The position numbers and the translations under genes were made by a program. The notes under the pieces were generated by a model, which saw nothing but the letters and a program-made list of their open reading frames with translations, had not been told where the DNA came from and searched no databases. Below, one piece after another: positions 1-64,000 of a DNA stretch of 64,000 bases (position 1 is the first letter of the stretch; each line of letters begins with the position of its first letter). The stretch is from an uncultured Verrucomicrobiota bacterium (GTDB lineage Bacteria; Verrucomicrobiota; Verrucomicrobiia; Opitutales; Opitutaceae), in NCBI GenBank assembly GCA_903898675.1, contig CAIUGM010000038.1:62001-126000 (forward strand), written 5' to 3'.

Positions 1-537
1 CTGGACCCGATTGACGGCACTAACAACTACGCGGGCGGAATCATCTACTGTGCAATTTCACTCGCCCTGCTGGAGAACGGCGAACCGGTTTACGGCGTGA
101 TCTATGATATGGCGCGCCGGGTGCTCATTCATGGCGGGCCGGGGCGCGGCGTGTGGGACGGGGACCGGCGCGTGCAGCCCCGCACCGAGGCCCCCAACCA
201 CCAGAGCCTGATCGGTTTTCATTCACCGGTGGACAAGGGGCATGCGTCCGAGGGCAAGCGCCTGATCGAGAACTTCAAGATTCGCGGCCTCGGCAGCAGC
301 ACCCTCCATCTGGCCTATGCGGCCATCGGGCTGCTCGAGGGCGTGGTGGATCATAATAACAAGGTCTGGGACATCGCCGCGGCCTGCGCCCTGTTACGGG
401 AATCAGGCGTTGAGATCCATTACCTTGAAAATCCGCCGTTTCCGCTGCGGGAGTTCAGCCTGCGGTCACCGCGCGTGCAGTACGTGGCCGGCAATGCCCT
501 CATGGTCCGGCGGCTGCGGGAAATAATCGGCCGCTAG
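1..537 (+). CDS. Inositol monophosphatase family protein (5' end missing)
   Basis: The frame is open from the first base and ends with TAG, so the N-terminus lies outside the window. The first residues read LDPIDGTNNY, the family's metal-binding DPxDGTxN signature. Near the C-terminus VWDIAAA matches the second family motif (WDxAA), which supplies another metal ligand. Members are Mg-dependent phosphomonoesterases acting on inositol phosphates, PAP (CysQ) or sugar phosphates. The substrate cannot be fixed from this fragment. About 178 residues are present, so roughly the first third of a typical 260-residue protein is missing. Confidence 0.93.
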   Translation: MDPIDGTNNYAGGIIYCAISLALLENGEPVYGVIYDMARRVLIHGGPGRGVWDGDRRVQPRTEAPNHQSLIGFHSPVDKGHASEGKRLIENFKIRGLGSSTLHLAYAAIGLLEGVVDHNNKVWDIAAACALLRESGVEIHYLENPPFPLREFSLRSPRVQYVAGNALMVRRLREIIGR

Positions 538-606
538 GCCGGGTGCCGCGCGATCCGTCTGCCGCCTCCGCCGGGAAGTAAGCTCGACTGGATCACTCTG
601 CCCGCT

Positions 607-1035
607 ATGGTCGGCCGCAGGATGGCGATGAACCCACAGGAGATGTCGGTCGTTTCGTCCGGGGAGGGCAGGTTGCACGTGCGCGTGACCGAGGAATTCA
701 AAGTCAGCGAGGCTTCACGTTTGCTGGAGGAAGTCCGGCGATGCGCGGAGGCGGCCGGAGCGAAGGAGGTCCTGATCGACCTCCGCGACTACACCAGGAA
801 ATTCACCGTGATCCAGCGGCTCCAAATGGCCGTGGCGGTGGTGGCCAAGCTGCGGGGCTTCCGTATGGCCGCGGTTTTTTCCGAGAACAGCTTTGATCCG
901 CAGCGCCTCGGCCAGACAATGGCCAACAACCGGGGCGGAAATGTCGCGACCTTCACCGATCTGGCCGAAGCCGAGGCCTGGCTGATGGCGGCCCGGCGCG
1001 CCAGCGAAGAGGCGAACTGGGCCAAGCCGGTCTAG
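607..1035 (+). CDS. STAS/SpoIIAA-like protein
   Basis: A 142-residue soluble protein with no signal peptide or membrane segment. The pattern of a short beta strand (LHVRVTEEF), a helix, then EVLIDLRDYT followed by helix and strand, and a closing FTDLAEAEAWL, is typical of SpoIIAA-like/STAS small domains. Proteins ending in an A.AWL helix are common in this group and of unknown specific role. Start codons at 607, 622 and 628 are all possible; there is no clear ribosome site to choose between them. Its TAG stop overlaps the stop of the convergent metallo-hydrolase gene by four bases. The family assignment is by fold impression only. Confidence 0.6.
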   Translation: MVGRRMAMNPQEMSVVSSGEGRLHVRVTEEFKVSEASRLLEEVRRCAEAAGAKEVLIDLRDYTRKFTVIQRLQMAVAVVAKLRGFRMAAVFSENSFDPQRLGQTMANNRGGNVATFTDLAEAEAWLMAARRASEEANWAKPV

Positions 1036-2390
1036 ACCTGGTAAGTCTGCAGCGGAACCGGATCGAGGACCTTGGCCGCGGGCAGTACCTGCGCGAGCTG
1101 CTCCGCAAACCACGCCCGGGCGGGCGGGTCACCGTGGGTAAGGACGATGGAGCGCGGGTTGCACTGCACGGCGTAGGCGAGCAGTTCCTCGCGGGCCGCA
1201 TGCCCGCTGAACTCGAACCGCTCGATCGCCGCGCGGATGCGGGTCTTCACGTTGACCGCCGCAAAAAGAAATTCCTCGCCGTTGCGCGCCAGCTGCAGCT
1301 GCCCGCCGGGGGTGTCCGGGTCGCAGTAGCCCACGAAGCAGATGCTGTGCTTGGCGTTGCCGACGAGGCAGGAGGCGAGGGTGTAGGAGGCGGTGTTCTC
1401 GGCCACCATGCCGCTGCTCACCACATAGATGCCCTGCGTCGGCGGTTCCTTGCCGGGGACGAGGTCGCGCGGGGATTTCTTCACCTTCAGTTCCTTGAGG
1501 ATCGTGCGGGTGAAGTGAAGATTCCCGGTCTTGCGCGAGATCTCGTCGAAGTAATCGCACAGGTCCATGCCCAGGCCGGACGCGAAAATCGGCGCCGGGG
1601 AAAGCCGGTTGAATTTCCGGGCGTCATGGAGGATCGCGAGGATCTCCTGCATGCGGCCCAGTGCGAAGACCGGGATCAACACCGAGCCGCCGCGCAGCAG
1701 CGTGGCGTTGATCGTCTCGATCAGCCGGATCATTTCGCTGGAACGGATGTTGCCCGGCGGCTTCTCCGTGGCGCCGTGGGTGGTCTCCGTGATCAGCGTG
1801 TCAAAATGCGCCTTGGGCAGCTTGGCGCCGTCCAGGATGCGCTGCGTGGTGAAGAGGACGTCACCGGTCACGAAGATGCGGCGGTGCTTGTGCACGATCT
1901 CGACGCCCGCGGCGCCCGCCACATGGCCGGCGGCGTGGAAGGTGAACTCGATCTCGTCGCGGGCCCCGGCAAAACGCCGCGGGCTGCCGAAGGGCAGGGG
2001 AAACATGCGCGGGGCCACCCGGTCGATTTCGTCGTGGGTGAAGAGCGGGTAGTCGGCGATGTTCTTCTCCTCCTTCTCCCGGAGCATGACATTGGCCGAG
2101 TTGTGCAGCATGCGCTCGATCAGCATGCGGCTGGGTTGCGTCATGATCACCGGCGTGTTCGGGTACGCGCGCATGAGCAGCGGCAGGGAGCCGATGTGGT
2201 CGAGGTGGCAGTGCGTGACCAAGATCAGGTCCAGTTTCACGCCCTGGAGGGGCCGGTGGCTGGGGGCGGCGATCCGGCCGATTTTCTTGGGGTTCAGTCC
2301 GCTGTCGATGACCAGGTGGAAGTCGCCAATTTGCAGGTAAAGTGAGTTTGCGCCGATGCCGCCGTCGCTGTTAAGATCAATAAGCTTCAT
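1032..2390 (-). CDS. Beta-CASP metallo-beta-lactamase-fold hydrolase (predicted RNase-like)
   Basis: 452 residues. The zinc-binding THCHLDH motif sits near residue 63, and later histidines in the AGHVAGA and SGHAAREELLAYA segments match the beta-CASP arrangement; VLTHGD near the C-terminus supplies the last ligand. This family includes RNA-processing exonucleases/endonucleases related to CPSF73 and archaeal aCPSF, so an RNA substrate is likely but inferred. The start at 2390 (MKLIDLNSDGG) is preferred over an upstream ATG at 2447, because the fold begins there and the longer form would overlap the neighbouring apaG gene. Confidence 0.9.
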   Translation of the reverse strand: MKLIDLNSDGGIGANSLYLQIGDFHLVIDSGLNPKKIGRIAAPSHRPLQGVKLDLILVTHCHLDHIGSLPLLMRAYPNTPVIMTQPSRMLIERMLHNSANVMLREKEEKNIADYPLFTHDEIDRVAPRMFPLPFGSPRRFAGARDEIEFTFHAAGHVAGAAGVEIVHKHRRIFVTGDVLFTTQRILDGAKLPKAHFDTLITETTHGATEKPPGNIRSSEMIRLIETINATLLRGGSVLIPVFALGRMQEILAILHDARKFNRLSPAPIFASGLGMDLCDYFDEISRKTGNLHFTRTILKELKVKKSPRDLVPGKEPPTQGIYVVSSGMVAENTASYTLASCLVGNAKHSICFVGYCDPDTPGGQLQLARNGEEFLFAAVNVKTRIRAAIERFEFSGHAAREELLAYAVQCNPRSIVLTHGDPPARAWFAEQLAQVLPAAKVLDPVPLQTYQV

Positions 2391-2403
2391 TAAGTTGCCC
2401 CAG

Positions 2404-2787
2404 TCAGCCGGGGGGAATGCGCATGTCAAACGTCGGGATGCGCACAAAGATCCGCTGGCCGGACTGGTCGAGGCCGTGGAAGCTGCCGTGGGCGCGTGCG
2501 TCGCAGGCAGTTACGTGGTAACTGTTGTACGAAAAGTGTTCGCCCGGAGCCAGGCGCGGCGTCTCCCCGACGATCTTGTCGCCTTCCACGACCAATTGCG
2601 TGCCGTCCGTGTGCTCGACGACCCATTTCCGCCCCAGCAGCGTGACGGTGCGGTCGGAATCGTTGCGAATCGTCAGGTAATAGATGAAGGCGTGCGGCTG
2701 TTCGGGAGGCAGCTGATCGCCGCCGTGACGATAGACCAGTTTGTCGATTTCGACCTTCAGGCCGGGCAGTTCAAGGGGAGCGCTCAT
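2404..2787 (-). CDS. apaG: ApaG-domain (Co2+/Mg2+ efflux-associated) protein
   Basis: 127 residues forming a single ApaG/DUF525 immunoglobulin-like beta sandwich. Characteristic segments are YYLTIRNDSDRTVTLLGRKW, VVEGDKIVGETP, LAPGEHFSYNS and the closing FVRIPTFDMRIPPG. ApaG proteins are linked to divalent cation resistance in enterobacteria, and the same domain occurs in F-box proteins; the biochemical role is unclear. The start at 2787 (MSAPLELPGL) is chosen because the open frame upstream lacks family similarity. It lies 13 bases upstream of the metallo-hydrolase gene on the same strand, so the two may be co-transcribed. Confidence 0.92.
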   Translation of the reverse strand: MSAPLELPGLKVEIDKLVYRHGGDQLPPEQPHAFIYYLTIRNDSDRTVTLLGRKWVVEHTDGTQLVVEGDKIVGETPRLAPGEHFSYNSYHVTACDARAHGSFHGLDQSGQRIFVRIPTFDMRIPPG

Positions 2788-2898
2788 CAGGCGGCGCAGT
2801 AGAAACCACGAATCCCACTTAATACACGCTAAAGTGCGCCCTATCCGCCGGCTTTCGTCTTGCCGTGAAAAAGGCTGGAGAGCACAAAGACGGGGATT

Positions 2899-4446
2899 AT
2901 GGAAAAGCTCGCGCTGCTCTCGGTCAGTGACAAACGCGGTCTGGTGGACTTTGCTACCGCGCTGGTGCGGCAGCACGGTTACCGGCTGCTTTCCACCGGC
3001 GGGACCGCCAAGCTACTGGCCGAGGCCGGGCTGCCCGTGACCGAGGTGAGCCAGCACACCGGCTTTCCGGAAATCATGGAAGGACGGGTGAAGACCCTGC
3101 ACCCGAAAATCCATGGCGGCCTGCTGTGCCGGCGGGACAAACCCGACCACCTGGCCCAGGCCGAGAAGAACGGCATCGCGTTGATCGATCTCGTGGTGGT
3201 GAACCTCTATCCCTTCGAGCAGACGGTCGCCAAGCCGCACGTGGAATTCGAGGAAGCCATCGAAAACATCGACATTGGCGGTCCCTCGATGCTGCGCAGC
3301 GCGGCGAAGAATCACGAGAGCGTCACGGTGGTGTGCGACCCGGCGGACTACGCCGCGGTGCTGACGGCCTTCGGCGCGCCCGCGGACCTGCCGGAACTGC
3401 GCCGCAAACTGGCGCTCAAGGTGTTCCAGCGGACGGCCACGTACGATGCCGCGATTGCGCGTTACCTCGAAGGCCAGCTGATCGAACCCGATCTCGAGGC
3501 CCTCAGCGGCCTGCCGGCGACGTACACCCTCTCGTTGAAGAAGGCGCAGAACCTGCGTTACGGGGAGAATCCCCACCAGAAGGCGGCCCTGTACGGCACG
3601 TTTCACGAACACTTCGAGCAGCTGCAGGGCAAGGAACTCAGCTATAATAATATCCTGGATATCACCTCCGCAACCTACCTGATCGGCGAGTTCGAGCGGC
3701 CGACGGTTGCGATCCTCAAGCACACCAACCCGTGCGGCGTGGCCAGCGCGGACACGCTGCTCGAGGCCTGGGAGAAGGCCTACGCCACGGACCGGCAGGC
3801 GCCGTTTGGCGGCATCATCGTGGTCAACCAGACGATGGACGGGGCGCTGGCGAAGATCATCGCCGAGATTTTCACCGAGGTGATCATCGCCCCGCGCTTC
3901 AGCGACGAGGCCATGGCGATTTTCGGCAAAAAGAAAAACCTCCGCCTGATGATTGCCAAGGAGGGCCTGGGCGCCGACGCGTTGCAGGAAGTCCGCTCCG
4001 TGGTCGGTGGGGTCCTCGTGCAGGATCGCGACCGGACGCTGGGCAATGTTCGGGAGTTCAAGGTGGTGACGAAGCGTGAGCCGACCAAGGAGGAGTGGGC
4101 CGCGATGCTGTTCGGGTGGAAAGTGGGGAAGCACGTGAAATCCAATTCGATCGTCTACTGCCGCGGCGAACAGACACTCGGCGTCGGGGCCGGCCAGATG
4201 GCCCGTGTGGACAGTTCACGCATCGCCGTGTGGAAGGCCGGCGAGGCCAAGCTCGACCTGAAGGGCTCGGTCGTCGCCAGCGAGGCGCTCTTTCCGTTTG
4301 CCGACGGCCTGATCGCCGCGGCGGAGGCCGGGGCGACCTGCGCGATTCAACCCGGGGGCTCGGTGCGCGACGCAGAGGTCATCAGGGCCGCCGATGAACG
4401 CGGCCTGGCGATGGTTTTTACCGGCAGCCGGCACTTCAAGCACTGA
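2899..4446 (+). CDS. purH: Bifunctional AICAR formyltransferase / IMP cyclohydrolase
   Basis: 515 residues, the normal length for PurH, which catalyses the last two steps of de novo purine synthesis in the cytoplasm. The N-terminal cyclohydrolase (MGS-like) domain begins at [14 protein letters not shown] and contains STGGTAKLL and [17 protein letters not shown]. The C-terminal transformylase domain contains [25 protein letters not shown] and KSNSIVYC, and ends with [11 protein letters not shown] and [11 protein letters not shown]. It is transcribed away from apaG and converges on the DUF2167 gene after a 21-base gap. No PurR-like site or riboswitch is apparent in the short leader. Confidence 0.98.
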
Positions 4447-4467
4447 GGCGGCAGCCGGTCCCGGCAC

Positions 4468-5418
4468 TCAAGCCGGGTCGGTCGGCGGCGCGGGCGGAGT
4501 ATGCTTGGTGGACGGCAGCGCCGGCGCGGCATTGCGACCGCGGAACCACGCCCAGAATTTCTTGAAGTAGCTGGCGAGGGCGATCGCCGCAATGATGATA
4601 AGCTTCTTGAAGGCGAGGATGCCCACCCACAGCAGTTTGAAAAATCCCGCCTTGGCGGCGATCCCGCCCGCGACCAGTGCCGCGAGACCGTAGGTCGCGA
4701 CCTTGTCGGTGTCCGAGTTGAAGTCGGCATACCGGTGGCCTTCCTGGAAGTCCACCATCGCGAGCAGGGCGGGGGTGGCGGCCTCGACCTCGGCCAGCTG
4801 CGGCATCGTGGCGACGGCGTTGAGGACAAGCACGCCGCGACGCCCGAGCATGCGGATGTTGTAGTTCAGCGTGTCCACCTTCTCGCTCCCGAACTTGAGC
4901 TGCTTGGCCCAGTAGAGTTTGTGGGTGGCGGCGTCGTAGCGCGGCGGTTTCGCCCAGCCGACGATCTGGACCGGCGCGTAACCCTGCTTTTCCCGCTCGG
5001 CATTGGCGTCCTTCATGCCGGCCTGCATTTCCGCGAGCATCTTGGCGTAGTCGAGCGTGGCGGCGTCATCGTCCTTGATGTAGCCATCCTCGGCATAGGT
5101 GATCACCACCAGCCAGCTGTCACCGCCCAGTGGATCGAACCCGGCCGGGACCAGCGCGCCGAGCGTGCCGCTCTCGTGGGGATTGCCCCAGAGGTTGACC
5201 AGCACCGCCTCGGTGTCCTTGGCATCAAGGTAACGGAATTTTTCCGGGACGGATATTTTTGCCAGTCCGTCACCAATGACCGTGCTGCCCTGCCGGTAGG
5301 TGAGCCCCGCGGCGATCTTGCGCAGGGCCGCCTCGCGAGCGGCGGGATCGGGCGCCGGGTCGGCGGCCAGGGCAACGCTGATCAAGGCCAGGAGGCAAAC
5401 CAGGAGACGGATTTTCAT
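4468..5418 (-). CDS. DUF2167 membrane-anchored protein
   Basis: 316 residues. It starts with a cleavable-type signal sequence (MKIRLLVCLLALISVALAAD). The body matches DUF2167 proteins: YRQGSTVIGDGLAKISVPEKFRYL, then VLVNLWGNPH, then VITYAEDGYIKDDDA. Two hydrophobic stretches near residues 255-295 anchor the C-terminus, followed by a proline-rich tail. Function of the family is unknown. The start at 5418 is preferred over 5463, because the signal peptide begins there and the longer form would run into the upstream protease gene. It follows the M50 protease gene by four bases on the same strand, suggesting one transcript. Confidence 0.88.
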   Translation of the reverse strand: MKIRLLVCLLALISVALAADPAPDPAAREAALRKIAAGLTYRQGSTVIGDGLAKISVPEKFRYLDAKDTEAVLVNLWGNPHESGTLGALVPAGFDPLGGDSWLVVITYAEDGYIKDDDAATLDYAKMLAEMQAGMKDANAEREKQGYAPVQIVGWAKPPRYDAATHKLYWAKQLKFGSEKVDTLNYNIRMLGRRGVLVLNAVATMPQLAEVEAATPALLAMVDFQEGHRYADFNSDTDKVATYGLAALVAGGIAAKAGFFKLLWVGILAFKKLIIIAAIALASYFKKFWAWFRGRNAAPALPSTKHTPPAPPTDPA

Positions 5419-5422
5419 GGGA

Positions 5423-6124
5423 TCAGAGGTAGTGACTCTGGGGGTGCAGCAGGTTGGCGACAAAACGCAGGAGGGGCGGAAAAACCGGACTGAAAAACCG
5501 GGCGGCCACGAGGACGCCCAGCAAGCGCAACCAGGGCGCCTGCAGGAAATCGGCGTAACGGGCCGCGGCGGCGGCGGGCAGCAGCAGGAGCGGGGCGTTG
5601 CTGCCGTCGAGCGGCGGCAGGGGCAGCAGGTTGAAGACGAACAACAGGAGGTTCAGCGAAAGCACGATGCTGAGTAAGGTGGCGGCGAGGTCAGGCCAGC
5701 CGGGGGCGGTTGCCACCACGAGCCGCGAGGCGTTGATGCTGTACGGGGCGCCAAACCAATGCCACTCCAGGCCGATGCGGATGAGCCAGGCGGAAGCGAG
5801 TACGAGGGCGAGGTTGGCCGCAGGCCCGGCGAGCGCCATGAGGGCCGCGTGACGGGGAAAGCGGCGGGCCCATTCACGATTGAAGGGCGCACTGGCCCAG
5901 CCGATCAGCCAGCCGCCGGCCAGCCATGACATCACCGGCATCAGGACCATCCCGAAGGGTTCACGGCGAATGTGCGGCCAGGGATTCAACGTGACCTGTC
6001 CACCACGCGCCGCGGTGTCATCGCCCAGCTTGAGGGCGGCCCAGGCGTGACTGGCCTCGTGCAGCACGGTGGAGAACAAAAAAACGGCGTACCATAACAG
6101 AGCGGACTCCCAGCCGGATTGCAT
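5423..6124 (-). CDS. M50-family zinc metalloprotease (site-2 protease type)
   Basis: 233 residues with several hydrophobic segments. HEASH at residues 22-26 is the HExxH zinc motif, lying inside the first membrane segment as in M50 proteases. FNLLPLPPLDGSN near residue 170 is the second motif supplying the third zinc ligand (Asp). ALAGPAANLALVLA matches the conserved glycine-proline segment. Such enzymes cleave within membranes, often releasing anti-sigma factors or clearing signal peptides; the substrate here is unknown. Unlike the second M50 gene in this window (34167-34958), the active site is intact. The DUF2167 gene follows four bases downstream. Confidence 0.9.
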   Translation of the reverse strand: MQSGWESALLWYAVFLFSTVLHEASHAWAALKLGDDTAARGGQVTLNPWPHIRREPFGMVLMPVMSWLAGGWLIGWASAPFNREWARRFPRHAALMALAGPAANLALVLASAWLIRIGLEWHWFGAPYSINASRLVVATAPGWPDLAATLLSIVLSLNLLLFVFNLLPLPPLDGSNAPLLLLPAAAAARYADFLQAPWLRLLGVLVAARFFSPVFPPLLRFVANLLHPQSHYL

Positions 6125-6255
6125 CGCGGGAAGCTAGGGACTGCGGGCAGGGGCTGACAGCTTAAACTGGCCGCGGTGACGGCCCGGTGCGGGCACGGAT
6201 GGCCGGACCTTACTTCGTACTAGCCGCCCGGGAAAACTTGAGCCATCTTCCGGCC

Positions 6256-7626
6256 ATGTTTGATCCCATCGAAAAGCTTAAGGAATATGTCCGCCACCCC
6301 AGCGTATCCGCTGATCCCCAGTTCAAGCAGGGCATGGTGGGCGCACAGGAATTTGTCAGCGGTTTGCTGAAGGAGATCGGGCTGGCCGTCGAGGTCGTGC
6401 CGACCGGCCTGCACCCGGTGATCCTGGGCAAGCGGGAAGGCGATCCGAAGTGGCCGCACGTGATCATCTATGGTCACTACGATGTGCAGCCGCCGGACCC
6501 GATCGCCCTGTGGCAGACGCCACCCTTCGAACCCACGATCAAGGGCGAGCGCATGTACGGCCGGGGTACGGCCGACAACAAGGGGCCGCTCATGGTGCAC
6601 TTCGCCGCGGTGGCCCGGCTGCTCGCCAAGCACCCCGACCTGCCGTTGCGCATCACCTTTGTCGTGGAAGGCGAGGAGGAGATCGGCAGCAAGAATTTCA
6701 AGACCTTCCTGCTCGCGAACAAGGAGAAGCTGCGCGGCGACTTCGTCTATCTGTCCGACACGGGCATTCCGTCGCCCGAGCAGATCGTGATCACGGTCGG
6801 TCTGCGCGGCATGCTCGCCTTTGAGGTGGAGTTCTCGGGCCCGAAGTCCGACCTGCATTCGGGCCTGCACGGCGGCGTGCTGATGAATCCGCTGCAGGCG
6901 CTGGCCGAGCTGTGCGCGTCGCTGCACACGCCCGACGGGCGCGTCAACATTCCCGGCTTCTACGACGCGGTGGTCGAACCGGAACTGTGGGAGCGGGCGG
7001 AACTGAAGAAGCTCGGCCTGCAGGAAAAGCCGTACGCGGAATTTCTCGGCATCAAGGAATTCCACACGCCGCCGGGTTACACGCCGTTTGAGGCAATCCG
7101 GTTTTTGCCCACGCTGGAATTCAACGGCATCAGCGGCGGCTACCAGGGGGAGGGGACCAAGACCGTCATTCCCGCCAAGGCCAGCGTGAAGATCACCTGC
7201 CGGCTCGTCCCCAACCAGACACCGGAGAACGTGAAGGATCTCGTCTTCAAGGCGATCCAGGCGCGCTGCCCGAAGGGCGTCACGCTCGTGATCAAGGAGC
7301 AGCATCACGCGACGCCCTATATCGCAATCCCACCGGACCGCTCCAACACCCCGAAGGATCAATCACCCATTCTGGCCCGCGGCTTTCGCGCCGTGGACGA
7401 GGCGATCACCGAGGTCTGGGGCCGGCCGCCGCTGTATCTGCGCGAAGGCGGGAGCGTCGGCCTCATTGCAGATCTCAAGCAGGTGCTGGGGATCGACGCG
7501 GTGATGATGGGCTTGTTCCTGCCCGAGGATAATCTCCACGCCCCGAACGAGAGCTTTCACCTGGGCGTGATGAAGAAAGGCATCGAGGCCTCGGAGAAGA
7601 TGCTGACGAAACTGGCGAAGGGTTGA
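6256..7626 (+). CDS. M20-family dipeptidase/carboxypeptidase
   Basis: 456 residues. The metal-binding motifs of di-zinc M20 peptidases are all visible: YGHYDVQPPDP (His and Asp), GRGTADNKGP (bridging Asp), EGEEEIGS (catalytic and metal Glu), LSDTG, and a C-terminal APNESFHL (His). The lid/dimerisation domain is present with DLHSGLHGG and the arginine-containing KITCRLVPNQTPENV. Members hydrolyse dipeptides or N-acyl amino acids in the cytoplasm. The start at 6256 (MFDPIEKLKEY) is chosen because the upstream extension to 6187 has no family similarity. It ends just before a palindromic repeat. Confidence 0.94.
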   Translation: MFDPIEKLKEYVRHPSVSADPQFKQGMVGAQEFVSGLLKEIGLAVEVVPTGLHPVILGKREGDPKWPHVIIYGHYDVQPPDPIALWQTPPFEPTIKGERMYGRGTADNKGPLMVHFAAVARLLAKHPDLPLRITFVVEGEEEIGSKNFKTFLLANKEKLRGDFVYLSDTGIPSPEQIVITVGLRGMLAFEVEFSGPKSDLHSGLHGGVLMNPLQALAELCASLHTPDGRVNIPGFYDAVVEPELWERAELKKLGLQEKPYAEFLGIKEFHTPPGYTPFEAIRFLPTLEFNGISGGYQGEGTKTVIPAKASVKITCRLVPNQTPENVKDLVFKAIQARCPKGVTLVIKEQHHATPYIAIPPDRSNTPKDQSPILARGFRAVDEAITEVWGRPPLYLREGGSVGLIADLKQVLGIDAVMMGLFLPEDNLHAPNESFHLGVMKKGIEASEKMLTKLAKG

Positions 7627-7653
7627 ACCTCTCATCCCTCGCGCTGGTTGGAG

Positions 7654-7717
7654 GAGCGGCTTTACGCCGCGATCCGAACTAGCTGTCGCCCGGGAAAATC
7701 GCGGCGTGAAGCCGCTC
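7654..7717. repeat. REP-like imperfect palindrome
   Basis: The arms 7654-7673 and 7698-7717 are 20 bases each and complementary except for one G-T position, separated by 24 bases. The arm sequence GAGCGGCTTTACGCCGCGAT has the look of the intergenic palindromes that recur in Verrucomicrobia genomes. It lies between the end of the dipeptidase gene and the terminator of the pal gene. Copy number elsewhere cannot be seen from this window. Confidence 0.75.
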
Positions 7718-7771
7718 GTGCAGTGATCCAAGCCTGAGCATGGTCCGAGATAGTAGGCCTGCAGAAAATAA

Positions 7772-7797
7772 AAAGCCGCGGAGCGATCCGCGGCTTT
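7772..7797 (-). terminator. Intrinsic terminator of the pal-like gene
   Basis: A perfect stem (AGCCGCGGA / TCCGCGGCT) with a four-base loop. On the minus strand it is followed by a T run. It lies 23 bases past the stop codon of the OmpA-family lipoprotein gene. It also has a shorter T run on the plus strand, so it may stop transcription from the dipeptidase side too. Confidence 0.85.
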
Positions 7798-7819
7798 GCT
7801 GCTTTAAAGCGGGTAAAAA

Positions 7820-8368
7820 TTATTGCTTCTTAACCAGAAGGACGAAGTCCACGCGGCGATCCTTCGCCCACTCGGACTCGCTGCCGCCCTGCTTGGCGTC
7901 GGTGGAACCCTTGGAGAGGGTCTCGAGGCGTTTCGGATCGGCGCCGAGGGATTCAAGGTAGCGCTTGACGGCATTCGAGCGGCGATCACCCAGGCCCAGG
8001 TTGTACTCGGCGGTGCCGCGCCAGTCGCAATGACCGATCAGCACGAGATTCTTGTCGGGATTTTCCTTCAGCCACTTGAGGGCCGCCTCAAGCTTCGGGC
8101 GCTCGGGACCGGCGACCGCGGAGCGGTCCAGGGCAAAATAAACCGGGTCAACCACGCTCTTGGTCTCGTCCCCGGGCGTGCCGGTGTTTTCGCGACCCGT
8201 CAGGGAAGTTTCCGGTGCCACCGCCACCTGCGTCGGATCAATCGTGTTGTTGGTGGCGGGACCCATCGGGCCGGTATCGCCGGTGCGGACGGGTTTCTTG
8301 GCGCAAGCCGAGAGGAAAAGTGCAGCGGCCGCCAGTGACAGGCCGAGGAGTTTGGAGACGTTCTTCAT
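7820..8368 (-). CDS. pal: Peptidoglycan-associated lipoprotein (OmpA family)
   Basis: 182 residues. The N-terminal signal ends in a lipobox (LSAC, Cys at about residue 21), so the mature protein is lipid-anchored, probably in the outer membrane. The C-terminal OmpA domain begins around residue 75 (VYFALDRSAV) and contains LVLIGHCDWRGTAEYNLGLG and RRSNAVKRYLESLG, the peptidoglycan-binding core. Pal tethers the outer membrane to the cell wall and works with Tol proteins. A TolQRA-like set lies at 35.8-37.8 kb, not adjacent. DUF-free length and motif order are normal for Pal. Confidence 0.93.
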   Translation of the reverse strand: MKNVSKLLGLSLAAAALFLSACAKKPVRTGDTGPMGPATNNTIDPTQVAVAPETSLTGRENTGTPGDETKSVVDPVYFALDRSAVAGPERPKLEAALKWLKENPDKNLVLIGHCDWRGTAEYNLGLGDRRSNAVKRYLESLGADPKRLETLSKGSTDAKQGGSESEWAKDRRVDFVLLVKKQ

Positions 8369-8454
8369 GGTGGTGCGGTAAAGGAGGAGAGAGGTCGTGG
8401 TTATTGGTCAAAGCCCGGGAGCGCGCAAGAACGAAAGTCTCGGCCCGCAGCGTG

Positions 8455-9123
8455 TTACCACGATTGGGCGCGATGGTCGATCAGGCCGATTTCCAGCGAG
8501 TAACGGGTGAGGCTCGCCACGTCATGCAGGTTGAGTTTTCGCATCAGGTTCGTCCGGTGATTATCCACCGTCTTGACGCTGATGCTCAACTTTTGGGCAA
8601 TTTCCTTGGTGCTGTTGCTTTCCGCCACCAGTTTGAGGATTTCGCGCTCGCGATCGGTCAGGGTATCGGCCCCGCCCGTCGGACTGTTGTTGGCAACCAC
8701 GTTGCGCAGCAGCGCGGCCACGCCCGGGCCAAAGTAGGTGCCGCCGTTGGCAATTGTCTCGAGGCCCTTCTTGAATTCGCCCAGGCCGGCCGTCTTCTCG
8801 ACAAAACCGTGGGCGCCGGCCTCCAGCATCTCGCGGACGAGGGCCGGGCTTTCATAGCCGGAAAACACCAAAACGCGGGTATTCTTGAGCTGTTTACTGA
8901 TGCGCCGGAGAATATCGACCCCGCTCAGGCCGGGCAGGCGGGCGTCGAGCACGAGGAGGTCGGGTTTCAGGTCCAGACAGAGCTGGCAGGCCTGCTGGCC
9001 GTCGCCGCACTCGCCGATGATCTTGTAGGCGGGATCGATGCGCAGGATCTCCGCGAGCATTTCGCGGATGGCAGTCTGGTCCTCGATAATGACGATCCGT
9101 TTGACTTGGGTGGTGGAGAGCAC
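8455..9123 (-). CDS. NarL/FixJ-type response regulator
   Basis: 222 residues. The receiver domain carries the acidic pair in IIEDQT, the phosphorylation site in LLVLDARLPGLSG and the conserved Lys in VEKTAGL. The C-terminal LuxR-type helix-turn-helix reads LTDREREILKLVAESNSTKE and KLSISVKTVDNHRTNLMRKL. No kinase gene is adjacent. The receiver resembles the two tandem regulators at 56.7-58.4 kb (shared VLVFSGY/VLIFSGN and L-GEF/L-DEL segments), suggesting a local paralogue family. It is separated from the pal gene by 86 bases and transcribed in the same direction, away from the tRNA gene. Confidence 0.93.
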   Translation of the reverse strand: MLSTTQVKRIVIIEDQTAIREMLAEILRIDPAYKIIGECGDGQQACQLCLDLKPDLLVLDARLPGLSGVDILRRISKQLKNTRVLVFSGYESPALVREMLEAGAHGFVEKTAGLGEFKKGLETIANGGTYFGPGVAALLRNVVANNSPTGGADTLTDREREILKLVAESNSTKEIAQKLSISVKTVDNHRTNLMRKLNLHDVASLTRYSLEIGLIDHRAQSW

Positions 9124-9236
9124 GTTGGTGAGGCTTAAGCCCTAAGGTATGGCCGTGAACACACTGTTGTTCCTCCGGTTGAAAACTCAACCCTGATTAG
9201 GTACAAAAAGCGTTAAGTCAGGCAATTGTCTCTAGC

Positions 9237-9311
9237 TGGTGGGTCGACCGGGAGTCGAACCCGGAACCAACAACTTAAAAGGATGCTGCTCTACCATTGA
9301 GCTATCGACCC
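9237..9311 (-). tRNA. tRNA-Lys (anticodon TTT)
   Basis: A 75-base cloverleaf with encoded CCA. The acceptor GGGTCGA pairs perfectly with TCGACCC. The D stem is GCTC/GAGC and the T arm is CCGGG-TTCGACT-CCCGG. The anticodon loop CTTTTAA gives anticodon TTT. The anticodon stem (GCATC/GTTGT) contains a T-T opposition at 30/40 and a G-T at 27/43, so it is weaker than usual. Confidence 0.95.
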
Positions 9312-9498
9312 CAGCTAAAACACAAGGTGGAGATATTTTTTCGCTTCGGCGGCAAGGCAAGATTATTTGCAATCCCGGGGCAAAGACCGGGGCAGGCTGG
9401 CATTGACCAGCGGGGTCGGGCTGGTGCAAGGTACGGCCCAACTAGCTACTTTCGTGGGAACAATTCTTAAATTTCCGGATCAGAACGACCCTGAGCAC

Positions 9499-10104
9499 AT
9501 GAACGCCAAAGCCCAGGAAGTAGCCATGGATCGCTTGCTGGTTGACCGCTTCAAAAGCGGCGATGCCACGGCTTTCGACCAACTTGTCACCCGTTATTGG
9601 GGCCGCATCTATGCGATGACCAACCAGCTCCTGCGCAACCAGCAGGATGCCGAGGAGGTAACCCAGGATGCCTTCATCCGGGCCCATCGCGGCCTGGTCA
9701 ATTTCCGGGGCGATTCGGCCTTCTCGACCTGGCTTTACCAGATCGCGACCAATCTCGCCCGCAACCGGTACTGGTACTGGTGGCGGCGCAAGCGGGACAA
9801 ATCGATCTCGTTCGATGCCCCGGTCAGTGGCGACAACGACACGACCCTGGCTGAACTCATTCCGGCCGAGCAGGAGACCCCCGAGGACGCGACCGTCACC
9901 CAGGAGTTCGTCAACCGCGTGGCCGAGTGCATGGAATTACTGAATGAGAAACACCGCGAGATTCTCATCCTGCGCAACGTGCAGAACCTCGCTTACGAAG
10001 AAATCGCCGAGATCCTCGGCATCAGTGTCGGCACTGTCAAAAGCCGGATCGCCCGGGCCCGGGAAAGCCTCCGCGAGAAACTAGGGGGAGAATTTCAACC
10101 ATGA
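9499..10104 (+). CDS. ECF-type RNA polymerase sigma factor
   Basis: 201 residues. Region 2 is recognisable (FDQLVTRYWGRIYAMTNQLL, then DAEEVTQDAFIRAHRGL and FSTWLYQIATNLARN). Region 4 contains MELLNEKHREILILRNVQNL and the helix-turn-helix YEEIAEILGISVGTVKSRIA. The start at 9499 (MNAKAQEVAM) is preferred to the longer frame from 9367, which shows no sigma similarity. The stop codon overlaps the start of the next gene by four bases (ATGA). That gene encodes a putative membrane anti-sigma factor, the usual arrangement for a stress-responsive sigma/anti-sigma pair. Confidence 0.94.
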   Translation: MNAKAQEVAMDRLLVDRFKSGDATAFDQLVTRYWGRIYAMTNQLLRNQQDAEEVTQDAFIRAHRGLVNFRGDSAFSTWLYQIATNLARNRYWYWWRRKRDKSISFDAPVSGDNDTTLAELIPAEQETPEDATVTQEFVNRVAECMELLNEKHREILILRNVQNLAYEEIAEILGISVGTVKSRIARARESLREKLGGEFQP

Positions 10105-10787
10105 AAGACAGCCGCTTCATCGAATTGGTTAACCTTTACGTCGACCGGCAGATCAGCGCCGTCGAAACCACCGAGCTGGAGACCGAAATCCAGGCCAATC
10201 CCGGCCGCCGCGCCGTGTACCACCAGTACTGCCAGATGCAACGGGCCACGACCTTGGTTTACGGAAGTTTCCGCACCGACCCGGCCGGCGCCCCGGCCGC
10301 AACCACGCCGACCCGCGCCACCATCGCACGCTTTGAAGGTCGCGAGCGCCGCCGCCAGCCGCAGTGGGCTTATTACGCCGCCGGTCTCGCCGCGGCCTGC
10401 GTGGCGGCAGTATTCGTCGTGCGGGTCAATACGCACAGCCCGGTTGCGCCGCAACTGGCTGAACTCGCGCCCGCACCCACCCAGCCGGTTAAGCTCGTCG
10501 CGTCATCGCCGCTCCCGGCGCCCGCGCAGCCGCGCACAGGAGTCGTGAGCCTGCGTGGCAACCTGTCCGCCGACCAGGATTATGCCGCGATGGTGACCGC
10601 ACTCCGCCAGGAGGAGCAACGTGCCTTTGCCAGCACCCAGAATCAATCCAACCGGGTGCCCTCACTGTTTGAAGACGGGGTCTTTGATGCCCAGCAGGGC
10701 AGCACGTTCAACAACTCGCGCACCTTTCGGAGCAAGCAGGCTGCGGGGGCGCAGACCGAGTTCACCGCCTTCCAGTTTCAGCGCTGA
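10101..10787 (+). CDS. Putative anti-sigma factor, membrane-anchored
   Basis: 228 residues. The N-terminal 60 residues (FIELVNLYVDRQISAVETTE, then ELETEIQANPGRRAVYHQYC) have the helical layout of anti-sigma domains: a short acidic helix and a region like that following the zinc-finger helix. The HxxxCxxC zinc motif is absent. One membrane segment (about residues 90-107, YYAAGLAAACVAAVFVV) precedes a Pro/Ala-rich periplasmic region of about 120 residues. Four-base overlap with the ECF sigma gene supports the role. The assignment rests mostly on position and topology. Confidence 0.72.
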   Translation: MKDSRFIELVNLYVDRQISAVETTELETEIQANPGRRAVYHQYCQMQRATTLVYGSFRTDPAGAPAATTPTRATIARFEGRERRRQPQWAYYAAGLAAACVAAVFVVRVNTHSPVAPQLAELAPAPTQPVKLVASSPLPAPAQPRTGVVSLRGNLSADQDYAAMVTALRQEEQRAFASTQNQSNRVPSLFEDGVFDAQQGSTFNNSRTFRSKQAAGAQTEFTAFQFQR

Positions 10788-10790
10788 GGC

Positions 10791-11402
10791 TCAGCCCAGC
10801 GCTTTCTTGATCAGGGCCTCGGTCGACGCCGTCGGCCCGAGCGCCACCCAGGCCTGACGGACCGCCTTGTCAGCATCAGGTGCCTTGTAGCCCAGGGCAA
10901 CCAGCGCCATCACGGCATCGCGAATCTTGTTTTCAACGGGCGCGGGACCACCGGGTGTTTGTTCGAGTCGCGGTGCCGACACCGTACCCAAGTCGGCCGG
11001 GTTTACCTTGTCGCGGAGCTCGATGACCAACCGCTCCGCGGTCTTCTTGCCGATGCCGGGGCATTTTGCGAGCAGCGCGACATCACCCGCGGCAATCGCT
11101 CCCTTCAAGGTGGGCAGGGAAAGCTTGCTGAGCACGCTCAGGGCCATCTTGGGCCCGATGCCGGTGACCTTCTCGACCAGCATCCGGAAAAAATCGCGTT
11201 CCTCGTCCGTGGTGAAGCCGTAGAGTGTCTGGGAATCCTCGCGATAAACGGAGAGCGTGTACAACTTGACCTGCTGCCCGGGCGCGGGGAGGCGCTCGGC
11301 GGTTGTGACCGGGATGTGCACCTCGTAGCCGAATCCCCCCGTCTCGATGACGGCAGTCAGCGGGGTGGCCGAGACGAGCAGGCCGGAGATACTGGTGATC
11401 AT
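10791..11402 (-). CDS. ruvA: Holliday junction branch migration protein RuvA
   Basis: 203 residues, the standard length. The N-terminal OB fold starts MITSISGLLVSATPLTAVIE. Two helix-hairpin-helix motifs are visible (GIGPKMALSVLSKLS and CPGIGKKTAERLVIEL). A C-terminal three-helix domain that contacts RuvB begins at IRDAVMALVALGYKAPDADK. RuvA binds four-way junctions as a tetramer and recruits the RuvB motor. ruvB and ruvC are not nearby. The start overlaps the dapB stop by four bases, so the order on the minus strand is dapA-dapB-ruvA in one transcript. Confidence 0.97.
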   Translation of the reverse strand: MITSISGLLVSATPLTAVIETGGFGYEVHIPVTTAERLPAPGQQVKLYTLSVYREDSQTLYGFTTDEERDFFRMLVEKVTGIGPKMALSVLSKLSLPTLKGAIAAGDVALLAKCPGIGKKTAERLVIELRDKVNPADLGTVSAPRLEQTPGGPAPVENKIRDAVMALVALGYKAPDADKAVRQAWVALGPTASTEALIKKALG

Positions 11403-12139
11403 TTCAGGCCGAGCACGTCCTGCATGTCGTAAACGCCGGGCGGCTGGCCGACGACCCAGTGCGCCGCCCGCAGCGCACCACGGGCAAAGATCGCGCGGTC
11501 ACCGGCCTTGTGCGTGAGTTCGATGCGTTCGCCGAGCGTGGCGAAAATGACGGTGTGATCGCCGACCACGTCGCCGCCCCGCAAGGCGTGAACGCCCACT
11601 TCGGTCGGCTGGCGCTCACCGGTGATGCCGGAGCGGCCATGCCGCAGTGCCGCACTCGTCAGCTCGCGTTCCTCCAGGATGATTTCAAGCAACCGGGCGG
11701 CCGTCCCGCTCGGCGCGTCCTTCTTGAAGCGGTGGTGCATCTCGACGACCTCGGTGTCGTAATCGGAGCCGAGCACCGCCGCCGCGCGGCGCGTCAGGGC
11801 GAATAGCAGGTTCACCCCGACGGAAAAGTTTCCCGCCCAGACGCAGGGCACCTTGGCCGCCAGTGCCAACAGGGCCTGTTTTTCCGCGGCGCTGTGCCCG
11901 GTGGTGCCGATCACGATGGGTTTTTGCGCCGCGACCGCCTGCGTGAGCAGCGCGTGCGTCGCCTGATGGGAGCTGAAGTCGATGATGACCGCGCACCCGG
12001 CGAGGTGGGCCGCGGGATTGTCGCCGGTGTCCGTGGCGGCGGCGATGACGGCATCGGTCTCGGCGGCGGCCGCCGCAATGGCCAGGCCCATGCGGCCGCG
12101 GGCACCATTGAGAAGGATTGAAAGTGGCATGGCGGTCAC
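11399..12139 (-). CDS. dapB: 4-hydroxy-tetrahydrodipicolinate reductase
   Basis: 246 residues. The Rossmann motif is ILLNGARGRMGLAIAAAA and the signature EMHHRFKKDAPSGTA supplies the catalytic His and Lys. It reduces hydroxy-tetrahydrodipicolinate in the lysine/diaminopimelate pathway, directly after DapA. Two starts are possible: 12139 (overlapping the dapA stop by four bases) or the ATG at 12130 (MPLSILLNG). The overlap arrangement favours 12139. The pathway product diaminopimelate is needed for peptidoglycan, consistent with a cell-wall-bearing organism. Confidence 0.97.
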   Translation of the reverse strand: MTAMPLSILLNGARGRMGLAIAAAAAETDAVIAAATDTGDNPAAHLAGCAVIIDFSSHQATHALLTQAVAAQKPIVIGTTGHSAAEKQALLALAAKVPCVWAGNFSVGVNLLFALTRRAAAVLGSDYDTEVVEMHHRFKKDAPSGTAARLLEIILEERELTSAALRHGRSGITGERQPTEVGVHALRGGDVVGDHTVIFATLGERIELTHKAGDRAIFARGALRAAHWVVGQPPGVYDMQDVLGLK

Positions 12140-13026
12140 CCCTCGTAGACGGCGAGGGCGGCGTACAGGGTTTTCCGGCTGGCCGGGCTCAGGTTGCAGA
12201 GCGGGAGACGAACTTCCTCGGATCCGATGATGCCGGCGCGAGCCAGGGCGGCCTTCATCGGGGCCGGATTGGATTCGATGAAGAACGTCTTGAAGAGGGG
12301 ATACAGCTGGCGGTGCAGCGCCCGCGCCTTGCGGCTGTCGTTGGCCAGCGCGTGCCGCACCATCTGCGTGATCGGCCCCGGCAGGTAATTGGAGACCACG
12401 CTCACCACGCCCTGGGCCCCGACCGCCATGAACGGCAGGGTGAGGCTGTCATCGCCGCTGAGCACGGTGATTGAATCACCCATCGCCTGGATGATCTGGT
12501 CGACGCGGTCGACGCTGCCACCGGCTTCCTTGAGGTGCGCCACGTGGGGAAATTTCGCCCGCAGGCGCTCGATGACGCCGAGACTGATCTCGATCCCGCA
12601 GCGGCCGGGGATCGAGTAAAGCATGATGGGCTTGTCCGTCACCTCCGCGATCCGCGCGAAATGCTGGAAAAGTCCCTCCTGCGTCGGACGGTTGTAATAG
12701 GGTGCGACCAAAAGCATGCCGTCGGCCCCGGCTTCGTCCGCCGCCTGGGTCATGACACAGGCCTCCTTGGTCGAGTTGGAGCCGGTGCCGGCGATGACCG
12801 GGACGCGGCCGCGGACTGCGTCGACCGTGCAGCGGATAATTTCCAGATGCTCCTCGTGATCCACCGTGGGGGATTCGCCGGTCGTGCCGACGGGCACCAG
12901 GCCGTCAATGCCGCCCTTGAGCTGGAATTCAACGAGCCCGCGCAGTTCATCGTAGGCGACGACACCCTTTTGAAAGGGCGTGACGAGCGCAGTGTAAGTG
13001 CCTGTGAAGGGGCGGCGGCGTTTCAT
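12136..13026 (-). CDS. dapA: 4-hydroxy-tetrahydrodipicolinate synthase
   Basis: 296 residues with a (beta/alpha)8 barrel. Key motifs are GTTGESPTVDHEEH (pyruvate-binding Thr pair), YYNRPTQEGLFQHF (catalytic Tyr), YSIPGRCGIEI and HLKEAGGSVDR, whose Lys forms the Schiff base with pyruvate. It condenses pyruvate with aspartate semialdehyde. It is first in the dapA-dapB-ruvA run. The 84 bases upstream separate it from the divergent pilT-like gene and probably hold both promoters. Confidence 0.97.
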   Translation of the reverse strand: MKRRRPFTGTYTALVTPFQKGVVAYDELRGLVEFQLKGGIDGLVPVGTTGESPTVDHEEHLEIIRCTVDAVRGRVPVIAGTGSNSTKEACVMTQAADEAGADGMLLVAPYYNRPTQEGLFQHFARIAEVTDKPIMLYSIPGRCGIEISLGVIERLRAKFPHVAHLKEAGGSVDRVDQIIQAMGDSITVLSGDDSLTLPFMAVGAQGVVSVVSNYLPGPITQMVRHALANDSRKARALHRQLYPLFKTFFIESNPAPMKAALARAGIIGSEEVRLPLCNLSPASRKTLYAALAVYEG

Positions 13027-13110
13027 TGGAAAGTTACCTTGAACGGTGTGAAATTACACTGTAGGCAAAGCACAGCTTTCAAGCCGGTTCACGCACAAAA
13101 TACCACCTGC

Positions 13111-14199
13111 ATGACACTTCACACCGAAATTGTTAATGATCTGCTGAAACTTGCCGTCGAGAGCGGGGCGAGCGACATCGTGATCAAGTCCGAGAAACCC
13201 GGCTACCTGCGCATGGGCGGCCGGCTCCGGCCGGTGGAAATGGATCCGATCACCTGCGAGCACGCGCAGGCTTGGGTCGACGAGCATGTGCCCCGCGTCT
13301 TCAAGGGTAAGTGGGACACGGACGCCCAGGTGGACTTTGCCTATGCCGCCGACGACATCGGGCGCTTCCGCGTGAACGCCTTCCACCAGCGCGGTCTCGT
13401 CAGCATCGTGATGCGCCACATCAAGAGCCGGCCGCCAACCTTCGAGGAACTCAAGATCGAGTCCGAGACGCTGATCAAGATGGCCCAGGCCAAGGACGGC
13501 ATCCTGCTGGTCTGCGGCGCCACGGGCTCGGGCAAGAGCTCGACGATGGCCGCCATGCTCAACTGGATCAACCAGAACATGGACAAACACATCGTGTCCA
13601 TCGAGGACCCGATCGAGTACACCTTCAGCGACGACAAGTCGCTCTTCCAGCAGCGCGAGATCGGCCTCGACGTGCCGAGCTTCGAACTGGCGATCAAGTC
13701 GGTGCTCCGGCAAAACCCCGACATCATCCTGATCGGCGAAATGCGCGACAAGGAGACATTCGAGACCGCCATCTCCGCGGCGGAAACGGGCCACTTGGTT
13801 TTCTCCACGATGCACGCGGCCACCGTGGCGCAATCGCTGACCCGCCTGTTCGAGTTTTTCCCGCCCGAGCAGATCGCCCAGGCACGCCGCCAGATCGCCG
13901 GTTCCCTGCGCGGCTTCATCTGCCAGAAGCTGATTCCCGCCATGGAAGGCGGCGGCCGGTTTGCCGCGCACGAGATCCTCATCGCCGACGCCACCGTGCG
14001 CAACCTGATCCTCGACGGTCACAACGACAAGATCCAGCAACTCCTGGAGTCCAGCAGTGACTCAGGCTCGAAGTCCTTCAACAAGGACCTCTACCGTCTC
14101 ATCAAGGATGGCAAGATCAGCAAAGCGGACGGCCTCCGCTTCTCACCCAATCCTCCGGCGCTGGAGATGAACCTGAAGGGTATCTTCTTTAAGACCTGA
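13111..14199 (+). CDS. PilT/PilU-family type IV pilus retraction ATPase
   Basis: 362 residues. An N-terminal PAS-like domain starts MTLHTEIVNDLLKLAVESGA. The ATPase core has Walker A (GATGSGKSSTM), the Asp box (EDPIEYTF), Walker B (DIILIGEMRD) and the His box (AETGHLVFSTMHA). GEMRD resembles PilT, while the LRQNPD and longer C-terminal tail resemble PilU, so the subtype is left open. These hexameric motors depolymerise type IV pili at the inner membrane. The start at 13111 follows a weak leader. A one-base overlap with the next gene suggests a shared transcript. A type IV pilin is encoded at 35107-35454. Confidence 0.93.
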   Translation: MTLHTEIVNDLLKLAVESGASDIVIKSEKPGYLRMGGRLRPVEMDPITCEHAQAWVDEHVPRVFKGKWDTDAQVDFAYAADDIGRFRVNAFHQRGLVSIVMRHIKSRPPTFEELKIESETLIKMAQAKDGILLVCGATGSGKSSTMAAMLNWINQNMDKHIVSIEDPIEYTFSDDKSLFQQREIGLDVPSFELAIKSVLRQNPDIILIGEMRDKETFETAISAAETGHLVFSTMHAATVAQSLTRLFEFFPPEQIAQARRQIAGSLRGFICQKLIPAMEGGGRFAAHEILIADATVRNLILDGHNDKIQQLLESSSDSGSKSFNKDLYRLIKDGKISKADGLRFSPNPPALEMNLKGIFFKT

Positions 14200-15110
14200 T
14201 GATCCGGCGCGCCAGCATCCTACTCGTGGTACTGGCGGCGCTTTGCCTGCGAGCGGAAGAGCCGGGGGCACCGCTGGAAAACACGCGGCAGGAACTCAAG
14301 GCCCTTCAGAAGGGCCAGGCCCAGGGCGGCGATGCGTCCGCGCTCGTCAAGCTGCGCGACGTCATGCCCTCGGCCCCGACGCCCGGGGCCGAGGTGCTGC
14401 CCTTTGAAATGCCCAAGGCGCAAAAAACGGATTCCGACCTGAAGAAGAAAAAGGACAGCCAGAAAAACTGGCTGCTGGACGGCATGGACAAGCTGGACAA
14501 GCCGGCGAAAGGCAAAACCACCGACCGGAAAAATGAAGCCGGCGCGGTGGGCGAGGAGGACAAGGACAAGCCGACGGCCGGTGAGTCTGATTCGCTGCTG
14601 GCAGTTTACAGCGAGCAAAAGAAGGAAGCCGAGGCCAAGGCCGACGCCCGCCAGACCAAGCCGGTCCGCAGCGACCCGATGACGCCATTCCTGCAAGGGT
14701 GGCTGGCGGATTCCCCCGTGCGGGGTAAGTTCTTCGACGATTACATCAAGAAGCCCGACAACGCGGCCCCGGGCGTGAACCCGACCGGCCCGAGCGCCTC
14801 AGTGGAAAGCACAGCCGGTCCGATGTTGTCCGGCTTGGATTTGGGCGGCGGCAGCTCCCACAACGCGCCTGCCGGGCCGGCCCAAGCCCGCCCCAATCCT
14901 TATTTGCAGGGCTTGGATCTGTCGGCCTTGCAGGATTCCGGCGGCGCCAGTCGGAATCAGGCCGCCAATCCGCTGCTCCAAACGGGCGTAATCCCCCCGC
15001 CGGCTCCGCTAATCGATCCCTTGCCGGCAGTCAGGCCGGCCGATAAAAAGCCCCTCCTGCCGATGCTGACCGACGAGAAGAAATACTTCCCCCAGCTAAA
15101 CAAATTTTAG
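14199..15110 (+). CDS. Secreted low-complexity protein of unknown function
   Basis: 303 residues. An N-terminal signal peptide is clear (IRRASILLVVLAALCLRA). The rest is rich in Lys, Glu, Asp, Ala and Pro. It has a charged stretch around residues 75-155 (DLKKKKDSQKNW, then DKPAKGKTTDRKNE) and a Gly/Pro/Ala-rich C-terminal half with repeated NPYLQGLDL and NPLLQTG segments. I recognise no enzyme domain. The start codon overlaps the stop of the PilT-family gene by one base. A role in pilus or envelope function is therefore possible but is inferred from position only. Confidence 0.75.
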   Translation: MIRRASILLVVLAALCLRAEEPGAPLENTRQELKALQKGQAQGGDASALVKLRDVMPSAPTPGAEVLPFEMPKAQKTDSDLKKKKDSQKNWLLDGMDKLDKPAKGKTTDRKNEAGAVGEEDKDKPTAGESDSLLAVYSEQKKEAEAKADARQTKPVRSDPMTPFLQGWLADSPVRGKFFDDYIKKPDNAAPGVNPTGPSASVESTAGPMLSGLDLGGGSSHNAPAGPAQARPNPYLQGLDLSALQDSGGASRNQAANPLLQTGVIPPPAPLIDPLPAVRPADKKPLLPMLTDEKKYFPQLNKF

Positions 15111-15156
15111 GGCTTGGTTTTTGGGCCGCAGGGCGGTTTAACCGACCCTTTAATCT

Positions 15157-16062
15157 ATGGCTCTGGCTCTCATTTTTTCAGGACAAGGCGCCCAGAAAGT
15201 GGGCATGGGCAAGTCTCTCTACGTAGGCTCGGCGGCGGCCCGGGCGCTTTATGATGAGGCCAACCGTGTTTTGAGCTGGGATTTGGCAAAAATCTGCTTC
15301 GAAGGCCCCGAAAACGACCTGACCCAGACCAAAATCTGCCAGCCGGCCCTGTTTGTCCACGGACTTGCGGTAGTCGCCGCCCTGCAGGAGGCGGGCAAAT
15401 TGCCCCAAGTGGACTTCGCGCTGGGCTTGAGCCTGGGTGAGGTCACGGCCCTGACCGCAGCTGGCGTCTTTGATTTTGCCACCGGACTCAAGGTCGTCGC
15501 CGAGCGCGGCCGGCTGATGCAGTCTGCCTGCGAGAAGACCGTCGGTGGCATGGCGGCGGTGATCGGCGAAGAACGCTCGAAAGTCGCCGAGCTCTGCCGG
15601 GAATTCGACATCGAGGCCGCCAATTTCAATGCCCCGGGGCAGATCATTGTCTCCGGCGAAAAAACCAAGGTGGATGCCGCGGTGGCGGCCGCCAAGGACC
15701 GCGGCATCAAGAAGGTCGTGGCCCTCAATGTCGCCGGCGCCTACCACAGCCGGCTGATGGAACCGGCGCGGATGGCGTTTGCCGATTTCCTGGCCGGGGT
15801 GGCCTTCAACCGGCCCAGGTTCACCGTTTTCACCAACACCACGGGGCAGGTTGTCGCCGAGCCGGATCAGATCCGCACGGCGCTCGTGAAGCAGGTGGTT
15901 TCGTCCGTGCTCTGGGAAGACTGCATGCGGAATTGCGCGGCCGCCGGGGCCACGGAATTCTGGGAATGCGGCCCGGGCGGCGTGCTCGCAGGCCTCGCGC
16001 GCCGCACGGAGAAGACCTGGGTCGTCAAGAGCATCGCTGAATTCAACGACCTGCCCGCCTAA
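15157..16062 (+). CDS. fabD: Malonyl-CoA:ACP transacylase
   Basis: 301 residues. FSGQGAQKVGMGKSL is the N-terminal signature, GLSLGEVTAL contains the nucleophilic Ser, and AGAYHSRLM the catalytic His. The residue before the nucleophile motif is Leu where many FabDs have His (GHSLG). FabD loads malonate onto ACP for fatty acid synthesis; the acyl cluster at 23-31 kb has no such enzyme of its own and would depend on this one. It is the first gene of fabD-lepA-lepB, with lepA starting directly after its stop codon. Confidence 0.96.
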   Translation: MALALIFSGQGAQKVGMGKSLYVGSAAARALYDEANRVLSWDLAKICFEGPENDLTQTKICQPALFVHGLAVVAALQEAGKLPQVDFALGLSLGEVTALTAAGVFDFATGLKVVAERGRLMQSACEKTVGGMAAVIGEERSKVAELCREFDIEAANFNAPGQIIVSGEKTKVDAAVAAAKDRGIKKVVALNVAGAYHSRLMEPARMAFADFLAGVAFNRPRFTVFTNTTGQVVAEPDQIRTALVKQVVSSVLWEDCMRNCAAAGATEFWECGPGGVLAGLARRTEKTWVVKSIAEFNDLPA

Positions 16063-17865
<1,803 letters not shown>

Positions 17866-17878
17866 TTCCCCGGCCCGC

Positions 17879-19234
17879 ATGTTCAGCTTCCTCTATTCCG
17901 AGACCAAAAAGACCCGGCAGGACGCACGGAACTGGTTGGAAGTCGCCGACCGGGTCGACAAGTTCCGGCGCGACCAGCTGACCGCGGCGCAGACCGCCAA
18001 GCTGCTGGCGGCCACCGGCGAGGTGCAGGCGCGCCTGAAGGACCGGGCGGAAGCCGGCCAGCTCAAGTCGGCGATTGAGAAGCTGGAAGCCGTTTTGCGC
18101 GAAGTGGGCGGACGCGTCTATCCGTTGTCCTCAATGATCGAGAACGTGGAATTTTTCCTCGTGGCCGCGATCGTGATCCTCGGGTTGCGGGCTTACTTCG
18201 TGCAGCCGTTCAAGATCCCGACCAATTCGATGTGGCCGAGCTACTATGGCATGACCGCGTCGGAGGCTTACCAACCCGGCAAGGAGCCCGGATTGCTGCG
18301 CAAGACGCTCCGCCTGGCGACCCTGGGTGCGACCAATTATTCGGTCACGGCACCCGCGGACGGCGAGGTCATGGTCGCCGTGTTCCGTTCCGCGCGGCCC
18401 GCCTATGCCGAGAAGGCCGGGCGCAGCCTGTTTATTTTTCCGGCCAGCATGCACGAGTACCTGTTTACGGTCGGCGGCGAAACCGCCCGGCTCCAGGTCC
18501 CGGCCGATTTTGACAGCGAGTTCAACAGCGTGGTGGAGAAAGCCTTCTTCAAGGACACGGGGATCCTGGGCGCGGTGCAAAATGAGTTTACCCAGCACCG
18601 GCCGATTGAGCGTTCGACGATCCTCGTTCGCGACGGCGCCAATCCGCTGGAAGCCCCGATCATCTGGGTGCCGACCGGAAAGCACGTCAAACGGGGCGAG
18701 AAACTCCTTTCGTTCGATATCCTGACCGGCGACCTGCTGTTCGTCGACCGGCTGACCTATAATTTCATCGCACCCCAGGTCGGCTCAGGCTTCGTATTCA
18801 AGACCGAGAACATCCGCAGCGACCAGATGAAGGACTCGAACGGGGTCCAGATCAGCCAGTATTACATCAAGCGCCTGGTTGGCGTGCCGGGTGACAAACT
18901 CGAGGTCCGCCAGGCCAAAGTGGTCGGAGACGGGGTGCAACCGCTGTCGAATAAGGACGGTCAACTCTACCGCAACGGCCGGCCGATCGATGGGGCCGCC
19001 GCGTTCGGCAAGAATTCCCGCAAAGAAGGCATTTACCCGGGGTATACCGCCGGCGGACTACTTGATTTCGGCGACGTGGTCGAGGTGCCGGGCAATTCGT
19101 ATTTCGCGATGGGCGACAATTCACCGCTCAGCAAGGACAGCCGCTATTGGGGCTTCGTCCCGGACAAGGACGTCGTTGGCCGTCCGTTATTCATCTATTA
19201 TCCGCTGACCAGCCGCTGGGGTCCGGCGAGGTAA
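17879..19234 (+). CDS. lepB: Signal peptidase I with enlarged catalytic domain
   Basis: 451 residues, longer than most signal peptidases I. The catalytic Ser is residue 117 in KIPTNSMWPS and the general-base Lys is residue 331 in YYIKRLVGVPGDKLEV. The family C-terminal motif is MGDNSPLSKDSRYWGFVP. A coiled N-terminal region (1-85) precedes one membrane segment (about 90-107). The spacing between Ser and Lys is 214 residues, compared with about 55 in E. coli, because of a roughly 150-residue insert. The enzyme removes signal peptides at the periplasmic face. It directly follows lepA by 13 bases. Confidence 0.95.
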   Translation: MFSFLYSETKKTRQDARNWLEVADRVDKFRRDQLTAAQTAKLLAATGEVQARLKDRAEAGQLKSAIEKLEAVLREVGGRVYPLSSMIENVEFFLVAAIVILGLRAYFVQPFKIPTNSMWPSYYGMTASEAYQPGKEPGLLRKTLRLATLGATNYSVTAPADGEVMVAVFRSARPAYAEKAGRSLFIFPASMHEYLFTVGGETARLQVPADFDSEFNSVVEKAFFKDTGILGAVQNEFTQHRPIERSTILVRDGANPLEAPIIWVPTGKHVKRGEKLLSFDILTGDLLFVDRLTYNFIAPQVGSGFVFKTENIRSDQMKDSNGVQISQYYIKRLVGVPGDKLEVRQAKVVGDGVQPLSNKDGQLYRNGRPIDGAAAFGKNSRKEGIYPGYTAGGLLDFGDVVEVPGNSYFAMGDNSPLSKDSRYWGFVPDKDVVGRPLFIYYPLTSRWGPAR

Positions 19235-19302
19235 TTGAAGTCAGCTGGCCGGGGCAGCTCGCACGCAGAGCAAGGCACTGTTTGTTATGCCTGTATACGC
19301 AC

Positions 19303-19328
19303 AATATATATTATGTCTAATATATATT
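19303..19328. repeat. Perfect AT-rich palindrome
   Basis: Arms AATATATATTA (19303-19313) and TAATATATATT (19318-19328) are exact reverse complements around a TGTC spacer. It sits in the 248-base gap between two genes that converge (lepB and the NHL protein). The base composition contrasts sharply with the GC-rich surroundings. A similar core occurs near 57483-57495. Confidence 0.85.
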
Positions 19329-19348
19329 AAACTGGTAATCAGTTTTTT
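19329..19348 (+). terminator. Weak intrinsic terminator after lepB
   Basis: The stem AAACTG / CAGTTT with a five-base loop is followed directly by further T residues. It lies about 95 bases downstream of the lepB stop. The stem is short and has only two GC pairs, so efficiency is doubtful. Confidence 0.45.
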
Positions 19349-19392
19349 AAACATCCTTGAAGGCCAACCCTGTCACAGTGTTCTCTTCGCCC

Positions 19393-19469
19393 GGCCTAGT
19401 TGGCGAGATTCCAGCCAAGTTTAGGCCTGAGACACTTCGTGGCCACCTTCAAGCTGGTCCACGAAGTGT
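19393..19469. repeat. Two adjacent hairpin-forming inverted repeats
   Basis: First hairpin: 19393-19404 pairs with 19414-19427 (GGCCTAGTTGGC against GCCAAGTTTAGGCC) with a small bulge. Second hairpin: 19432-19442 (ACACTTCGTGG) pairs exactly with 19459-19469 (CCACGAAGTGT) over a 16-base loop. They fill the space just past the end of the NHL gene and could end its transcript or form part of a small RNA; neither is shown. Confidence 0.6.
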
Positions 19470-19482
19470 TGGCTACCCTTTT

Positions 19483-22400
19483 TCAGCGTCGTGGCCGGAC
19501 GAAGCGGCGACCGAGACCGAGCAGCAACAGACTGGAGTAAAACCACAGGCTCGGCGCCCCGCCGCCGGCCCCCACGTTCGGAATAACGGTAACCGTCCCC
19601 GTTGGGGTTGTGGTGCCCGTACCCGTGCCTGTGGTCACCGTGGTGGGGACCTTGAGGGTTGGTGTAATGACCACCGAAGACGGCTGGATGATCCGGATCA
19701 GTGAATTTCCGGTATCAACCACATAAAAGGCACTACCGACCCGCAAGGCCTGGGGTTGGTTGAACAAGGCGGAACCAGTGGCGCCGTCCCGATTGCCGGC
19801 GATGCCGGCGATACCGGCGATGGTCGCGGAAACTCCCGCGTTCGTCACACGCCGGATGCAGTTGTTGCCGGTATCGGCGACGTAGAGGTTGTTGAAGGTA
19901 TCAATGCTCAGGCCCTGCGGTAGATTGAATAGCGCAAAGATACCTGTGCCGTCATAGGCCCCGCTGATGCCGGCCGACCCGGCCACGGTCGTCACCGTGT
20001 AGGCCGGGGTTGTGCTCAGCACGGTGGTGCCGTCGGCGGCAAGGTTGTTGACGGCCGCGGTGCTGATCTTGCGGATCGTGTTGTTGAACGTGTCGGCCAC
20101 GAAAAGATTGCTGGAGGAGTCCACTGTCATGCCGGTCGGATTGTTGAACAAGGCGGCACTACCGACCCCGTCGGCGTCCCCCACTTTCTTGGCGGTGCCC
20201 GCGATCGTGGTGACCACATGGGTCGGCGTGATCATGCGAATGGTATTATTCGCCGTGTCGGTCACGTAGAGATTGCTGCTCGCATCGACGGCGATGCCGG
20301 TCGGGCTGGAGAATTGCGCGCCGCTGCCCGTGCCGTCCTGGGTGCCGTGATTGCCGGCTGAGCCCGCAATGGTCGTGACGACACCGAGGGAGGTGATTTC
20401 CCGGATCGTACCATTGCCGGTGTCGGCCACGAACACGTTGCCCGAGCTGTCGACGAGAATGCCGGTCGGCCCGTTGAAGCGCGCGTCGACGGCCAGATTG
20501 GCGTCATTGGAGCCTGACACGCCCTCTTTGCCGGCAACGCCGGTCACGGTGCCGTCAGTGGCAATCCGCTTGATGGTGTGGTTGGCCGTGTCGGCGATGT
20601 AGACATTGCCCGAAATGTCCTCGGAGACGCCACCTGGGTGGAGAAAGAATCCCGTTCCAGCCGAGCCGGTGCCGCCCGATCCGGTTGAACCGGTTCCCGT
20701 GCCCGTTGAGCCCGTGCCGCTGCCCGTACCGCCCGAGCCGGTGCCGCTGCCCGTACCACTGCCGCCGGATCCGCCGGAAGCGGCGATACTGGCGGGCGTG
20801 GTGCCCTTGCGGATGGTGAAATTGCGATTGTCCGCGATGTAGAGATTGCCCGCGGCGTCGAATGCGAGCCCGGTCGGATAGTTGAACTGGGAGGCCGTGC
20901 CCACGCCATCCAGATAACCGGGAGTACCCACCGTACCACCGATGGTCGTGACCACCCCGGCTGACGTGATCTGCCGGATCGTGCTGTTAACAGTATCAGC
21001 CACGAAGATTGTGCCCGTGCCATCGACTGCCACCCCGGCCAGTCCGTTAAAGCTGGCGGCTGCGCCCGTGCCATCGGCATGACCCACCGTGCCAGCGGTA
21101 CCGGCCAGGGTCGTTACGACGCCAGCCGCCGTGATCTTGCGGACCGTGTGATTGCCGGTGTCGGCCACGTAAATGTTACCGGATGAATCCACGGCCAGCG
21201 ACCGGGGATGGCTGAAGGTAGCGCTCGTGCCGCTGCCGTCCGCATGGCCCACGGTGCCGGCGGAACCAGCCAGGGTCGTCACGACGCCACCAGCCGTGAT
21301 CTTGCGGATCGCGTGGTTGAAGTAGTCGGACACGTAAAGATTTCCGGCGGCATCGATGGCGACATCGCTGGGGAAATTGAAGGTCGCGGCGGTGCCTGTG
21401 CCGTCGGTGTGGCCGACCGTTCCGGCGGTGCCCGCCAGGGTGGTGACTACGCCGGCGTGGGTGATCTTGCGAATCGTCTGGTTGTTTGTGTCCGCGACGT
21501 AAACATTGCCTGCCGTATCGGCAGCGATCCCGGTCGGGTTGTTAAAGAATGCGGCCACCCCGGTACCGTCCGTTACGCCAGCCCCGTTGTAGTTACCGGC
21601 CAGTGTCGTCACCAAGCCAGCGGGGGTGATCTGCCGGACGTTGTTGTTGCGGGTGTCCGTCACGTAGATGTTGCCAGCGGCGTCCACCGCGGTGCTGGTG
21701 GGGCCGCGGAACAAGGCAAAGACCACGGGAGTGAGCGTATAGCCGGAGCCGTCGTCGTCACCCGGCACCGTGGCGTCACCGGCAACCGTAGTCACCACGC
21801 CGGCCGGGGTGATTTTCCGGATCAGCTCGTTGTTGTAGTCCGTGACGTAGAGATTGCCATTTCCGTCCAGCGCGACCCCGGTCGGCTTGGAAAATTTGGC
21901 CGCGCTCCCCGTGCCGTCGGCGACCCCGCCGGTCGTGCTGCCGGCAAAAGTCGTGACCGTGCCGTCGGTCGCAACCTTGCGGATCGAGTTGTTGAGTTCG
22001 TCCGCCACGTAAACATTGCCGGCGCTGTCCACCGCCACCCCGTTGGGGAAATTGAAGCGGGCGGCGCTGCCCACGGCATCGGTGGATCCGAAGGTGCCGG
22101 TCTTGCCGGCAATCGTCGTCACGACACCCGCCGGAGTGATCTTGCGGATGGCATTGTTGCCGGTGTCCGCCACATAAATATTACCCGCGCTGTCGACTGC
22201 CAGGCCGCGCGGGTTGCTGAACACGGCCGCCGTGCCCGTGCCATCGGCAAAGCCGGCGGCGGCGGCGGAATTGCCGGCGAAAGTGGTGACCACACCGGTT
22301 GGCGTGATCTTGCGGATGGCATTGTTGCCCGAATCGGCTACGTAGACATTATCCGAGGCGTCGACGCCAACTGAGGTCGGCGCAAAGAACTGGGCCGCTG

Positions 22401-22956
22401 TGCCCGTGCCGTTAGCCGTGCCGGTGGTGCCGGCCTGGCCGGCCAGGGTGGTGACCACGCCGGCCGGCGTGATCTTGCGGACGGTTTCGCCGGTATAGTC
22501 GGCGACATAAATATTGCCCGAGCTGTCGATCGCCGGACCCTGCGGCGAACTGAAGCTGGCGGCGGCACCCGTGCCATCGGAAAATCCAGACACCCCACGG
22601 GAACCGACCAGGGTCGTCACCACCCCCGCCGGGGTGACTACCCGCAGCAAGGAATTGCTGGCGTCAGCCACGATGAGGTTGCCGGAACCATTAACCACCA
22701 GGCCGCTGGGGCCGTTGAACAGGGGCAGTCCGATATCGATGCCCGTGCCGTCACTGACCCCGGTATCCCCGGCAAAGCCGGCCAGAGTGGAAAAGGTATA
22801 GGTCTGGCTTTGCGCGTTCAGGCCAAGGGGCGCGAGAACCGCGGCGGAAAGGAGTGCGACACCCGCGAGCAAAATCCCGGGACCAGTCCGGGCTGATTTC
22901 CGGCAAGACCGGATCGTTTTCTGGACGGTGTGAGCAGTCGATTCAGGGGGATTCAT
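19483..22956 (-). CDS. Large NHL-repeat surface/secreted protein with C-terminal sorting tail
   Basis: 1157 residues. After a long N-terminal signal region (hydrophobic about residues 28-48, ending LNAQS) come about 18 NHL-type units of 55-60 residues. Each unit reads roughly VVTTLAG..G, DGTGxAA.F, P.G.AVD..GN.YVADT.N and IRKIT. A Gly/Ser/Thr-rich linker (about residues 725-767) interrupts unit 13. The C-terminus carries GGGAPS, a hydrophobic segment and an Arg-rich end. NHL units form beta propellers that bind proteins or ligands, so this is likely two or three propellers displayed at the cell surface. It has no operon partner. Confidence 0.9.
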   Translation of the reverse strand: MNPPESTAHTVQKTIRSCRKSARTGPGILLAGVALLSAAVLAPLGLNAQSQTYTFSTLAGFAGDTGVSDGTGIDIGLPLFNGPSGLVVNGSGNLIVADASNSLLRVVTPAGVVTTLVGSRGVSGFSDGTGAAASFSSPQGPAIDSSGNIYVADYTGETVRKITPAGVVTTLAGQAGTTGTANGTGTAAQFFAPTSVGVDASDNVYVADSGNNAIRKITPTGVVTTFAGNSAAAAGFADGTGTAAVFSNPRGLAVDSAGNIYVADTGNNAIRKITPAGVVTTIAGKTGTFGSTDAVGSAARFNFPNGVAVDSAGNVYVADELNNSIRKVATDGTVTTFAGSTTGGVADGTGSAAKFSKPTGVALDGNGNLYVTDYNNELIRKITPAGVVTTVAGDATVPGDDDGSGYTLTPVVFALFRGPTSTAVDAAGNIYVTDTRNNNVRQITPAGLVTTLAGNYNGAGVTDGTGVAAFFNNPTGIAADTAGNVYVADTNNQTIRKITHAGVVTTLAGTAGTVGHTDGTGTAATFNFPSDVAIDAAGNLYVSDYFNHAIRKITAGGVVTTLAGSAGTVGHADGSGTSATFSHPRSLAVDSSGNIYVADTGNHTVRKITAAGVVTTLAGTAGTVGHADGTGAAASFNGLAGVAVDGTGTIFVADTVNSTIRQITSAGVVTTIGGTVGTPGYLDGVGTASQFNYPTGLAFDAAGNLYIADNRNFTIRKGTTPASIAASGGSGGSGTGSGTGSGGTGSGTGSTGTGTGSTGSGGTGSAGTGFFLHPGGVSEDISGNVYIADTANHTIKRIATDGTVTGVAGKEGVSGSNDANLAVDARFNGPTGILVDSSGNVFVADTGNGTIREITSLGVVTTIAGSAGNHGTQDGTGSGAQFSSPTGIAVDASSNLYVTDTANNTIRMITPTHVVTTIAGTAKKVGDADGVGSAALFNNPTGMTVDSSSNLFVADTFNNTIRKISTAAVNNLAADGTTVLSTTPAYTVTTVAGSAGISGAYDGTGIFALFNLPQGLSIDTFNNLYVADTGNNCIRRVTNAGVSATIAGIAGIAGNRDGATGSALFNQPQALRVGSAFYVVDTGNSLIRIIQPSSVVITPTLKVPTTVTTGTGTGTTTPTGTVTVIPNVGAGGGAPSLWFYSSLLLLGLGRRFVRPRR
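19486..19566 (-). other. C-terminal tripartite sorting signal of the NHL protein
   Basis: The last 27 residues start with GGGAPS, continue with a hydrophobic stretch (LWFYSSLLLLGLG) and end with a basic cluster (RRFVRPRR). This is the same layout as PEP-CTERM-type tails (short motif, membrane helix, Arg cluster) with a different motif. The identification as a sorting signal is inferred from this layout. Confidence 0.6.
20656..20780 (-). repeat. Low-complexity Gly/Ser/Thr linker coding repeat
   Basis: Six-base and nine-base units encoding GTGSGTGS-type sequence run through this part of the NHL gene. Such tracts are prone to slippage, so the linker length may vary between strains. Confidence 0.75.
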
Positions 22957-23114
22957 TGATAGAGAGTGGGAAATGGGACAGAGGAAGGAGTACTGCGTTC
23001 CACCGCAGTTGCATGACAGCCCGCTACTCTAGTAGGGTGCGCGCGGCGCTGTCTATAATAGAGTCTGGGAAAGTGCTTCCGGTTCCATGGCCGGGAGATA
23101 GGCCGTGGTCCGCC

Positions 23115-23996
23115 TCACGCCAGCAGATGCCGGGTGATCTCTGCCGCGCAATACTCCCGGGCGTCTTCCAGCACGTAGTGGCCGGCCTCCGCCAGGTAGT
23201 CGGCCTCGGCCTCCGGCAGCGTTTGCCGCCAGCGCTTGAAATAGTGCCGGTTGAAACAAAAATCCCGCCCGCCCCACAGGATGCGCACCGGCTTGGCGCG
23301 CAACAGGGCCAGCCCCTGCTCGACTTCCGCCAAGGCCCGGTCGCTCGGTCCGCCCTGCCCCGTTGGAATATCGACCACGAACCGATGGGTGGCGATCCGG
23401 TTGGCCCAGTTGTCGTAAGGGAAAAGGTACCCTTGCTTCACCGCCGCGGACAGCGGCTTAGTCACCGCCATCCAGGTGGCGGGCCAGGCAAACCCGTTGC
23501 AACCGCGCACGAGCCACTCCCCGAGCACCGGAACCCGGCACAGGCGGATGCGGGCGGGCACGACGGTATCGGCGAAGGCCGCCGTGTTTAGGATCACCAC
23601 CCGTCCGAGTTGATCGGGCCTGAGCAAGGCCGCGCCCAGCCCGATCGGACCACCCCAGTCATGCACGATCAGATGAATCGTCTTCAGGTTCAGGTGATCA
23701 AGCAGGCGGCGAAGATTGAGGATGTGTTCCCTCAGGGTGTAGTTGAAATCCTGCGGCTTGTCGGACAACCCGCAGCCCAGGTGGTCCGGCACGATGCAGC
23801 GCACGCGGCCGCGCAGGGCCAGCACGAGGTGGCGGTAATAAAACGACCAGGTGGGATTGCCGTGTACCATGACGACAGCCGTGTCGCCCTGCCCTTCGTC
23901 CAGGTAGCTCATCCCGCCGCGGCCGGTCTCGAACCGCTTCGGTTCAAACGGATATTCCCGCCGCAGCGTCTCGGGCAATTGGGCGCTGGTCACCAT
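23115..23996 (-). CDS. oleB: OleB-like alpha/beta hydrolase (beta-lactone decarboxylase family)
   Basis: 293 residues of the haloalkane-dehalogenase-like alpha/beta hydrolase fold. HGNPTWSFYYRH carries the oxyanion and halide-site-like Asn/Trp, HDWGG has the nucleophilic Asp at residue 113, and AGHYVLED the catalytic His. In the olefin pathway OleB removes CO2 from the beta-lactone made by OleC to give a long-chain alkene. The gene is last in the cluster and overlaps oleA by seven bases, which strongly supports OleB over a generic dehalogenase. No oleC follows: the next gene is the unrelated NHL protein. Confidence 0.85.
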   Translation of the reverse strand: MVTSAQLPETLRREYPFEPKRFETGRGGMSYLDEGQGDTAVVMVHGNPTWSFYYRHLVLALRGRVRCIVPDHLGCGLSDKPQDFNYTLREHILNLRRLLDHLNLKTIHLIVHDWGGPIGLGAALLRPDQLGRVVILNTAAFADTVVPARIRLCRVPVLGEWLVRGCNGFAWPATWMAVTKPLSAAVKQGYLFPYDNWANRIATHRFVVDIPTGQGGPSDRALAEVEQGLALLRAKPVRILWGGRDFCFNRHYFKRWRQTLPEAEADYLAEAGHYVLEDAREYCAAEITRHLLA

Positions 23997-25024
23997 TCGA
24001 CGGCGAGCATCAGGCTGTTGATCCCACTGCCGATGCCCAGCAGCGCGACCTTGTCCCCGGCCTTCACGCGGCCCTGCTCCGCGGCCAGCGCGAGCGCTGT
24101 GGGCAGGGCGGCCGACCCGGTGTTGCCCAGTGTCTCAAACGTGGAGAAGTCCTTCGCCAGATCGAGCCCGACCGTCTCGTAAAGCTTGCGGCGGTGGGTG
24201 CTGCCGACCTGGTGGCAGATCAGGTGGTCGGGGGTTGACCTGGTCCAGCCGGTTTCCTTTTCAAACAGCGCCCAGGTGGCGCGCGCCACCTCCACGCCGG
24301 CGACGAGCAGTTGCTCGGAATCGGTCTGCATGGAGAGCCCGCTGCCAGCGGTGTCGCCCTGGCAAAGCAGGCTGTGCTCCGTCGCGGCCAGGTAAGCGCC
24401 CGCGAGCAACCGGTGCTTGGGTCCGGCGGGCAGCAAGTCCTCATGGCACACGATGGCGGCCACGGCCCCGGAGCCGATCGTGAGGTTGGCGAAGAACGGC
24501 TTGATCTCGTTGCGCGTGAGAGTCCTGGCAAGCAGTTGCTGCACGGTCTGCTCCACCAGCGGGCGACCGTTTTCACCCGACACCACCATGCCGCAGCGAA
24601 TCTGGCCGGCGTCGATCATGGCCCCGATCGTCACCAGCCCGTTGAGGAACCCGAGGCAGGCGTTGGAGAGGTCGAAGATCTGTGTGTGCGGGCCCAGCCC
24701 GATCTTGTGGTGGGCGAACGCGGCCGTGGCCGGCTCCAGCATGTCGCGGGAAACGGCGGAGTGGATGAACGCTTCCACCTGCGGGGCCTTGAGCCCCGAG
24801 CGCGCGAGGACCGCCCGGCCGGCGGTGGCGCTGGCATCGGAAGGCAAGGTGCCCGCGGGCCACATCCGTCGCTCCTTGATGCCGGTCATCAGCTCAAGCC
24901 GGCCAACCGGGAGCTTCAGCCGCTCGTAAAGCGGACTCAGCCGCTCCTCAATCTGGGCGGAGCTCCAAATTTCATCCGGCAACACCGCCGTGAGGGACTC
25001 GATGCAAGCGTGCGAGAATTTCAT
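23990..25024 (-). CDS. oleA: OleA-type thiolase (head-to-head acyl condensation)
   Basis: 344 residues. Thiolase-fold catalytic residues are Cys123 (SNACLGFLNGL), His271 (ICHQVGSTH) and Asn301 (ETLGNTGSAALP). Glu97 lies 26 residues before the Cys, the same spacing as the OleA-specific Glu117/Cys143 pair of Xanthomonas, which separates OleA from FabH. OleA joins two fatty acyl thioesters to a 2-alkyl-3-ketoacid, which gives ketones or, with OleB/C/D, olefins. The start at 25024 (MKFSHACIESL) is chosen, as the seven extra residues from 25045 come from a dispersed repeat. Confidence 0.88.
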   Translation of the reverse strand: MKFSHACIESLTAVLPDEIWSSAQIEERLSPLYERLKLPVGRLELMTGIKERRMWPAGTLPSDASATAGRAVLARSGLKAPQVEAFIHSAVSRDMLEPATAAFAHHKIGLGPHTQIFDLSNACLGFLNGLVTIGAMIDAGQIRCGMVVSGENGRPLVEQTVQQLLARTLTRNEIKPFFANLTIGSGAVAAIVCHEDLLPAGPKHRLLAGAYLAATEHSLLCQGDTAGSGLSMQTDSEQLLVAGVEVARATWALFEKETGWTRSTPDHLICHQVGSTHRRKLYETVGLDLAKDFSTFETLGNTGSAALPTALALAAEQGRVKAGDKVALLGIGSGINSLMLAVEW

Positions 25025-25027
25025 TCG

Positions 25028-25130
25028 CAAAACCCCAAACTCCAAAGGCCAAACCCCAAAGTGGATATCGCTTTTTTCTGTTTCATTTTTGGCGTCTGGC
25101 TTTTGCTATTTGGACTTTTGTGCCGCCGGA
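25028..25130. repeat. Dispersed CAAA/TTTG repeat with inverted arms
   Basis: The left arm (25028-25064) is made of CCAAA-type units and the right arm (25081-25130) of TTTGG-type units, forming an imperfect inverted repeat. It fills the gap between the enoyl reductase and oleA genes and supplies the last few codons (KSK) and the stop of the reductase gene. Repeats of this composition are scattered in many Verrucomicrobia and Planctomycetes genomes. Confidence 0.65.
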
Positions 25131-25945
25131 ACCGGCAGCTCCGGCCGCATCGCGAGCCGGATGACATCCTTGTCGAAAAAATTAGAACCCAGGCCGGCGT
25201 CCACCACCACCGTGGTGCCGTTGAGCCCGCTGCTACGCCCGCTGAGCAGGAACAGCGCGGCGTTGGCGACCTCCTGCGTCTCGAGGTTGCGCTTCCGGAA
25301 GGTCAGCTTCTCGGCGTACAGATAACTCTCGATGTAGCCCGGGATGCCCGCCGAGGCGCTGGTCTTGAGCGGCCCGGAGCCGACCACATTGAAACGGACC
25401 TCGGTGTCGGCGCTGAAGGATTTGGCGAGAAAACGGCTGCATGACTCCAGCGCGGCCTTGATCGGGCCCATGTAGCCGTAGTTGTCCGGCGTGACCTGCA
25501 GCGACGAGATGCCAATGGTCACAAACGAGGCCGTGCGCACGAGGTGCGGCTTGAGGGCGTTCGCCAGTTCCACGAGCGAGAAGGCCGAGATCGTATTCGC
25601 CTGCAGGAAATCCTTTCGCGGGGTTTCGTGGAAGGCCTTGAAACCCTCGCTGTAATTGGCAAACGCGATGGAGTGCACGACGCCGTGCAGCGGCGCCAGG
25701 CCGGCCGCCGCCACTTCCGCCGCCAGCCGGGCGCAGGCCCCCTCTGCCTCGACGTCACACAGGAAAACCGGCCGGTCGGCCAGCAGGGCTTCCAGGGACT
25801 TTTTGCGCGCCGCCGAACGGACGCTGTAGACCACGCGCGCGCCCTGCTCCTCCAGGGACTTGGCGATGAGCCAGGCCACGCTCTTCTTGTTGGCCACGCC
25901 CATCACCAGGAAAGTCTTCCCGGCCAGCTCGAGGAAATCGCTCAT
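25106..25945 (-). CDS. fabI: Enoyl-ACP reductase, FabI type
   Basis: 279 residues of the short-chain dehydrogenase fold. The N-terminus GKTFLVMGVANKKSVAWLIA is the FabI NAD-binding signature. The catalytic pair is Tyr156 and Lys163 (NYGYMGPIK), matching E. coli FabI numbering. It reduces trans-2-enoyl-ACP in the last step of chain elongation. Four-base overlap with the FabZ-like gene upstream couples the two. It may be the cell's general enoyl reductase or one dedicated to this cluster; the window does not show another. The extreme C-terminus is encoded by a dispersed repeat. Confidence 0.93.
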   Translation of the reverse strand: MSDFLELAGKTFLVMGVANKKSVAWLIAKSLEEQGARVVYSVRSAARKKSLEALLADRPVFLCDVEAEGACARLAAEVAAAGLAPLHGVVHSIAFANYSEGFKAFHETPRKDFLQANTISAFSLVELANALKPHLVRTASFVTIGISSLQVTPDNYGYMGPIKAALESCSRFLAKSFSADTEVRFNVVGSGPLKTSASAGIPGYIESYLYAEKLTFRKRNLETQEVANAALFLLSGRSSGLNGTTVVVDAGLGSNFFDKDVIRLAMRPELPVPAAQKSK

Positions 25946-26379
25946 GCCGGAACCTCCGGCGTCTTCCAGGCCACGGCGAAATCCACGCTCAGCACGCGCT
26001 TGTCGCCATTCTTGATGTGGCCCGCCATCATGTAGAACCCGCCGGCGACCTCCTTGATCTTCACCTCGATGGTGGTCGTGTCGCCGGGATAAACGGGACT
26101 GCGGAAACGAACGTTCTCCACCTTGGCCAGCAGTGGAACGCCCTCGGGCTTCCCCTGCCCCGCGAACTTCCCGGCCAGCAGCAACGCGCCGGTCTGGAAA
26201 ACCGACTCGCAGAGCAGCACGCCCGGCGTGATCGGTGCACCCGGGTAGTGCCCCTGGTAGAAATCCTCCTCCGCCCGCCAGGTGCGGCGGGCGACGAGTG
26301 ATTCGCCGGTCTGCGTGACGATTTCGTCCACAAAGAGGAACGGCGGACGGTGCGGGATTAGATCGGTGACTTGGCTCAC
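25942..26379 (-). CDS. FabZ-like 3-hydroxyacyl-ACP dehydratase
   Basis: 145 residues forming a hot-dog fold. His44 ([11 protein letters not shown]) and Glu58 (VLLCE) are the catalytic pair, spaced 14 apart as in Fab[13 protein letters not shown] at the N-terminus and the F-R-P-V-YPGDT segment are typical FabZ features. It would dehydrate 3-hydroxyacyl-ACP ahead of the FabI-type enzyme. It is probably a paralogue dedicated to the cluster rather than the housekeeping FabZ, which is usually beside lpxA/lpxD, neither of which is here. It overlaps fabI by four bases. Confidence 0.9.
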
Positions 26380-26390
26380 GGGAATACGTT

Positions 26391-27848
26391 TCAGGATTTG
26401 AGGCTGACAGACTCCGTGCCGCGTTTCAGCTGCGCCAGGAATTTGTCAACTTGGTTGGAGACGATGACACCATAGTTGATGGTGCCAAGCCAGCCCGACA
26501 TGATGATGCCGACGGAGCCGGCGTGATAGAGGCCGGGCAGCTGGGCGGGCAGGTCCATCGAGATCTTCAGGCCCTCGAACTTGGTGCCGAAGGAGGTGCC
26601 GGCCCAGTGACGCGTGTAGTGCTCGATGGTGCGCGGCGTGGCGGCCTCCATCCAGTCAATCTTGGCGCGGACATCCGGAATGTACCGCTCGAGGGACGCG
26701 ATCGACTCGTCGATCAGGCGTTGCTTCTCCACGGCATACTGCTCCGGCGTCAGGCTGTTCCAATCCTCGTACCGCGCATTGATCGAGACGACCACGGTGT
26801 ACCGGTCGGTGCCCGGCCGGGTGTCCGGATAGTACATCGAGAACGTCCGGCTGGTCGTGTGCAGGTCGACCAGTTTCTCGCTGGAAAACTTCGGTTCATC
26901 GGAGGTGAACACCAGGTCGCCGATGTGCGGCAGGGTTTCGCCCTTGCGAATGCCGAGGTACACCTGGCAGGAGCTGCTGTTGACCCGCACGGCCTTGGTC
27001 TGGGCGACGAACTCCGCGGTGAAATTCTCCTCCCCGGCGAGGCGCAGGACGGTGCTCTTGATGTTGGCGTTCGACAAAACCGCGCTGCAGTTGATCGTGC
27101 GGCCGTTCGCGACGACGCCGGTGACCACCTTCCGGCCGTCGCGCTCGCCGGTCAGGATCTTCTCCACGACGACATGCTTGCGGATATCCACGCCGTTGTG
27201 CTTCAGCTCGGCGGCCATCTTCTTGATCAGCACATCCGTGCCGCCCTGGAAGGTGTAGACGCCCTTGCTCATGAAATTGGAGAAAACGATGCCAAAGGTA
27301 ATGGCCGGATCGTCCATCGTTGAACCGTTGGCGTAGGCGATCGGCTCCATCAACAGGCGCTTCACGTCATCCCGACCTGGAAAGTAGCGCTCGAACATCT
27401 GGCCGGTGGTCTCCGGGTTATTGTCGTAGAAATTCATCGCCCGCAGGTCGCTGAAGAAACGCCCGACCGTTTCCGCCGGCACCCTGAAGGTCTCGACCAG
27501 CTGCCGGGTGAAGTCCTCGCGGTCGAACGTCGTGTCGATGGCGAACTGCGGGTTGATGAACCGCACGCCCTTGAGCTGGATGATCGAGTCGGCGATGTCC
27601 TGGCTCCAGTACTTACGGATGGATTTGATCATCCCGATCGGAAAACCGTGCAGCGAAATGTCGAAGATGTGGCCGCCCTTGCGCGTGAACCAGGTCGCCA
27701 GTCCGCCCAGCTGGTAGTGGTGCTCCAGCAACAGCACCTTGTGGCCGCACTTGGCCAGGACGTTGGCGCTGGTCAGTCCGCCCAAGCCGCTGCCAATCAC
27801 CACGATGTCGTAGTGTTCCTCGATCCCTTTGAGCCAGTCGTAAGCCAT
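26391..27848 (-). CDS. Phytoene-desaturase-like FAD oxidoreductase (first of two)
   Basis: 485 residues of the CrtI/amine-oxidase-like fold. The dinucleotide-binding motif is [20 protein letters not shown] with the downstream acidic VLLLEHH and GG.A segment. The C-terminal FAD-contacting region is [17 protein letters not shown]. Related enzymes desaturate or isomerise polyprenyl or carotenoid chains. No phytoene synthase is in the window, and the neighbours are fatty acid enzymes, so an acyl-chain substrate is inferred. The start at 27848 ([12 protein letters not shown]) is preferred to 27881. It lies 11 bases before the FabZ-like gene. Confidence 0.85.
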
Positions 27849-27899
27849 GCGAGCTGTCCAACTAAGTTGCCCGTTTTCCAAAGCGCAACGCGGAAAAGA

Positions 27900-29324
27900 T
27901 CAGCCCCGCACCGAACCCTGCAACACATGGTAATTGGCCATCGAGATCCCGCTGAGCATCGCGCCGACGATGCCCAGGAATCCCTGGTCGGTGCCGCACA
28001 GGTAAAGGTTTTTCAGGTGGGTGCGCCCGTCCCGAACCTTCCGCGGTGCGCCGTAAATGGCGCCGTTGAGATGCCCCGTGAATTTTCGGATGGTCCGCGG
28101 CGTGAACATATCCGTCGCCACTTGCGCCGCGGCCAGCACGGTTGCATCAACCGCGGGCAGAAAGCGGCGCGCCCCCTGCGTGATATCGGCGAACCACCGC
28201 TGTTTGTCCGCCTGGTAGACTTCCTCGGGCAGCCGGGCCCAAAGATCGTAGTTGGCGAGGCAGGTGACGCGAAAAATCCCCTCCGGGAGCCGCTCGTCGC
28301 CATAGTCGAAATTGTTCGGGAGGCAGATGACCCCGCTGCGGAGGTCGACCTGCCCCTGCGCCCGGGAATAGTCGAAACGGTCCGAGTCGTTGAAGAAGAC
28401 AATCGTGTCGTCCCCCCAACCCCATGTCACCGGAGCCCGGTCGTAGATCGTGATCGTCTCGGCGTAGGACAACGCGCCCGTGTTGCGGTCGGCGGCCTCC
28501 GTCTGCGGCGGATCGCACAGTCGCATCGTCTCGGCGAAGCCGATCGAGGAGATTACGTGGGTCGCGGTTATCTCCTCGCCGGAATCGAGGGTGAGCCGGG
28601 CCGCCCTGCCCTCCCGCTCGCTGATCCGGGCCACGCCGCACTTCATGCGCCGCTCCCCGCCTGCCTGGCGATATTTCTCCAGCAGCACGCGGAGAATCAC
28701 CCGAACCCCGTCCAGCGGCCGGGCGAAGCCCTCGAGAAACAGGGCCTTGAACATGATCACGAACTGGCCGAACTCCATGTCGCGCTCCTGGGCGCTGCCG
28801 TAGTACATCAGCGGGCAGAAAATCATGTCGGTCAGCAGTGGGTCCGTGAGGTGCCGCGCCACCACCGCCCGCGCGGATTCGGGCCGCGCGTCGAGCGAAA
28901 CATCGTCGTGGATCCGCACCGCCTGCACCAGCGACCGCCAGCCGTCGGCCTGCGCCGGAAAATGTGCGACCACCTCGGCCTCCAGGACGGCGAAATCGTT
29001 GGTGAACCTCAGCCCGCAGTCACGGAAGGCGATCCGGGACTGCTTCTGCGGCCGCAGGGCGAACTCCTCGCGCTCGATGCGGAGCTGACGGAGCAGTTTC
29101 CCGAGCGGCGTGCCCTTGACGCCCGGCGCCACAAAATTGGTCATGGCGTGCAGGCCGACATCGTATTTGCGGCCCGCGAAGCTGTAGAAGCTGTTCAGCC
29201 CACCGGAGGCATTGTGCCGCTCGAAAATACAGACCTTTTGCCCGAAATGGGCGAGCCGGATGCCCGCGGCGAGTCCGGACATGCCTGCGCCGATGATGGC
29301 GACATCATAATGGGAGCCACTCAT
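27900..29324 (-). CDS. Phytoene-desaturase-like FAD oxidoreductase (second of two)
   Basis: 474 residues of the same fold as the next gene but clearly divergent. The N-terminal motif is YDVAIIGAGMSGLAAGIRLA followed by VCIFERH and SGGLNS. The C-terminal FAD-binding segment is LKNLYLCGTDQGFLGIVGAM. Two different flavoenzymes side by side suggest two steps on one chain, or a heteromer. Similar pairs near ketosynthase and ACP genes occur in the clusters proposed for anammox ladderane lipids. The gap to the following gene is 51 bases, and 43 bases separate it from the ACP gene. Confidence 0.85.
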   Translation of the reverse strand: MSGSHYDVAIIGAGMSGLAAGIRLAHFGQKVCIFERHNASGGLNSFYSFAGRKYDVGLHAMTNFVAPGVKGTPLGKLLRQLRIEREEFALRPQKQSRIAFRDCGLRFTNDFAVLEAEVVAHFPAQADGWRSLVQAVRIHDDVSLDARPESARAVVARHLTDPLLTDMIFCPLMYYGSAQERDMEFGQFVIMFKALFLEGFARPLDGVRVILRVLLEKYRQAGGERRMKCGVARISEREGRAARLTLDSGEEITATHVISSIGFAETMRLCDPPQTEAADRNTGALSYAETITIYDRAPVTWGWGDDTIVFFNDSDRFDYSRAQGQVDLRSGVICLPNNFDYGDERLPEGIFRVTCLANYDLWARLPEEVYQADKQRWFADITQGARRFLPAVDATVLAAAQVATDMFTPRTIRKFTGHLNGAIYGAPRKVRDGRTHLKNLYLCGTDQGFLGIVGAMLSGISMANYHVLQGSVRG

Positions 29325-29367
29325 GCTTGGTTGCCGACGAACTCCCGGCCGCCGGACTGTGACCCGC

Positions 29368-29622
29368 TCAAGCCTTGGCTTGGAACTTCGGCGTCAGGTA
29401 ATCGGCGCAGCTCTCGAGCGAAGCCAACTGGCCGTAATCAGCCTCCGGCACCTCGATGCCGTGGCGTTTCCGAAGCTCCATCACGATATCAAGAAAATCC
29501 ATGGAATCGAGCTGCAGCTGGTCGCGCAGACGGATCTCGGACTTGATTGCGGTCAAGTCCTCGTCCGGCGCGATGTCGGAGATGATGTCGATAACAAGCT
29601 TCTTGCAGTCGTCTTTCGTCAT
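29368..29622 (-). CDS. Acyl carrier protein
   Basis: 84 residues. The phosphopantetheine attachment Ser is residue 40 in LQLDSMDFLDIV, the DSM/DSL motif. The surrounding helices (LVIDIISDIAPDEDL and VMELRKRHGIEVPEADYGQL) match ACP helices I and II. It is more divergent than a housekeeping AcpP, which normally reads DSLDTVELVM, so it probably serves this cluster. It sits directly after the ketosynthase gene (17 bases). Confidence 0.92.
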   Translation of the reverse strand: MTKDDCKKLVIDIISDIAPDEDLTAIKSEIRLRDQLQLDSMDFLDIVMELRKRHGIEVPEADYGQLASLESCADYLTPKFQAKA

Positions 29623-29639
29623 GGAGGTGTGCAGGTGGA

Positions 29640-30878
29640 TTAGGCTACGAAACGCTTGATTATCAATGTAGAATTAATTCCCAACATGCCAAAGGAATTA
29701 TTCAGGATCGTGTCAACCTGCTGGCCCGACTTCGCCTCGTTCAACACCAAGCCGGGGATATCACACTGGGGATCAAGCTCATCTACATTTATTGTGGGGT
29801 GAACCATGCCGTCCTCAAAGCTGGGTAGGTTGCCGGCCAATTCGAGGGCCCCGGCCGCGCCCATGGTGTGTCCGATGAAGCTCTTGGTGTTGTTGATGTG
29901 CGGCGGGCTGCGCCGGCCCTTGAAAACCTCGGCAATGGCCACGCATTCCTGGATGTCACCCTGCGGCGTCGAGGTGGCGTGGGTGTTGACGAGGTCGATG
30001 TCCTCCACGGTCATGCCTGCGTGGGCGATGGCCTTGCGCACGCATTCCGCCTGCCGCTCGGGATTGGGCAGCACGTAGTCGGTGGCGTCGGAATTCACGT
30101 GGTAGCCGGCGATTTCGCCGTAAATTTTGGCGCCGCGGGCCTGGGCATCCTCCAGCCGCTCGATCGTGTAGATGCAGCCGCCCTCTGAAATCACGATGCC
30201 GTTGCGCGCCTTGTCGAACGGGCGGCTCGCCTTGGTGGCATCCGCGTGGGCCGCGAGGGCATTCTGGCTCTTAAAGCCGGCGAAGATCCCAAACGTCTGC
30301 GGGCTTTCGCTCACGCCCCCGGCCAGCGCCAGGTCCACCTCGCCGAGCCGCAGCATCTGGGCGGCGTGGATCAGGCCCATGTTGCCGGCGGCGCAGGCGG
30401 CCCCGATGGTGTAGGCGGGCCCGGTGATGCCAAGGTTGAGCGACACTTCACCGGCGGCATTGTTGGCCACCGTGCGGGGGTTGTGGTGGTGCGTCCAGAA
30501 CTTGGTGTCGTATTTGAACAGCGAAATATTGTAGACTTCGTTCTCGGTCTCGACGTTGCCGTGCTCGGTGATGCCGAGATAAATGCCCACCCGGCTTTTG
30601 TCCCGGGCCTCCAGGTTGATCCCGCTGTCGGCGAGCGCCTCGCGGGCGCAGTATATGCTGATACCGCCGACCCGCGTGCCGATCCGCACGTCCTTTTTCT
30701 TCTGGTATTTCAACGGGTCAAAGGTGCACATCCCGGCCGGATGCCGGCCCATGTAGCGCACGTCGATCGTCGTGATGCCCGACACGCCGGACAGCAGGTT
30801 TTTCCGAAACTCGGCGAGCGAGTTTCCGTTGGGGGCGGTGAGTCCGATGCCCGTGATGACGATGCGGGTTTGCTTCAT
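29640..30878 (-). CDS. Beta-ketoacyl-ACP synthase II (FabF-like)
   Basis: 412 residues. The catalytic triad is Cys162 (GAACAAGNMGL), His300 (VNTHATSTPQGD) and His337 (SFIGHTMGAAGALEL) with Lys332. The N-terminal TRIVITGIGLTAPNGNS is typical. An insertion-like segment around residues 105-140 (EHGNVETENEVYN, then THHHNPRTVANN) differs from E. coli FabF, so it is probably a specialised ketosynthase. It elongates acyl-ACP with malonyl-ACP. It is the first gene of the minus-strand cluster and probably follows the promoter in the 65-base gap before galE. Confidence 0.93.
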   Translation of the reverse strand: MKQTRIVITGIGLTAPNGNSLAEFRKNLLSGVSGITTIDVRYMGRHPAGMCTFDPLKYQKKKDVRIGTRVGGISIYCAREALADSGINLEARDKSRVGIYLGITEHGNVETENEVYNISLFKYDTKFWTHHHNPRTVANNAAGEVSLNLGITGPAYTIGAACAAGNMGLIHAAQMLRLGEVDLALAGGVSESPQTFGIFAGFKSQNALAAHADATKASRPFDKARNGIVISEGGCIYTIERLEDAQARGAKIYGEIAGYHVNSDATDYVLPNPERQAECVRKAIAHAGMTVEDIDLVNTHATSTPQGDIQECVAIAEVFKGRRSPPHINNTKSFIGHTMGAAGALELAGNLPSFEDGMVHPTINVDELDPQCDIPGLVLNEAKSGQQVDTILNNSFGMLGINSTLIIKRFVA

Positions 30879-30943
30879 GCGCTTTTCCGAAAGGAGCAGA
30901 TTTGCCTAGCCATCGGAAATCGAAAAGCAATACAAGTCTCGGT
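30879..30943. promoter_or_regulatory. Divergent promoter region of the acyl cluster and galE
   Basis: Only 65 bases separate the ketosynthase start from the galE start on the opposite strand. Both directions must be initiated from this short region or from within the neighbouring genes. I see no convincing -35/-10 pair and no strong Shine-Dalgarno sequence for either gene. Confidence 0.4.
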
Positions 30944-31942
30944 ATGAAAGTCCTCGTTGCCGGCGGAGCCGGATACATCGGCAGTCATTGCGTGCGCCAG
31001 CTGCTGGCCGCGGGCCACACGCCGGTCGTGGTCGATAATTTCGCCTACGGTCACCGCGGCTCGCTGCCGGCCGGAGTCAAACTCCATGACGCCGGCCTCG
31101 CGGACGTCGCGGCCCTCGACCGGATTTTCGCCGCCGAGCGGTTTGACCTCGTCATGCACTTTGCCGCCTTCTGCTACGTCGGCGAGTCCGTGCACACGCC
31201 GCTGAAATACTACCTGAACAACGTCTCGGCCACGTACACCCTGCTCGACGCGATGGTCCGTCACGATGTGCGCAAATTCGTCTTTTCGTCCACCTGCGCC
31301 ACGTTTGGCGTGCCGGCCTCGCTGCCGCTCGTCGAGGACATGCCGCAGGCGCCGATCAACCCCTACGGGCAGACCAAGCTCGACGTGGAAAACGCCCTGC
31401 GGGCCCTCGCGCACGCGAAGACGATCAGCTGCGCGGTGTTTCGTTACTTCAACGCCGCGGGGGCGGCCGAGGATGGCAGCATCGGCGAGGACCACGACCC
31501 GGAGACGCATCTGATCCCGCTGGCCATCGGCGCGGCGCAGGGCCTCCGGCCCGGGCTGCAGGTTTTCGGGACCGACTACCCAACCCCCGACGGCACGTGC
31601 CTCCGCGACTACGTCCACGTTGACGACCTGAGCCGCGCGCACATCGCCGCGTTCGACAAGCTTGGCACCCCCGGCACCGCGTTGTTCTACAATCTCGGCA
31701 CCGGCACGCCGACCTCCGTGCTTGAGGTGATCAGGGCCGTGGAGAAAGTCTCCGGCCTGAAGGTGCCGGTCAAATTCGGACCGCGGCGCGAGGGCGATCC
31801 GCCCGCCCTGTTTGCGAATTCGGCCAAGGCCCAGGCTGAGCTGGGCTGGAAACCGAAATTCATGTCCATCGAACCGATCGTCGAGACGGCCTGGCGCTGG
31901 CACGCCAGAAAACCGGCCGGGTACGGCGACCGCGCCAAATAG
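30944..31942 (+). CDS. galE: UDP-glucose 4-epimerase
   Basis: 332 residues of the extended short-chain dehydrogenase fold. The NAD-binding motif is VLVAGGAGYIGSHCVRQLL. The catalytic Ser/Thr and Tyr-Lys are in FVFSSTCATFGVP and PYGQTKLD. RDYVHVDDL and FRYFNAAGA are GalE hallmarks. It interconverts UDP-glucose and UDP-galactose for envelope glycans. OleD belongs to the same superfamily, but these motifs fit GalE closely. The start at 30944 (MKVLVAGGAG) is used, since the 14 residues upstream have no family match. Confidence 0.95.
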   Translation: MKVLVAGGAGYIGSHCVRQLLAAGHTPVVVDNFAYGHRGSLPAGVKLHDAGLADVAALDRIFAAERFDLVMHFAAFCYVGESVHTPLKYYLNNVSATYTLLDAMVRHDVRKFVFSSTCATFGVPASLPLVEDMPQAPINPYGQTKLDVENALRALAHAKTISCAVFRYFNAAGAAEDGSIGEDHDPETHLIPLAIGAAQGLRPGLQVFGTDYPTPDGTCLRDYVHVDDLSRAHIAAFDKLGTPGTALFYNLGTGTPTSVLEVIRAVEKVSGLKVPVKFGPRREGDPPALFANSAKAQAELGWKPKFMSIEPIVETAWRWHARKPAGYGDRAK

Positions 31943-31956
31943 GCCTCGTCGCGTCC

Positions 31957-32715
31957 GTGATGATTTCCCGTCGCGTTCGCCTGATTTCCAGCATCGCGGC
32001 GGGCGTGCTGGCGGGCGGATATCTGCTACTCTCGGCGGCATTCTATTTTCTGCAGGACGAAATCGTCTACCAGCCGACCCACCGGGCGACCTGGGAGGAA
32101 CTCACACCCTGGTTGGTCGACGGCCATTTGTACGGCTACAGCCGCGGCCCTGCGTTGCCCAAGGCCGTGTGGCTGATCATGCAGGGCAACGCGGGACAGG
32201 CCGGCGCCCGCGGTTATTTCAAGCGCGTCCGGCCCGACGAGTCACTCTACATCTTGGAATACCCCGGCTACGGGCGGCGGACGGGCAGCCCGAACCGTGA
32301 GTCGATCAATGCCGCCACCGTCGCGGCCTACCGCGAGCTGTGCCGCCGGTTCCCCGCCATCCCGGTGGGTGTGGTAGGCGAATCCTTTGGCAGCGGACCG
32401 GCCGCAAGCCTCGCGCAGGAAACCCGGCCGCCGGACAGCATCGTCCTGATCGTGCCTGTGGCCCGGTTCGATGCGGTGCTGAACCGGCTGGTCCCCGTGG
32501 TACCGGTAAGGCTGTTGCTGCGCGACAATTGGGACAACGTCGCCTCGCTGCATGACTATCGCGGACCGCTGACGATCTACGCCGCGGAAAAGGACGCGGT
32601 CATACCGCGCGAGCAAACCCTGCTGCTGGCCGCCAGTGTACCTCAAGCCCGGCTAAACTGGCTGTCCGGCGGACACACCGATCCCGGGGAGAATGGCGTG
32701 ACGCTCGCGCGCTGA
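31957..32715 (+). CDS. Membrane-anchored alpha/beta hydrolase
   Basis: 252 residues. An N-terminal hydrophobic segment (about residues 9-31, LISSIAAGVLAGGYLLLSAA) acts as an anchor or signal. The hydrolase signature is VGVVGESFGSGPAA, whose Ser is the nucleophile. YILEYPGYGRRTGSP and a late AEKDAVIP (Asp) and SGGHTDPG (His) complete the triad. It resembles the BEM46/YfhR-type serine hydrolases. The substrate is unknown. It follows galE by 14 bases, so the pair may be co-transcribed. The second ATG at 31960 is equally possible as start. Confidence 0.85.
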   Translation: MMISRRVRLISSIAAGVLAGGYLLLSAAFYFLQDEIVYQPTHRATWEELTPWLVDGHLYGYSRGPALPKAVWLIMQGNAGQAGARGYFKRVRPDESLYILEYPGYGRRTGSPNRESINAATVAAYRELCRRFPAIPVGVVGESFGSGPAASLAQETRPPDSIVLIVPVARFDAVLNRLVPVVPVRLLLRDNWDNVASLHDYRGPLTIYAAEKDAVIPREQTLLLAASVPQARLNWLSGGHTDPGENGVTLAR

Positions 32716-32730
32716 CCGGCCGGGCGAACC

Positions 32731-34113
32731 TTAACGTTTCTTTGCCGCCGGCTTCTTGGCCTTGGCGAACGGCGTTTTGGTCGTGCTCACCGGCGCCGGT
32801 GCCCGCACGGCCAGGGCCTCGGTCACCACCGCCAGCATGTCGGTGGGGTGAGCCGCCTTGAGTTGCTCATAGAGCCGGTCGAACAGCTCCTCCAGATCCG
32901 CCGGCGCGGCCGCCCCGGCCTCGTTGCTCTGGCGTACTTCATCGGGCAGGTCCTTCGGCAGGATCGCGTCGCCCTGGGCGATCACTGCGCTGCGGTAGAT
33001 CATGTTCTCCAGTTCCCGCACGTTGCCCGGCCAGTTGTGCCGGCACAGGATCGCGAGGGCCTCGGGGGAAACCTTGCGCGCCTTGGTCTTCTTCGCCTTT
33101 GCCAGGCTCTGCAGGAAGAAATCCACGATCTGCGGCACATCCTCCACGCGCTCGCGCAACGGGGGCAAGCGCAGGCGCACCACGTTCAAGCGGTAGTACA
33201 GGTCCTCGCGGAATTCCTTGTCCTTCACCAGCGTCTCCAGGTTCTTGTTGGTCGCGGCCAGCACCCGGACATTCACCTTGATGGTTTCCGAACTGCCGAC
33301 GCGCTGGATCTCGCCCTCCTGCAGCACGCGGAGGATCTTGGTCTGTGTGGTCGGCGTCATGTCGCCGATCTCGTCCAGGAAAATGGTGCCACCGTCGCAA
33401 ACCTCGAACTTGCCCAGCCGCTGCGCCGTGGCGCCGGTAAAGGCGCCGCGCTCGTGGCCGAACAGTTCGCTCTCGATCAGGTTCTCGGGAATGGCCGAGC
33501 AATTGACCGCCACAAAGGGCCTGGCGTTGCGGTGACTGTGGCGGTGGATGCTGCGGGCGACCAGTTCCTTGCCGGTGCCGCTCTCGCCGGTGATCATGAC
33601 GGTGACATCGCTGGTGGCGACCTGGCCGATGACCTTGAAAACCTGCTGCATCGGGCCGGACGAGCCGACGATGCCCTCCTTGTGCTCCTCGGAATTGATC
33701 ACGGGCTGCACGCCGCCGGCCGAGCGGATGTCCGCCTGGGTGCGCAGGGCGTTCTCGACCAGGGCGAGCAGCTTGGGCGGATCGAAGGGCTTCACCACGT
33801 AGTCGAAGGCCCCGTATTTCATCGCCTCGATCGCGGTCTGGGCCGTGCCATAGGCCGTCATCAGGATCACCAGCTGCTTTGGATTGGCGGCGCGGATATG
33901 TTGCAGGGTCTCGAGCCCGCTGATGCCGGTCATGCGGTTGTCGAGCAGCACCACGTCGGGCGGCTGGCGCTTGACGGCCACCACGCCCTCCTCGCCGCTG
34001 GGCGCCTCCACCACCTTGTAACGCTGGGAGGAAAGCACCCGGTTCAACGAATAGCGCACCTCCGCATCATCATCGATGACAAGAATGGTGGGAACAGCAG
34101 CGGGCTCGGGCAT
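32731..34113 (-). CDS. Sigma-54-dependent response regulator lacking a recognisable HTH
   Basis: 460 residues. The receiver domain (residues 8-125) carries VIDDDAE, the phosphorylated Asp in [10 protein letters not shown] and VKPFDPPKL. The AAA+ domain has Walker A (GESGTGKE), the sigma-54 contact loop GAFTGA and [18 protein letters not shown]. After [12 protein letters not shown] the usual Fis-type helix-turn-helix is absent. Instead there is a helical stretch and a Lys/Ala tail ([12 protein letters not shown]). It could activate sigma-54 polymerase without specific DNA binding, or bind DNA by its basic tail. The start at 34113 is preferred to 34182. No kinase gene is adjacent. Confidence 0.92.
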
Positions 34114-34166
34114 GGTCGGCGGAATATGATTAGCGCTTTGCGTAAAGCTCGTTCTACTTAACCCCC

Positions 34167-34958
34167 ATGCTTGGGTGGTCAATTAACTTGTTTCGGGTGT
34201 TCGGTATCCAGCTCGCGGTGCACGTCTTCTTCGTGGCGCTGCTGGCTTACTACGGCTATGTGGGCTGGACGGAGGGCGGCCTGCCCGGTCTGGTCTGGTG
34301 GGTCGGATTGATCCTGCTTTTCTTCGTCTGTTTCATACTCCACTAGCTCGGTCATTCGCTGACGGCGCGGCGTTACGGCATCAAGGTGCCGCGCATCCTC
34401 CTCCTGCCGATCGGCGGCATGGCGGAATTCGACCGCATCCCGCGTGAGCCGGTTCAGGAGCTGCTGATCACCATCGCCGGACCGGCCGTGAATTTCACGA
34501 TCGCGGCCGGCCTCCTGCCTTTCGCGTGGAGCGGCTTGCTGAGCGCAGACGATTTGCCCGCCTACTCGCCGGGCGCCCTGGTCGACCAGCTCTGTGCCTG
34601 GAACTTTATCATGGGCTGCTTCAATCTTCTGCCGGTTTTCCCCATGGACGGTGGCCGCATTTTCCGGGCCCTGCTGGCGTTCAAGCTGCCTTATCTTCGC
34701 GCCACCTGGTGGGCGGTCACCGTCGGCAAGATTCTGGCGCTCGGCTTCGCGGTCACGGCCTTTTATCTGCAATGGCAGCTGACGGCCGTGCTGTTCCTGT
34801 TTATTTTCTGGGCGGGAGACAGTGAGTACAAGCAGTTGCTCCGCCGCGAACAGGAAGCCCTGTACTGGGCGGAAATGGCGCGCCGGATCGTACCCACCGC
34901 GCCACCACCGGACGGTGATCAGCCTCCCCTGCTCCCTTCTTATCACGGGCCAAACTGA
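34167..34958 (+). pseudogene. M50-family metalloprotease interrupted by an amber codon at the catalytic Glu
   Basis: The open frame from ATG 34167 continues in one frame for 263 codons apart from TAG at 34344-34346 (codon 60). It reads ...FVCFILH, then stop, then LGHSLTARRYGIKVPR. With Glu in place of the stop this would be the HELGH zinc motif. The second zinc motif (FNLLPVFPMDGGR), the glycine-proline segment (TIAGPAVNF) and the C-terminal membrane segments are intact. A single GAG to TAG change explains the interruption. The product would be a 59-residue fragment unless the stop is read through, so the gene is treated as disrupted. No recent decay is seen elsewhere in it. Confidence 0.85.
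34344..34346 (+). other. In-frame amber stop at the HExxH Glu position
   Basis: TAG sits between the codons for His59 and Leu61-Gly62-His63, exactly where the catalytic Glu of HExxH belongs. GAG differs by one base. TAG is a normal stop in this genome, for example at the ends of the genes at 537, 1035, 15110 and 31942. Confidence 0.9.
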
Positions 34959-35106
34959 CCGGCAGTTACAATCCCGGGACTGCGTCGGAGGAATATAGGC
35001 TCGCGGTTTGGGCTCCGGGACCCAGATCATGGCTTCAGTATCTGTCTCAGCCAGCCCGGGACTTTACCTGGCCCCCCGCCTGATCGAGTCTTACCCCACC
35101 CCAACC

Positions 35107-35454
35107 ATGCATGCACCGAACCCGCGGGGATTCACCTTGGTCGAGATCATGATCGTGGTCGTGATCATCGGCCTCCTCGCCGCCATGGCCATTCCCGCGT
35201 TTCAAAAAGTCCGGATCGCCTCCCAGGACAAGGTCGTGCTCAATAATGTCCGCCAGTTGTCCTCGGCCTCCGACCAGTACTACATCGCCAACGGGGTCTC
35301 GTTGGTCAGCAGCGCCCAGTTGATCGGGGCCAATAACTTCGTGAAGGCCCTCAATCCCGCAGCCAATGAATCGTACCCCGCGAATTACACCCAGGGCATC
35401 ACGCTGACGATCTCGAGCATCGGCGGTATCCGGACCATTACTTACGCCCCCTGA
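35107..35454 (+). CDS. Type IV pilin/pseudopilin-like protein
   Basis: 115 residues. The short leader ends in Gly8 before FTLVEIMIVVVIIGLLAAMA, the prepilin peptidase site, with Glu at +5 of the mature protein. The rest is a small soluble domain (NNVRQLSSASDQYYIANG, then NPAANESYPANYTQGI). No pilus assembly genes flank it. The PilT-family motor at 13.1 kb could act on the same fibre. The frame continues 33 codons upstream, but only the ATG at 35107 gives a normal leader. A terminator for the tRNA on the other strand lies shortly downstream. Confidence 0.93.
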   Translation: MHAPNPRGFTLVEIMIVVVIIGLLAAMAIPAFQKVRIASQDKVVLNNVRQLSSASDQYYIANGVSLVSSAQLIGANNFVKALNPAANESYPANYTQGITLTISSIGGIRTITYAP

Positions 35455-35511
35455 AGGCCCGGCCGGCCGTTGGGCGGCAGGCGGAGCGCCCGGCGCTGAC
35501 CGCGACCCAAG

Positions 35512-35546
35512 AAAAAAGCCGCAGCCGGACTGCTCCAGCGGCGACT
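35512..35546 (-). terminator. Intrinsic terminator of the tRNA-Ala gene
   Basis: On the minus strand a GC-rich stem (AGTCGCCGC... paired with ...GCTGCGGCT, with an internal loop) is followed by six T residues. It begins eight bases past the 3' end of tRNA-Ala. The stem has mismatches but the T run is clear. Confidence 0.6.
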
Positions 35547-35553
35547 TTAAAAG

Positions 35554-35629
35554 TGGTGGACCCTAACGGGTTCGAACCGTTGACCTCCTCAATGCCATTG
35601 AGGCGCTCTACCAACTGAGCTAAGAGCCC
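35554..35629 (-). tRNA. tRNA-Ala (anticodon GGC)
   Basis: A 76-base cloverleaf with encoded CCA. The acceptor GGGCTCT pairs with AGGGTCC and includes a G3-U70 pair, the identity element of tRNA-Ala. The anticodon stem CCTCA/TGAGG is perfect and the loop ATGGCAT gives GGC. The T arm is AACGG-TTCGAAC-CCGTT. Confidence 0.96.
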
Positions 35630-35805
35630 GTAACTGAACTATCAAGGGGCCTAAAAGTAAGTTTTGGCGGAGGAAGGCAAGGACTTTTTCGCTCCGTCAC
35701 CATCCGCCGTTAACGGTGCCCGATCCGTCGTGATTCCTCCCGGCCCTTGGGTGGCGTTTCCCGGTCCAAATACCCTCCGCGGATGGCCCCAACACCCCGC
35801 CCGGC

Positions 35806-36663
35806 TCACTCCAAGTCCTTCTCTCGGAACGTGACTTTCCAGGTATCGGCTTTGCCGTTCGGGGTCGGGCCGATGGACTTCACCCGACGGAACGCCGCGA
35901 TCACCGAGTCATCGAATGCCCGGTCCCCGGATGACTTGGAAATGCGCGGATTCAGGATCGAACCGCCGGCGGTGATGTCGAACGTGACCTCCGCGGCGAG
36001 CTGGTCGCTGGTGCCCGGGGGCGGCTCATGTGCTTCCTTCAGGGCATTGAGCAAAAATGAAATGTACGTGTTCAATTCGCTCTGCTCCTCCCGGGTCAGG
36101 GCCTTACCCCCGCCGCCGCCGCGCGTGTTGGCGGTCGAGCCGCCCCGCACCCCATTGGCGATGCCTTGGGCGTCGATGCGCGGCACATTGGCCGATTTGG
36201 CGGTGGAGGCCGAGGCCACCGCTGCCGGCTTGGGCGTCGGGTGCTTTTTCAGGTATTCCTTGTAGGAGGTCTTTTCGCTTTTCTTGAGCTGCTTAGTGAT
36301 GGAGGTGTCCGGCTTTGGCTTGGCCTTCGGCGCCGGCTTGACGGGCTCAGCCTGCGGCGGCTCCGGCGCGGGCTGCACCGTTTCCTTCACCTCGGGCTCG
36401 GCGGCCTGGACGGTTTCCGCCACCGGTAGCTCGGGCGGGACCTCGACCTTGGCCACGTCGGGTTTCACCTGCGCCGTGGTGTTGCCGAGGGCGGGTGCGA
36501 CCAGTTCGTCCGGTGCGGTCGGCGGTCCGGCGACCAGTTCGAAGATCACCGGCGGGGCCTTGTCCTGCTGGGCGACGTAGACCGTCGTGACGAAGATGAT
36601 CGCGGCGACAAACGCGTGGCAGATCAGGGAAACCACAACCGAACTGGGTGAGTTCGCACGCAT
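35806..36663 (-). CDS. TonB/TolA-like energy transducer
   Basis: 285 residues. An N-terminal membrane segment (about residues 10-30, VVVSLICHAFVAAIIFVTTV) is followed by a long Pro/Lys/Glu/Ala-rich region, as in TonB and TolA. The C-terminal domain (about residues 205-285) ends with FDITAGGSILNPRISKSSGD and VIAAFRRVKSIGPTP, resembling TolA/TonB C-terminal domains. With ExbB- and ExbD-like genes just upstream it forms a proton-driven envelope complex. TonB-type (nutrient import) and Tol-type (outer membrane integrity) roles are both possible. The Pal-type lipoprotein at 7.8 kb would fit a Tol-like set. Confidence 0.88.
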   Translation of the reverse strand: MRANSPSSVVVSLICHAFVAAIIFVTTVYVAQQDKAPPVIFELVAGPPTAPDELVAPALGNTTAQVKPDVAKVEVPPELPVAETVQAAEPEVKETVQPAPEPPQAEPVKPAPKAKPKPDTSITKQLKKSEKTSYKEYLKKHPTPKPAAVASASTAKSANVPRIDAQGIANGVRGGSTANTRGGGGGKALTREEQSELNTYISFLLNALKEAHEPPPGTSDQLAAEVTFDITAGGSILNPRISKSSGDRAFDDSVIAAFRRVKSIGPTPNGKADTWKVTFREKDLE

Positions 36664-36670
36664 CGCGCCG

Positions 36671-37096
36671 CTACTTGGCCTCCGTGTCGAAAGTGATCCT
36701 GGACAAATTGTTTTTCTTCAGCGCATCCATCACGCTGATGAACTGCTGGGCCGTGGAGTTGGCATCCATGCGGATCCGGAAAACCGGCGGCTTCGCCTCG
36801 GTGGCGTACGTGGCGAGGGCCGCCACCATGCGGTTCAGCGCCACCGGCCGCGATCCGAGGAGACAGGAACCGTCCGCCTTGATGACGATCGTCTCGTAGT
36901 GCGCATCGGGGTCGGGCTTGGCCTGCTGGCTCTTCGACTCGACCGGCAGGTTAACCGGCACCGTCTGCTCCTGCTGGATCAGCGGCGTGGTGATCATGAA
37001 AATGATGAGCAGCGTGAAGCCCAGGTCCACCATGTTGGTGACATTGAGCTCCGCCACCGGGTGCAAGTGTCGGGGTCTGCGGAAAATTCTCGCCAT
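36671..37096 (-). CDS. exbD: ExbD/TolR-type biopolymer transport protein
   Basis: 141 residues. One membrane segment at about residues 20-40 (NMVDLGFTLLIIFMITTPLI) carries the proton-carrying Asp, as in ExbD and TolR. The periplasmic domain contains the ETIVIKADGSCLLGSRPV segment and the D-binding-type end. It partners ExbB to convert proton flow into movement of TonB/TolA. It lies nine bases after the ExbB-like gene and seven before the TonB-like gene, so the three form one operon. Confidence 0.94.
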   Translation of the reverse strand: MARIFRRPRHLHPVAELNVTNMVDLGFTLLIIFMITTPLIQQEQTVPVNLPVESKSQQAKPDPDAHYETIVIKADGSCLLGSRPVALNRMVAALATYATEAKPPVFRIRMDANSTAQQFISVMDALKKNNLSRITFDTEAK

Positions 37097-37105
37097 GGTG
37101 GTTGC

Positions 37106-37810
37106 TTACTTGGCCTCCAGTTCGATGCGATCCGCCAGGTTGCTCGCGAAATTCTCGAGCTCGGTGATCATGGTCTTCACGTGCCCGAGGAGGATGTTGT
37201 AGCCGAAGACCGAGGGGATGGCGACGACGAGGCCGGCGATCGTGGTGAGCAGGGCCGCCGAGACGCCCGGGGCGAGCGTCTGGATGCCGGCGCTCTGCAT
37301 CGTGGCGACCGCGCTGAAGGCCTCCATGATGCCCCACACCGTGCCGAAGAGCCCCATGAACGGCGCCCCCGAGACCAGCGAGGCCAGGATGATCATGCTC
37401 GATTCGTACCGCAGCGACTGGCGGGCGAGTGCGCGCTGGATGGCGTTCTCCGCGTGCTCCAGCCGCGAGCGCATCTGGTCGTCACCCTTCTCCTTGCCGA
37501 TGGCGGCGGCGCGCCAGTAGCCCTCGAGCGCGTCGGCCAGCAGGTCGGCATAAGGAATGTCGCGCCGGTTGCGCAGGTTTTCCGGCAGGTCGAGGATGTG
37601 CTTTTCCTGGCCGAGCTTGCGCTCGAAGAGAAAATTCAGCTCCCGCATCTTCTTCAGCTCGGAGTATTTTCCGATCATCACGGCCCACGCGAAGATGCTG
37701 AAGACGGCGAGCAGGCCGATGACCGCCTGCCCCACCGGGTCGGTGGTAAGGAAGACGTGCCAGACGTTGACGGTGGCGGAGGGAAACGGGAGCGGGAAAA
37801 AGCTGGGCAT
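37106..37810 (-). CDS. exbB: MotA/TolQ/ExbB-type proton channel protein
   Basis: 234 residues with three membrane segments: about 15-40 (near DPVGQAVIGLLAVFSIFAWA), 140-160 (LASLVSGAPFMGLFGTVWGI) and 180-205 (LAPGVSAALLTTIAGLVVAIPS). The latter two are the conserved core of the family. This protein forms the pentameric channel around the ExbD/TolR dimer. It is the first gene of the operon with the ExbD and TonB-like genes. The choice of the ExbB name over TolQ is provisional. Confidence 0.93.
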   Translation of the reverse strand: MPSFFPLPFPSATVNVWHVFLTTDPVGQAVIGLLAVFSIFAWAVMIGKYSELKKMRELNFLFERKLGQEKHILDLPENLRNRRDIPYADLLADALEGYWRAAAIGKEKGDDQMRSRLEHAENAIQRALARQSLRYESSMIILASLVSGAPFMGLFGTVWGIMEAFSAVATMQSAGIQTLAPGVSAALLTTIAGLVVAIPSVFGYNILLGHVKTMITELENFASNLADRIELEAK

Positions 37811-37951
37811 GTGCGGGCAGTGTTGGGGCGTTTGCGCGGACCAATCAATGGAATACTAGGGCGGCGCGCGCAGTTTTTTCTCCGACCCGCGCGGCTGAAT
37901 CTGGTTGCGCGCCGGCACCAACCTTTTTGTCTTGGGCCAGTTTCCTTTTCC

Positions 37952-38599
37952 ATGCCCAACAAGTCCAAGCCCGCCGGCAAACTCATCTCCTTCGAAGGCT
38001 CCGAGGGCAGCGGCAAGTCCACCCAGATCGCCCGCCTGGCCGGTCACCTGCAGCAGGCCGGCCGCGAGGTCGTGGCCACCCGCGAGCCCGGCGGCACCGA
38101 GATCGGCGAACAGATCCGGAACATTATTGTCCATAATTCCAAGGGCGACGAGATGTGCCCCGAGACGGAACTGCTGCTTTTCACCGCCGCCCGCGCCCAG
38201 GTGGTCCGCGAGGTCATCGCCCCCGCCCTGCAGCGCGGCGCGATCGTCCTGAGCGACCGCTTTTTGGACTCGTCGACGGTCTATCAGGGCATCGCCCGCA
38301 ACCTGGCGCCCGGTCCGGTCAGTGAGATCAACCGCTTCGCCGTCGGGCCGGTCATGCCGCATCTCACCATCGTGATCGATGTGCCCACCGAGGTCAGCCT
38401 CGCCCGGATCCGCCAGCGGGCCTCCGACCTCCCCGACCGCATGGAGCGGCAGAACATCTCCTTCTACACGAAGGTCCGCGAAGGCTATCTCCTGCTCGCC
38501 CAGCAATGGCCCGGGCGCGTCATCGTCGTCGACGGCACCCTGAGCCTCGACGCCCTGGACAAGAAAATCTGGACCGAGGTCCAGAAGCGCCTCGCCTGA
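37952..38599 (+). CDS. tmk: Thymidylate kinase
   Basis: 215 residues. P-loop FEGSEGSGKSTQ, the DRx motif LSDRFLDSSTVYQG and the REPGGTEIGE segment are diagnostic for Tmk, which phosphorylates dTMP to dTDP. The start at 37952 (MPNKSKPAGK) is chosen; a much longer upstream frame is a shadow of the exb operon on the other strand. It is followed by holB after 35 bases, an order seen in many bacteria. Confidence 0.97.
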   Translation: MPNKSKPAGKLISFEGSEGSGKSTQIARLAGHLQQAGREVVATREPGGTEIGEQIRNIIVHNSKGDEMCPETELLLFTAARAQVVREVIAPALQRGAIVLSDRFLDSSTVYQGIARNLAPGPVSEINRFAVGPVMPHLTIVIDVPTEVSLARIRQRASDLPDRMERQNISFYTKVREGYLLLAQQWPGRVIVVDGTLSLDALDKKIWTEVQKRLA

Positions 38600-38634
38600 T
38601 TCCGCGCCCGATCTCCCGGCTTCCAACTCCGATC

Positions 38635-39618
38635 ATGTCCACCGCCCCCCTGCCCTGGCCTGCCGCCCTTGAGGGCACGCCCACGGTCGCCGTGATCGAG
38701 CGGGCCCTCGAGCGCCGCCGGCTCGCCCACAGCCTGCTGCTCCACGGCGAGAACCTTGGCACCCTCGCGACGGTGGCCCACGCGATCGCCGACCGCCTGC
38801 TCAACGACCCGCGGCAGCCCAGCCAGTATTTCGCGCCCAAGCAGCACCCGGATTTCCATGCGCTGCGCCCGGCGGGCAAGATGCGCCAGATCGGGGCGGA
38901 GCCCACCCGCGACCTGATCGGCAAGATCCAGATCTCCGCCAATGTTTCCCCCCGCAAGGTCGCGGTCATCTACGAGGCCGACCGGATGAACACCGCCGCC
39001 TCGAATATCTTCCTCAAGACGCTCGAGGAACCGACCCCCAGCACGACCATTCTGCTGCTGACCACCCGGCCCTACGCCCTGCTCGCCACCATCCGCAGCC
39101 GCTGCCTGCATTTCCGGTTCACGGACGCGGGCAGCGAAGCCCTCGCCGACGCCGACGAGGCGGCGCGCACGCTCTGGCAGTCCACCCGCGCCGATTACGG
39201 GGCCTGGCTGGCGCAGCTGACCGCGGGCGTGAGCGAAAAACGGGCGGTCGCCGATCAGTTGATGGGCGTCTATGGCCTGGTAACCCGCTTCAACGCGGTG
39301 CTCGCCACGGCAACGGAGACGATCTGGAAGGCGCAGAAGGCCAAGCTGCCCGAGGACCTTGACGATGACGAGCAGGTCGCCATCGAGACCGGCATCGCCA
39401 ACGGGATCCGCCAGAAACTCTTCATCGAGCTCGAGCACACCACCCGTGCCTTTGCCCAGGAACGTCTGCAGGCGGGTGACGAGTCCATGCGCCGGTCGCT
39501 GACCGCCGCCATCGAGAAACTCGAGCACAACGCCGGTCTCCTTCGCCTCAATCTCAACGAGGCGGCGGCCTTCGAGGATTTCCTGCTGGGCTCGCTGCGG
39601 ATCTGGGCGAAGCGCTAG
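38635..39618 (+). CDS. holB: DNA polymerase III delta-prime subunit
   Basis: 327 residues of the AAA+ clamp-loader fold. The first part reads RRLAHSLLLHGENLGTLATV, where the P-loop is degenerate, as is normal for delta-prime, which does not hydrolyse ATP. KVAVIYEADRMNTAASNIFL and LKTLEEPTPSTTILLLTTRP are the conserved Walker B-like and sensor regions. The Cys residues of the zinc module of E. coli HolB are not present in the first 100 residues. Position after tmk supports the assignment. It acts in the replisome clamp loader. Confidence 0.9.
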   Translation: MSTAPLPWPAALEGTPTVAVIERALERRRLAHSLLLHGENLGTLATVAHAIADRLLNDPRQPSQYFAPKQHPDFHALRPAGKMRQIGAEPTRDLIGKIQISANVSPRKVAVIYEADRMNTAASNIFLKTLEEPTPSTTILLLTTRPYALLATIRSRCLHFRFTDAGSEALADADEAARTLWQSTRADYGAWLAQLTAGVSEKRAVADQLMGVYGLVTRFNAVLATATETIWKAQKAKLPEDLDDDEQVAIETGIANGIRQKLFIELEHTTRAFAQERLQAGDESMRRSLTAAIEKLEHNAGLLRLNLNEAAAFEDFLLGSLRIWAKR

Positions 39619-39750
39619 GCGGTCTGGTGGCTTGGTTAAGTATCCGACTTGGCCGGGGCGCAGTCGCGCCGCGCCCGGCGAGCGAGCAAGGCCGGCAGTA
39701 AATCAGCTTTACTCGCCGCGGCATTGGCTGTGCTTCTGCTGGTTGCGCGG

Positions 39751-41136
39751 ATGCAACCTTCTCCTCCAGTCAAGCCGACCCTCCTGACCATCGCCTGGCC
39801 GATCTTCATCGAGCAGACGTTGCGCATCCTGATCGGGACCGTCGACACCTTCATGGTCAGCCATGTGTCGGACGGCGCCGTCGCGGCCCTCGGCGTGGCC
39901 AACCAGTTCGTGGTGCTGGCGCTGATCTGTTTCAATTTCATCGGCATCGGGGCGAGCGTGGTCATCACCCACCACGTCGGGGCGAACGACCGCGTGGGGG
40001 CCGAAAAGATCGTCACGACCGCGATCGCGGTAAACACCTGGATCGGCCTGCTGGCGAGTGCGGTCACCTTCCTGTTTGCCGCGCCGCTGCTGCGCCTGAT
40101 GCAGCTGCCGCCGGACCTCATGGTCTACGCCCGGCCGTTTCTGGTCCTGATGGGCGGTACGCTTTTCCTCGAGGCGATGAACACCGCCATCGGCGCCTCG
40201 TTGCGGGCCCACGGGTACACCCGCGATGCGATGGTGGTCACGGTGGTGCAGAACGCGCTCAACATCGCCGGCAATTGCGTGCTGCTGTTCGGCCTGTTTG
40301 GCTGCCCGAAGCTGGGCGTGACCGGCGTCGCCATCTCCAGCGTCATCAGCCGCGCCGTCGCGAGCATCGCCCTCTGGATCCTGCTCGACCGCCGGCTCAA
40401 GCTGATGCTGCGGCTGCGCGATTTCTTCGACCTGCGCCTGGACCGCATCAAGCGGATTCTCCACATCGGGCTGCCGGCGGCGGGCGAACACATGAGCTAC
40501 TGGGTCTCGCTCATGGTGATCACCAGCTTTGCGGCCCGGCTCGGCGAAGGCAGCCTTGCGACCATGACCTACACGCAGCAGGTGCAGCGGCTGGTCATCC
40601 TCTTCAGCATCGCGCTGGGTCTCGGCACGGAAATCCTCATCGGGCGGCTGGTCGGCGCGGGCGAATTTGAAGAGGCCTACCGCGAGGTCCTCAAGAGCGT
40701 GCGGACCGGCCTGCTGATCGCCACCGTGGGGATTTTGCTCGTGGCCGCGGCCGCGCCGCGGTTGCTCGGGCTGTTTTCCCACGATCCGGCGATCATCGCC
40801 GGCGGCACACTGCTCCTGTGGATGTCGATCGCCTATGAGCCGGGCCGCGTCTTCAATATTGTCATCATCAATGCCCTGCGCGCAACCGGCGATGCGCGTT
40901 TTCCGGTCCAGATCGCGGCCTGCTCGCAATGGTTCTTCAGCGTGCCACTGAGCTGGTTTCTCGGGGTGACAATGCACTGGGGCCTGCCCGGCATCTGGCT
41001 CGCCATGATGATCGAGGAATGGTTCCGCGGCCTCATCATGTACCGGCGCTGGAAGCGCCGCGACTGGCTGAAATACGCCCACCGCAGCCGCGAACAGGTG
41101 GCGGGAGACACGCTCCCGCTGGTGCCGAAGGCGTGA
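39751..41136 (+). CDS. MATE-family efflux transporter
   Basis: 461 residues with about 12 hydrophobic segments in two halves. PTLLTIAWPIFIEQTLRILI and TVDTFMVSHVSDGAVAALGV are the N-terminal MATE signature. The second half repeats the pattern (GLPAAGEHMSYWVSLMVITS). These transporters export drugs or metabolites using Na+ or H+ gradients. The start at 39751 (MQPSPPVKP) is preferred to the TTG at 39649, since the extra 34 residues have no family match. The gene is 133 bases from holB. Confidence 0.93.
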   Translation: MQPSPPVKPTLLTIAWPIFIEQTLRILIGTVDTFMVSHVSDGAVAALGVANQFVVLALICFNFIGIGASVVITHHVGANDRVGAEKIVTTAIAVNTWIGLLASAVTFLFAAPLLRLMQLPPDLMVYARPFLVLMGGTLFLEAMNTAIGASLRAHGYTRDAMVVTVVQNALNIAGNCVLLFGLFGCPKLGVTGVAISSVISRAVASIALWILLDRRLKLMLRLRDFFDLRLDRIKRILHIGLPAAGEHMSYWVSLMVITSFAARLGEGSLATMTYTQQVQRLVILFSIALGLGTEILIGRLVGAGEFEEAYREVLKSVRTGLLIATVGILLVAAAAPRLLGLFSHDPAIIAGGTLLLWMSIAYEPGRVFNIVIINALRATGDARFPVQIAACSQWFFSVPLSWFLGVTMHWGLPGIWLAMMIEEWFRGLIMYRRWKRRDWLKYAHRSREQVAGDTLPLVPKA

Positions 41137-41149
41137 GGGCCGGCCCTAC

Positions 41150-41914
41150 TTACCCCAGCACCAGCCGCACAAACGCGTCGCGCTGGTCCATGTGCGGGTT
41201 GTGGCCTGATTCGGCAATCGTCTCGATCCGGGCGGCGGGAAAATGTTGGTGAATCACGGCGTGGTCCGCCGCCGTGACGTAGGGTGATCGTCCCCCGGTG
41301 ATGAACAGCGCCGGTCCGTCGAACCGGTCGGCGGGTTGCAGGCTGGTCCTTTCCATCACCGCCAGCGCCGCGGTGAGCACCGGCAGATTAATCGCCCAGC
41401 GCCAGCCGCCGGATTCGGTTCGCTCCAGGTTGGTCGCGAGGAATTTCCTCATGCCCAGGCTGGGCACCCGCGCTTCAAAGCGCATTTCCGCCTCCGCCCG
41501 CGTCGCCAGGTTGGACAGTTCCAACTCATGCATCGCGGCAAACTCCGCGCGATGGGCGGCCCAGTAATAATCCTTCGGGGCGATATCGACCACGACGAGG
41601 CGCTCGACCCGCTCCGGATGCCGGCAGGCGAGCAGCATGGCGGTCTTCCCGCCCATGCTATGGCCGACCAGCGTCGCCTTGGCCAGGCCCTGCGCATCCA
41701 TCCAGCCAATGACATCGGCCATCATGACGGCGTAATCCATTTCCGGCGCGGGCGGCGACTTGCCATGATTCCGAGCATCCAGGGCCAGCACATGATAGTG
41801 CCCCGCCAGGTCGCGGCCGGTCGTCTGCCAGTTGCGGGACGAACCCAGCAGTCCGTGCAACAAAATCAACGGCGGGAGGCCGGCGCCGCCCAGATCGAGG
41901 TGAGGCAGAAGCAT
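41150..41914 (-). CDS. Alpha/beta hydrolase (YbfF-like esterase)
   Basis: 254 residues. LILLHGLLGSSRNWQTTGRD is the N-terminal oxyanion motif, VGHSMGGKTAML the nucleophile elbow, and ESGHNPHMDQ the catalytic His. The overall pattern (LALDARNHGKSP and VVDIAPKDY) resembles the E. coli esterase YbfF and its mitochondrial ABHD11 relative. The substrate is probably a short acyl ester or thioester. The start at 41914 (MLLPHLDL) is used; 41953 is also possible but lies inside a dispersed repeat. It is transcribed towards the MATE gene and away from mutS. Confidence 0.88.
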   Translation of the reverse strand: MLLPHLDLGGAGLPPLILLHGLLGSSRNWQTTGRDLAGHYHVLALDARNHGKSPPAPEMDYAVMMADVIGWMDAQGLAKATLVGHSMGGKTAMLLACRHPERVERLVVVDIAPKDYYWAAHRAEFAAMHELELSNLATRAEAEMRFEARVPSLGMRKFLATNLERTESGGWRWAINLPVLTAALAVMERTSLQPADRFDGPALFITGGRSPYVTAADHAVIHQHFPAARIETIAESGHNPHMDQRDAFVRLVLG

Positions 41915-41923
41915 TTCCTCTTT

Positions 41924-41991
41924 TTGCGCCAAGTCGCGAGGACGCCAAGTCATGTTTTCTTTTTTCTTTGCGCCTTCGCGGCTTTGCGTGA
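41924..41991. repeat. Dispersed GCG-AAG repeat with inverted arms
   Basis: The left arm (41924-41948) GCGCCAAGTCGCGAGGACGC and the right arm (41966-41991, CTTTGCGCCTTCGCGGCTTT) are inverted with roughly three quarters of positions matching. The element separates the esterase gene and mutS, with a T/C-rich spacer. It has the composition of short repeats known from several Gram-negative lineages. Confidence 0.6.
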
Positions 41992-42005
41992 GCCTCCCTC
42001 TTCCC

Positions 42006-44573
42006 ATGGCCGAGAAGCTTACCCCGATGATGCAGCAGTATTTCGAGGTCAAACGGGGCCTCCCCGCGAACACCCTGCTGCTCTTCCGCCTCGGTGACTT
42101 CTATGAGATGTTTTTTGCCGACGCCGAGGTCGCGTCGCGCCTGCTGGGGATCACGCTGACCAAGCGCCAGGACACCCCGATGGCGGGCATCCCGCATCAT
42201 GCCGCCGACAACTACGTGGCGAAGCTGCTGGCCGCCGGCAAGAAGGTCGCGATCTGCGACCAGGCCGAGCCCGCCCAGGCCGGCAAGCTCGTGAAGCGCC
42301 AGCTCACCCGGATCCTCTCGCCCGGCACCACGCTCTCGGCCGGCCAGCTGGACGCCGCGAAAAACCACTACCTCTGCGCCCTGACCCTGAACAAGGCGGG
42401 GCTCCAGGCCGCCTGGCTCGACCTCTCCACGGGGGAATTCCGCCTGGCGACCGATGCGCAGCCGGAGAACCTGCTGCCGGTCCTCCATGCGCTCGATCCG
42501 GCGGAACTCGTGCTCATCGAGGGCGAGCTCGCCCGCTGGCAGGCCGCGCCCCACGAGCAGCACGCGGTCCACGCCCTGCACCAGTTTTGCGCGCCCCGCC
42601 TGTGCTCGGAATTGCCCGGCTACCATTTCGAGATCACGGAGGGAGCCAAGACCGTGATGGACGCGCTCGGCGTGCTCAATCTCCAGGGCTTCGGCCTGTC
42701 GCTGCAGCACCCGGCCCTCGGGGCCGCCGGGGCCGTGGTGCACTATGCCACCGAGAATCTCTGCGCCCGGCCCGCGAACCTGCGCTCCCTGCAGGAATAC
42801 CGCAGCACGCGCACGCTCCTGCTCGACCCGGCCACGCTGCGGAACCTCGAGATCTTCCAGTCCACCCGCGGCACGCGCGACGCCTCGCTGCTCGGGGCCA
42901 TCGACCGGAGTGCGACGGCGGCCGGCTCGCGCCTGCTGGAACGCTGGATCGCCGCGCCCGGACTCGACCTGGCCGAGATTGTCCGCCGTCAGACCGTGGT
43001 CGGCGAATTGCTCGCCCAGCCGAGCGACCTGGCCGAGCTGCGGGAATTGCTCAACAAGGTGCGGGACATCCCGCGCATCCTCAGCCGGCTGCAGAACCGC
43101 CTGCGCAATCCGCGCGAGCTGGGCGGCGTCAAGGACACCCTCGCGCAAATCCCGGCAATCATCGCCCGCCTGGACCTGCTGGACGCGCATCTGGTCGGCC
43201 ACCACGGCGGCGAAGTCTCGCGCCTGCGGCAGCGGCTCACCGACCTCCCCGTCCTGCGCGACCTGCTGGCCCGGGGGCTCGCCGACGAATTACCGAACGA
43301 CCTGCAGGATGGGAATTACATCCGCGCCGGCTACGATGCCGAACTCGACCGGTTGCACGGCCTCACGAGCGGCAACAAGACCTGGCTCGCCGACCTCGAG
43401 CGCCAGGAACAGGAGCGCTCCGGCATCAAGAGCCTCAAGGTCCGCTACACCTCGGTCTTCGGCTACTACATCGAGGTCACGAAGGCCAATCTCGCCAGCG
43501 TGCCCGCCAACTACATCCGCCGCCAGACCACGGTGGGCGGCGAGCGGTACGTGACCGAGGAGCTGAAACTGAAGGAAAAGGAAATCTTCTCCGCCGAGGA
43601 CAAGTCCCTCGCCCGCGAACTGGAGCTGTTCGGCGAACTGGTCGCCGCCGTGCTGGACGAGTCGGTCGCCCTGACCCGCACCGCCGAGGCACTGGCGGAA
43701 CTCGACGTCCTCGCCGGCTGGGCGGTGCTCGCCCGCGAGTGGGATTATTGCCAACCGCGGATTGACGAGAGCGACGCGCTCACGATCACCGACGGGCGGC
43801 ACCCGGTCGTGGAGCAGATGATGAAACAGGAGCGGCTGGGCCTCGCCGGCAGCCATACTTTTGTCCCGAACGACACCCTGCTCTCCGCCGATGACGCGCA
43901 GATCCTCCTCCTCACCGGGCCGAACATGGCCGGCAAATCCACTTACATCCGGCAGGTGGCGCTCATCACCCTCATGGCCCAGGTCGGCTGCTGGGTGCCC
44001 GCCAAGGCCTGCCGCGTCGGCCTGGTCGACCGCATCTTTTCGCGCGTCGGCGCCAGCGACGATCTCGCGCGCGGCAACTCGACCTTCATGGTCGAGATGA
44101 ACGAGACCGCGAATATCCTCAACAACACCACCGACCGCTCGCTCATCATCCTCGATGAAATCGGCCGCGGCACCTCGACCTACGACGGGCTCAGCATCGC
44201 GTGGGCGGTGGTCGAGCACCTGCACCGTTCCGCCGAGCGCGGGCCGCGCACGCTTTTCGCCACGCACTACCAGGAGCTGACGCAACTCGACAAGCACCTG
44301 GCGCGCATGCGCAATTACTCGGTCGCCGTGAAGGAGTGGAACGACGAGATCGTCTTTGTCCGCCGGGTCGTCGAGGGCGCCGCCGACCGGAGCTACGGCA
44401 TCCAGGTCGCCCGGCTCGCCGGCCTGCCGCTGAGTGTGATCGACCGGGCCAAGACCATCCTGGCGCAGCTCGAGTCGGATGATGTCACCGTCTCCCTCCC
44501 CTCGCCCCAGGCGCGGCCGAAGAAGAAAATCACCGTCCTGCCGGACGATGATTCGCAGCTGAGTTTGCTGTGA
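42006..44573 (+). CDS. mutS: DNA mismatch repair protein MutS
   Basis: 855 residues. The mismatch-reading motif FYEMFFADAEV (Phe-x-Glu) is in domain I. The ATPase carries Walker A (TGPNMAGKSTYIRQ), Walker B (IILDEIGRGTSTYDG), and ATHYQEL. The family C-terminal regions end at QLSLL. MutS detects mismatches and recruits MutL, which is not in the window. The start at 42006 (MAEKLTPMMQQY) is preferred to the ATG at 41952, which lies inside a dispersed repeat. Length and domain order are normal. Confidence 0.98.
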   Translation: MAEKLTPMMQQYFEVKRGLPANTLLLFRLGDFYEMFFADAEVASRLLGITLTKRQDTPMAGIPHHAADNYVAKLLAAGKKVAICDQAEPAQAGKLVKRQLTRILSPGTTLSAGQLDAAKNHYLCALTLNKAGLQAAWLDLSTGEFRLATDAQPENLLPVLHALDPAELVLIEGELARWQAAPHEQHAVHALHQFCAPRLCSELPGYHFEITEGAKTVMDALGVLNLQGFGLSLQHPALGAAGAVVHYATENLCARPANLRSLQEYRSTRTLLLDPATLRNLEIFQSTRGTRDASLLGAIDRSATAAGSRLLERWIAAPGLDLAEIVRRQTVVGELLAQPSDLAELRELLNKVRDIPRILSRLQNRLRNPRELGGVKDTLAQIPAIIARLDLLDAHLVGHHGGEVSRLRQRLTDLPVLRDLLARGLADELPNDLQDGNYIRAGYDAELDRLHGLTSGNKTWLADLERQEQERSGIKSLKVRYTSVFGYYIEVTKANLASVPANYIRRQTTVGGERYVTEELKLKEKEIFSAEDKSLARELELFGELVAAVLDESVALTRTAEALAELDVLAGWAVLAREWDYCQPRIDESDALTITDGRHPVVEQMMKQERLGLAGSHTFVPNDTLLSADDAQILLLTGPNMAGKSTYIRQVALITLMAQVGCWVPAKACRVGLVDRIFSRVGASDDLARGNSTFMVEMNETANILNNTTDRSLIILDEIGRGTSTYDGLSIAWAVVEHLHRSAERGPRTLFATHYQELTQLDKHLARMRNYSVAVKEWNDEIVFVRRVVEGAADRSYGIQVARLAGLPLSVIDRAKTILAQLESDDVTVSLPSPQARPKKKITVLPDDDSQLSLL

Positions 44574-44609
44574 TCTTGACGGGCCCGCGGCCTCGCGGGC
44601 CGGCTCGGC

Positions 44610-45368
44610 TCAATATCCCGCGGTAAACTCGGGCGGCAGCGGGGCGCTGGCCTTGAAGACGCAGGCCTTGCCGGCGAAATCGTAGGTGAAGCTGGTTTCC
44701 AGCGAATGCAGGAAAAGCCGCTTGCTCTTCGTCACCTTGGCGAACGAGCGGTTGAGCCCGAAGTCGCCGTAGGTCTGGTCGCCGATGATCGGCAGGTGCC
44801 GCTTGGCGCACTGCACGCGCAACTGGTGGCTGCGGCCGGTGCGCGGCTCGAGCCGGATCAGTGCGGTGGAAAATGACTTCTGCGTGTGCTTCACCAGCTG
44901 GAAGCGCGTCTCGGCCGGCACATTGCCGATCGTCGACGTGCGGATCTGGCCGCGGCCCTTCTTGACCGAGATGAGGTCGCGCCAGAATTCCTGGGGCTGT
45001 TGCGGTTTGCCGAAGACCAGGGCCTGGTAGATTTTCTGGACCTGCTTCTTCGCGTAATGCTCGCGGACCGCCTTCGCCACCTTCTCGTTCGAGGCGGTGA
45101 GAATGACCCCGGACGTCGCCGAATCCAGCCGGTTGAGCAACCAGAGCTGCCGCGCGCCGCCGTCGGCCGCCTTCCAGGTGAAGCACTGGACCTCCTTGTC
45201 GTAGTGGCAGGTCAACAGCGCGCGCGGTTCATCCTCGGAACCGTTCGGGTGCGACAGCACACCGGCGGGCTTGTCGAAGGCGGCCAGGCCATTCGCGTCG
45301 CGGTTGAGCAGGCGCACCCCGTGGCCCAGCGGCAACGTCTCCCAGAAATCACCGGGTAGATTGCTCAC
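44610..45368 (-). CDS. RluA-family 23S/tRNA pseudouridine synthase
   Basis: 252 residues. LNRLDSATSGVIL holds the catalytic Asp in the family HRLDxxTSG motif, with Asn in place of His. LEPRTGRSHQLRVQ and GDQTYGD are the other family motifs. The N-terminal S4-like domain is missing, so this is a short RluA member of uncertain target. The start is GTG at 45368 (VSNLPGDFW), which overlaps the preceding gene's stop by four bases. The longer frame from 45434 would overlap that gene substantially. Confidence 0.9.
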   Translation of the reverse strand: MSNLPGDFWETLPLGHGVRLLNRDANGLAAFDKPAGVLSHPNGSEDEPRALLTCHYDKEVQCFTWKAADGGARQLWLLNRLDSATSGVILTASNEKVAKAVREHYAKKQVQKIYQALVFGKPQQPQEFWRDLISVKKGRGQIRTSTIGNVPAETRFQLVKHTQKSFSTALIRLEPRTGRSHQLRVQCAKRHLPIIGDQTYGDFGLNRSFAKVTKSKRLFLHSLETSFTYDFAGKACVFKASAPLPPEFTAGY

Positions 45369-46471
45369 TGGTAATAAAAGGACAACGTGATCGTCTGCTC
45401 CTCGCCGAGGACGGAAATCATCTGCTCGGTCCACTTGCGGTAAGGCTGCGGATCAGTAATGGCGCTCTCGCAGGACAACACGCCTTGTTTCCCACTGTCG
45501 GAGTCCTCCACCTTGATGATCTCCGTCTCGCCCTTGGAGTTGATCTTGAAGGTGACGACGACATGCGACCCGCGCGGCGGGGAAACGTGACTGTCCTCCA
45601 GGATGCGGTACCACGACACCTGGATGATCTCGAGCATCTCGTGCATGTACTCGCCGTACTCGCTCCACCGGGCATCCATGCCGAGGACGCCGACGTTCTG
45701 CACGCCGGTGACGCGGTTGGTCAGGATGGTTGAGCGCGGGGCCGTCAGTCGAGGCCGCGCCTTGGGCTGCGCCTTGCTGGTCTGGTTCACGGCCACGAGG
45801 CCACCGGTGGGATCCTTCGCGTCGTGCGCCCCCTCGACCTCCTGGTCGGCGTGGGTGGTGGGAGACTTGGACTTGGAAATATTGGAGGCGATCCCGTCGT
45901 CGGACTTGCCCTCGTTCTTTTCCGTGCCGGCCAGGGGAGTCTGCTCGGCGCGGGCCTTCAGTTCTTCCTGGGTTTGCTTGCTGTCGTCCTTGACCACCTG
46001 CGGGGAAGCTGCGGCGCCCTGCTGCGGCTTCGCGAGGTTGCCGGTGACGATCGAGGCGTCATTCTTGATCTGGTCCTGCGCATTGGTGATGCTCGGACGG
46101 TTTTCGGGATCTTTTTCCTTGGCCGGGTCGGGCTGGGCGGACTGCTGGTTGCGGTTGCTAAAATTCGGGGTCTTGTCGGGTGTATTCTCCGGTGCATCCG
46201 GGTTGGTGTCGACGTAACGGAAGGGATTCTGCTTCGGCGGTTCCGGCATCGGATCCAGCTGGAAATCGAAGGTCTTCCCCTTGTTGGTCTTGACCGCGAT
46301 CCCGCGGTGCGAGCCGTTGAATTTGTTCAGGCCGAACTGGGGGGAAAGCCAGATCAGCAGCAGGTGGAACAGGATCGTGCAGGCGATGCCAATGGCAATG
46401 GACCGGTGCACCGGATCTTCATCGCGCAGGGCCTTTGCCTTCTTCCTCGGCTCTTGGGTTTGGGTTACCAC
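45365..46471 (-). CDS. TonB-like protein with disordered linker
   Basis: 368 residues. One membrane segment lies at about residues 25-44 (IAIGIACTILFHLLLIWLS). Residues 90-260 are rich in Gln, Asn, Lys, Asp and Pro and likely disordered. The C-terminal part (about 275-368) contains MLEIIQVSWYRILEDSHVSP and VTFKINSKGETEIIKVEDSD, which resembles TonB/TolA C-terminal domains. It is therefore probably a periplasm-spanning transducer without an adjacent ExbB/ExbD pair; the exb-like operon is 8 kb away. The family match is moderate. Confidence 0.7.
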   Translation of the reverse strand: MVTQTQEPRKKAKALRDEDPVHRSIAIGIACTILFHLLLIWLSPQFGLNKFNGSHRGIAVKTNKGKTFDFQLDPMPEPPKQNPFRYVDTNPDAPENTPDKTPNFSNRNQQSAQPDPAKEKDPENRPSITNAQDQIKNDASIVTGNLAKPQQGAAASPQVVKDDSKQTQEELKARAEQTPLAGTEKNEGKSDDGIASNISKSKSPTTHADQEVEGAHDAKDPTGGLVAVNQTSKAQPKARPRLTAPRSTILTNRVTGVQNVGVLGMDARWSEYGEYMHEMLEIIQVSWYRILEDSHVSPPRGSHVVVTFKINSKGETEIIKVEDSDSGKQGVLSCESAITDPQPYRKWTEQMISVLGEEQTITLSFYYQ

Positions 46472-46481
46472 TGGTTTGAAA

Positions 46482-47069
46482 TCAACGCGTCTGACCCGCT
46501 TGAGTCAAAAGTTGTTTCATTTCTTCCAGCGGTAAACCCACAATATTTGTCAGGGAGCCGGTAAAGCCCGCCAGAATGAGCCCGGCCTGCTCCTGAATGG
46601 CGTAGCCGCCGGCCTTGTCCAAGGTGTGCACCCGGCTGAGGTAAAGCTCGATCGTGGCCTCGTCGAACGCCTTCAAGGTCACCTCGCTGGCCACGCCCTG
46701 CTCGAGGCGCAGGCCGTCCCGAAGGCGGCGAACCGCGAGGCCCGTGAACACGGTGTGGGTCCGTCCGCTGAGCATCCGGAGCATTGCCCGGGCCTCGGCG
46801 CCGTCGCGCGGCTTGTTCAAGACGGTCTGATTGATGAAAACGGTCGTGTCCGCCCCGATCACGGTGGCGTCCGGGTGCCGGGCGGCCACCCAGTCGGCCT
46901 TGAGGGCGGCGTTGTGCCGGACCATTTCCCGCGGATCGGCGTCGGGTGCCTCATATTCGGTGACCTCGGCCGGGATGATATCGAAAGGCACCCCCAGCTG
47001 GGCGAGCAGCTCCTGGCGCCGCGGCGAGGCGGAGGCGAGAATCAGGCGGGAAATCACCGGAACGGTCAT
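46482..47069 (-). CDS. maf: Maf-family nucleotide pyrophosphatase
   Basis: 195 residues. LILASASPRRQELLAQLG is the N-terminal nucleotide-binding signature. VIGADTTVFINQTVLNKPRD holds the metal-binding residues, and MLRMLSGRTHTVFTGLAV is the next conserved motif. Maf enzymes hydrolyse non-canonical or pyrimidine nucleotides to monophosphates and are linked to septum formation. The start at 47069 (MTVPVISRLI) is chosen over 47141. The TonB-like gene begins 10 bases beyond its stop codon on the same strand. Confidence 0.95.
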   Translation of the reverse strand: MTVPVISRLILASASPRRQELLAQLGVPFDIIPAEVTEYEAPDADPREMVRHNAALKADWVAARHPDATVIGADTTVFINQTVLNKPRDGAEARAMLRMLSGRTHTVFTGLAVRRLRDGLRLEQGVASEVTLKAFDEATIELYLSRVHTLDKAGGYAIQEQAGLILAGFTGSLTNIVGLPLEEMKQLLTQAGQTR

Positions 47070-47168
47070 GGCGTCGCACAGTAGGCGCGAATAAGCGTTC
47101 ACGGCTAGCGGAATCCAAGGCTTGGGGTTGCAGTCCAGCACTTTGCCCTCAAGTTCCCCGGGAGCATT

Positions 47169-48812
47169 ATGCGCATCGGTCTAGCCCAGATAAACACCAT
47201 CGTCGGGGACCTCGCCGGCAACAGCCAGCGAATCCTCGCGGCTTATCGCACCCTGGTCGCCCAGGGCGCCGAGCTGGTTCTGTTCCCCGAACTGGTCGTC
47301 TGCGGCTACCCGCCGTGGGATCTGCTGTTCAAGAAGCGTTTTATCGCCGACGTCGAGCAGGCGACCCGGACGATCGCCGCCCAGATCGGACCCGTGCCGG
47401 CGCTGATCGGTTACACCGAGGCGAACACGACCGGCCACGGCCGCGCGGCGTTCAATGCCGCCGCCTTTTGCCTGAACGGGAAGATCGTGGCCTCGGCCCG
47501 CAAATGCCTGCTGCCGACCTACGATGTCTTCGACGAAGACCGGTACTTTGAAGCCGCCACCCAGCCGACCATCGTGGAATATGGCGGGCTGCGCCTCGGC
47601 CTGACCATTTGCGAGGATATTTGGATTCATCCGCTGGTCCCCACGCGCCGGCTCTACGACCTCGACCCGGTCAAGTGGCTCCGCGACCAGCGGATCGACC
47701 TGCTGCTGAATCTTTCCGCGAGCCCCTGGCGGCTGGGCATCAACGCCGTGCGCCGGACCCTGGTCGCCGACGCCGCCCGCGCCTGCGGCTGTCCCGCCGC
47801 CTACTGCAATTCGGTTGGCGGCAACGACGAGCTCATCTTCGAGGGCCGCAGCGTCGTGTGCGATGCCCAGGGTAAGGTCCTCGGCGGTCTCGCCGCCTTC
47901 CGCGAGGATCTCCAGGTCATCGACCTGGCGGCCGCCGGCCCGGCGCTGATTCATCCGACCTATGAGCAGGAGGAACTCGCCGATGCCTATGATGCCCTCG
48001 TGCTCGGGGTCCGCGACTACGCGCAGAAAACCGGCTTCAAGAAGGCGTTGATCGCGTTGTCCGGCGGCATCGACTCGGCCCTGACGGCCGTCCTCGCGGC
48101 CGAGGCACTCGGCCCGAAGAACATCATCGGCGTCAGCCTGCCCTCGGTGATTTCGAGCCAGCACAGCAAGGACGATGCCCGGATCCTCGCCGAAAACCTC
48201 GGCATCGAATACCACACCCTGTCCATCGCCGACACCGTGGCCGCCGCCGAGCAAACGCTGGAGCCGTTGTTTGCCGGACGGCCGCGGGACATCGCCGAGG
48301 AAAACATCCAGGCCCGCGCGCGCGGGCTGATCATGATGGCCATCTCGAACAAGTTTGGCGCCCTGCTGCTCACCACCGGGAACAAGAGCGAACTCGCCGT
48401 CGGGTATTGCACGCTTTACGGCGACATGTGCGGCGGCCTCGCCGTCATCTCCGACGTCTTCAAGATGCAGGTCTACGCGCTCTCCCGCTGGATCAACCGC
48501 CACCGGGAGATCATCCCGGCATCGAGCATCGAGAAGCCGCCCAGTGCCGAGTTGCGCCCGAATCAGACGGACCAGGACAGCCTGCCGCCCTACGAGATCC
48601 TCGATGCCATCCTGAAGGGCTACGTCGAGCAGGGCCTGTCGCGCGCGGACCTGGTCGCCCAAGGCTACGACCAGACCGTCGTCAACGACATCGTCCGCAA
48701 GGTCGACCTCAACGAATACAAGCGCAAGCAGGCCGCCCCCGGTTTGAAGATCACCTCCCTCGCCTTCGGCGTCGGCCGCCGGATCCCGATCGTGCAGAAA
48801 TACGTGAACTGA
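47169..48812 (+). CDS. nadE: Glutamine-dependent NAD+ synthetase
   Basis: 547 residues, the length of the two-domain form. The N-terminal glutaminase (nitrilase-like) domain has Glu in [14 protein letters not shown], Lys in [16 protein letters not shown] and the nucleophilic Cys in LTICEDIW. The C-terminal synthetase domain has the PP-loop [14 protein letters not shown] and [20 protein letters not shown]. It makes NAD+ from nicotinate adenine dinucleotide. It is divergent from maf, with the promoter presumably in the gap between. Confidence 0.97.
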
Positions 48813-48817
48813 AACAG

Positions 48818-49198
48818 ATGTTAGCCCCGATCACCCGCATCATCCTCTACGTGAGAAACGTCGATAAGACCGCTGAGTTCTACCAGCGGGTTTTTGAACT
48901 CAAAGTTATCGGCACGCCCGAAAAGGGCTGGATCGAGCTCGGCGGCGGGGGCTGCAATCTCGCCCTGCATCAGGCCGCCAAGACGGCCGGCTTTCGCCGG
49001 GCCGCAGCCAAGATCGTCTTCGGCGTGAAGGATGTAAGCAAGGCCCGGGCCCTTCTGGAAAGGCGCGGCTTGAAACTCGGGGTCATCCACCGCTCGCCTC
49101 ACTCCACCTTTTGCAACGGCAAGGATCCGGAGGGAAACCATCTCTCCATCAGCAGCCGGGGTGTTTTGTCCTCCGGATTAGTGTCACCATTAGGGTGA
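48818..49198 (+). CDS. VOC/glyoxalase-like protein
   Basis: 126 residues of one vicinal-oxygen-chelate domain. ITRIILYVRNVDKTAEFYQR and the closing TFCNGKDPEGNHLSIS match the family, with possible metal ligands in the second beta-alpha-beta module. Members include glyoxalase I, dioxygenases and fosfomycin-resistance proteins, so the substrate is not known. The gene starts five bases after the nadE stop and precedes hemL by 17 bases. Its coding sequence is in a frame that also opens upstream inside nadE, but the fold begins at MLAPITRIIL. Confidence 0.86.
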   Translation: MLAPITRIILYVRNVDKTAEFYQRVFELKVIGTPEKGWIELGGGGCNLALHQAAKTAGFRRAAAKIVFGVKDVSKARALLERRGLKLGVIHRSPHSTFCNGKDPEGNHLSISSRGVLSSGLVSPLG

Positions 49199-49215
49199 AT
49201 TAGTGGTTCAAAAAA

Positions 49216-50493
<1,278 letters not shown>

Positions 50494-50524
50494 GAATGGC
50501 GCGTGTATCTCGTAATGCTGTAGA

Positions 50525-50599
50525 ACCACGAAGTCCCTGCACCCGACCCAGTCTAATGAAACTCTTCCAAGGCTTCGTGCTCTTCGTGTCCTTCGTGGT
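50525..50599. repeat. Dispersed ACCACGAAG repeat with inverted arms
   Basis: ACCACGAAG (50525-50533) is perfectly inverted as CTTCGTGGT (50591-50599). The right half consists of three 9-base units beginning TTCGTG (50574-50600). These units are in frame with the gene that starts at 50556 and encode its signal-peptide core. Confidence 0.75.
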
Positions 50600-52337
50600 G
50601 GTAATGTCCGCCCAGCCGGTGAACGCGCCACTGATCGCCGTGCACGAACTCCAGCCGGGCATGAAGGGCGAGGTCTGGACCGTGTTCAAGGGCCGCGACC
50701 CCGAGCCGTTCGGGGTGCAGGTCACCGGCATTCTGCGCAACGCCCTTGGGCCCGGAAAAAACATGATCCTGTGCGAGCTCACCGACCCGCGCGTGCAGGC
50801 CATGGGAGCCGTCGCCGGCATGAGCGGCAGTCCGCTTTACATTGAAGGCAAGCTGGCCGGCGTGCTTTCCTACCAGATCCAGCGCTTCGAGACGGTGCGT
50901 TACGCGGGCTTCACGCCGATCAGCGACATGCTGGAAGTGAGCACGCTCCCCGCGACGAACAACAACGGCTTCGTGCCCATTCCCATCCCGGTCAAGGGCG
51001 GCCGCGACACCCGCGCGACGGAGGTGGCCTCGACCCCGTTCCGCGCGATGACCCCGGCCTTCGCCGTGGGCGGACTCGCGCCCAACGTCGCCGCGGCCCT
51101 CGAGCCGCAGTTCAGCGCACTGGGGTTGAACGTCACCGCGCTCGGCGGCAACGACGGCGGTGGCGATACCGCCTTGACCGAGGCCAAGCCGGAAACCGGC
51201 AGTCAAACATCCCTCCGGCCGGGTGACGTTGTCGCCGTGGCCCTCGCCACGGGTGACATCAGCCTCGCGGGCACCGGCACGGTTTCCTACGTCGACGGCA
51301 GCCACATTCTCGCCTTCGGTCATCCCATGATGTCCCTGGGCGCCACCGAGCTGCCGATGGCCTCGGCCGAGATCGTCACGATTTTGCCGAGCCAGTACAA
51401 TTCCATCAAGGTCAGCAACACGGGCGGCATCATCGGCTCCTTCAGCCAGGATCGTCTCTCCGGCATCTACGGCGAGCTCGGCCGCAAGCCGGTGATGGTG
51501 CCGGTCGAGGTCACCTTTCCCGGCCGCATCAACCGGCGGGCCCTGCACTTCTCGGTGGTCCGGAACGAGCAGGTGCTGCCGTCGATCGCCGCCGCCGGAC
51601 TCGCGCAGGCCGTCATGGGCTCCAACGAATCAGGCCTCGCCCGCGGCTTCCAGGTGACGACCACCGTTGAGTTCCCCGGCCTCAGCCCCGTGGTGCTCAG
51701 ACAGATTTATGCCGGCCCGCAGGGCTTCAACCAGGGCCTGTCGGAATTCGTGGGGAATCTTTCCCTGTGGCTGTTCAACCCCTATGAGCGCGTTTTCCCG
51801 GACCGGATCCGCTTCAGCGTGGAGAGCACACCCGAGATCCCCCAGGGCGTTGTCGAGCAGCTGCAGGTTTCCCGCGCGGAGGCCGCGCCGGGCGAGCACC
51901 TCGACGTCACGGTGGGCTGGCGCGGATTCCAGCGCGAGGCGCTGAGCGAACTGACCGGCCTCACCATTCCCCGCGAATGGGCCGGCAAGGACCTGGAGAT
52001 CGTGCTGACCACCGGGCCGGGACTTGATGAACTGACCGGCCGCTCCCATATGGTGCAGGTGGCGCAGCTGCGCAGCTTCGAGGAATACATTTCCGCCCTC
52101 CGTGATTTCCGGCTGACCGATGGACTCTACCTGGCCGTGGTCGAGAAATCCCGGCTGTTCAGTGACCAGCGCAGCACGACGCAGGACATGCCCGGCTCGC
52201 TCTCCCGCATCGCCACCAGCGCCGACGAGGCGCGGTTCCAGAAGGAGGACGCCGTGACCCCCCTGTGGGAAAAGCACCTGCTGCCGGGCCGGCTCTTCAA
52301 CATCCTCATCCGCAAGCCGCTCAAGGTCACGGACTGA
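50556..52337 (+). CDS. SpoIVB-type (S55) peptidase domain protein
   Basis: 593 residues. A signal peptide at the start has core FVLFVSFVV (residues 7-15). The S55 domain follows: MKGEVWTVFKG, GAVAGMSGSPLYIEGKLAG with a candidate nucleophilic Ser, and ILAFGHPMMSLG. SpoIVB peptidases signal across membranes during sporulation in Bacillus, and related domains occur in non-sporulating bacteria in unknown roles. The C-terminal 250 residues are a beta-rich region I do not recognise. The start at 50556 (MKLFQGFVLF) gives a proper signal peptide. The propeller-like gene follows 127 bases downstream. Confidence 0.85.
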   Translation: MKLFQGFVLFVSFVVVMSAQPVNAPLIAVHELQPGMKGEVWTVFKGRDPEPFGVQVTGILRNALGPGKNMILCELTDPRVQAMGAVAGMSGSPLYIEGKLAGVLSYQIQRFETVRYAGFTPISDMLEVSTLPATNNNGFVPIPIPVKGGRDTRATEVASTPFRAMTPAFAVGGLAPNVAAALEPQFSALGLNVTALGGNDGGGDTALTEAKPETGSQTSLRPGDVVAVALATGDISLAGTGTVSYVDGSHILAFGHPMMSLGATELPMASAEIVTILPSQYNSIKVSNTGGIIGSFSQDRLSGIYGELGRKPVMVPVEVTFPGRINRRALHFSVVRNEQVLPSIAAAGLAQAVMGSNESGLARGFQVTTTVEFPGLSPVVLRQIYAGPQGFNQGLSEFVGNLSLWLFNPYERVFPDRIRFSVESTPEIPQGVVEQLQVSRAEAAPGEHLDVTVGWRGFQREALSELTGLTIPREWAGKDLEIVLTTGPGLDELTGRSHMVQVAQLRSFEEYISALRDFRLTDGLYLAVVEKSRLFSDQRSTTQDMPGSLSRIATSADEARFQKEDAVTPLWEKHLLPGRLFNILIRKPLKVTD

Positions 52338-52354
52338 ACCCCTCATTCATGTTT

Positions 52355-52448
52355 GTCCTTCTGCGCGCAGCGAAGAATCCAGTGCCTGCGATCTGCGCAT
52401 GGCTGCCGTGAATCAATCCCACCGATCCTTCGCCCCGCTCAGGATGAC
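52355..52448. repeat. Dispersed GTCATCCTGAGC-type inverted repeat
   Basis: The left arm (52355-52380) and the reverse complement of the right arm (52424-52448) both resemble the GTCATCCTGAGCGNNGCGAAGGAT element that recurs in many bacterial genomes. The arms differ at several positions and are separated by about 43 bases. The element lies in the gap between the S55 gene and the next. Confidence 0.7.
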
Positions 52449-52464
52449 CGCTCCTTTTAATCAT

Positions 52465-54693
52465 ATGCCCTCCCGCCTTCTTTTCGTGTGTCTCGTGTGT
52501 TTCGTGGTGACCCTCAAAGCCGATCCGCTGACCAAGCAGATCGAGGTGGATTTCGGCCGCGATGTGGCGAGCCGCAATCTCAAGGGGCTCGCGACCCGCT
52601 CCGACGGCCGGGTGTTGCCCGGACCGGTCTTCACCGACCTCGACGGACCCAAGCTCGGCGATATTCTCTGGGTACTCAAACCGGCCGGACCGGAGCGCTT
52701 CCTCGTCGGCACCGGTCCCACCGGCCGGGTCCAGGAAGTGACCTTCAACCCCAAGGACAACTCCTATGCCGTCAAGGAAGCCGCCCACGTGACCGAGCCC
52801 CAGGCCATCGCGGTGCAGCCACTCGCGGACGGCACCATGCTGGTTGGTACCTCACCGACCGCGGCGATCTACCTCGTGAAGGACGGCAAGAACCTGACGC
52901 GCCTGCCGCTGCCGGCCGACTCCGTGTTTGATTTCCTGCCGCTGCCCGACGGCACGGTGCTCGCCGCCACCGGCAATCCCGGCAAAATCTACCGGATCGA
53001 CCTGAAGAAATTCGCCCGCGCTGGAGTCATCGAGGGCAAGATCACGGACGATAAGATAATCGCCGACAAGGGCGTGACCGTGTTTGGCGAGATCCGCGAC
53101 CGCAACGTGCGCAAACTCGCGCGGCTCACCGACGGGCGGGTGATCGCGGGTTCCTCGCCCAAGGGCAACGTGTACGCCTTCGCCGCCACCGGCGGGGCGC
53201 CCGTCATTCTCCAGGAGAACCGCGAATCCGAAGTCGTCGACCTGCTGCCCACGGAAGACGGCGGCTTCTATGCCGGCGTTGTCGCCACCCCGAGCGAGGC
53301 GAACCGGATCAGCCGCCTGGCCGAGCTCAAGGAAACCAAGGAAGGCAAGGAGGAGATCAAGGAGCCCAAACCCGGCTTCACCGGCCGCTCCAGTGTCGTG
53401 CGCTTTCCGGCGGACGGCTACCCCGAGGGGGTCTTCGCCAAGACGAACATCGCCCTCTACCGGGTGATCCGCCACCAGGACTGGCTCCTGCTGACCGCGG
53501 GCGAACAAGGCGACGCGTTCGGCTACGATTCCGTGGCCCGGCGCACGCTGACTTTCGCCGGCAGCGCCTCGGCGCAGTTGAACGACATCGCGCCGCTGGG
53601 CGCGGACCGCTATCTGCTGCTGCGGAACAACGCGCCCGGCCTGGCTGTGATGTCCTTTGTTCCCGCCCAGACCCGCGAACTCGAGACCAAGCGGCTTGAT
53701 CTCGGACAGCCCGCGGAGCTCGGCGGATTCCGCTTCTCGCGCTTGCGCGGCATCGACGGCGCGGCGCTCAAGGTCGAGGTTCGCACCAATTTCGGCAGCG
53801 ACGAGCTCGAGGGCTGGACGCCCTGGACCGAGCTGAAGCTGCGCGACGGCGCCTTCTACGCCGAGGGCCTGCGCGGCCGTTATGCCCGCGTGCGGTTGCA
53901 GATTCCGGCCACGGCGACGGACTTCCAGCTGGACCGCGCCACGCTGTACGACCTGCCCCAGAACCGCCGCCCCACGCTCGCGGACTTCCGGATTTTCGCG
54001 CCGAATCTGGGCCTGATCCCCGCCAGCGAGCCGGTGCCCGCCGCCGTCGCCACCCTCGGCCAGTTGCTGTTTCCCGCCCTGCGCGAAGGCAAGGAGGACG
54101 GCGAGAAACGCAAGGGCGCCTTCATGAACAGCCAGGTCGTACCCCAGACCGGCACGCAGCTCGTGTACTGGACGGTCAATGATCCGGACGGCGATACCCT
54201 TGCCTACACCTTCTCGATCCGGTCGGAAAACTCCGACACCTGGACTGATCTCGCCGTGAACACCACGGACAATTACGTCGAGTTCGAGACCGGCTCGCTA
54301 CCCGAGGGACTCTACCTCACGCGGCTCGCGGTGGCGGAGCAGGCCCCCCGGCCGGCGAAACAACGCCTGAGCTACACCTTTGAAACCGACAACCTGCTGG
54401 TCGACCGGACCCCGCCCGTCATCACCGCCTCGTCCGTGCAGCGCAACGACGGCCTGCTCCTGATTTCAGTCGAGGGCCGCGACGCCCTTTCACTGCTCGA
54501 GGGCGCGGAGTACGTGTTGAACAACGGCGTGCATGAGACCGTGACGCATCCCGCGGACGGCATCCTCGACAGCAAGCAGGAGCGCTTCGTTCTCGAACTC
54601 CCCGAGGCCCGCGCCGCCGGCGCCACCTCCGTCCAGGTCCTGCTCTATGACTCGGCGGGCAACGCGAGCTCGACGCGACTAACGTTGAAGTAG
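52465..54693 (+). CDS. Secreted propeller-like protein of unknown function
   Basis: 742 residues. The signal peptide core is FVCLVCFVV (residues 7-15), built from the same repeat type as in the preceding gene. The body contains repeating segments such as PLADGTMLVGTSPTAAIYLV, PLPDGTVLAATGNPGKIYRI and LTDGRVIAGSSPKGNVYAFA, which look like WD40- or NHL-type propeller blades. The C-terminal 200 residues contain Ig-like beta segments (TYWTVNDPDGDTLAYTFSI type). I do not recognise an enzyme domain. It may act with the S55 protein, based on position only. The start at 52465 is preferred to 52399. Confidence 0.78.
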   Translation: MPSRLLFVCLVCFVVTLKADPLTKQIEVDFGRDVASRNLKGLATRSDGRVLPGPVFTDLDGPKLGDILWVLKPAGPERFLVGTGPTGRVQEVTFNPKDNSYAVKEAAHVTEPQAIAVQPLADGTMLVGTSPTAAIYLVKDGKNLTRLPLPADSVFDFLPLPDGTVLAATGNPGKIYRIDLKKFARAGVIEGKITDDKIIADKGVTVFGEIRDRNVRKLARLTDGRVIAGSSPKGNVYAFAATGGAPVILQENRESEVVDLLPTEDGGFYAGVVATPSEANRISRLAELKETKEGKEEIKEPKPGFTGRSSVVRFPADGYPEGVFAKTNIALYRVIRHQDWLLLTAGEQGDAFGYDSVARRTLTFAGSASAQLNDIAPLGADRYLLLRNNAPGLAVMSFVPAQTRELETKRLDLGQPAELGGFRFSRLRGIDGAALKVEVRTNFGSDELEGWTPWTELKLRDGAFYAEGLRGRYARVRLQIPATATDFQLDRATLYDLPQNRRPTLADFRIFAPNLGLIPASEPVPAAVATLGQLLFPALREGKEDGEKRKGAFMNSQVVPQTGTQLVYWTVNDPDGDTLAYTFSIRSENSDTWTDLAVNTTDNYVEFETGSLPEGLYLTRLAVAEQAPRPAKQRLSYTFETDNLLVDRTPPVITASSVQRNDGLLLISVEGRDALSLLEGAEYVLNNGVHETVTHPADGILDSKQERFVLELPEARAAGATSVQVLLYDSAGNASSTRLTLK
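52483..52509 (+). repeat. Three in-frame 9-base repeat units in a signal peptide
   Basis: TTCGTGTGT, CTCGTGTGT and TTCGTGGTG follow each other without gaps, in frame with the start at 52465. They encode residues 7-15 (FVC LVC FVV). The preceding gene has the equivalent units TTCGTGCTC, TTCGTGTCC and TTCGTGGTG at 50574-50600, also coding for residues 7-15. Confidence 0.9.
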
Positions 54694-54706
54694 CGCCGGC
54701 GTCCGC

Positions 54707-55876
54707 TCACGCCGGCTCCGGGGCGATGGGGATCATGACGTGGCACGTGGTGCCCGTGCCGAGCGTGCTTTCAATGCGCAGGCTCCCGCCCATGCGCCGC
54801 AGAATCTGCTGCACGATGAAGAGCCCGACCCCGAGTCCCTGCTGTTCATATTTTTTGCGGTCGAATTGCCGGAAGGCCCCGAGGACCTTGATCTGCTGCT
54901 CTGTCATGCCCCGGCCGGCATCCCGGACGGTCAGATGCAGCTTCTGCCCGGCGGGCCGCGCGATCAGTTGGACGAGCGCGCCGGGCCGGGAGAAACTGAA
55001 GGCGTTGTCGACCAGCTCCTCGACGAGCATGGCCAGTTCCTGCGCCCCGGCGTTCAGGGTCGCGCCGGCCAGGTCCATCTTCAGGTTGGCCCGCGGTTTT
55101 TGCCGCTTGGCGGCCGCGAGCGCCCCCTGCTCGATCAACTGTGTCACGCTGGCCGGGGAGATCGTGGGGAACGGCGTTGCGGAATCCGGGTTCAGCCGGT
55201 CGAGCGTGAAAAGGTAATTGCGCAGCGTGCGATGCAGCCGCTGGCCGGACTGCTGGATGTTCTGCAGCGCCTCGGTGATCTCCTGGGGCGTCATCGTGTC
55301 GATGTCCTGTTCCAGCAGCTCGGTGAAGCCCATGATCCCGGTCAGCGGCGTGAAAAATTCATGCGGCAGACACTTGTGCAGGTTGTCCCGCAGCTGCCCG
55401 ATGAGCCGGTCCTCCCCGTGGGTACTGATCTCCTTGCGGCGGAGCCGGGCGTGGACGCACGCCACCAGCGTATCGAGGGTGAACGGCTTCAGGAGGAAAT
55501 CATCCGCGCCGAGATCCATGCCGGCCCGCGGATGCGCAAAGAGCGTGTTGCCGGTCATGAAGACAAACGGGCAGTCGCCCAGGTCGGGATCCGCCCTGAT
55601 TTCCTGCAGCAGGCGGTGCCCGTTCTTGCCCGGCATGTTGATGTCGCAGAGAATCAGGTCGGGCTGGCGCGTGTGCGCGGTGGTCCAGCCCTCGGCCGCG
55701 CTACTGGAAAAGACCGTCTGGTAACCGAAGGCCTGGAGGCCCGCGGTCAGGGCGGCGCCCAGCGGGGCATCATCGTCGATGATGTGGATGGTATGCGTTC
55801 GATCAATGGGCGGCATATTGCTGGAAATCGAGCCGGGCAACGCGGCCGGCGGACTGGTCGGGTCGGTGGTGGTCAT
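54707..55876 (-). CDS. Receiver-histidine kinase hybrid
   Basis: 389 residues. An N-terminal receiver domain (about residues 28-145) carries HIIDDDA, the Asp in LILCDINMPGKNG and Lys in LLKPFTLD. A kinase domain follows with the H-box LPHEFFTPLTGIMGF, N-box VEELVDNAFSFS and G-boxes DAGRGM and GLGVGLFIVQQI. No transmembrane or sensor domain is present, so input probably arrives by phosphotransfer to the receiver. It overlaps the second kinase gene by four bases and forms a signalling set with it and two NarL-type regulators. Confidence 0.92.
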   Translation of the reverse strand: MTTTDPTSPPAALPGSISSNMPPIDRTHTIHIIDDDAPLGAALTAGLQAFGYQTVFSSSAAEGWTTAHTRQPDLILCDINMPGKNGHRLLQEIRADPDLGDCPFVFMTGNTLFAHPRAGMDLGADDFLLKPFTLDTLVACVHARLRRKEISTHGEDRLIGQLRDNLHKCLPHEFFTPLTGIMGFTELLEQDIDTMTPQEITEALQNIQQSGQRLHRTLRNYLFTLDRLNPDSATPFPTISPASVTQLIEQGALAAAKRQKPRANLKMDLAGATLNAGAQELAMLVEELVDNAFSFSRPGALVQLIARPAGQKLHLTVRDAGRGMTEQQIKVLGAFRQFDRKKYEQQGLGVGLFIVQQILRRMGGSLRIESTLGTGTTCHVMIPIAPEPA

Positions 55877-56742
55877 GGGACGCGGAAATTATCGGAAGCT
55901 TCGGATGGCGCCGGCTCGCCGGCGGCCCGGTAGCGCGCGACTTCCGCGGGGTCGGGCCGCGGGAAATTCAGGCGGATGCAGGTGCCCCGCCCCGGCCGGC
56001 TGGTCAGCTTGATGGTGCCGCCCATGCCCTCGATGAGCCGGCGCACGGTGACCAGGCCGAGACCGGTGCCCTGGCCCAGTGGCTTGGTGGTGAAGAAAAT
56101 CGTGAACAGCTTCTTCTTCACCTGCGCGCTCATGCCGGTGCCATTGTCCTCCACTTCAATGTAACTCGTGTGCCGGGGTCCGCGGCCGACGCGGACCACG
56201 ATCCGGCCACCCTGGTCCGGCGTCGCGTCGCGGGCGTTGAGCACGAGGTTGACGAGCGTCTGGTCGATCTGGGCCGAGTCGGCAAAAATCAGCAACGGCC
56301 TGTCGCCGGTTTCCAGGAAGACCAGCTCGCGGGTCACGACCTGCTCCAGGAGCCGGAAAGTGCTGCGGGCCGTCTCGGCCAGGTCGATCACCCGCGCGTG
56401 GGCGGCGACGGGCCGCGAGAGATTGCGCAGCTGGTTGCAGAGCGTCGTGATCAACGTGGCGGCATGCAGCATCGGCTCGATGTACTTGATCTCCTCCGGG
56501 TCGTCCCGGTGGCGCTGCCGGAGCAGGCCGGCGTTGAAGAGCACGATGGTAAGCAGATTGCTGATCTCGTGCACGGCCGTGGCGGCGAGTTCACCCTGCA
56601 TGACCAGCCGCTGGACGTGGTTGAGGTGCTCTTCCACCCCGCGCGTGCTCGCGGCGGCCGGGTCGCGGCGGGATTTTTTCCGCAGCCGGGACGGACGGTC
56701 GGCGGCGGGTCGGCGGCGGGTCTGCGGGGGACGGGAGGCCAT
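55873..56742 (-). CDS. Cytoplasmic histidine kinase
   Basis: 289 residues. A basic N-terminal 40 residues (RRRPAADRPSRLRKKSRRD) leads into the dimerisation domain with the phosphoacceptor His in TAVHEISNLLTI. The ATP-binding domain has an N-box (LVNLVLNARDATPDQGG), DNGTGM and GQGTGLGLVTVRRLIEGMGG. There is no membrane or sensing domain. It overlaps the downstream receiver-kinase gene by four bases and begins three bases past the stop of the regulator at 56746-57438. The likely target of phosphate is the receiver of one of these neighbours. Confidence 0.93.
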   Translation of the reverse strand: MASRPPQTRRRPAADRPSRLRKKSRRDPAAASTRGVEEHLNHVQRLVMQGELAATAVHEISNLLTIVLFNAGLLRQRHRDDPEEIKYIEPMLHAATLITTLCNQLRNLSRPVAAHARVIDLAETARSTFRLLEQVVTRELVFLETGDRPLLIFADSAQIDQTLVNLVLNARDATPDQGGRIVVRVGRGPRHTSYIEVEDNGTGMSAQVKKKLFTIFFTTKPLGQGTGLGLVTVRRLIEGMGGTIKLTSRPGRGTCIRLNFPRPDPAEVARYRAAGEPAPSEASDNFRVP

Positions 56743-56745
56743 GGG

Positions 56746-57438
56746 TCAGCGCGGGCGCAGGGCTTCCATGGCGCCGCCGAGGAGGCCGCGCCGCACGGCG
56801 TAGAGGGAAAGTTGCGCGGCGCGATGCAGCCCGGTTTTTTTCATGAGGCGGCTGCGGTGGTTGGCCACGGTGTACACACTGACCCCAAGCGTGCGGGCGA
56901 TTTCCCGCGAGCTGAAGCCCTGCGCCAGGTACCGGAGCACGGTTTCCTCCCGGCCGGTCAGCCGGGAGCGCCCGGCGCGAACCAGCGCGCGCGGATCGAT
57001 CACGAGGCTCTTGATCGCGGCGGAGACTTCCGGGCTGAAATACGTCCGGCCCGCCGCGACGGCGAGCAACGCGTTGCGAAATTCACCGAGGGTCGCCGTC
57101 TTGCTCACCAGGCTGCAGGCCCCGGCGGCCAGCACCTGCTGGATGATATCCGGCGTCAGGTTGCCCGAGAAGATGATCACCCGCGTGTCCGGGCAGAGTC
57201 GCCCGAGTTTTTCAAGGAGCGCGATACCGGATGAAGCGGTCAGGACCAGGTCCAGGATCACCAGATCCGGCAGCTCCCGCCCGCACAACGGCAAGGCTTC
57301 GGCCTCCGTTTGCACCCATCCGACCACCTGGAAACCTGCCAGCGAATCAACCACCGTGGTGATCAATTCGTTCAACATGGTGTGATCATCGATGATCACG
57401 ACCTTCACCATGGGTGCCTTGGACGAGGGAATCTGCAT
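56746..57438 (-). CDS. NarL/FixJ-type response regulator
   Basis: 230 residues. The receiver has VVIIDDHTM, the Asp in LVILDLVLTASSG and SKTATLG (Lys). The LuxR-type helix-turn-helix is LTGREETVLRYLAQGFSSRE and IARTLGVSVYTVANHRSRLM. The start at 57438 (MQIPSSKAP) or 57411 (MVKVVIIDD) fits; the frame extends further upstream into sequence without family match. It is a close paralogue of the next regulator on the same strand. A histidine kinase gene follows three bases downstream. Confidence 0.93.
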   Translation of the reverse strand: MQIPSSKAPMVKVVIIDDHTMLNELITTVVDSLAGFQVVGWVQTEAEALPLCGRELPDLVILDLVLTASSGIALLEKLGRLCPDTRVIIFSGNLTPDIIQQVLAAGACSLVSKTATLGEFRNALLAVAAGRTYFSPEVSAAIKSLVIDPRALVRAGRSRLTGREETVLRYLAQGFSSREIARTLGVSVYTVANHRSRLMKKTGLHRAAQLSLYAVRRGLLGGAMEALRPR

Positions 57439-57454
57439 ACGGCTTTTCTTCTGG

Positions 57455-57512
57455 GCCCCAATTTTTAAATATCTATAAAATAATATGTTAGACATTAAAA
57501 ATGCGGGAGAAC
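57455..57512 (-). promoter_or_regulatory. AT-rich upstream region of the NarL-type regulator
   Basis: A sharp AT-rich patch (TTTTTAAATATCTATAAAAT and onward to about 57502) lies just upstream of the regulator start, in an otherwise GC-rich area. It probably contains the promoter. It includes TGTCTAAC(A)TAT on the minus strand, similar to the core of the palindrome at 19303-19328. Confidence 0.45.
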
Positions 57513-57658
57513 GCCTAGCCCCGGGGTAGCTTGTTTGAGTCAGCTTCTTGCCGAAAACTACCGGGTTGGCCAAAAATCGAGCGACGCTCCGGCACCGCCT
57601 CGGAAGTAATTCCGGCCGGCTCAGCTCCCGCACCGGTATCCCCGCACCGCCCAGCGGA

Positions 57659-58357
57659 TCACCGCCCGGCCGGCTGCAGCGGTTCGTCCGGCTCGGCGAC
57701 GAGTCCGATGCGGGCCGCATAAAGTGAAAGCTGCACGGCGCGGTGCAGTCCGGTTTTCTTGCTCAGCCGGCTGCGAAAATTATTCACCGTGTAGCAGCTC
57801 AGGCCCAGTTTCGCCGCGATTTCCTTTGAGCTCAGGCCGGCGGCAATGTGCCGCAGCACCGTTTGTTCCCGGCGGCTGAGCACCGGATTTTTCTCCATTT
57901 GCCCCGGCGGCGTCCGCACGATGGTCCGCACCACCTCGCTCGTCGCGGCACAGAGATACGCGCGGCCGCTGCTGACCGCCAGAATCGCCGCCTTCAATTC
58001 ATCGAGGGTCGCCGCCTTGCCGATGATCCCACCCACCCCGAGAACCAGGGCGCTGCGGATGATATCGGCGTTGAGGTTGCCCGAGAAAATCAGGACCTGC
58101 GCGTGCGGACATTTCGCTTTGATTTTCTTGAGCAAAATCAACCCCGTGGAACCCGGGAGAACCAAGTCCAGGATTACCAGATCAGGCGCCTGCGCCTCGC
58201 AAAACTGCATCGCCTGGGCCGAGTTTTTGGCGTGGCCGACCACTTTATAACCGGCGAGTGTGTCGATGACCTGCGTGAGAATCACCGCAATCATCGTATG
58301 ATCATCAACGATTAATACATCACTCCGCGTTTTGATAGTCTCAGTTCCGGGTTGCAT
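57659..58357 (-). CDS. NarL/FixJ-type response regulator, tandem paralogue
   Basis: 232 residues. The receiver has VLIVDDHTM, the Asp in LVILDLVLPGSTG and Lys in GKAATLDEL. The helix-turn-helix is LSRREQTVLRHIAAGLSSKE and KLGLSCYTVNNFRSRLSKKT. Receiver and DNA-binding parts match the previous regulator in length and many residues (VLIFSGN, LAVSSGRAYL, LHRAVQLSLYA), so the two arose by duplication. The start at 58357 (MQPGTETIK) is preferred over 58414. Two CCTAGG palindromes lie in its upstream region. Confidence 0.93.
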   Translation of the reverse strand: MQPGTETIKTRSDVLIVDDHTMIAVILTQVIDTLAGYKVVGHAKNSAQAMQFCEAQAPDLVILDLVLPGSTGLILLKKIKAKCPHAQVLIFSGNLNADIIRSALVLGVGGIIGKAATLDELKAAILAVSSGRAYLCAATSEVVRTIVRTPPGQMEKNPVLSRREQTVLRHIAAGLSSKEIAAKLGLSCYTVNNFRSRLSKKTGLHRAVQLSLYAARIGLVAEPDEPLQPAGR

Positions 58358-58391
58358 GGCAGTTGTTTTGGCGGACCCTTCCGATTTTCTA

Positions 58392-58443
58392 CCTAGGCAT
58401 GTGTGCGACGACACCCTAGGCTTAATAGGTACTATCGCCTATT
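58392..58443 (-). promoter_or_regulatory. CCTAGG pair and inverted repeat upstream of the NarL-type regulator
   Basis: CCTAGG occurs at 58392-58397 and again at 58415-58420, 23 bases apart, i.e. close to two helical turns. An inverted repeat AATAGG / CCTATT lies at 58424-58443. They sit 35-86 bases upstream of the regulator start and could be operator sites. This is a pattern call only. Confidence 0.35.
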
Positions 58444-58527
58444 ATTTGCATTAAGTCCAGCTCTAGTTTCCGCTTATGTCACTGAGTCGGTCACTGCGAA
58501 GCGCTGTCCCTTGCTCCACCGCTGGCC

Positions 58528-59484
58528 CTAGGCCCGGGGGTGCGCCTTGGCGTAGATTTCCTTGAGCCGTGCCACGCTGGTGTGGGTGTAGATCTGCGTA
58601 GTCGTTAGATTCGCGTGGCCGAGCAGTTCCTGCACGGCGCGGAGATCGGCGCCTGAGTTCAGCAGGTGCGTGGCGTAGGAATGGCGGAGCTTGTGCGGTG
58701 ACAGATCCATCGGGAGGTCGGCCAGTGCGAGATACTTTTTCACGAGCAGTTGGACCGCCCGCACCGTCATGCGATGCTGCTGCGGGGTCACGAGCACCGG
58801 GGCGGCCGGGCCGGTTTCACGCGCAAACTCGTCGCGGAATTTCTTCAGGACCGCGATCGCCACCGCGCCGAGCGGGCAGATCCGTTCCTTGCGTCCCTTG
58901 CCGAGCACGCGCGCGCTGCCCTCGCCCAGGTCCACCGCGCCGTAATTCAATGCCACCAGCTCGCTGACGCGCAGGCCGCCCCCGTACAGCAGCTCCAGCA
59001 CGAGGCGGTCGCGCCACGCGCTGAACGCATCGCCCGCCTGGTTCTGCAGCAACTTTTGCGGGCCGCCAAGTAACAGCGTCATCTGGGTTTCCGTCAGGAA
59101 TTTCGGCAGGGCTCTTTCCAGCTTGGGCAGCGGTACCCCGGCAAACGGGTTTTGTTCCATCCGGCCGCGCAGCATCCAGAAGCGAAAAAAAGAGCGCAGA
59201 CCGGAGACGTGGTTGTGCAGCGTGCGCCGGCGGTAGCGGCGCTGGGCCTCGATGATGAAGTCGCGCGTGTCGCGCGGCGTGAGCCGGTCGAAACCGGTGC
59301 CGGCGAGCCTTCCCTGTTGCTGCCACTGGTAGAAATCCTCGAAGGCCTGCCGGTAGTTGCGGACGGTGTACGCCGAATACCGCCGCTCCTTCGCGAGATA
59401 ATCCAGGAAAGGCTGCAGCCACTCCGCCATCACGGCGGGCGGAAGCGCAGACCCTTTTTCCTGGTTGGCCTCGTCCGGTTTCAT
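58528..59484 (-). CDS. Tyrosine recombinase (XerC/XerD type)
   Basis: 318 residues. The N-terminal core-binding domain reads LDYLAKERRYSAYTVRNYRQ. The catalytic residues are Arg in GLRVSELVAL, His-x-x-Arg in HKLRHSYATHLL, the His in LLGHANLTTTQIYTH and the Tyr in that motif. Length and motifs fit XerC/XerD, which resolve chromosome dimers at dif. No dif-like site or paralogue is evident nearby, so XerC or XerD cannot be chosen. The start at 59484 (MKPDEANQ) is used. mazG ends 31 bases upstream on the same strand. Confidence 0.94.
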   Translation of the reverse strand: MKPDEANQEKGSALPPAVMAEWLQPFLDYLAKERRYSAYTVRNYRQAFEDFYQWQQQGRLAGTGFDRLTPRDTRDFIIEAQRRYRRRTLHNHVSGLRSFFRFWMLRGRMEQNPFAGVPLPKLERALPKFLTETQMTLLLGGPQKLLQNQAGDAFSAWRDRLVLELLYGGGLRVSELVALNYGAVDLGEGSARVLGKGRKERICPLGAVAIAVLKKFRDEFARETGPAAPVLVTPQQHRMTVRAVQLLVKKYLALADLPMDLSPHKLRHSYATHLLNSGADLRAVQELLGHANLTTTQIYTHTSVARLKEIYAKAHPRA

Positions 59485-59515
59485 GGCAGGGGCTGTTGCC
59501 CGCAACGGCCCGCCT

Positions 59516-60196
59516 TCAAGGGCGGTTCGGGGCCCCCGCCCCCGCCTTCTCCTCCACCTGCTGCATGACCCGGTCGGTTTCCTTGCGCAGCGCACCCTCG
59601 GGATCAAGGCCCTTCGCGCGGGCGGCGGCCGAAATCTCAAACAGGATCCGGCCCAGCGTCGGTTCGTCCAGGTGCCGGCCGAGCGCCTGGATCTGGGCGA
59701 CATCCACCACCCCGTCGGCGGGCAGTTGTTTCTTCTCGATCTGCTTCCAGACATCCTCCGCGAACATCAGCGCCGGCAGGCGTGGCGGGAGCTCCTTGAA
59801 AAGCGTGGAAGGAGTCTTGCCGGCCGCGGCCTTCTCCTGGGCCTTCACCTTTTCCCACACCTCGATTACCTGCGCCGGCGTGTCGACCTTGTTGGCGCCA
59901 AAAACGTGCGGATGCCGCCGGATCAGCTTGTCGTTGATCTCGCGGGCCACGGCCTCGAAGTCGAAGTCGCCGCGTTCGGCGGCCAGCTGCGCGTGAAACA
60001 CCACCTGGATGAGCACATCGCCCAGCTCCTCGCGCATGTGCGGCAGGTCCATCCGGTCGATGGTGTCGAGCAACTCGCTGCACTCGTCGATCAGGCAGCG
60101 GGTCAGGGTGGCGTGGGTCTGCGCGCGATCCCACGGGCAGCCGTCGGGGGCGCGGAGCCGGGCCACGGTGTGGCAGAGGTCTTCAATGGCGCTCAT
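59516..60196 (-). CDS. mazG: Nucleoside triphosphate pyrophosphohydrolase MazG
   Basis: 226 residues. The MazG fold's metal-binding residues are in DECSELLDTIDRMDL and MREELGDVLIQVVFHAQLAA. The first conserved block is LRAPDGCPWDRAQTHATLTR. MazG hydrolyses NTPs to NMP and pyrophosphate and can lower (p)ppGpp levels. The shorter C-terminal half is consistent with a MazG of about 225-260 residues. The start at 60196 (MSAIEDLCHT) is chosen because the 12 residues before it show no family match. Confidence 0.95.
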   Translation of the reverse strand: MSAIEDLCHTVARLRAPDGCPWDRAQTHATLTRCLIDECSELLDTIDRMDLPHMREELGDVLIQVVFHAQLAAERGDFDFEAVAREINDKLIRRHPHVFGANKVDTPAQVIEVWEKVKAQEKAAAGKTPSTLFKELPPRLPALMFAEDVWKQIEKKQLPADGVVDVAQIQALGRHLDEPTLGRILFEISAAARAKGLDPEGALRKETDRVMQQVEEKAGAGAPNRP

Positions 60197-60219
60197 GGCC
60201 GGCAACTTGCCGGCGGATG

Positions 60220-60286
60220 CACCGGAAGGCACGGAAAAACGGCCACTTTCAGCTTTGTCTTCCGGGTGTTCCGTGTGTTCCGTGGA
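60220..60286. repeat. Dispersed TTCCG repeat with inverted arms
   Basis: The left arm (60220-60240, CACCGGAAGGCACGGAAAAA) and the right arm (60257-60286) are imperfect inverted copies. The right arm has three consecutive 9-base units, TTCCGGGTG, TTCCGTGTG and TTCCGTGGA. It lies between mazG and trpC, ending nine bases before the trpC start. The same 9-base periodicity occurs in the repeats at 50574 and 52483. Confidence 0.7.
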
Positions 60287-60294
60287 CGTTCGCG

Positions 60295-61086
60295 ATGGAC
60301 AAGCTCTCCGAAATCATGGCCCACAAGCGGCGCGAGATCGCCCCGCTGCTGCGGCCGGTGTTCCCCGACGAGCTGGCGGAACTCAACCGCGCGCTGCCCC
60401 GGCCGCCCTCATTCCTCTCCGCCCTCCGCCGGCCGGACGGCCAGCTGGCCGTCATTGCCGAGATCAAGCGCCGCTCGCCCTCCGCCGGGGCCATCCGGGA
60501 GGACGCCTCCGCGGTCCAACAGGCCCTGCGCTACCAAGTGGCGGGCGCGAGTGCCCTCTCGATCCTGACTGATGAGAAGTATTTCGGCGGCACACTGGCC
60601 GACCTCGAAGCCGTCACGGCGCGCTTCGCGCTCCAGGGTCCGCCCTGCCTGCGCAAGGATTTCATGGTGCACCCCATCCAGGTCCTCCAGGCCCGCCAGG
60701 CGGGGGCGAGCGCCATCCTCATCATCGTGCGCGCCCTGCAGGATGAGGAGATCGAATGCCTGCAGCACGCGGCGACCGCCGCCGGGCTCGACGCCCTCTA
60801 TGAAATTCACAGCGAGGAGGAGCTGAAACGCGCCGTGCAGCACAAGGCGAAGATCATCGGCGTGAACAACCGCGACCTCGCGATTTTTCAAAACGACCTC
60901 GGCCTCAGCGAGCGTCTGATCCCCCGGTTTCCGAAAAACGTGGTGGCCGTCAGTGAGAGCGGAATTTCAACCGCCGCCGACGCCGCGCGCGTACGGGCCG
61001 CCGGGGCGCACGCGATCCTCGTCGGCGAGGCGCTGATGCGCGCCGCCGATCCGGCCGCCCTGATCCGGGAATTCCGCCAGCCATGA
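60295..61086 (+). CDS. trpC: Indole-3-glycerol phosphate synthase
   Basis: 263 residues of the (beta/alpha)8 barrel. Catalytic Lys and Glu are in AEIKRRSPSAG, and LRKDFMVHPIQVLQARQAGA, GVNNRDL and AVSESGIST are the remaining family motifs. It closes the indole ring in tryptophan synthesis. The start at 60295 (MDKLSEIMAH) lies directly after a dispersed repeat. The stop codon overlaps the start of the channel-like gene by four bases, so the two are co-translated or co-transcribed. Other trp genes are not in the window. Confidence 0.96.
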   Translation: MDKLSEIMAHKRREIAPLLRPVFPDELAELNRALPRPPSFLSALRRPDGQLAVIAEIKRRSPSAGAIREDASAVQQALRYQVAGASALSILTDEKYFGGTLADLEAVTARFALQGPPCLRKDFMVHPIQVLQARQAGASAILIIVRALQDEEIECLQHAATAAGLDALYEIHSEEELKRAVQHKAKIIGVNNRDLAIFQNDLGLSERLIPRFPKNVVAVSESGISTAADAARVRAAGAHAILVGEALMRAADPAALIREFRQP

Positions 61087-61433
61087 CCACGCTCCCCAAA
61101 AACCAACTGCTGCCGCGGCGGGAATTCCTGCACCGCTTTGCCCGCAGCCTGATCGCCGGCCTGATCCTGATCCTCTTTTCGCTGAGCATCGGCATGATCG
61201 GCTACCACACGCTCGCCGGCCTGTCGTGGATCGATTCGTTTCTGGATGCCGCGATGATCCTGTCCGGCATGGGCCCGGTCTCGCCGCTGACGACCACCGC
61301 CTCGAAGCTGTTCGCGGGCTGCTACGCCATCTACTGCGGCATCGCGCTGATCAGCACGGCCGGCATCATCTTGGCCCCGGCGTTGCACCGGTCGCTGCAC
61401 AAGTTCCACCTGGAGTGGGACGGTGACAAGTAG
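61083..61433 (+). CDS. Small membrane protein resembling half a K+ channel
   Basis: 116 residues with two strong membrane segments (about 23-45 and 80-105). Between them is a re-entrant-like segment FLDAAMILSGMGPVSPLTT followed by SKLFAGCYAIYCGIAL. This aligns with the pore of two-helix K+ channels (TVGYGD.xP.T..GK.FA), but the filter TVGYG is replaced by SGMGP. It may be a non-selective or non-conducting relative. The gene overlaps trpC by four bases and precedes rsmA by three, so it is part of a tight run. The family is not certain. Confidence 0.6.
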   Translation: MTTLPKNQLLPRREFLHRFARSLIAGLILILFSLSIGMIGYHTLAGLSWIDSFLDAAMILSGMGPVSPLTTTASKLFAGCYAIYCGIALISTAGIILAPALHRSLHKFHLEWDGDK

Positions 61434-61436
61434 GCC

Positions 61437-62261
61437 ATGCCGCTCTCGCCCAGCGCCACCCGCGACCTGCTCGCCCGGCTGAACCACCAGCCCAAGCGTT
61501 TTCTCGGGCAGAATTTTCTCGTCGACGGCAACATCGTGCGCAAATCCCTCGAACTCGCGGGGGTCGCCGCCGGCGACAACGTAATCGAGATTGGACCCGG
61601 ACTCGGCACCCTGACGTCCGCGCTCCTCGCCGCCGGCGCCGAGGTCTGGGCGGTGGAAAAGGACCGCCAGCTTCACGCCCACCTGACGGAGACCCTGGTC
61701 CCGGCCAACCCGCGCCTGCATTTGCTCGAGGGCGATGCGGTTGAATTCCCGCTGGCCGGTTTCGATCCCGCGGGGCGCGGTCCCTTCAAGATCGTCGCCA
61801 ACCTGCCCTATGCGATCGCCACTCCCTGGCTCGACGCGGTGCTGGGCGGCCCGCTGCCCGCGGGCCTGGTCCTGATGCTGCAGCAGGAGGCGGCCCAGCG
61901 CTACGCCGCCCAGCCCGGCTCCAAGTCGTTCAGTGCCATCTCAATTTTCCTGCAGGCCGCCTACGAGCTCGCGCCCGGACACAAGGTCGGCTCCGGTTGC
62001 TTCTACCCCAAGCCTGATGTGGAATCCTACCTGCTGAACTTGGTGCGCCGGCCGGCCCCCTTTGTTTTCAGTCCCGGCGCCAAGATCCTTATCCGGGCCT
62101 GCTTTCAGCAGCGCCGGAAGCAGATTGGCTCGCTCCTGCGCGACAAGCTGCCGGCGGACCAGTCCGCTGCCTGGCTCGCCCGGCTCACCGCCGCCGGCCT
62201 GGGCCCGCAGGCCCGGCCCGAGCAGATTCCCGTGGCACTCTGGCAGGAATTTCCGGTCTGA
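61437..62261 (+). CDS. rsmA: 16S rRNA (adenine1518/1519-N6)-dimethyltransferase
   Basis: 274 residues. QPKRFLGQNFLVDGNIVRK is the N-terminal signature, VIEIGPGLGTLTSALL the SAM-binding motif, and NLPYAIATPW the catalytic NLPY motif. It dimethylates two adjacent adenines near the 3' end of 16S rRNA and checks late ribosome assembly. It follows the channel-like gene by three bases. Length and domain order are normal. No pdxA or apaG partner, common in Proteobacteria, lies beside it; an apaG gene is at 2.4 kb. Confidence 0.97.
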   Translation: MPLSPSATRDLLARLNHQPKRFLGQNFLVDGNIVRKSLELAGVAAGDNVIEIGPGLGTLTSALLAAGAEVWAVEKDRQLHAHLTETLVPANPRLHLLEGDAVEFPLAGFDPAGRGPFKIVANLPYAIATPWLDAVLGGPLPAGLVLMLQQEAAQRYAAQPGSKSFSAISIFLQAAYELAPGHKVGSGCFYPKPDVESYLLNLVRRPAPFVFSPGAKILIRACFQQRRKQIGSLLRDKLPADQSAAWLARLTAAGLGPQARPEQIPVALWQEFPV

Positions 62262-62312
62262 TTTTCCGCCGGCTTGAAAATTCATCCGGCCCGCTTAGGT
62301 TCCCCGCCAGTC

Positions 62313-62987
62313 ATGACCCTCCGTTTGCTCCGCCCTCTCGCCGTGTTCACCACGCTGGCTGTCACCGCCAGCGCGCAGGTGGGCACGTTGCTGCTCGGGC
62401 ACATGGAGGGCGAGGCCTACGTCTCCCCCACCGGCGAATTCAAGATTCCCGCCCCGGTCCTGCCGGAATTGGGCGGCCTGATCACCGACACGGAAAACGT
62501 CGTCACGTTCAGTGACAGTTTCAACACCCACCTCAGCATCGCGTGCTTTCCGCTGGATGCCTCGCAGAAGTGGGAACTCGATACGCGCGGCCGGCGCGAC
62601 TACCTACTCTATTTCTTCACGACCTTTGTGCTGACCGATTTCCAGGGCCGGTTTCCCGGTTCCAACATCGAGAGCGCCCGCTTCCTGCCCGAGTTGCTCG
62701 AGGGCTCGCTGATCACGTTCTCCCTGCTGCCCGGCGGCTCCTCCTTCGAGACCAAGAACAGCGTCGTGGACGCCCCGCCGGCCAACCCCGTCACCGCCAA
62801 GCGCGGCACCATGCTTTTCGTCCGGAACCGCTACATCTATGTCATCAGCACCGAGCTGGCCGAGCGGGCCACCCAGCGCAGCACGTACCACAAGACCGTG
62901 GAAGAGGAGAACACGCTGTTGAGCGAGCAGCTCATCAACCTGGGCGGTCGGTTTGTGTTCACCGGGGGCAAGGCCGCCAAACCCTGA
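62313..62987 (+). CDS. Secreted protein of unknown function
   Basis: 224 residues. A signal peptide is visible at the N-terminus (MTLRLLRPLAVFTTLAVTAS, then AQ). The mature part contains EGEAYVSPTGEFKIPAPVLP and LNTHLSIACFPL-type beta segments. A gap-free run around residues 140-190 includes GGSSFETKNSVVDAPPANP and FVRNRYIYVISTELAERATQ. I recognise no family motif. The start at 62313 is preferred over 62274, as it begins the signal peptide. The Uma2-family gene follows nine bases downstream, so the two could be co-transcribed. Confidence 0.8.
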   Translation: MTLRLLRPLAVFTTLAVTASAQVGTLLLGHMEGEAYVSPTGEFKIPAPVLPELGGLITDTENVVTFSDSFNTHLSIACFPLDASQKWELDTRGRRDYLLYFFTTFVLTDFQGRFPGSNIESARFLPELLEGSLITFSLLPGGSSFETKNSVVDAPPANPVTAKRGTMLFVRNRYIYVISTELAERATQRSTYHKTVEEENTLLSEQLINLGGRFVFTGGKAAKP

Positions 62988-62996
62988 GCGACCGGC

Positions 62997-63494
62997 ATGA
63001 GCGAAGCCTACGTGGAGTTGATCGGCGGTAAGACCGTTTACCGCCGCCCGCCGCCGGTGAATCATGAACTCCTCGTGGACCGGCTGCACCGGCTCGTCAC
63101 CGAGACGCTGCCGCTCAATTCCACCCTCCGGCTGCTGCCGCCGCGCACCGAGCTCGACCTCGGCGGCTCCAGCCGGCTCCGGCCCGACCTGGCGGTGGTC
63201 CGCACGGTGACCGAGGGCACCGACCAACCCCCGGAGGCGCAGCTTTACCTGATCGCGGAGGTGCTGCTGCCCGGGGACCACCATGTGGACACGGTGGTCA
63301 AGAAGCAGCTCTGGGCCGACGCCCGGCTGCCCCGCCTGTGGATGGTGGATCCGCGCTACCTCAATGTTGAGGTTTACGGCTGCGGCGAATACGGTTTCAC
63401 GCTGCTCGACATCCTGGCCAACCATCACGCGCTGCGCGATCCCCACCTGCCGGGTCTGGCTTGCCCCATGAGCGAACTGTTCGCCACTATCTGA
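62997..63494 (+). CDS. Uma2-family (PD-(D/E)XK-like) protein
   Basis: 165 residues. The Uma2 pattern is visible: LRPDLAVVRTVTEG (Asp), YLIAEVLLPGDHHVDTVVKK (Glu and Lys), and LWADARLPRLWMVDPRYLNV. Uma2 proteins have a restriction-endonuclease-like core and are abundant in cyanobacteria and several other lineages. Their function is unknown. It sits between a secreted hypothetical and an S9 peptidase gene on the same strand. No mobile-element features accompany it. Confidence 0.85.
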   Translation: MSEAYVELIGGKTVYRRPPPVNHELLVDRLHRLVTETLPLNSTLRLLPPRTELDLGGSSRLRPDLAVVRTVTEGTDQPPEAQLYLIAEVLLPGDHHVDTVVKKQLWADARLPRLWMVDPRYLNVEVYGCGEYGFTLLDILANHHALRDPHLPGLACPMSELFATI

Positions 63495-63499
63495 ACCAA

Positions 63500-64000
63500 A
63501 TGAAGCCACCCCTGCTCGGTCTTACTATCGTCCTCATGTGCTCCGCCGCTGTTTCCACCCAGGCCTTTGACCTGGTCAACCCCAAGCCCCCGGTCGCGGC
63601 GAAGAAACCCAAGGATGTCACCGTCCACGAGGACCGGCGCATCGACGATTACTTCTGGCTCCGCGATAAGGGCAGCCCCGAGGTCGTCAGCTACCTTGAG
63701 CAAGAAAACGCCTACACCGAGGCCGTGCTCGCGCCGGCGAAGGAACTGCGCGCCACGCTCTACGGGGAGATGGTCGGCCGGATCAAGGAGGACGACTCCA
63801 GCGCCGCCGTGCCCTTTCTGGGCTACGACTACTACACGCGGACCGAGAAGAACAAACAGTACCCGATCTACTGCCGCAAGGCGGCCGCGGCCGGGGCCAA
63901 GGAGGAAATCCTCCTCGACCTGAATGCCATGATCGGCACGAACACCTACATCGCCGTCGGCCAGTACCGCGTCAGCGACGACGGCGCCCGTCTCGCCTAT
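63500..64000 (+). CDS. Prolyl oligopeptidase family (S9) peptidase, 3' end missing
   Basis: The first 167 codons are present and the frame is open at the window edge. A signal peptide at the start (KPPLLGLTIVLMCSAAVSTQ) suggests export. DVTVHEDRRIDDYFWLRDKG and SPEVVSYLEQENAYTEAVLA match the N-terminal part of S9A oligopeptidases (oligopeptidase B/prolyl oligopeptidase), as does FLGYDYYTRTEKNKQYPIYC. The catalytic Ser, Asp and His would lie in the missing C-terminal half. It starts six bases after the Uma2-family stop codon. Confidence 0.88.
   Translation, partial: MKPPLLGLTIVLMCSAAVSTQAFDLVNPKPPVAAKKPKDVTVHEDRRIDDYFWLRDKGSPEVVSYLEQENAYTEAVLAPAKELRATLYGEMVGRIKEDDSSAAVPFLGYDYYTRTEKNKQYPIYCRKAAAAGAKEEILLDLNAMIGTNTYIAVGQYRVSDDGARLAY

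Follow-up and report, generated by a model that had tools for sequence, protein, structure and literature searches.

An in-frame TAG at the catalytic glutamate codon of a site-2 protease gene in a Lacunisphaera-like genome most likely reflects recent gene loss or a draft base error

An M50 (site-2) protease gene in the draft genome of a Lacunisphaera-like bacterium carries a TAG triplet at the codon for the glutamate of its HExxH motif, and this raises the question of whether the stop marks a selected loss of activity, a changed genetic code, the ordinary loss of a gene or an erroneous base. We analyzed the window, the whole 64,000-nucleotide stretch of DNA in which the gene lies, together with further parts of the same genome and of its relatives. 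The most likely answer is ordinary recent gene loss or an erroneous base in the draft genome, not a new genetic code.

The M50 frame and its relatives

The frame (Table 1) runs from an ATG at 34167 to a TGA at 34958, with 59 codons upstream of the TAG and 203 downstream, and contains no second internal stop. When the stop is entered as X, the translation matches the Pfam family Peptidase_M50 at 73.9 bits (gathering cut-off 27.2); a search against NCBIfam gave no match. It also aligns with residues 3-221 of the site-2 protease MJ0392 (PDB ID: 3b4r; E 1.2e-37) with both motif regions in register, but differs from that type of enzyme in that a stop takes the place of the HExxH Glu codon, leaving 59 residues by the standard code. 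The local sequence is ILH-stop-LGHSL, with H59 and L61-G62-H63 as direct neighbors, and thus the HExxH with its catalytic Glu that would be expected of an active enzyme is absent. The second signature, xxMDGGR, is present as FPMDGGR, the Asp of which we take to be a zinc-binding residue in M50 proteases. The sequence-only reading had placed the TAG exactly at the HExxH Glu of a 263-codon frame intact on both sides, and the frame, the Pfam match and the Glu of the relatives all bear this out. The locus in the genome assembly (G000:C38:96167) is identical to the window, necessarily so as the assembly is the same.

Table 1. Coordinates of the M50 locus and of other interrupted genes (window positions unless a locus or contig is named)
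Feature	Coordinates	Strand	Remarks
M50 (site-2 protease) gene	34167..34958	+	263 codons, interrupted at codon 60; frame, Pfam PF02163, 3b4r, orthologues
TAG	34344..34346	+	Codon 60, at the site of the HExxH Glu
H-stop-L-G-H	34341..34355	+	Zinc/catalytic motif
FPMDGGR	34638..34658	+	Second M50 motif, intact, invariant across the alignment
ATA	34335..34337	+	Ile codon (rare), common to five sister orthologues
NtrC-type response regulator	32731..34113	-	Head to head with the M50 gene; presumed start ATG at 34113
DUF1302 gene	L182:14149-16215 (G000:C38:54149-56215)	-	Two in-frame TAGs; frame otherwise intact, selected
NtrC-type response regulator	L228 (G000:C14:79405-80805)		TAG in receiver domain
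Glycosidase-like gene	L230 (G000:C40:22681-24618)	-	TAG at invariant Glu of VTENNS

Two further features of the sequence around the stop were observed. Codon 57, three codons upstream of HExxH, is ATA, the rarest Ile codon in the genes of the window (1.1% of Ile), and ATA is also used by the sister orthologues that have Ile there (L003, L004, L005, L007 and L008). An open frame of 283 codons on the opposite strand (34179-35030) overlaps the M50 gene; frames of this kind are common in such GC-rich DNA, and this one is probably not a gene.

The intact state of this gene can be read from its relatives, the named ones among which belong to Lacunisphaera and other Opitutaceae. Codon 60 encodes Glu in all 13 same-genus orthologues (6 GAG, 7 GAA) and in all of the best 80 of 264 wider relatives (42 GAG, 38 GAA), a set that overlaps the first, and none of these 80 has a stop in the matched piece. 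The gene thus shows one mark of a nonsense pseudogene, an in-frame stop where intact orthologues exist. The 13 close orthologues come from the other members of a set of 21 same-genus genomes that includes this one; 12 are 59-69% identical in the alignment and the thirteenth (L015) is a partial copy. The head-to-head layout with the upstream response regulator is kept in 12 of the 13, the remaining one (G012) lying at a contig end. Of the 15 genomes that are at least 90% complete, four (G008, G014, G019 and G020) have no close orthologue, and the M50 gene therefore looks dispensable within the genus. It is single-copy in its own genome: no near copy was found there, the next protein match having an E of 9e-4, and other M50 proteins are present. 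One M50-like paralogue, with its HEASH intact, lies in the window itself at 5423-6133 (minus strand), about 28 kb from the M50 gene.

The position of the stop and the decoding of TAG

The coincidence of the stop with a catalytic residue invites a functional interpretation. Besides codon 60, 55 codons of the gene lie one substitution from a stop, giving a chance of about 1/56 that a random nonsense mutation falls on codon 60, which is unusual for one gene but weak for a feature picked from a whole scan. The catalytic role of the codon is in any case irrelevant to the effect, because a stop truncates the protein wherever it is placed, here to 59 residues. We therefore do not share the view that the exact site is telling, and a selected loss of activity, one of the possibilities raised by the sequence-only reading, has no positive evidence in its favor: as nonsense removes the protein at catalytic and non-catalytic residues alike, selection against activity explains nothing about this site. 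The placement of the TAG on the catalytic Glu is probably a coincidence, and its meaningful look deceptive. Such a stop is better taken as a caution, since it says nothing about catalysis when the protein is truncated regardless.

The genome was also analyzed for signs that TAG is read as sense. RF1 is present (prfA on contig C15, 455 bits, above the cut-off), and none of the 40 tRNAs among the matches listed is a CUA tRNA. A pattern for a CUA anticodon loop with a T arm, the T-arm part of which recognizes 39 of the 40 known tRNAs, likewise revealed no CUA tRNA; it matched four places, which are parts of tRNA-Glu(TTC), tRNA-Glu(CTC) and tRNA-Arg(TCT) and one place without a tRNA. TAG terminates 11 of the 59 likely window genes of at least 100 codons and, in a larger sample from the same genome, 148 of 956 likely genes (about 15%) versus 105 of 530 in relatives, a slightly lower share here (P about 0.03, hand calculation). 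Neither of the two signs of TAG reassignment (a CUA tRNA; RF1 lost or TAG non-terminating) was thus found. Eight other same-frame junctions in the window were examined with Pfam, and as six have separate domains on each side and two a domain that starts only past the junction, we read all eight as gene boundaries. On the basis of RF1, the tRNAs and TAG usage, termination is the default reading of TAG, and a changed code was rejected as the main reading. The original judgment that such a change is unlikely holds, and the suppressor tRNA-CUA whose presence it had proposed to check was not found by either the tRNA listing or the pattern.

Further interrupted genes in the same genome

The M50 stop turned out to be one of a small set that lay beyond the view of the sequence-only reading, with at least five more genes carrying isolated in-frame stops. 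In 1.34 Mb of the genome (38%), we detected six interrupted genes, five of them with TAGs (six in all) and one with a TAA. These numbers come from a codon-composition scan of 1,340,949 bases of this genome and 720,000 bases of relatives. Here the scan gave 40 same-frame junctions. Eight of these lack an early start codon, and their stops are TAG in six cases, TAA in one and TGA in one; the TGA (C40:77653) was rejected because it separates an ABC transporter from another family. In the relatives it gave 22 junctions, two of which lack an early start; one is the boundary between LepA and signal peptidase and the other a possible interruption, so that the 720 kb contain no confirmed interrupted gene. 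The difference between six genes in 1.34 Mb and none confirmed in 0.72 Mb is not significant (P about 0.08, hand calculation).

Our first homology-based stop screens were swamped by the spurious frames of GC-rich DNA, and the results rest on stricter screens. A synteny screen against four relatives left nine rows, namely the M50 stop, two stops in a DUF1302 gene and six (window 14021, 28465, 33533, 46329, 46356 and 49406) that were dismissed on inspection as non-coding or antisense frames, each supported by one relative except 33533, which had three. When support from at least three relatives was demanded, three TAGs and one TGA were left in 100,949 bases of this genome's DNA (68,264 covered), and no supported stop in 320,000 bases of four relatives (249,559 covered). 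The TGA, at window 45453 and supported by three relatives, was not counted, as it falls within the 3' end of a gene (45365-46504) that overlaps in another frame. No frameshifts were seen in the syntenic comparison of contig C38.

The DUF1302 protein (545 bits), encoded on the same contig as the M50 gene, is 66% identical to a relative over 699 positions; its first stop replaces a Gln found in all four relatives and its second a position with Trp, Lys, Ala and Lys. Four more genes complete the set: a response regulator on C14 and, on C40, a hybrid histidine kinase, a glycosidase and a PEP-CTERM repeat protein; the TAA case is L231. The C14 regulator is up to 94% identical to its relatives, and Glu occupies the TAG site in all 11 fetched loci. 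Beyond residue 323 its own C-terminal part is lost and the frame continues into an FtsX/ADOP permease part, a join that could be a rearrangement or a misassembly. In the glycosidase the TAG site is Glu in nine of nine loci, presumably the nucleophile; the gene was found in 8 of 21 genomes, this one included, and is dispensable in the genus. The TAG site of the histidine kinase is Gln in six of nine relatives. Stops flagged in the relatives' copies of five of these genes were terminal or preceded the start, with the exception of one at residue 311, in the sigma-54 domain of the C14 regulator's counterpart in G014 (L249), a different species. This is one of 11 relatives' copies, from outside the scanned control, and indicates that such lesions also occur elsewhere in the genus.

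When the interrupted genes are considered together, the case for TAG as a sense codon (Glu or Gln), at least in part, can be stated more fully. Six of the seven interrupting stops are TAG; relatives have mainly Glu or Gln at five of the six TAG sites, two of which are a catalytic or likely catalytic Glu (M50 and the glycosidase); the interrupted frames remain selected; and the lower terminal share of TAG points in the same direction. However, random nonsense arising from the codons of this genome is expected to give TAG in a fraction of 0.66, and 0.43-0.51 of the one-step paths to TAG start from Glu or Gln codons, so that neither the TAG majority nor the Glu/Gln sites are surprising alone (P about 0.25 for at least six of seven and about 0.09 for at least five of six, hand calculations). 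As RF1 is present, the CUA tRNA is missing from both searches and some 15% of likely genes end in TAG, sense decoding is the least probable of the explanations that we weighed. A softer version, in which UAG is tolerated inside genes (the M50 protease, the glycosidase at its likely nucleophile, the response regulator, the histidine kinase and the DUF1302 protein) and, at sites where Glu or Gln is conserved, is decoded as one of these residues, perhaps inefficiently, yet ends about 15% of genes and has no recognizable CUA tRNA, is only marginally less improbable.

Age of the stop and competing explanations

The age of the M50 stop was assessed with a branch model of 20 sequences and 260 codons in which codon 60 was masked; the alignment excluded L086 and L091 (motif not found) and L093 (the same sequence as L014). 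Omega is 0.157 on the gene's own branch versus 0.109 elsewhere (2dlnL 1.27), and seven other tips under the same test range from 0.052 to 0.207; relaxed selection on the gene is thus not significant. The profile for the neutral share of the branch extends from 0 to about 0.22, the point estimate lying near 0.05, and no decay was seen other than the stop, which is either young or not in the organism at all. Private changes at columns conserved at 80% or more number four before the stop and none after it; at 90% columns all three precede it (P 0.02), for which we offer no explanation. The own-branch tests cover three more genes, the DUF1302 gene (omega 0.085 in a comparison with four relatives, no more than 0.07 of the branch being neutral), the C14 regulator (0.003) and the glycosidase (0.059), each near or under its own background. 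As all four are under purifying selection on their own branch, their stops are young or are base errors.

Local and mutational signatures were considered and set aside. An apparent cluster of G:C>T:A changes at codons 56, 57 and 60 loses codon 57, where ATA is common to the five sisters; this class is not in general excess, as it accounts for 61 of 553 private changes here and for 0.12-0.17 of them in four relatives (21 gene groups); and local gene conversion was rejected, as the 23-base stretch around the TAG has no other copy in the genome at up to three mismatches.

The sequence-only reading rightly named an inactivating mutation and an assembly error, and these remain the two leading readings. 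We suggest, with moderate confidence, that in one Lacunisphaera-like genome a recent nonsense mutation has turned a dispensable, single-copy gene for an M50 site-2 protease into a null allele. With the TAG at codon 60, translation would end after 59 residues with the zinc site incomplete, and no protease would be made. Both the reality of the base in the organism and the lack of a full-length M50 protein are inferred. The reading is supported by the dispensability of the gene, the six interrupted genes, the second lesion in two of these six (the two TAGs of the DUF1302 gene; the TAG and the FtsX/ADOP replacement in the C14 regulator), which favors real inactivation, the interrupted G014 copy of that regulator, the young lesion, and termination as the default. 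Counting against it are the absence of decay in the M50 gene apart from the stop, the absence of a confirmed interruption in the relatives, and the location of five of the six genes on C38 and C40, which make up 241 of the 1,341 kb scanned, as contig quality might cause.

This clustering is also what consensus or assembly errors in the 40-contig draft might produce, in which case the organism's M50 gene is ordinary and intact. Purifying selection on all four tested genes accords with such an error, the lack of frameshifts in C38 fits errors of the substitution type, and internal stops are documented to arise from assembly errors (Cooley and Wright 2024, PMC11017572). Two of the six genes, on the other hand, have second lesions, an unlikely outcome if errors were scattered at a rate near one per 190 kb; the private changes show no excess of one class, although a low error rate would escape that test; and the dispensability of the M50 gene and the glycosidase counts toward real nonsense. 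We consider an error rather unlikely, if still a serious contender.

UAG can be read through by near-cognate Gln, Tyr or Lys tRNAs, and a real stop might allow a little full-length protein at lowered expression. The residue inserted would not be Glu at the catalytic site, however, and so the product should be inactive, and a suppressor tRNA was found neither among the matches listed (at least 40 tRNAs) nor by pattern. Purifying selection does continue on both sides of the M50 stop, but a young null allele predicts the same pattern. Although in-frame stops under purifying selection are reported to be widespread in bacteria (Belinky et al. 2021, PMC7918605), we regard readthrough of this stop as quite improbable, and readthrough and recoding jointly as no better than a small chance.

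The M50 locus alone matters little; the set of interest is the six interrupted genes in 38% of the genome, which bears on young gene loss versus consensus error and on the small chance of a sense UAG. Literature searches on the genus Lacunisphaera, on reassigned stop codons, on site-2 proteases that lack activity, on in-frame stops in metagenome assemblies and on MJ0392 found no report of this case among the papers listed, and a term search of the accessible text of a genetic-code screen (PMC8629427) found no mention of Verrucomicrobia. Both leading readings are ordinary, and isolated internal stops are common in draft genomes. The stops under purifying selection described by Belinky et al. 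2021 resemble the present one in being single and short-lived in a frame that is otherwise selected, but are common to at least two species, whereas here one genome is affected and no sharing was seen. The assembly-made stops treated by Cooley and Wright 2024 are likewise isolated internal stops in draft assemblies, as are those found here, mostly on two contigs; the difference is that two of the genes described here carry second lesions.
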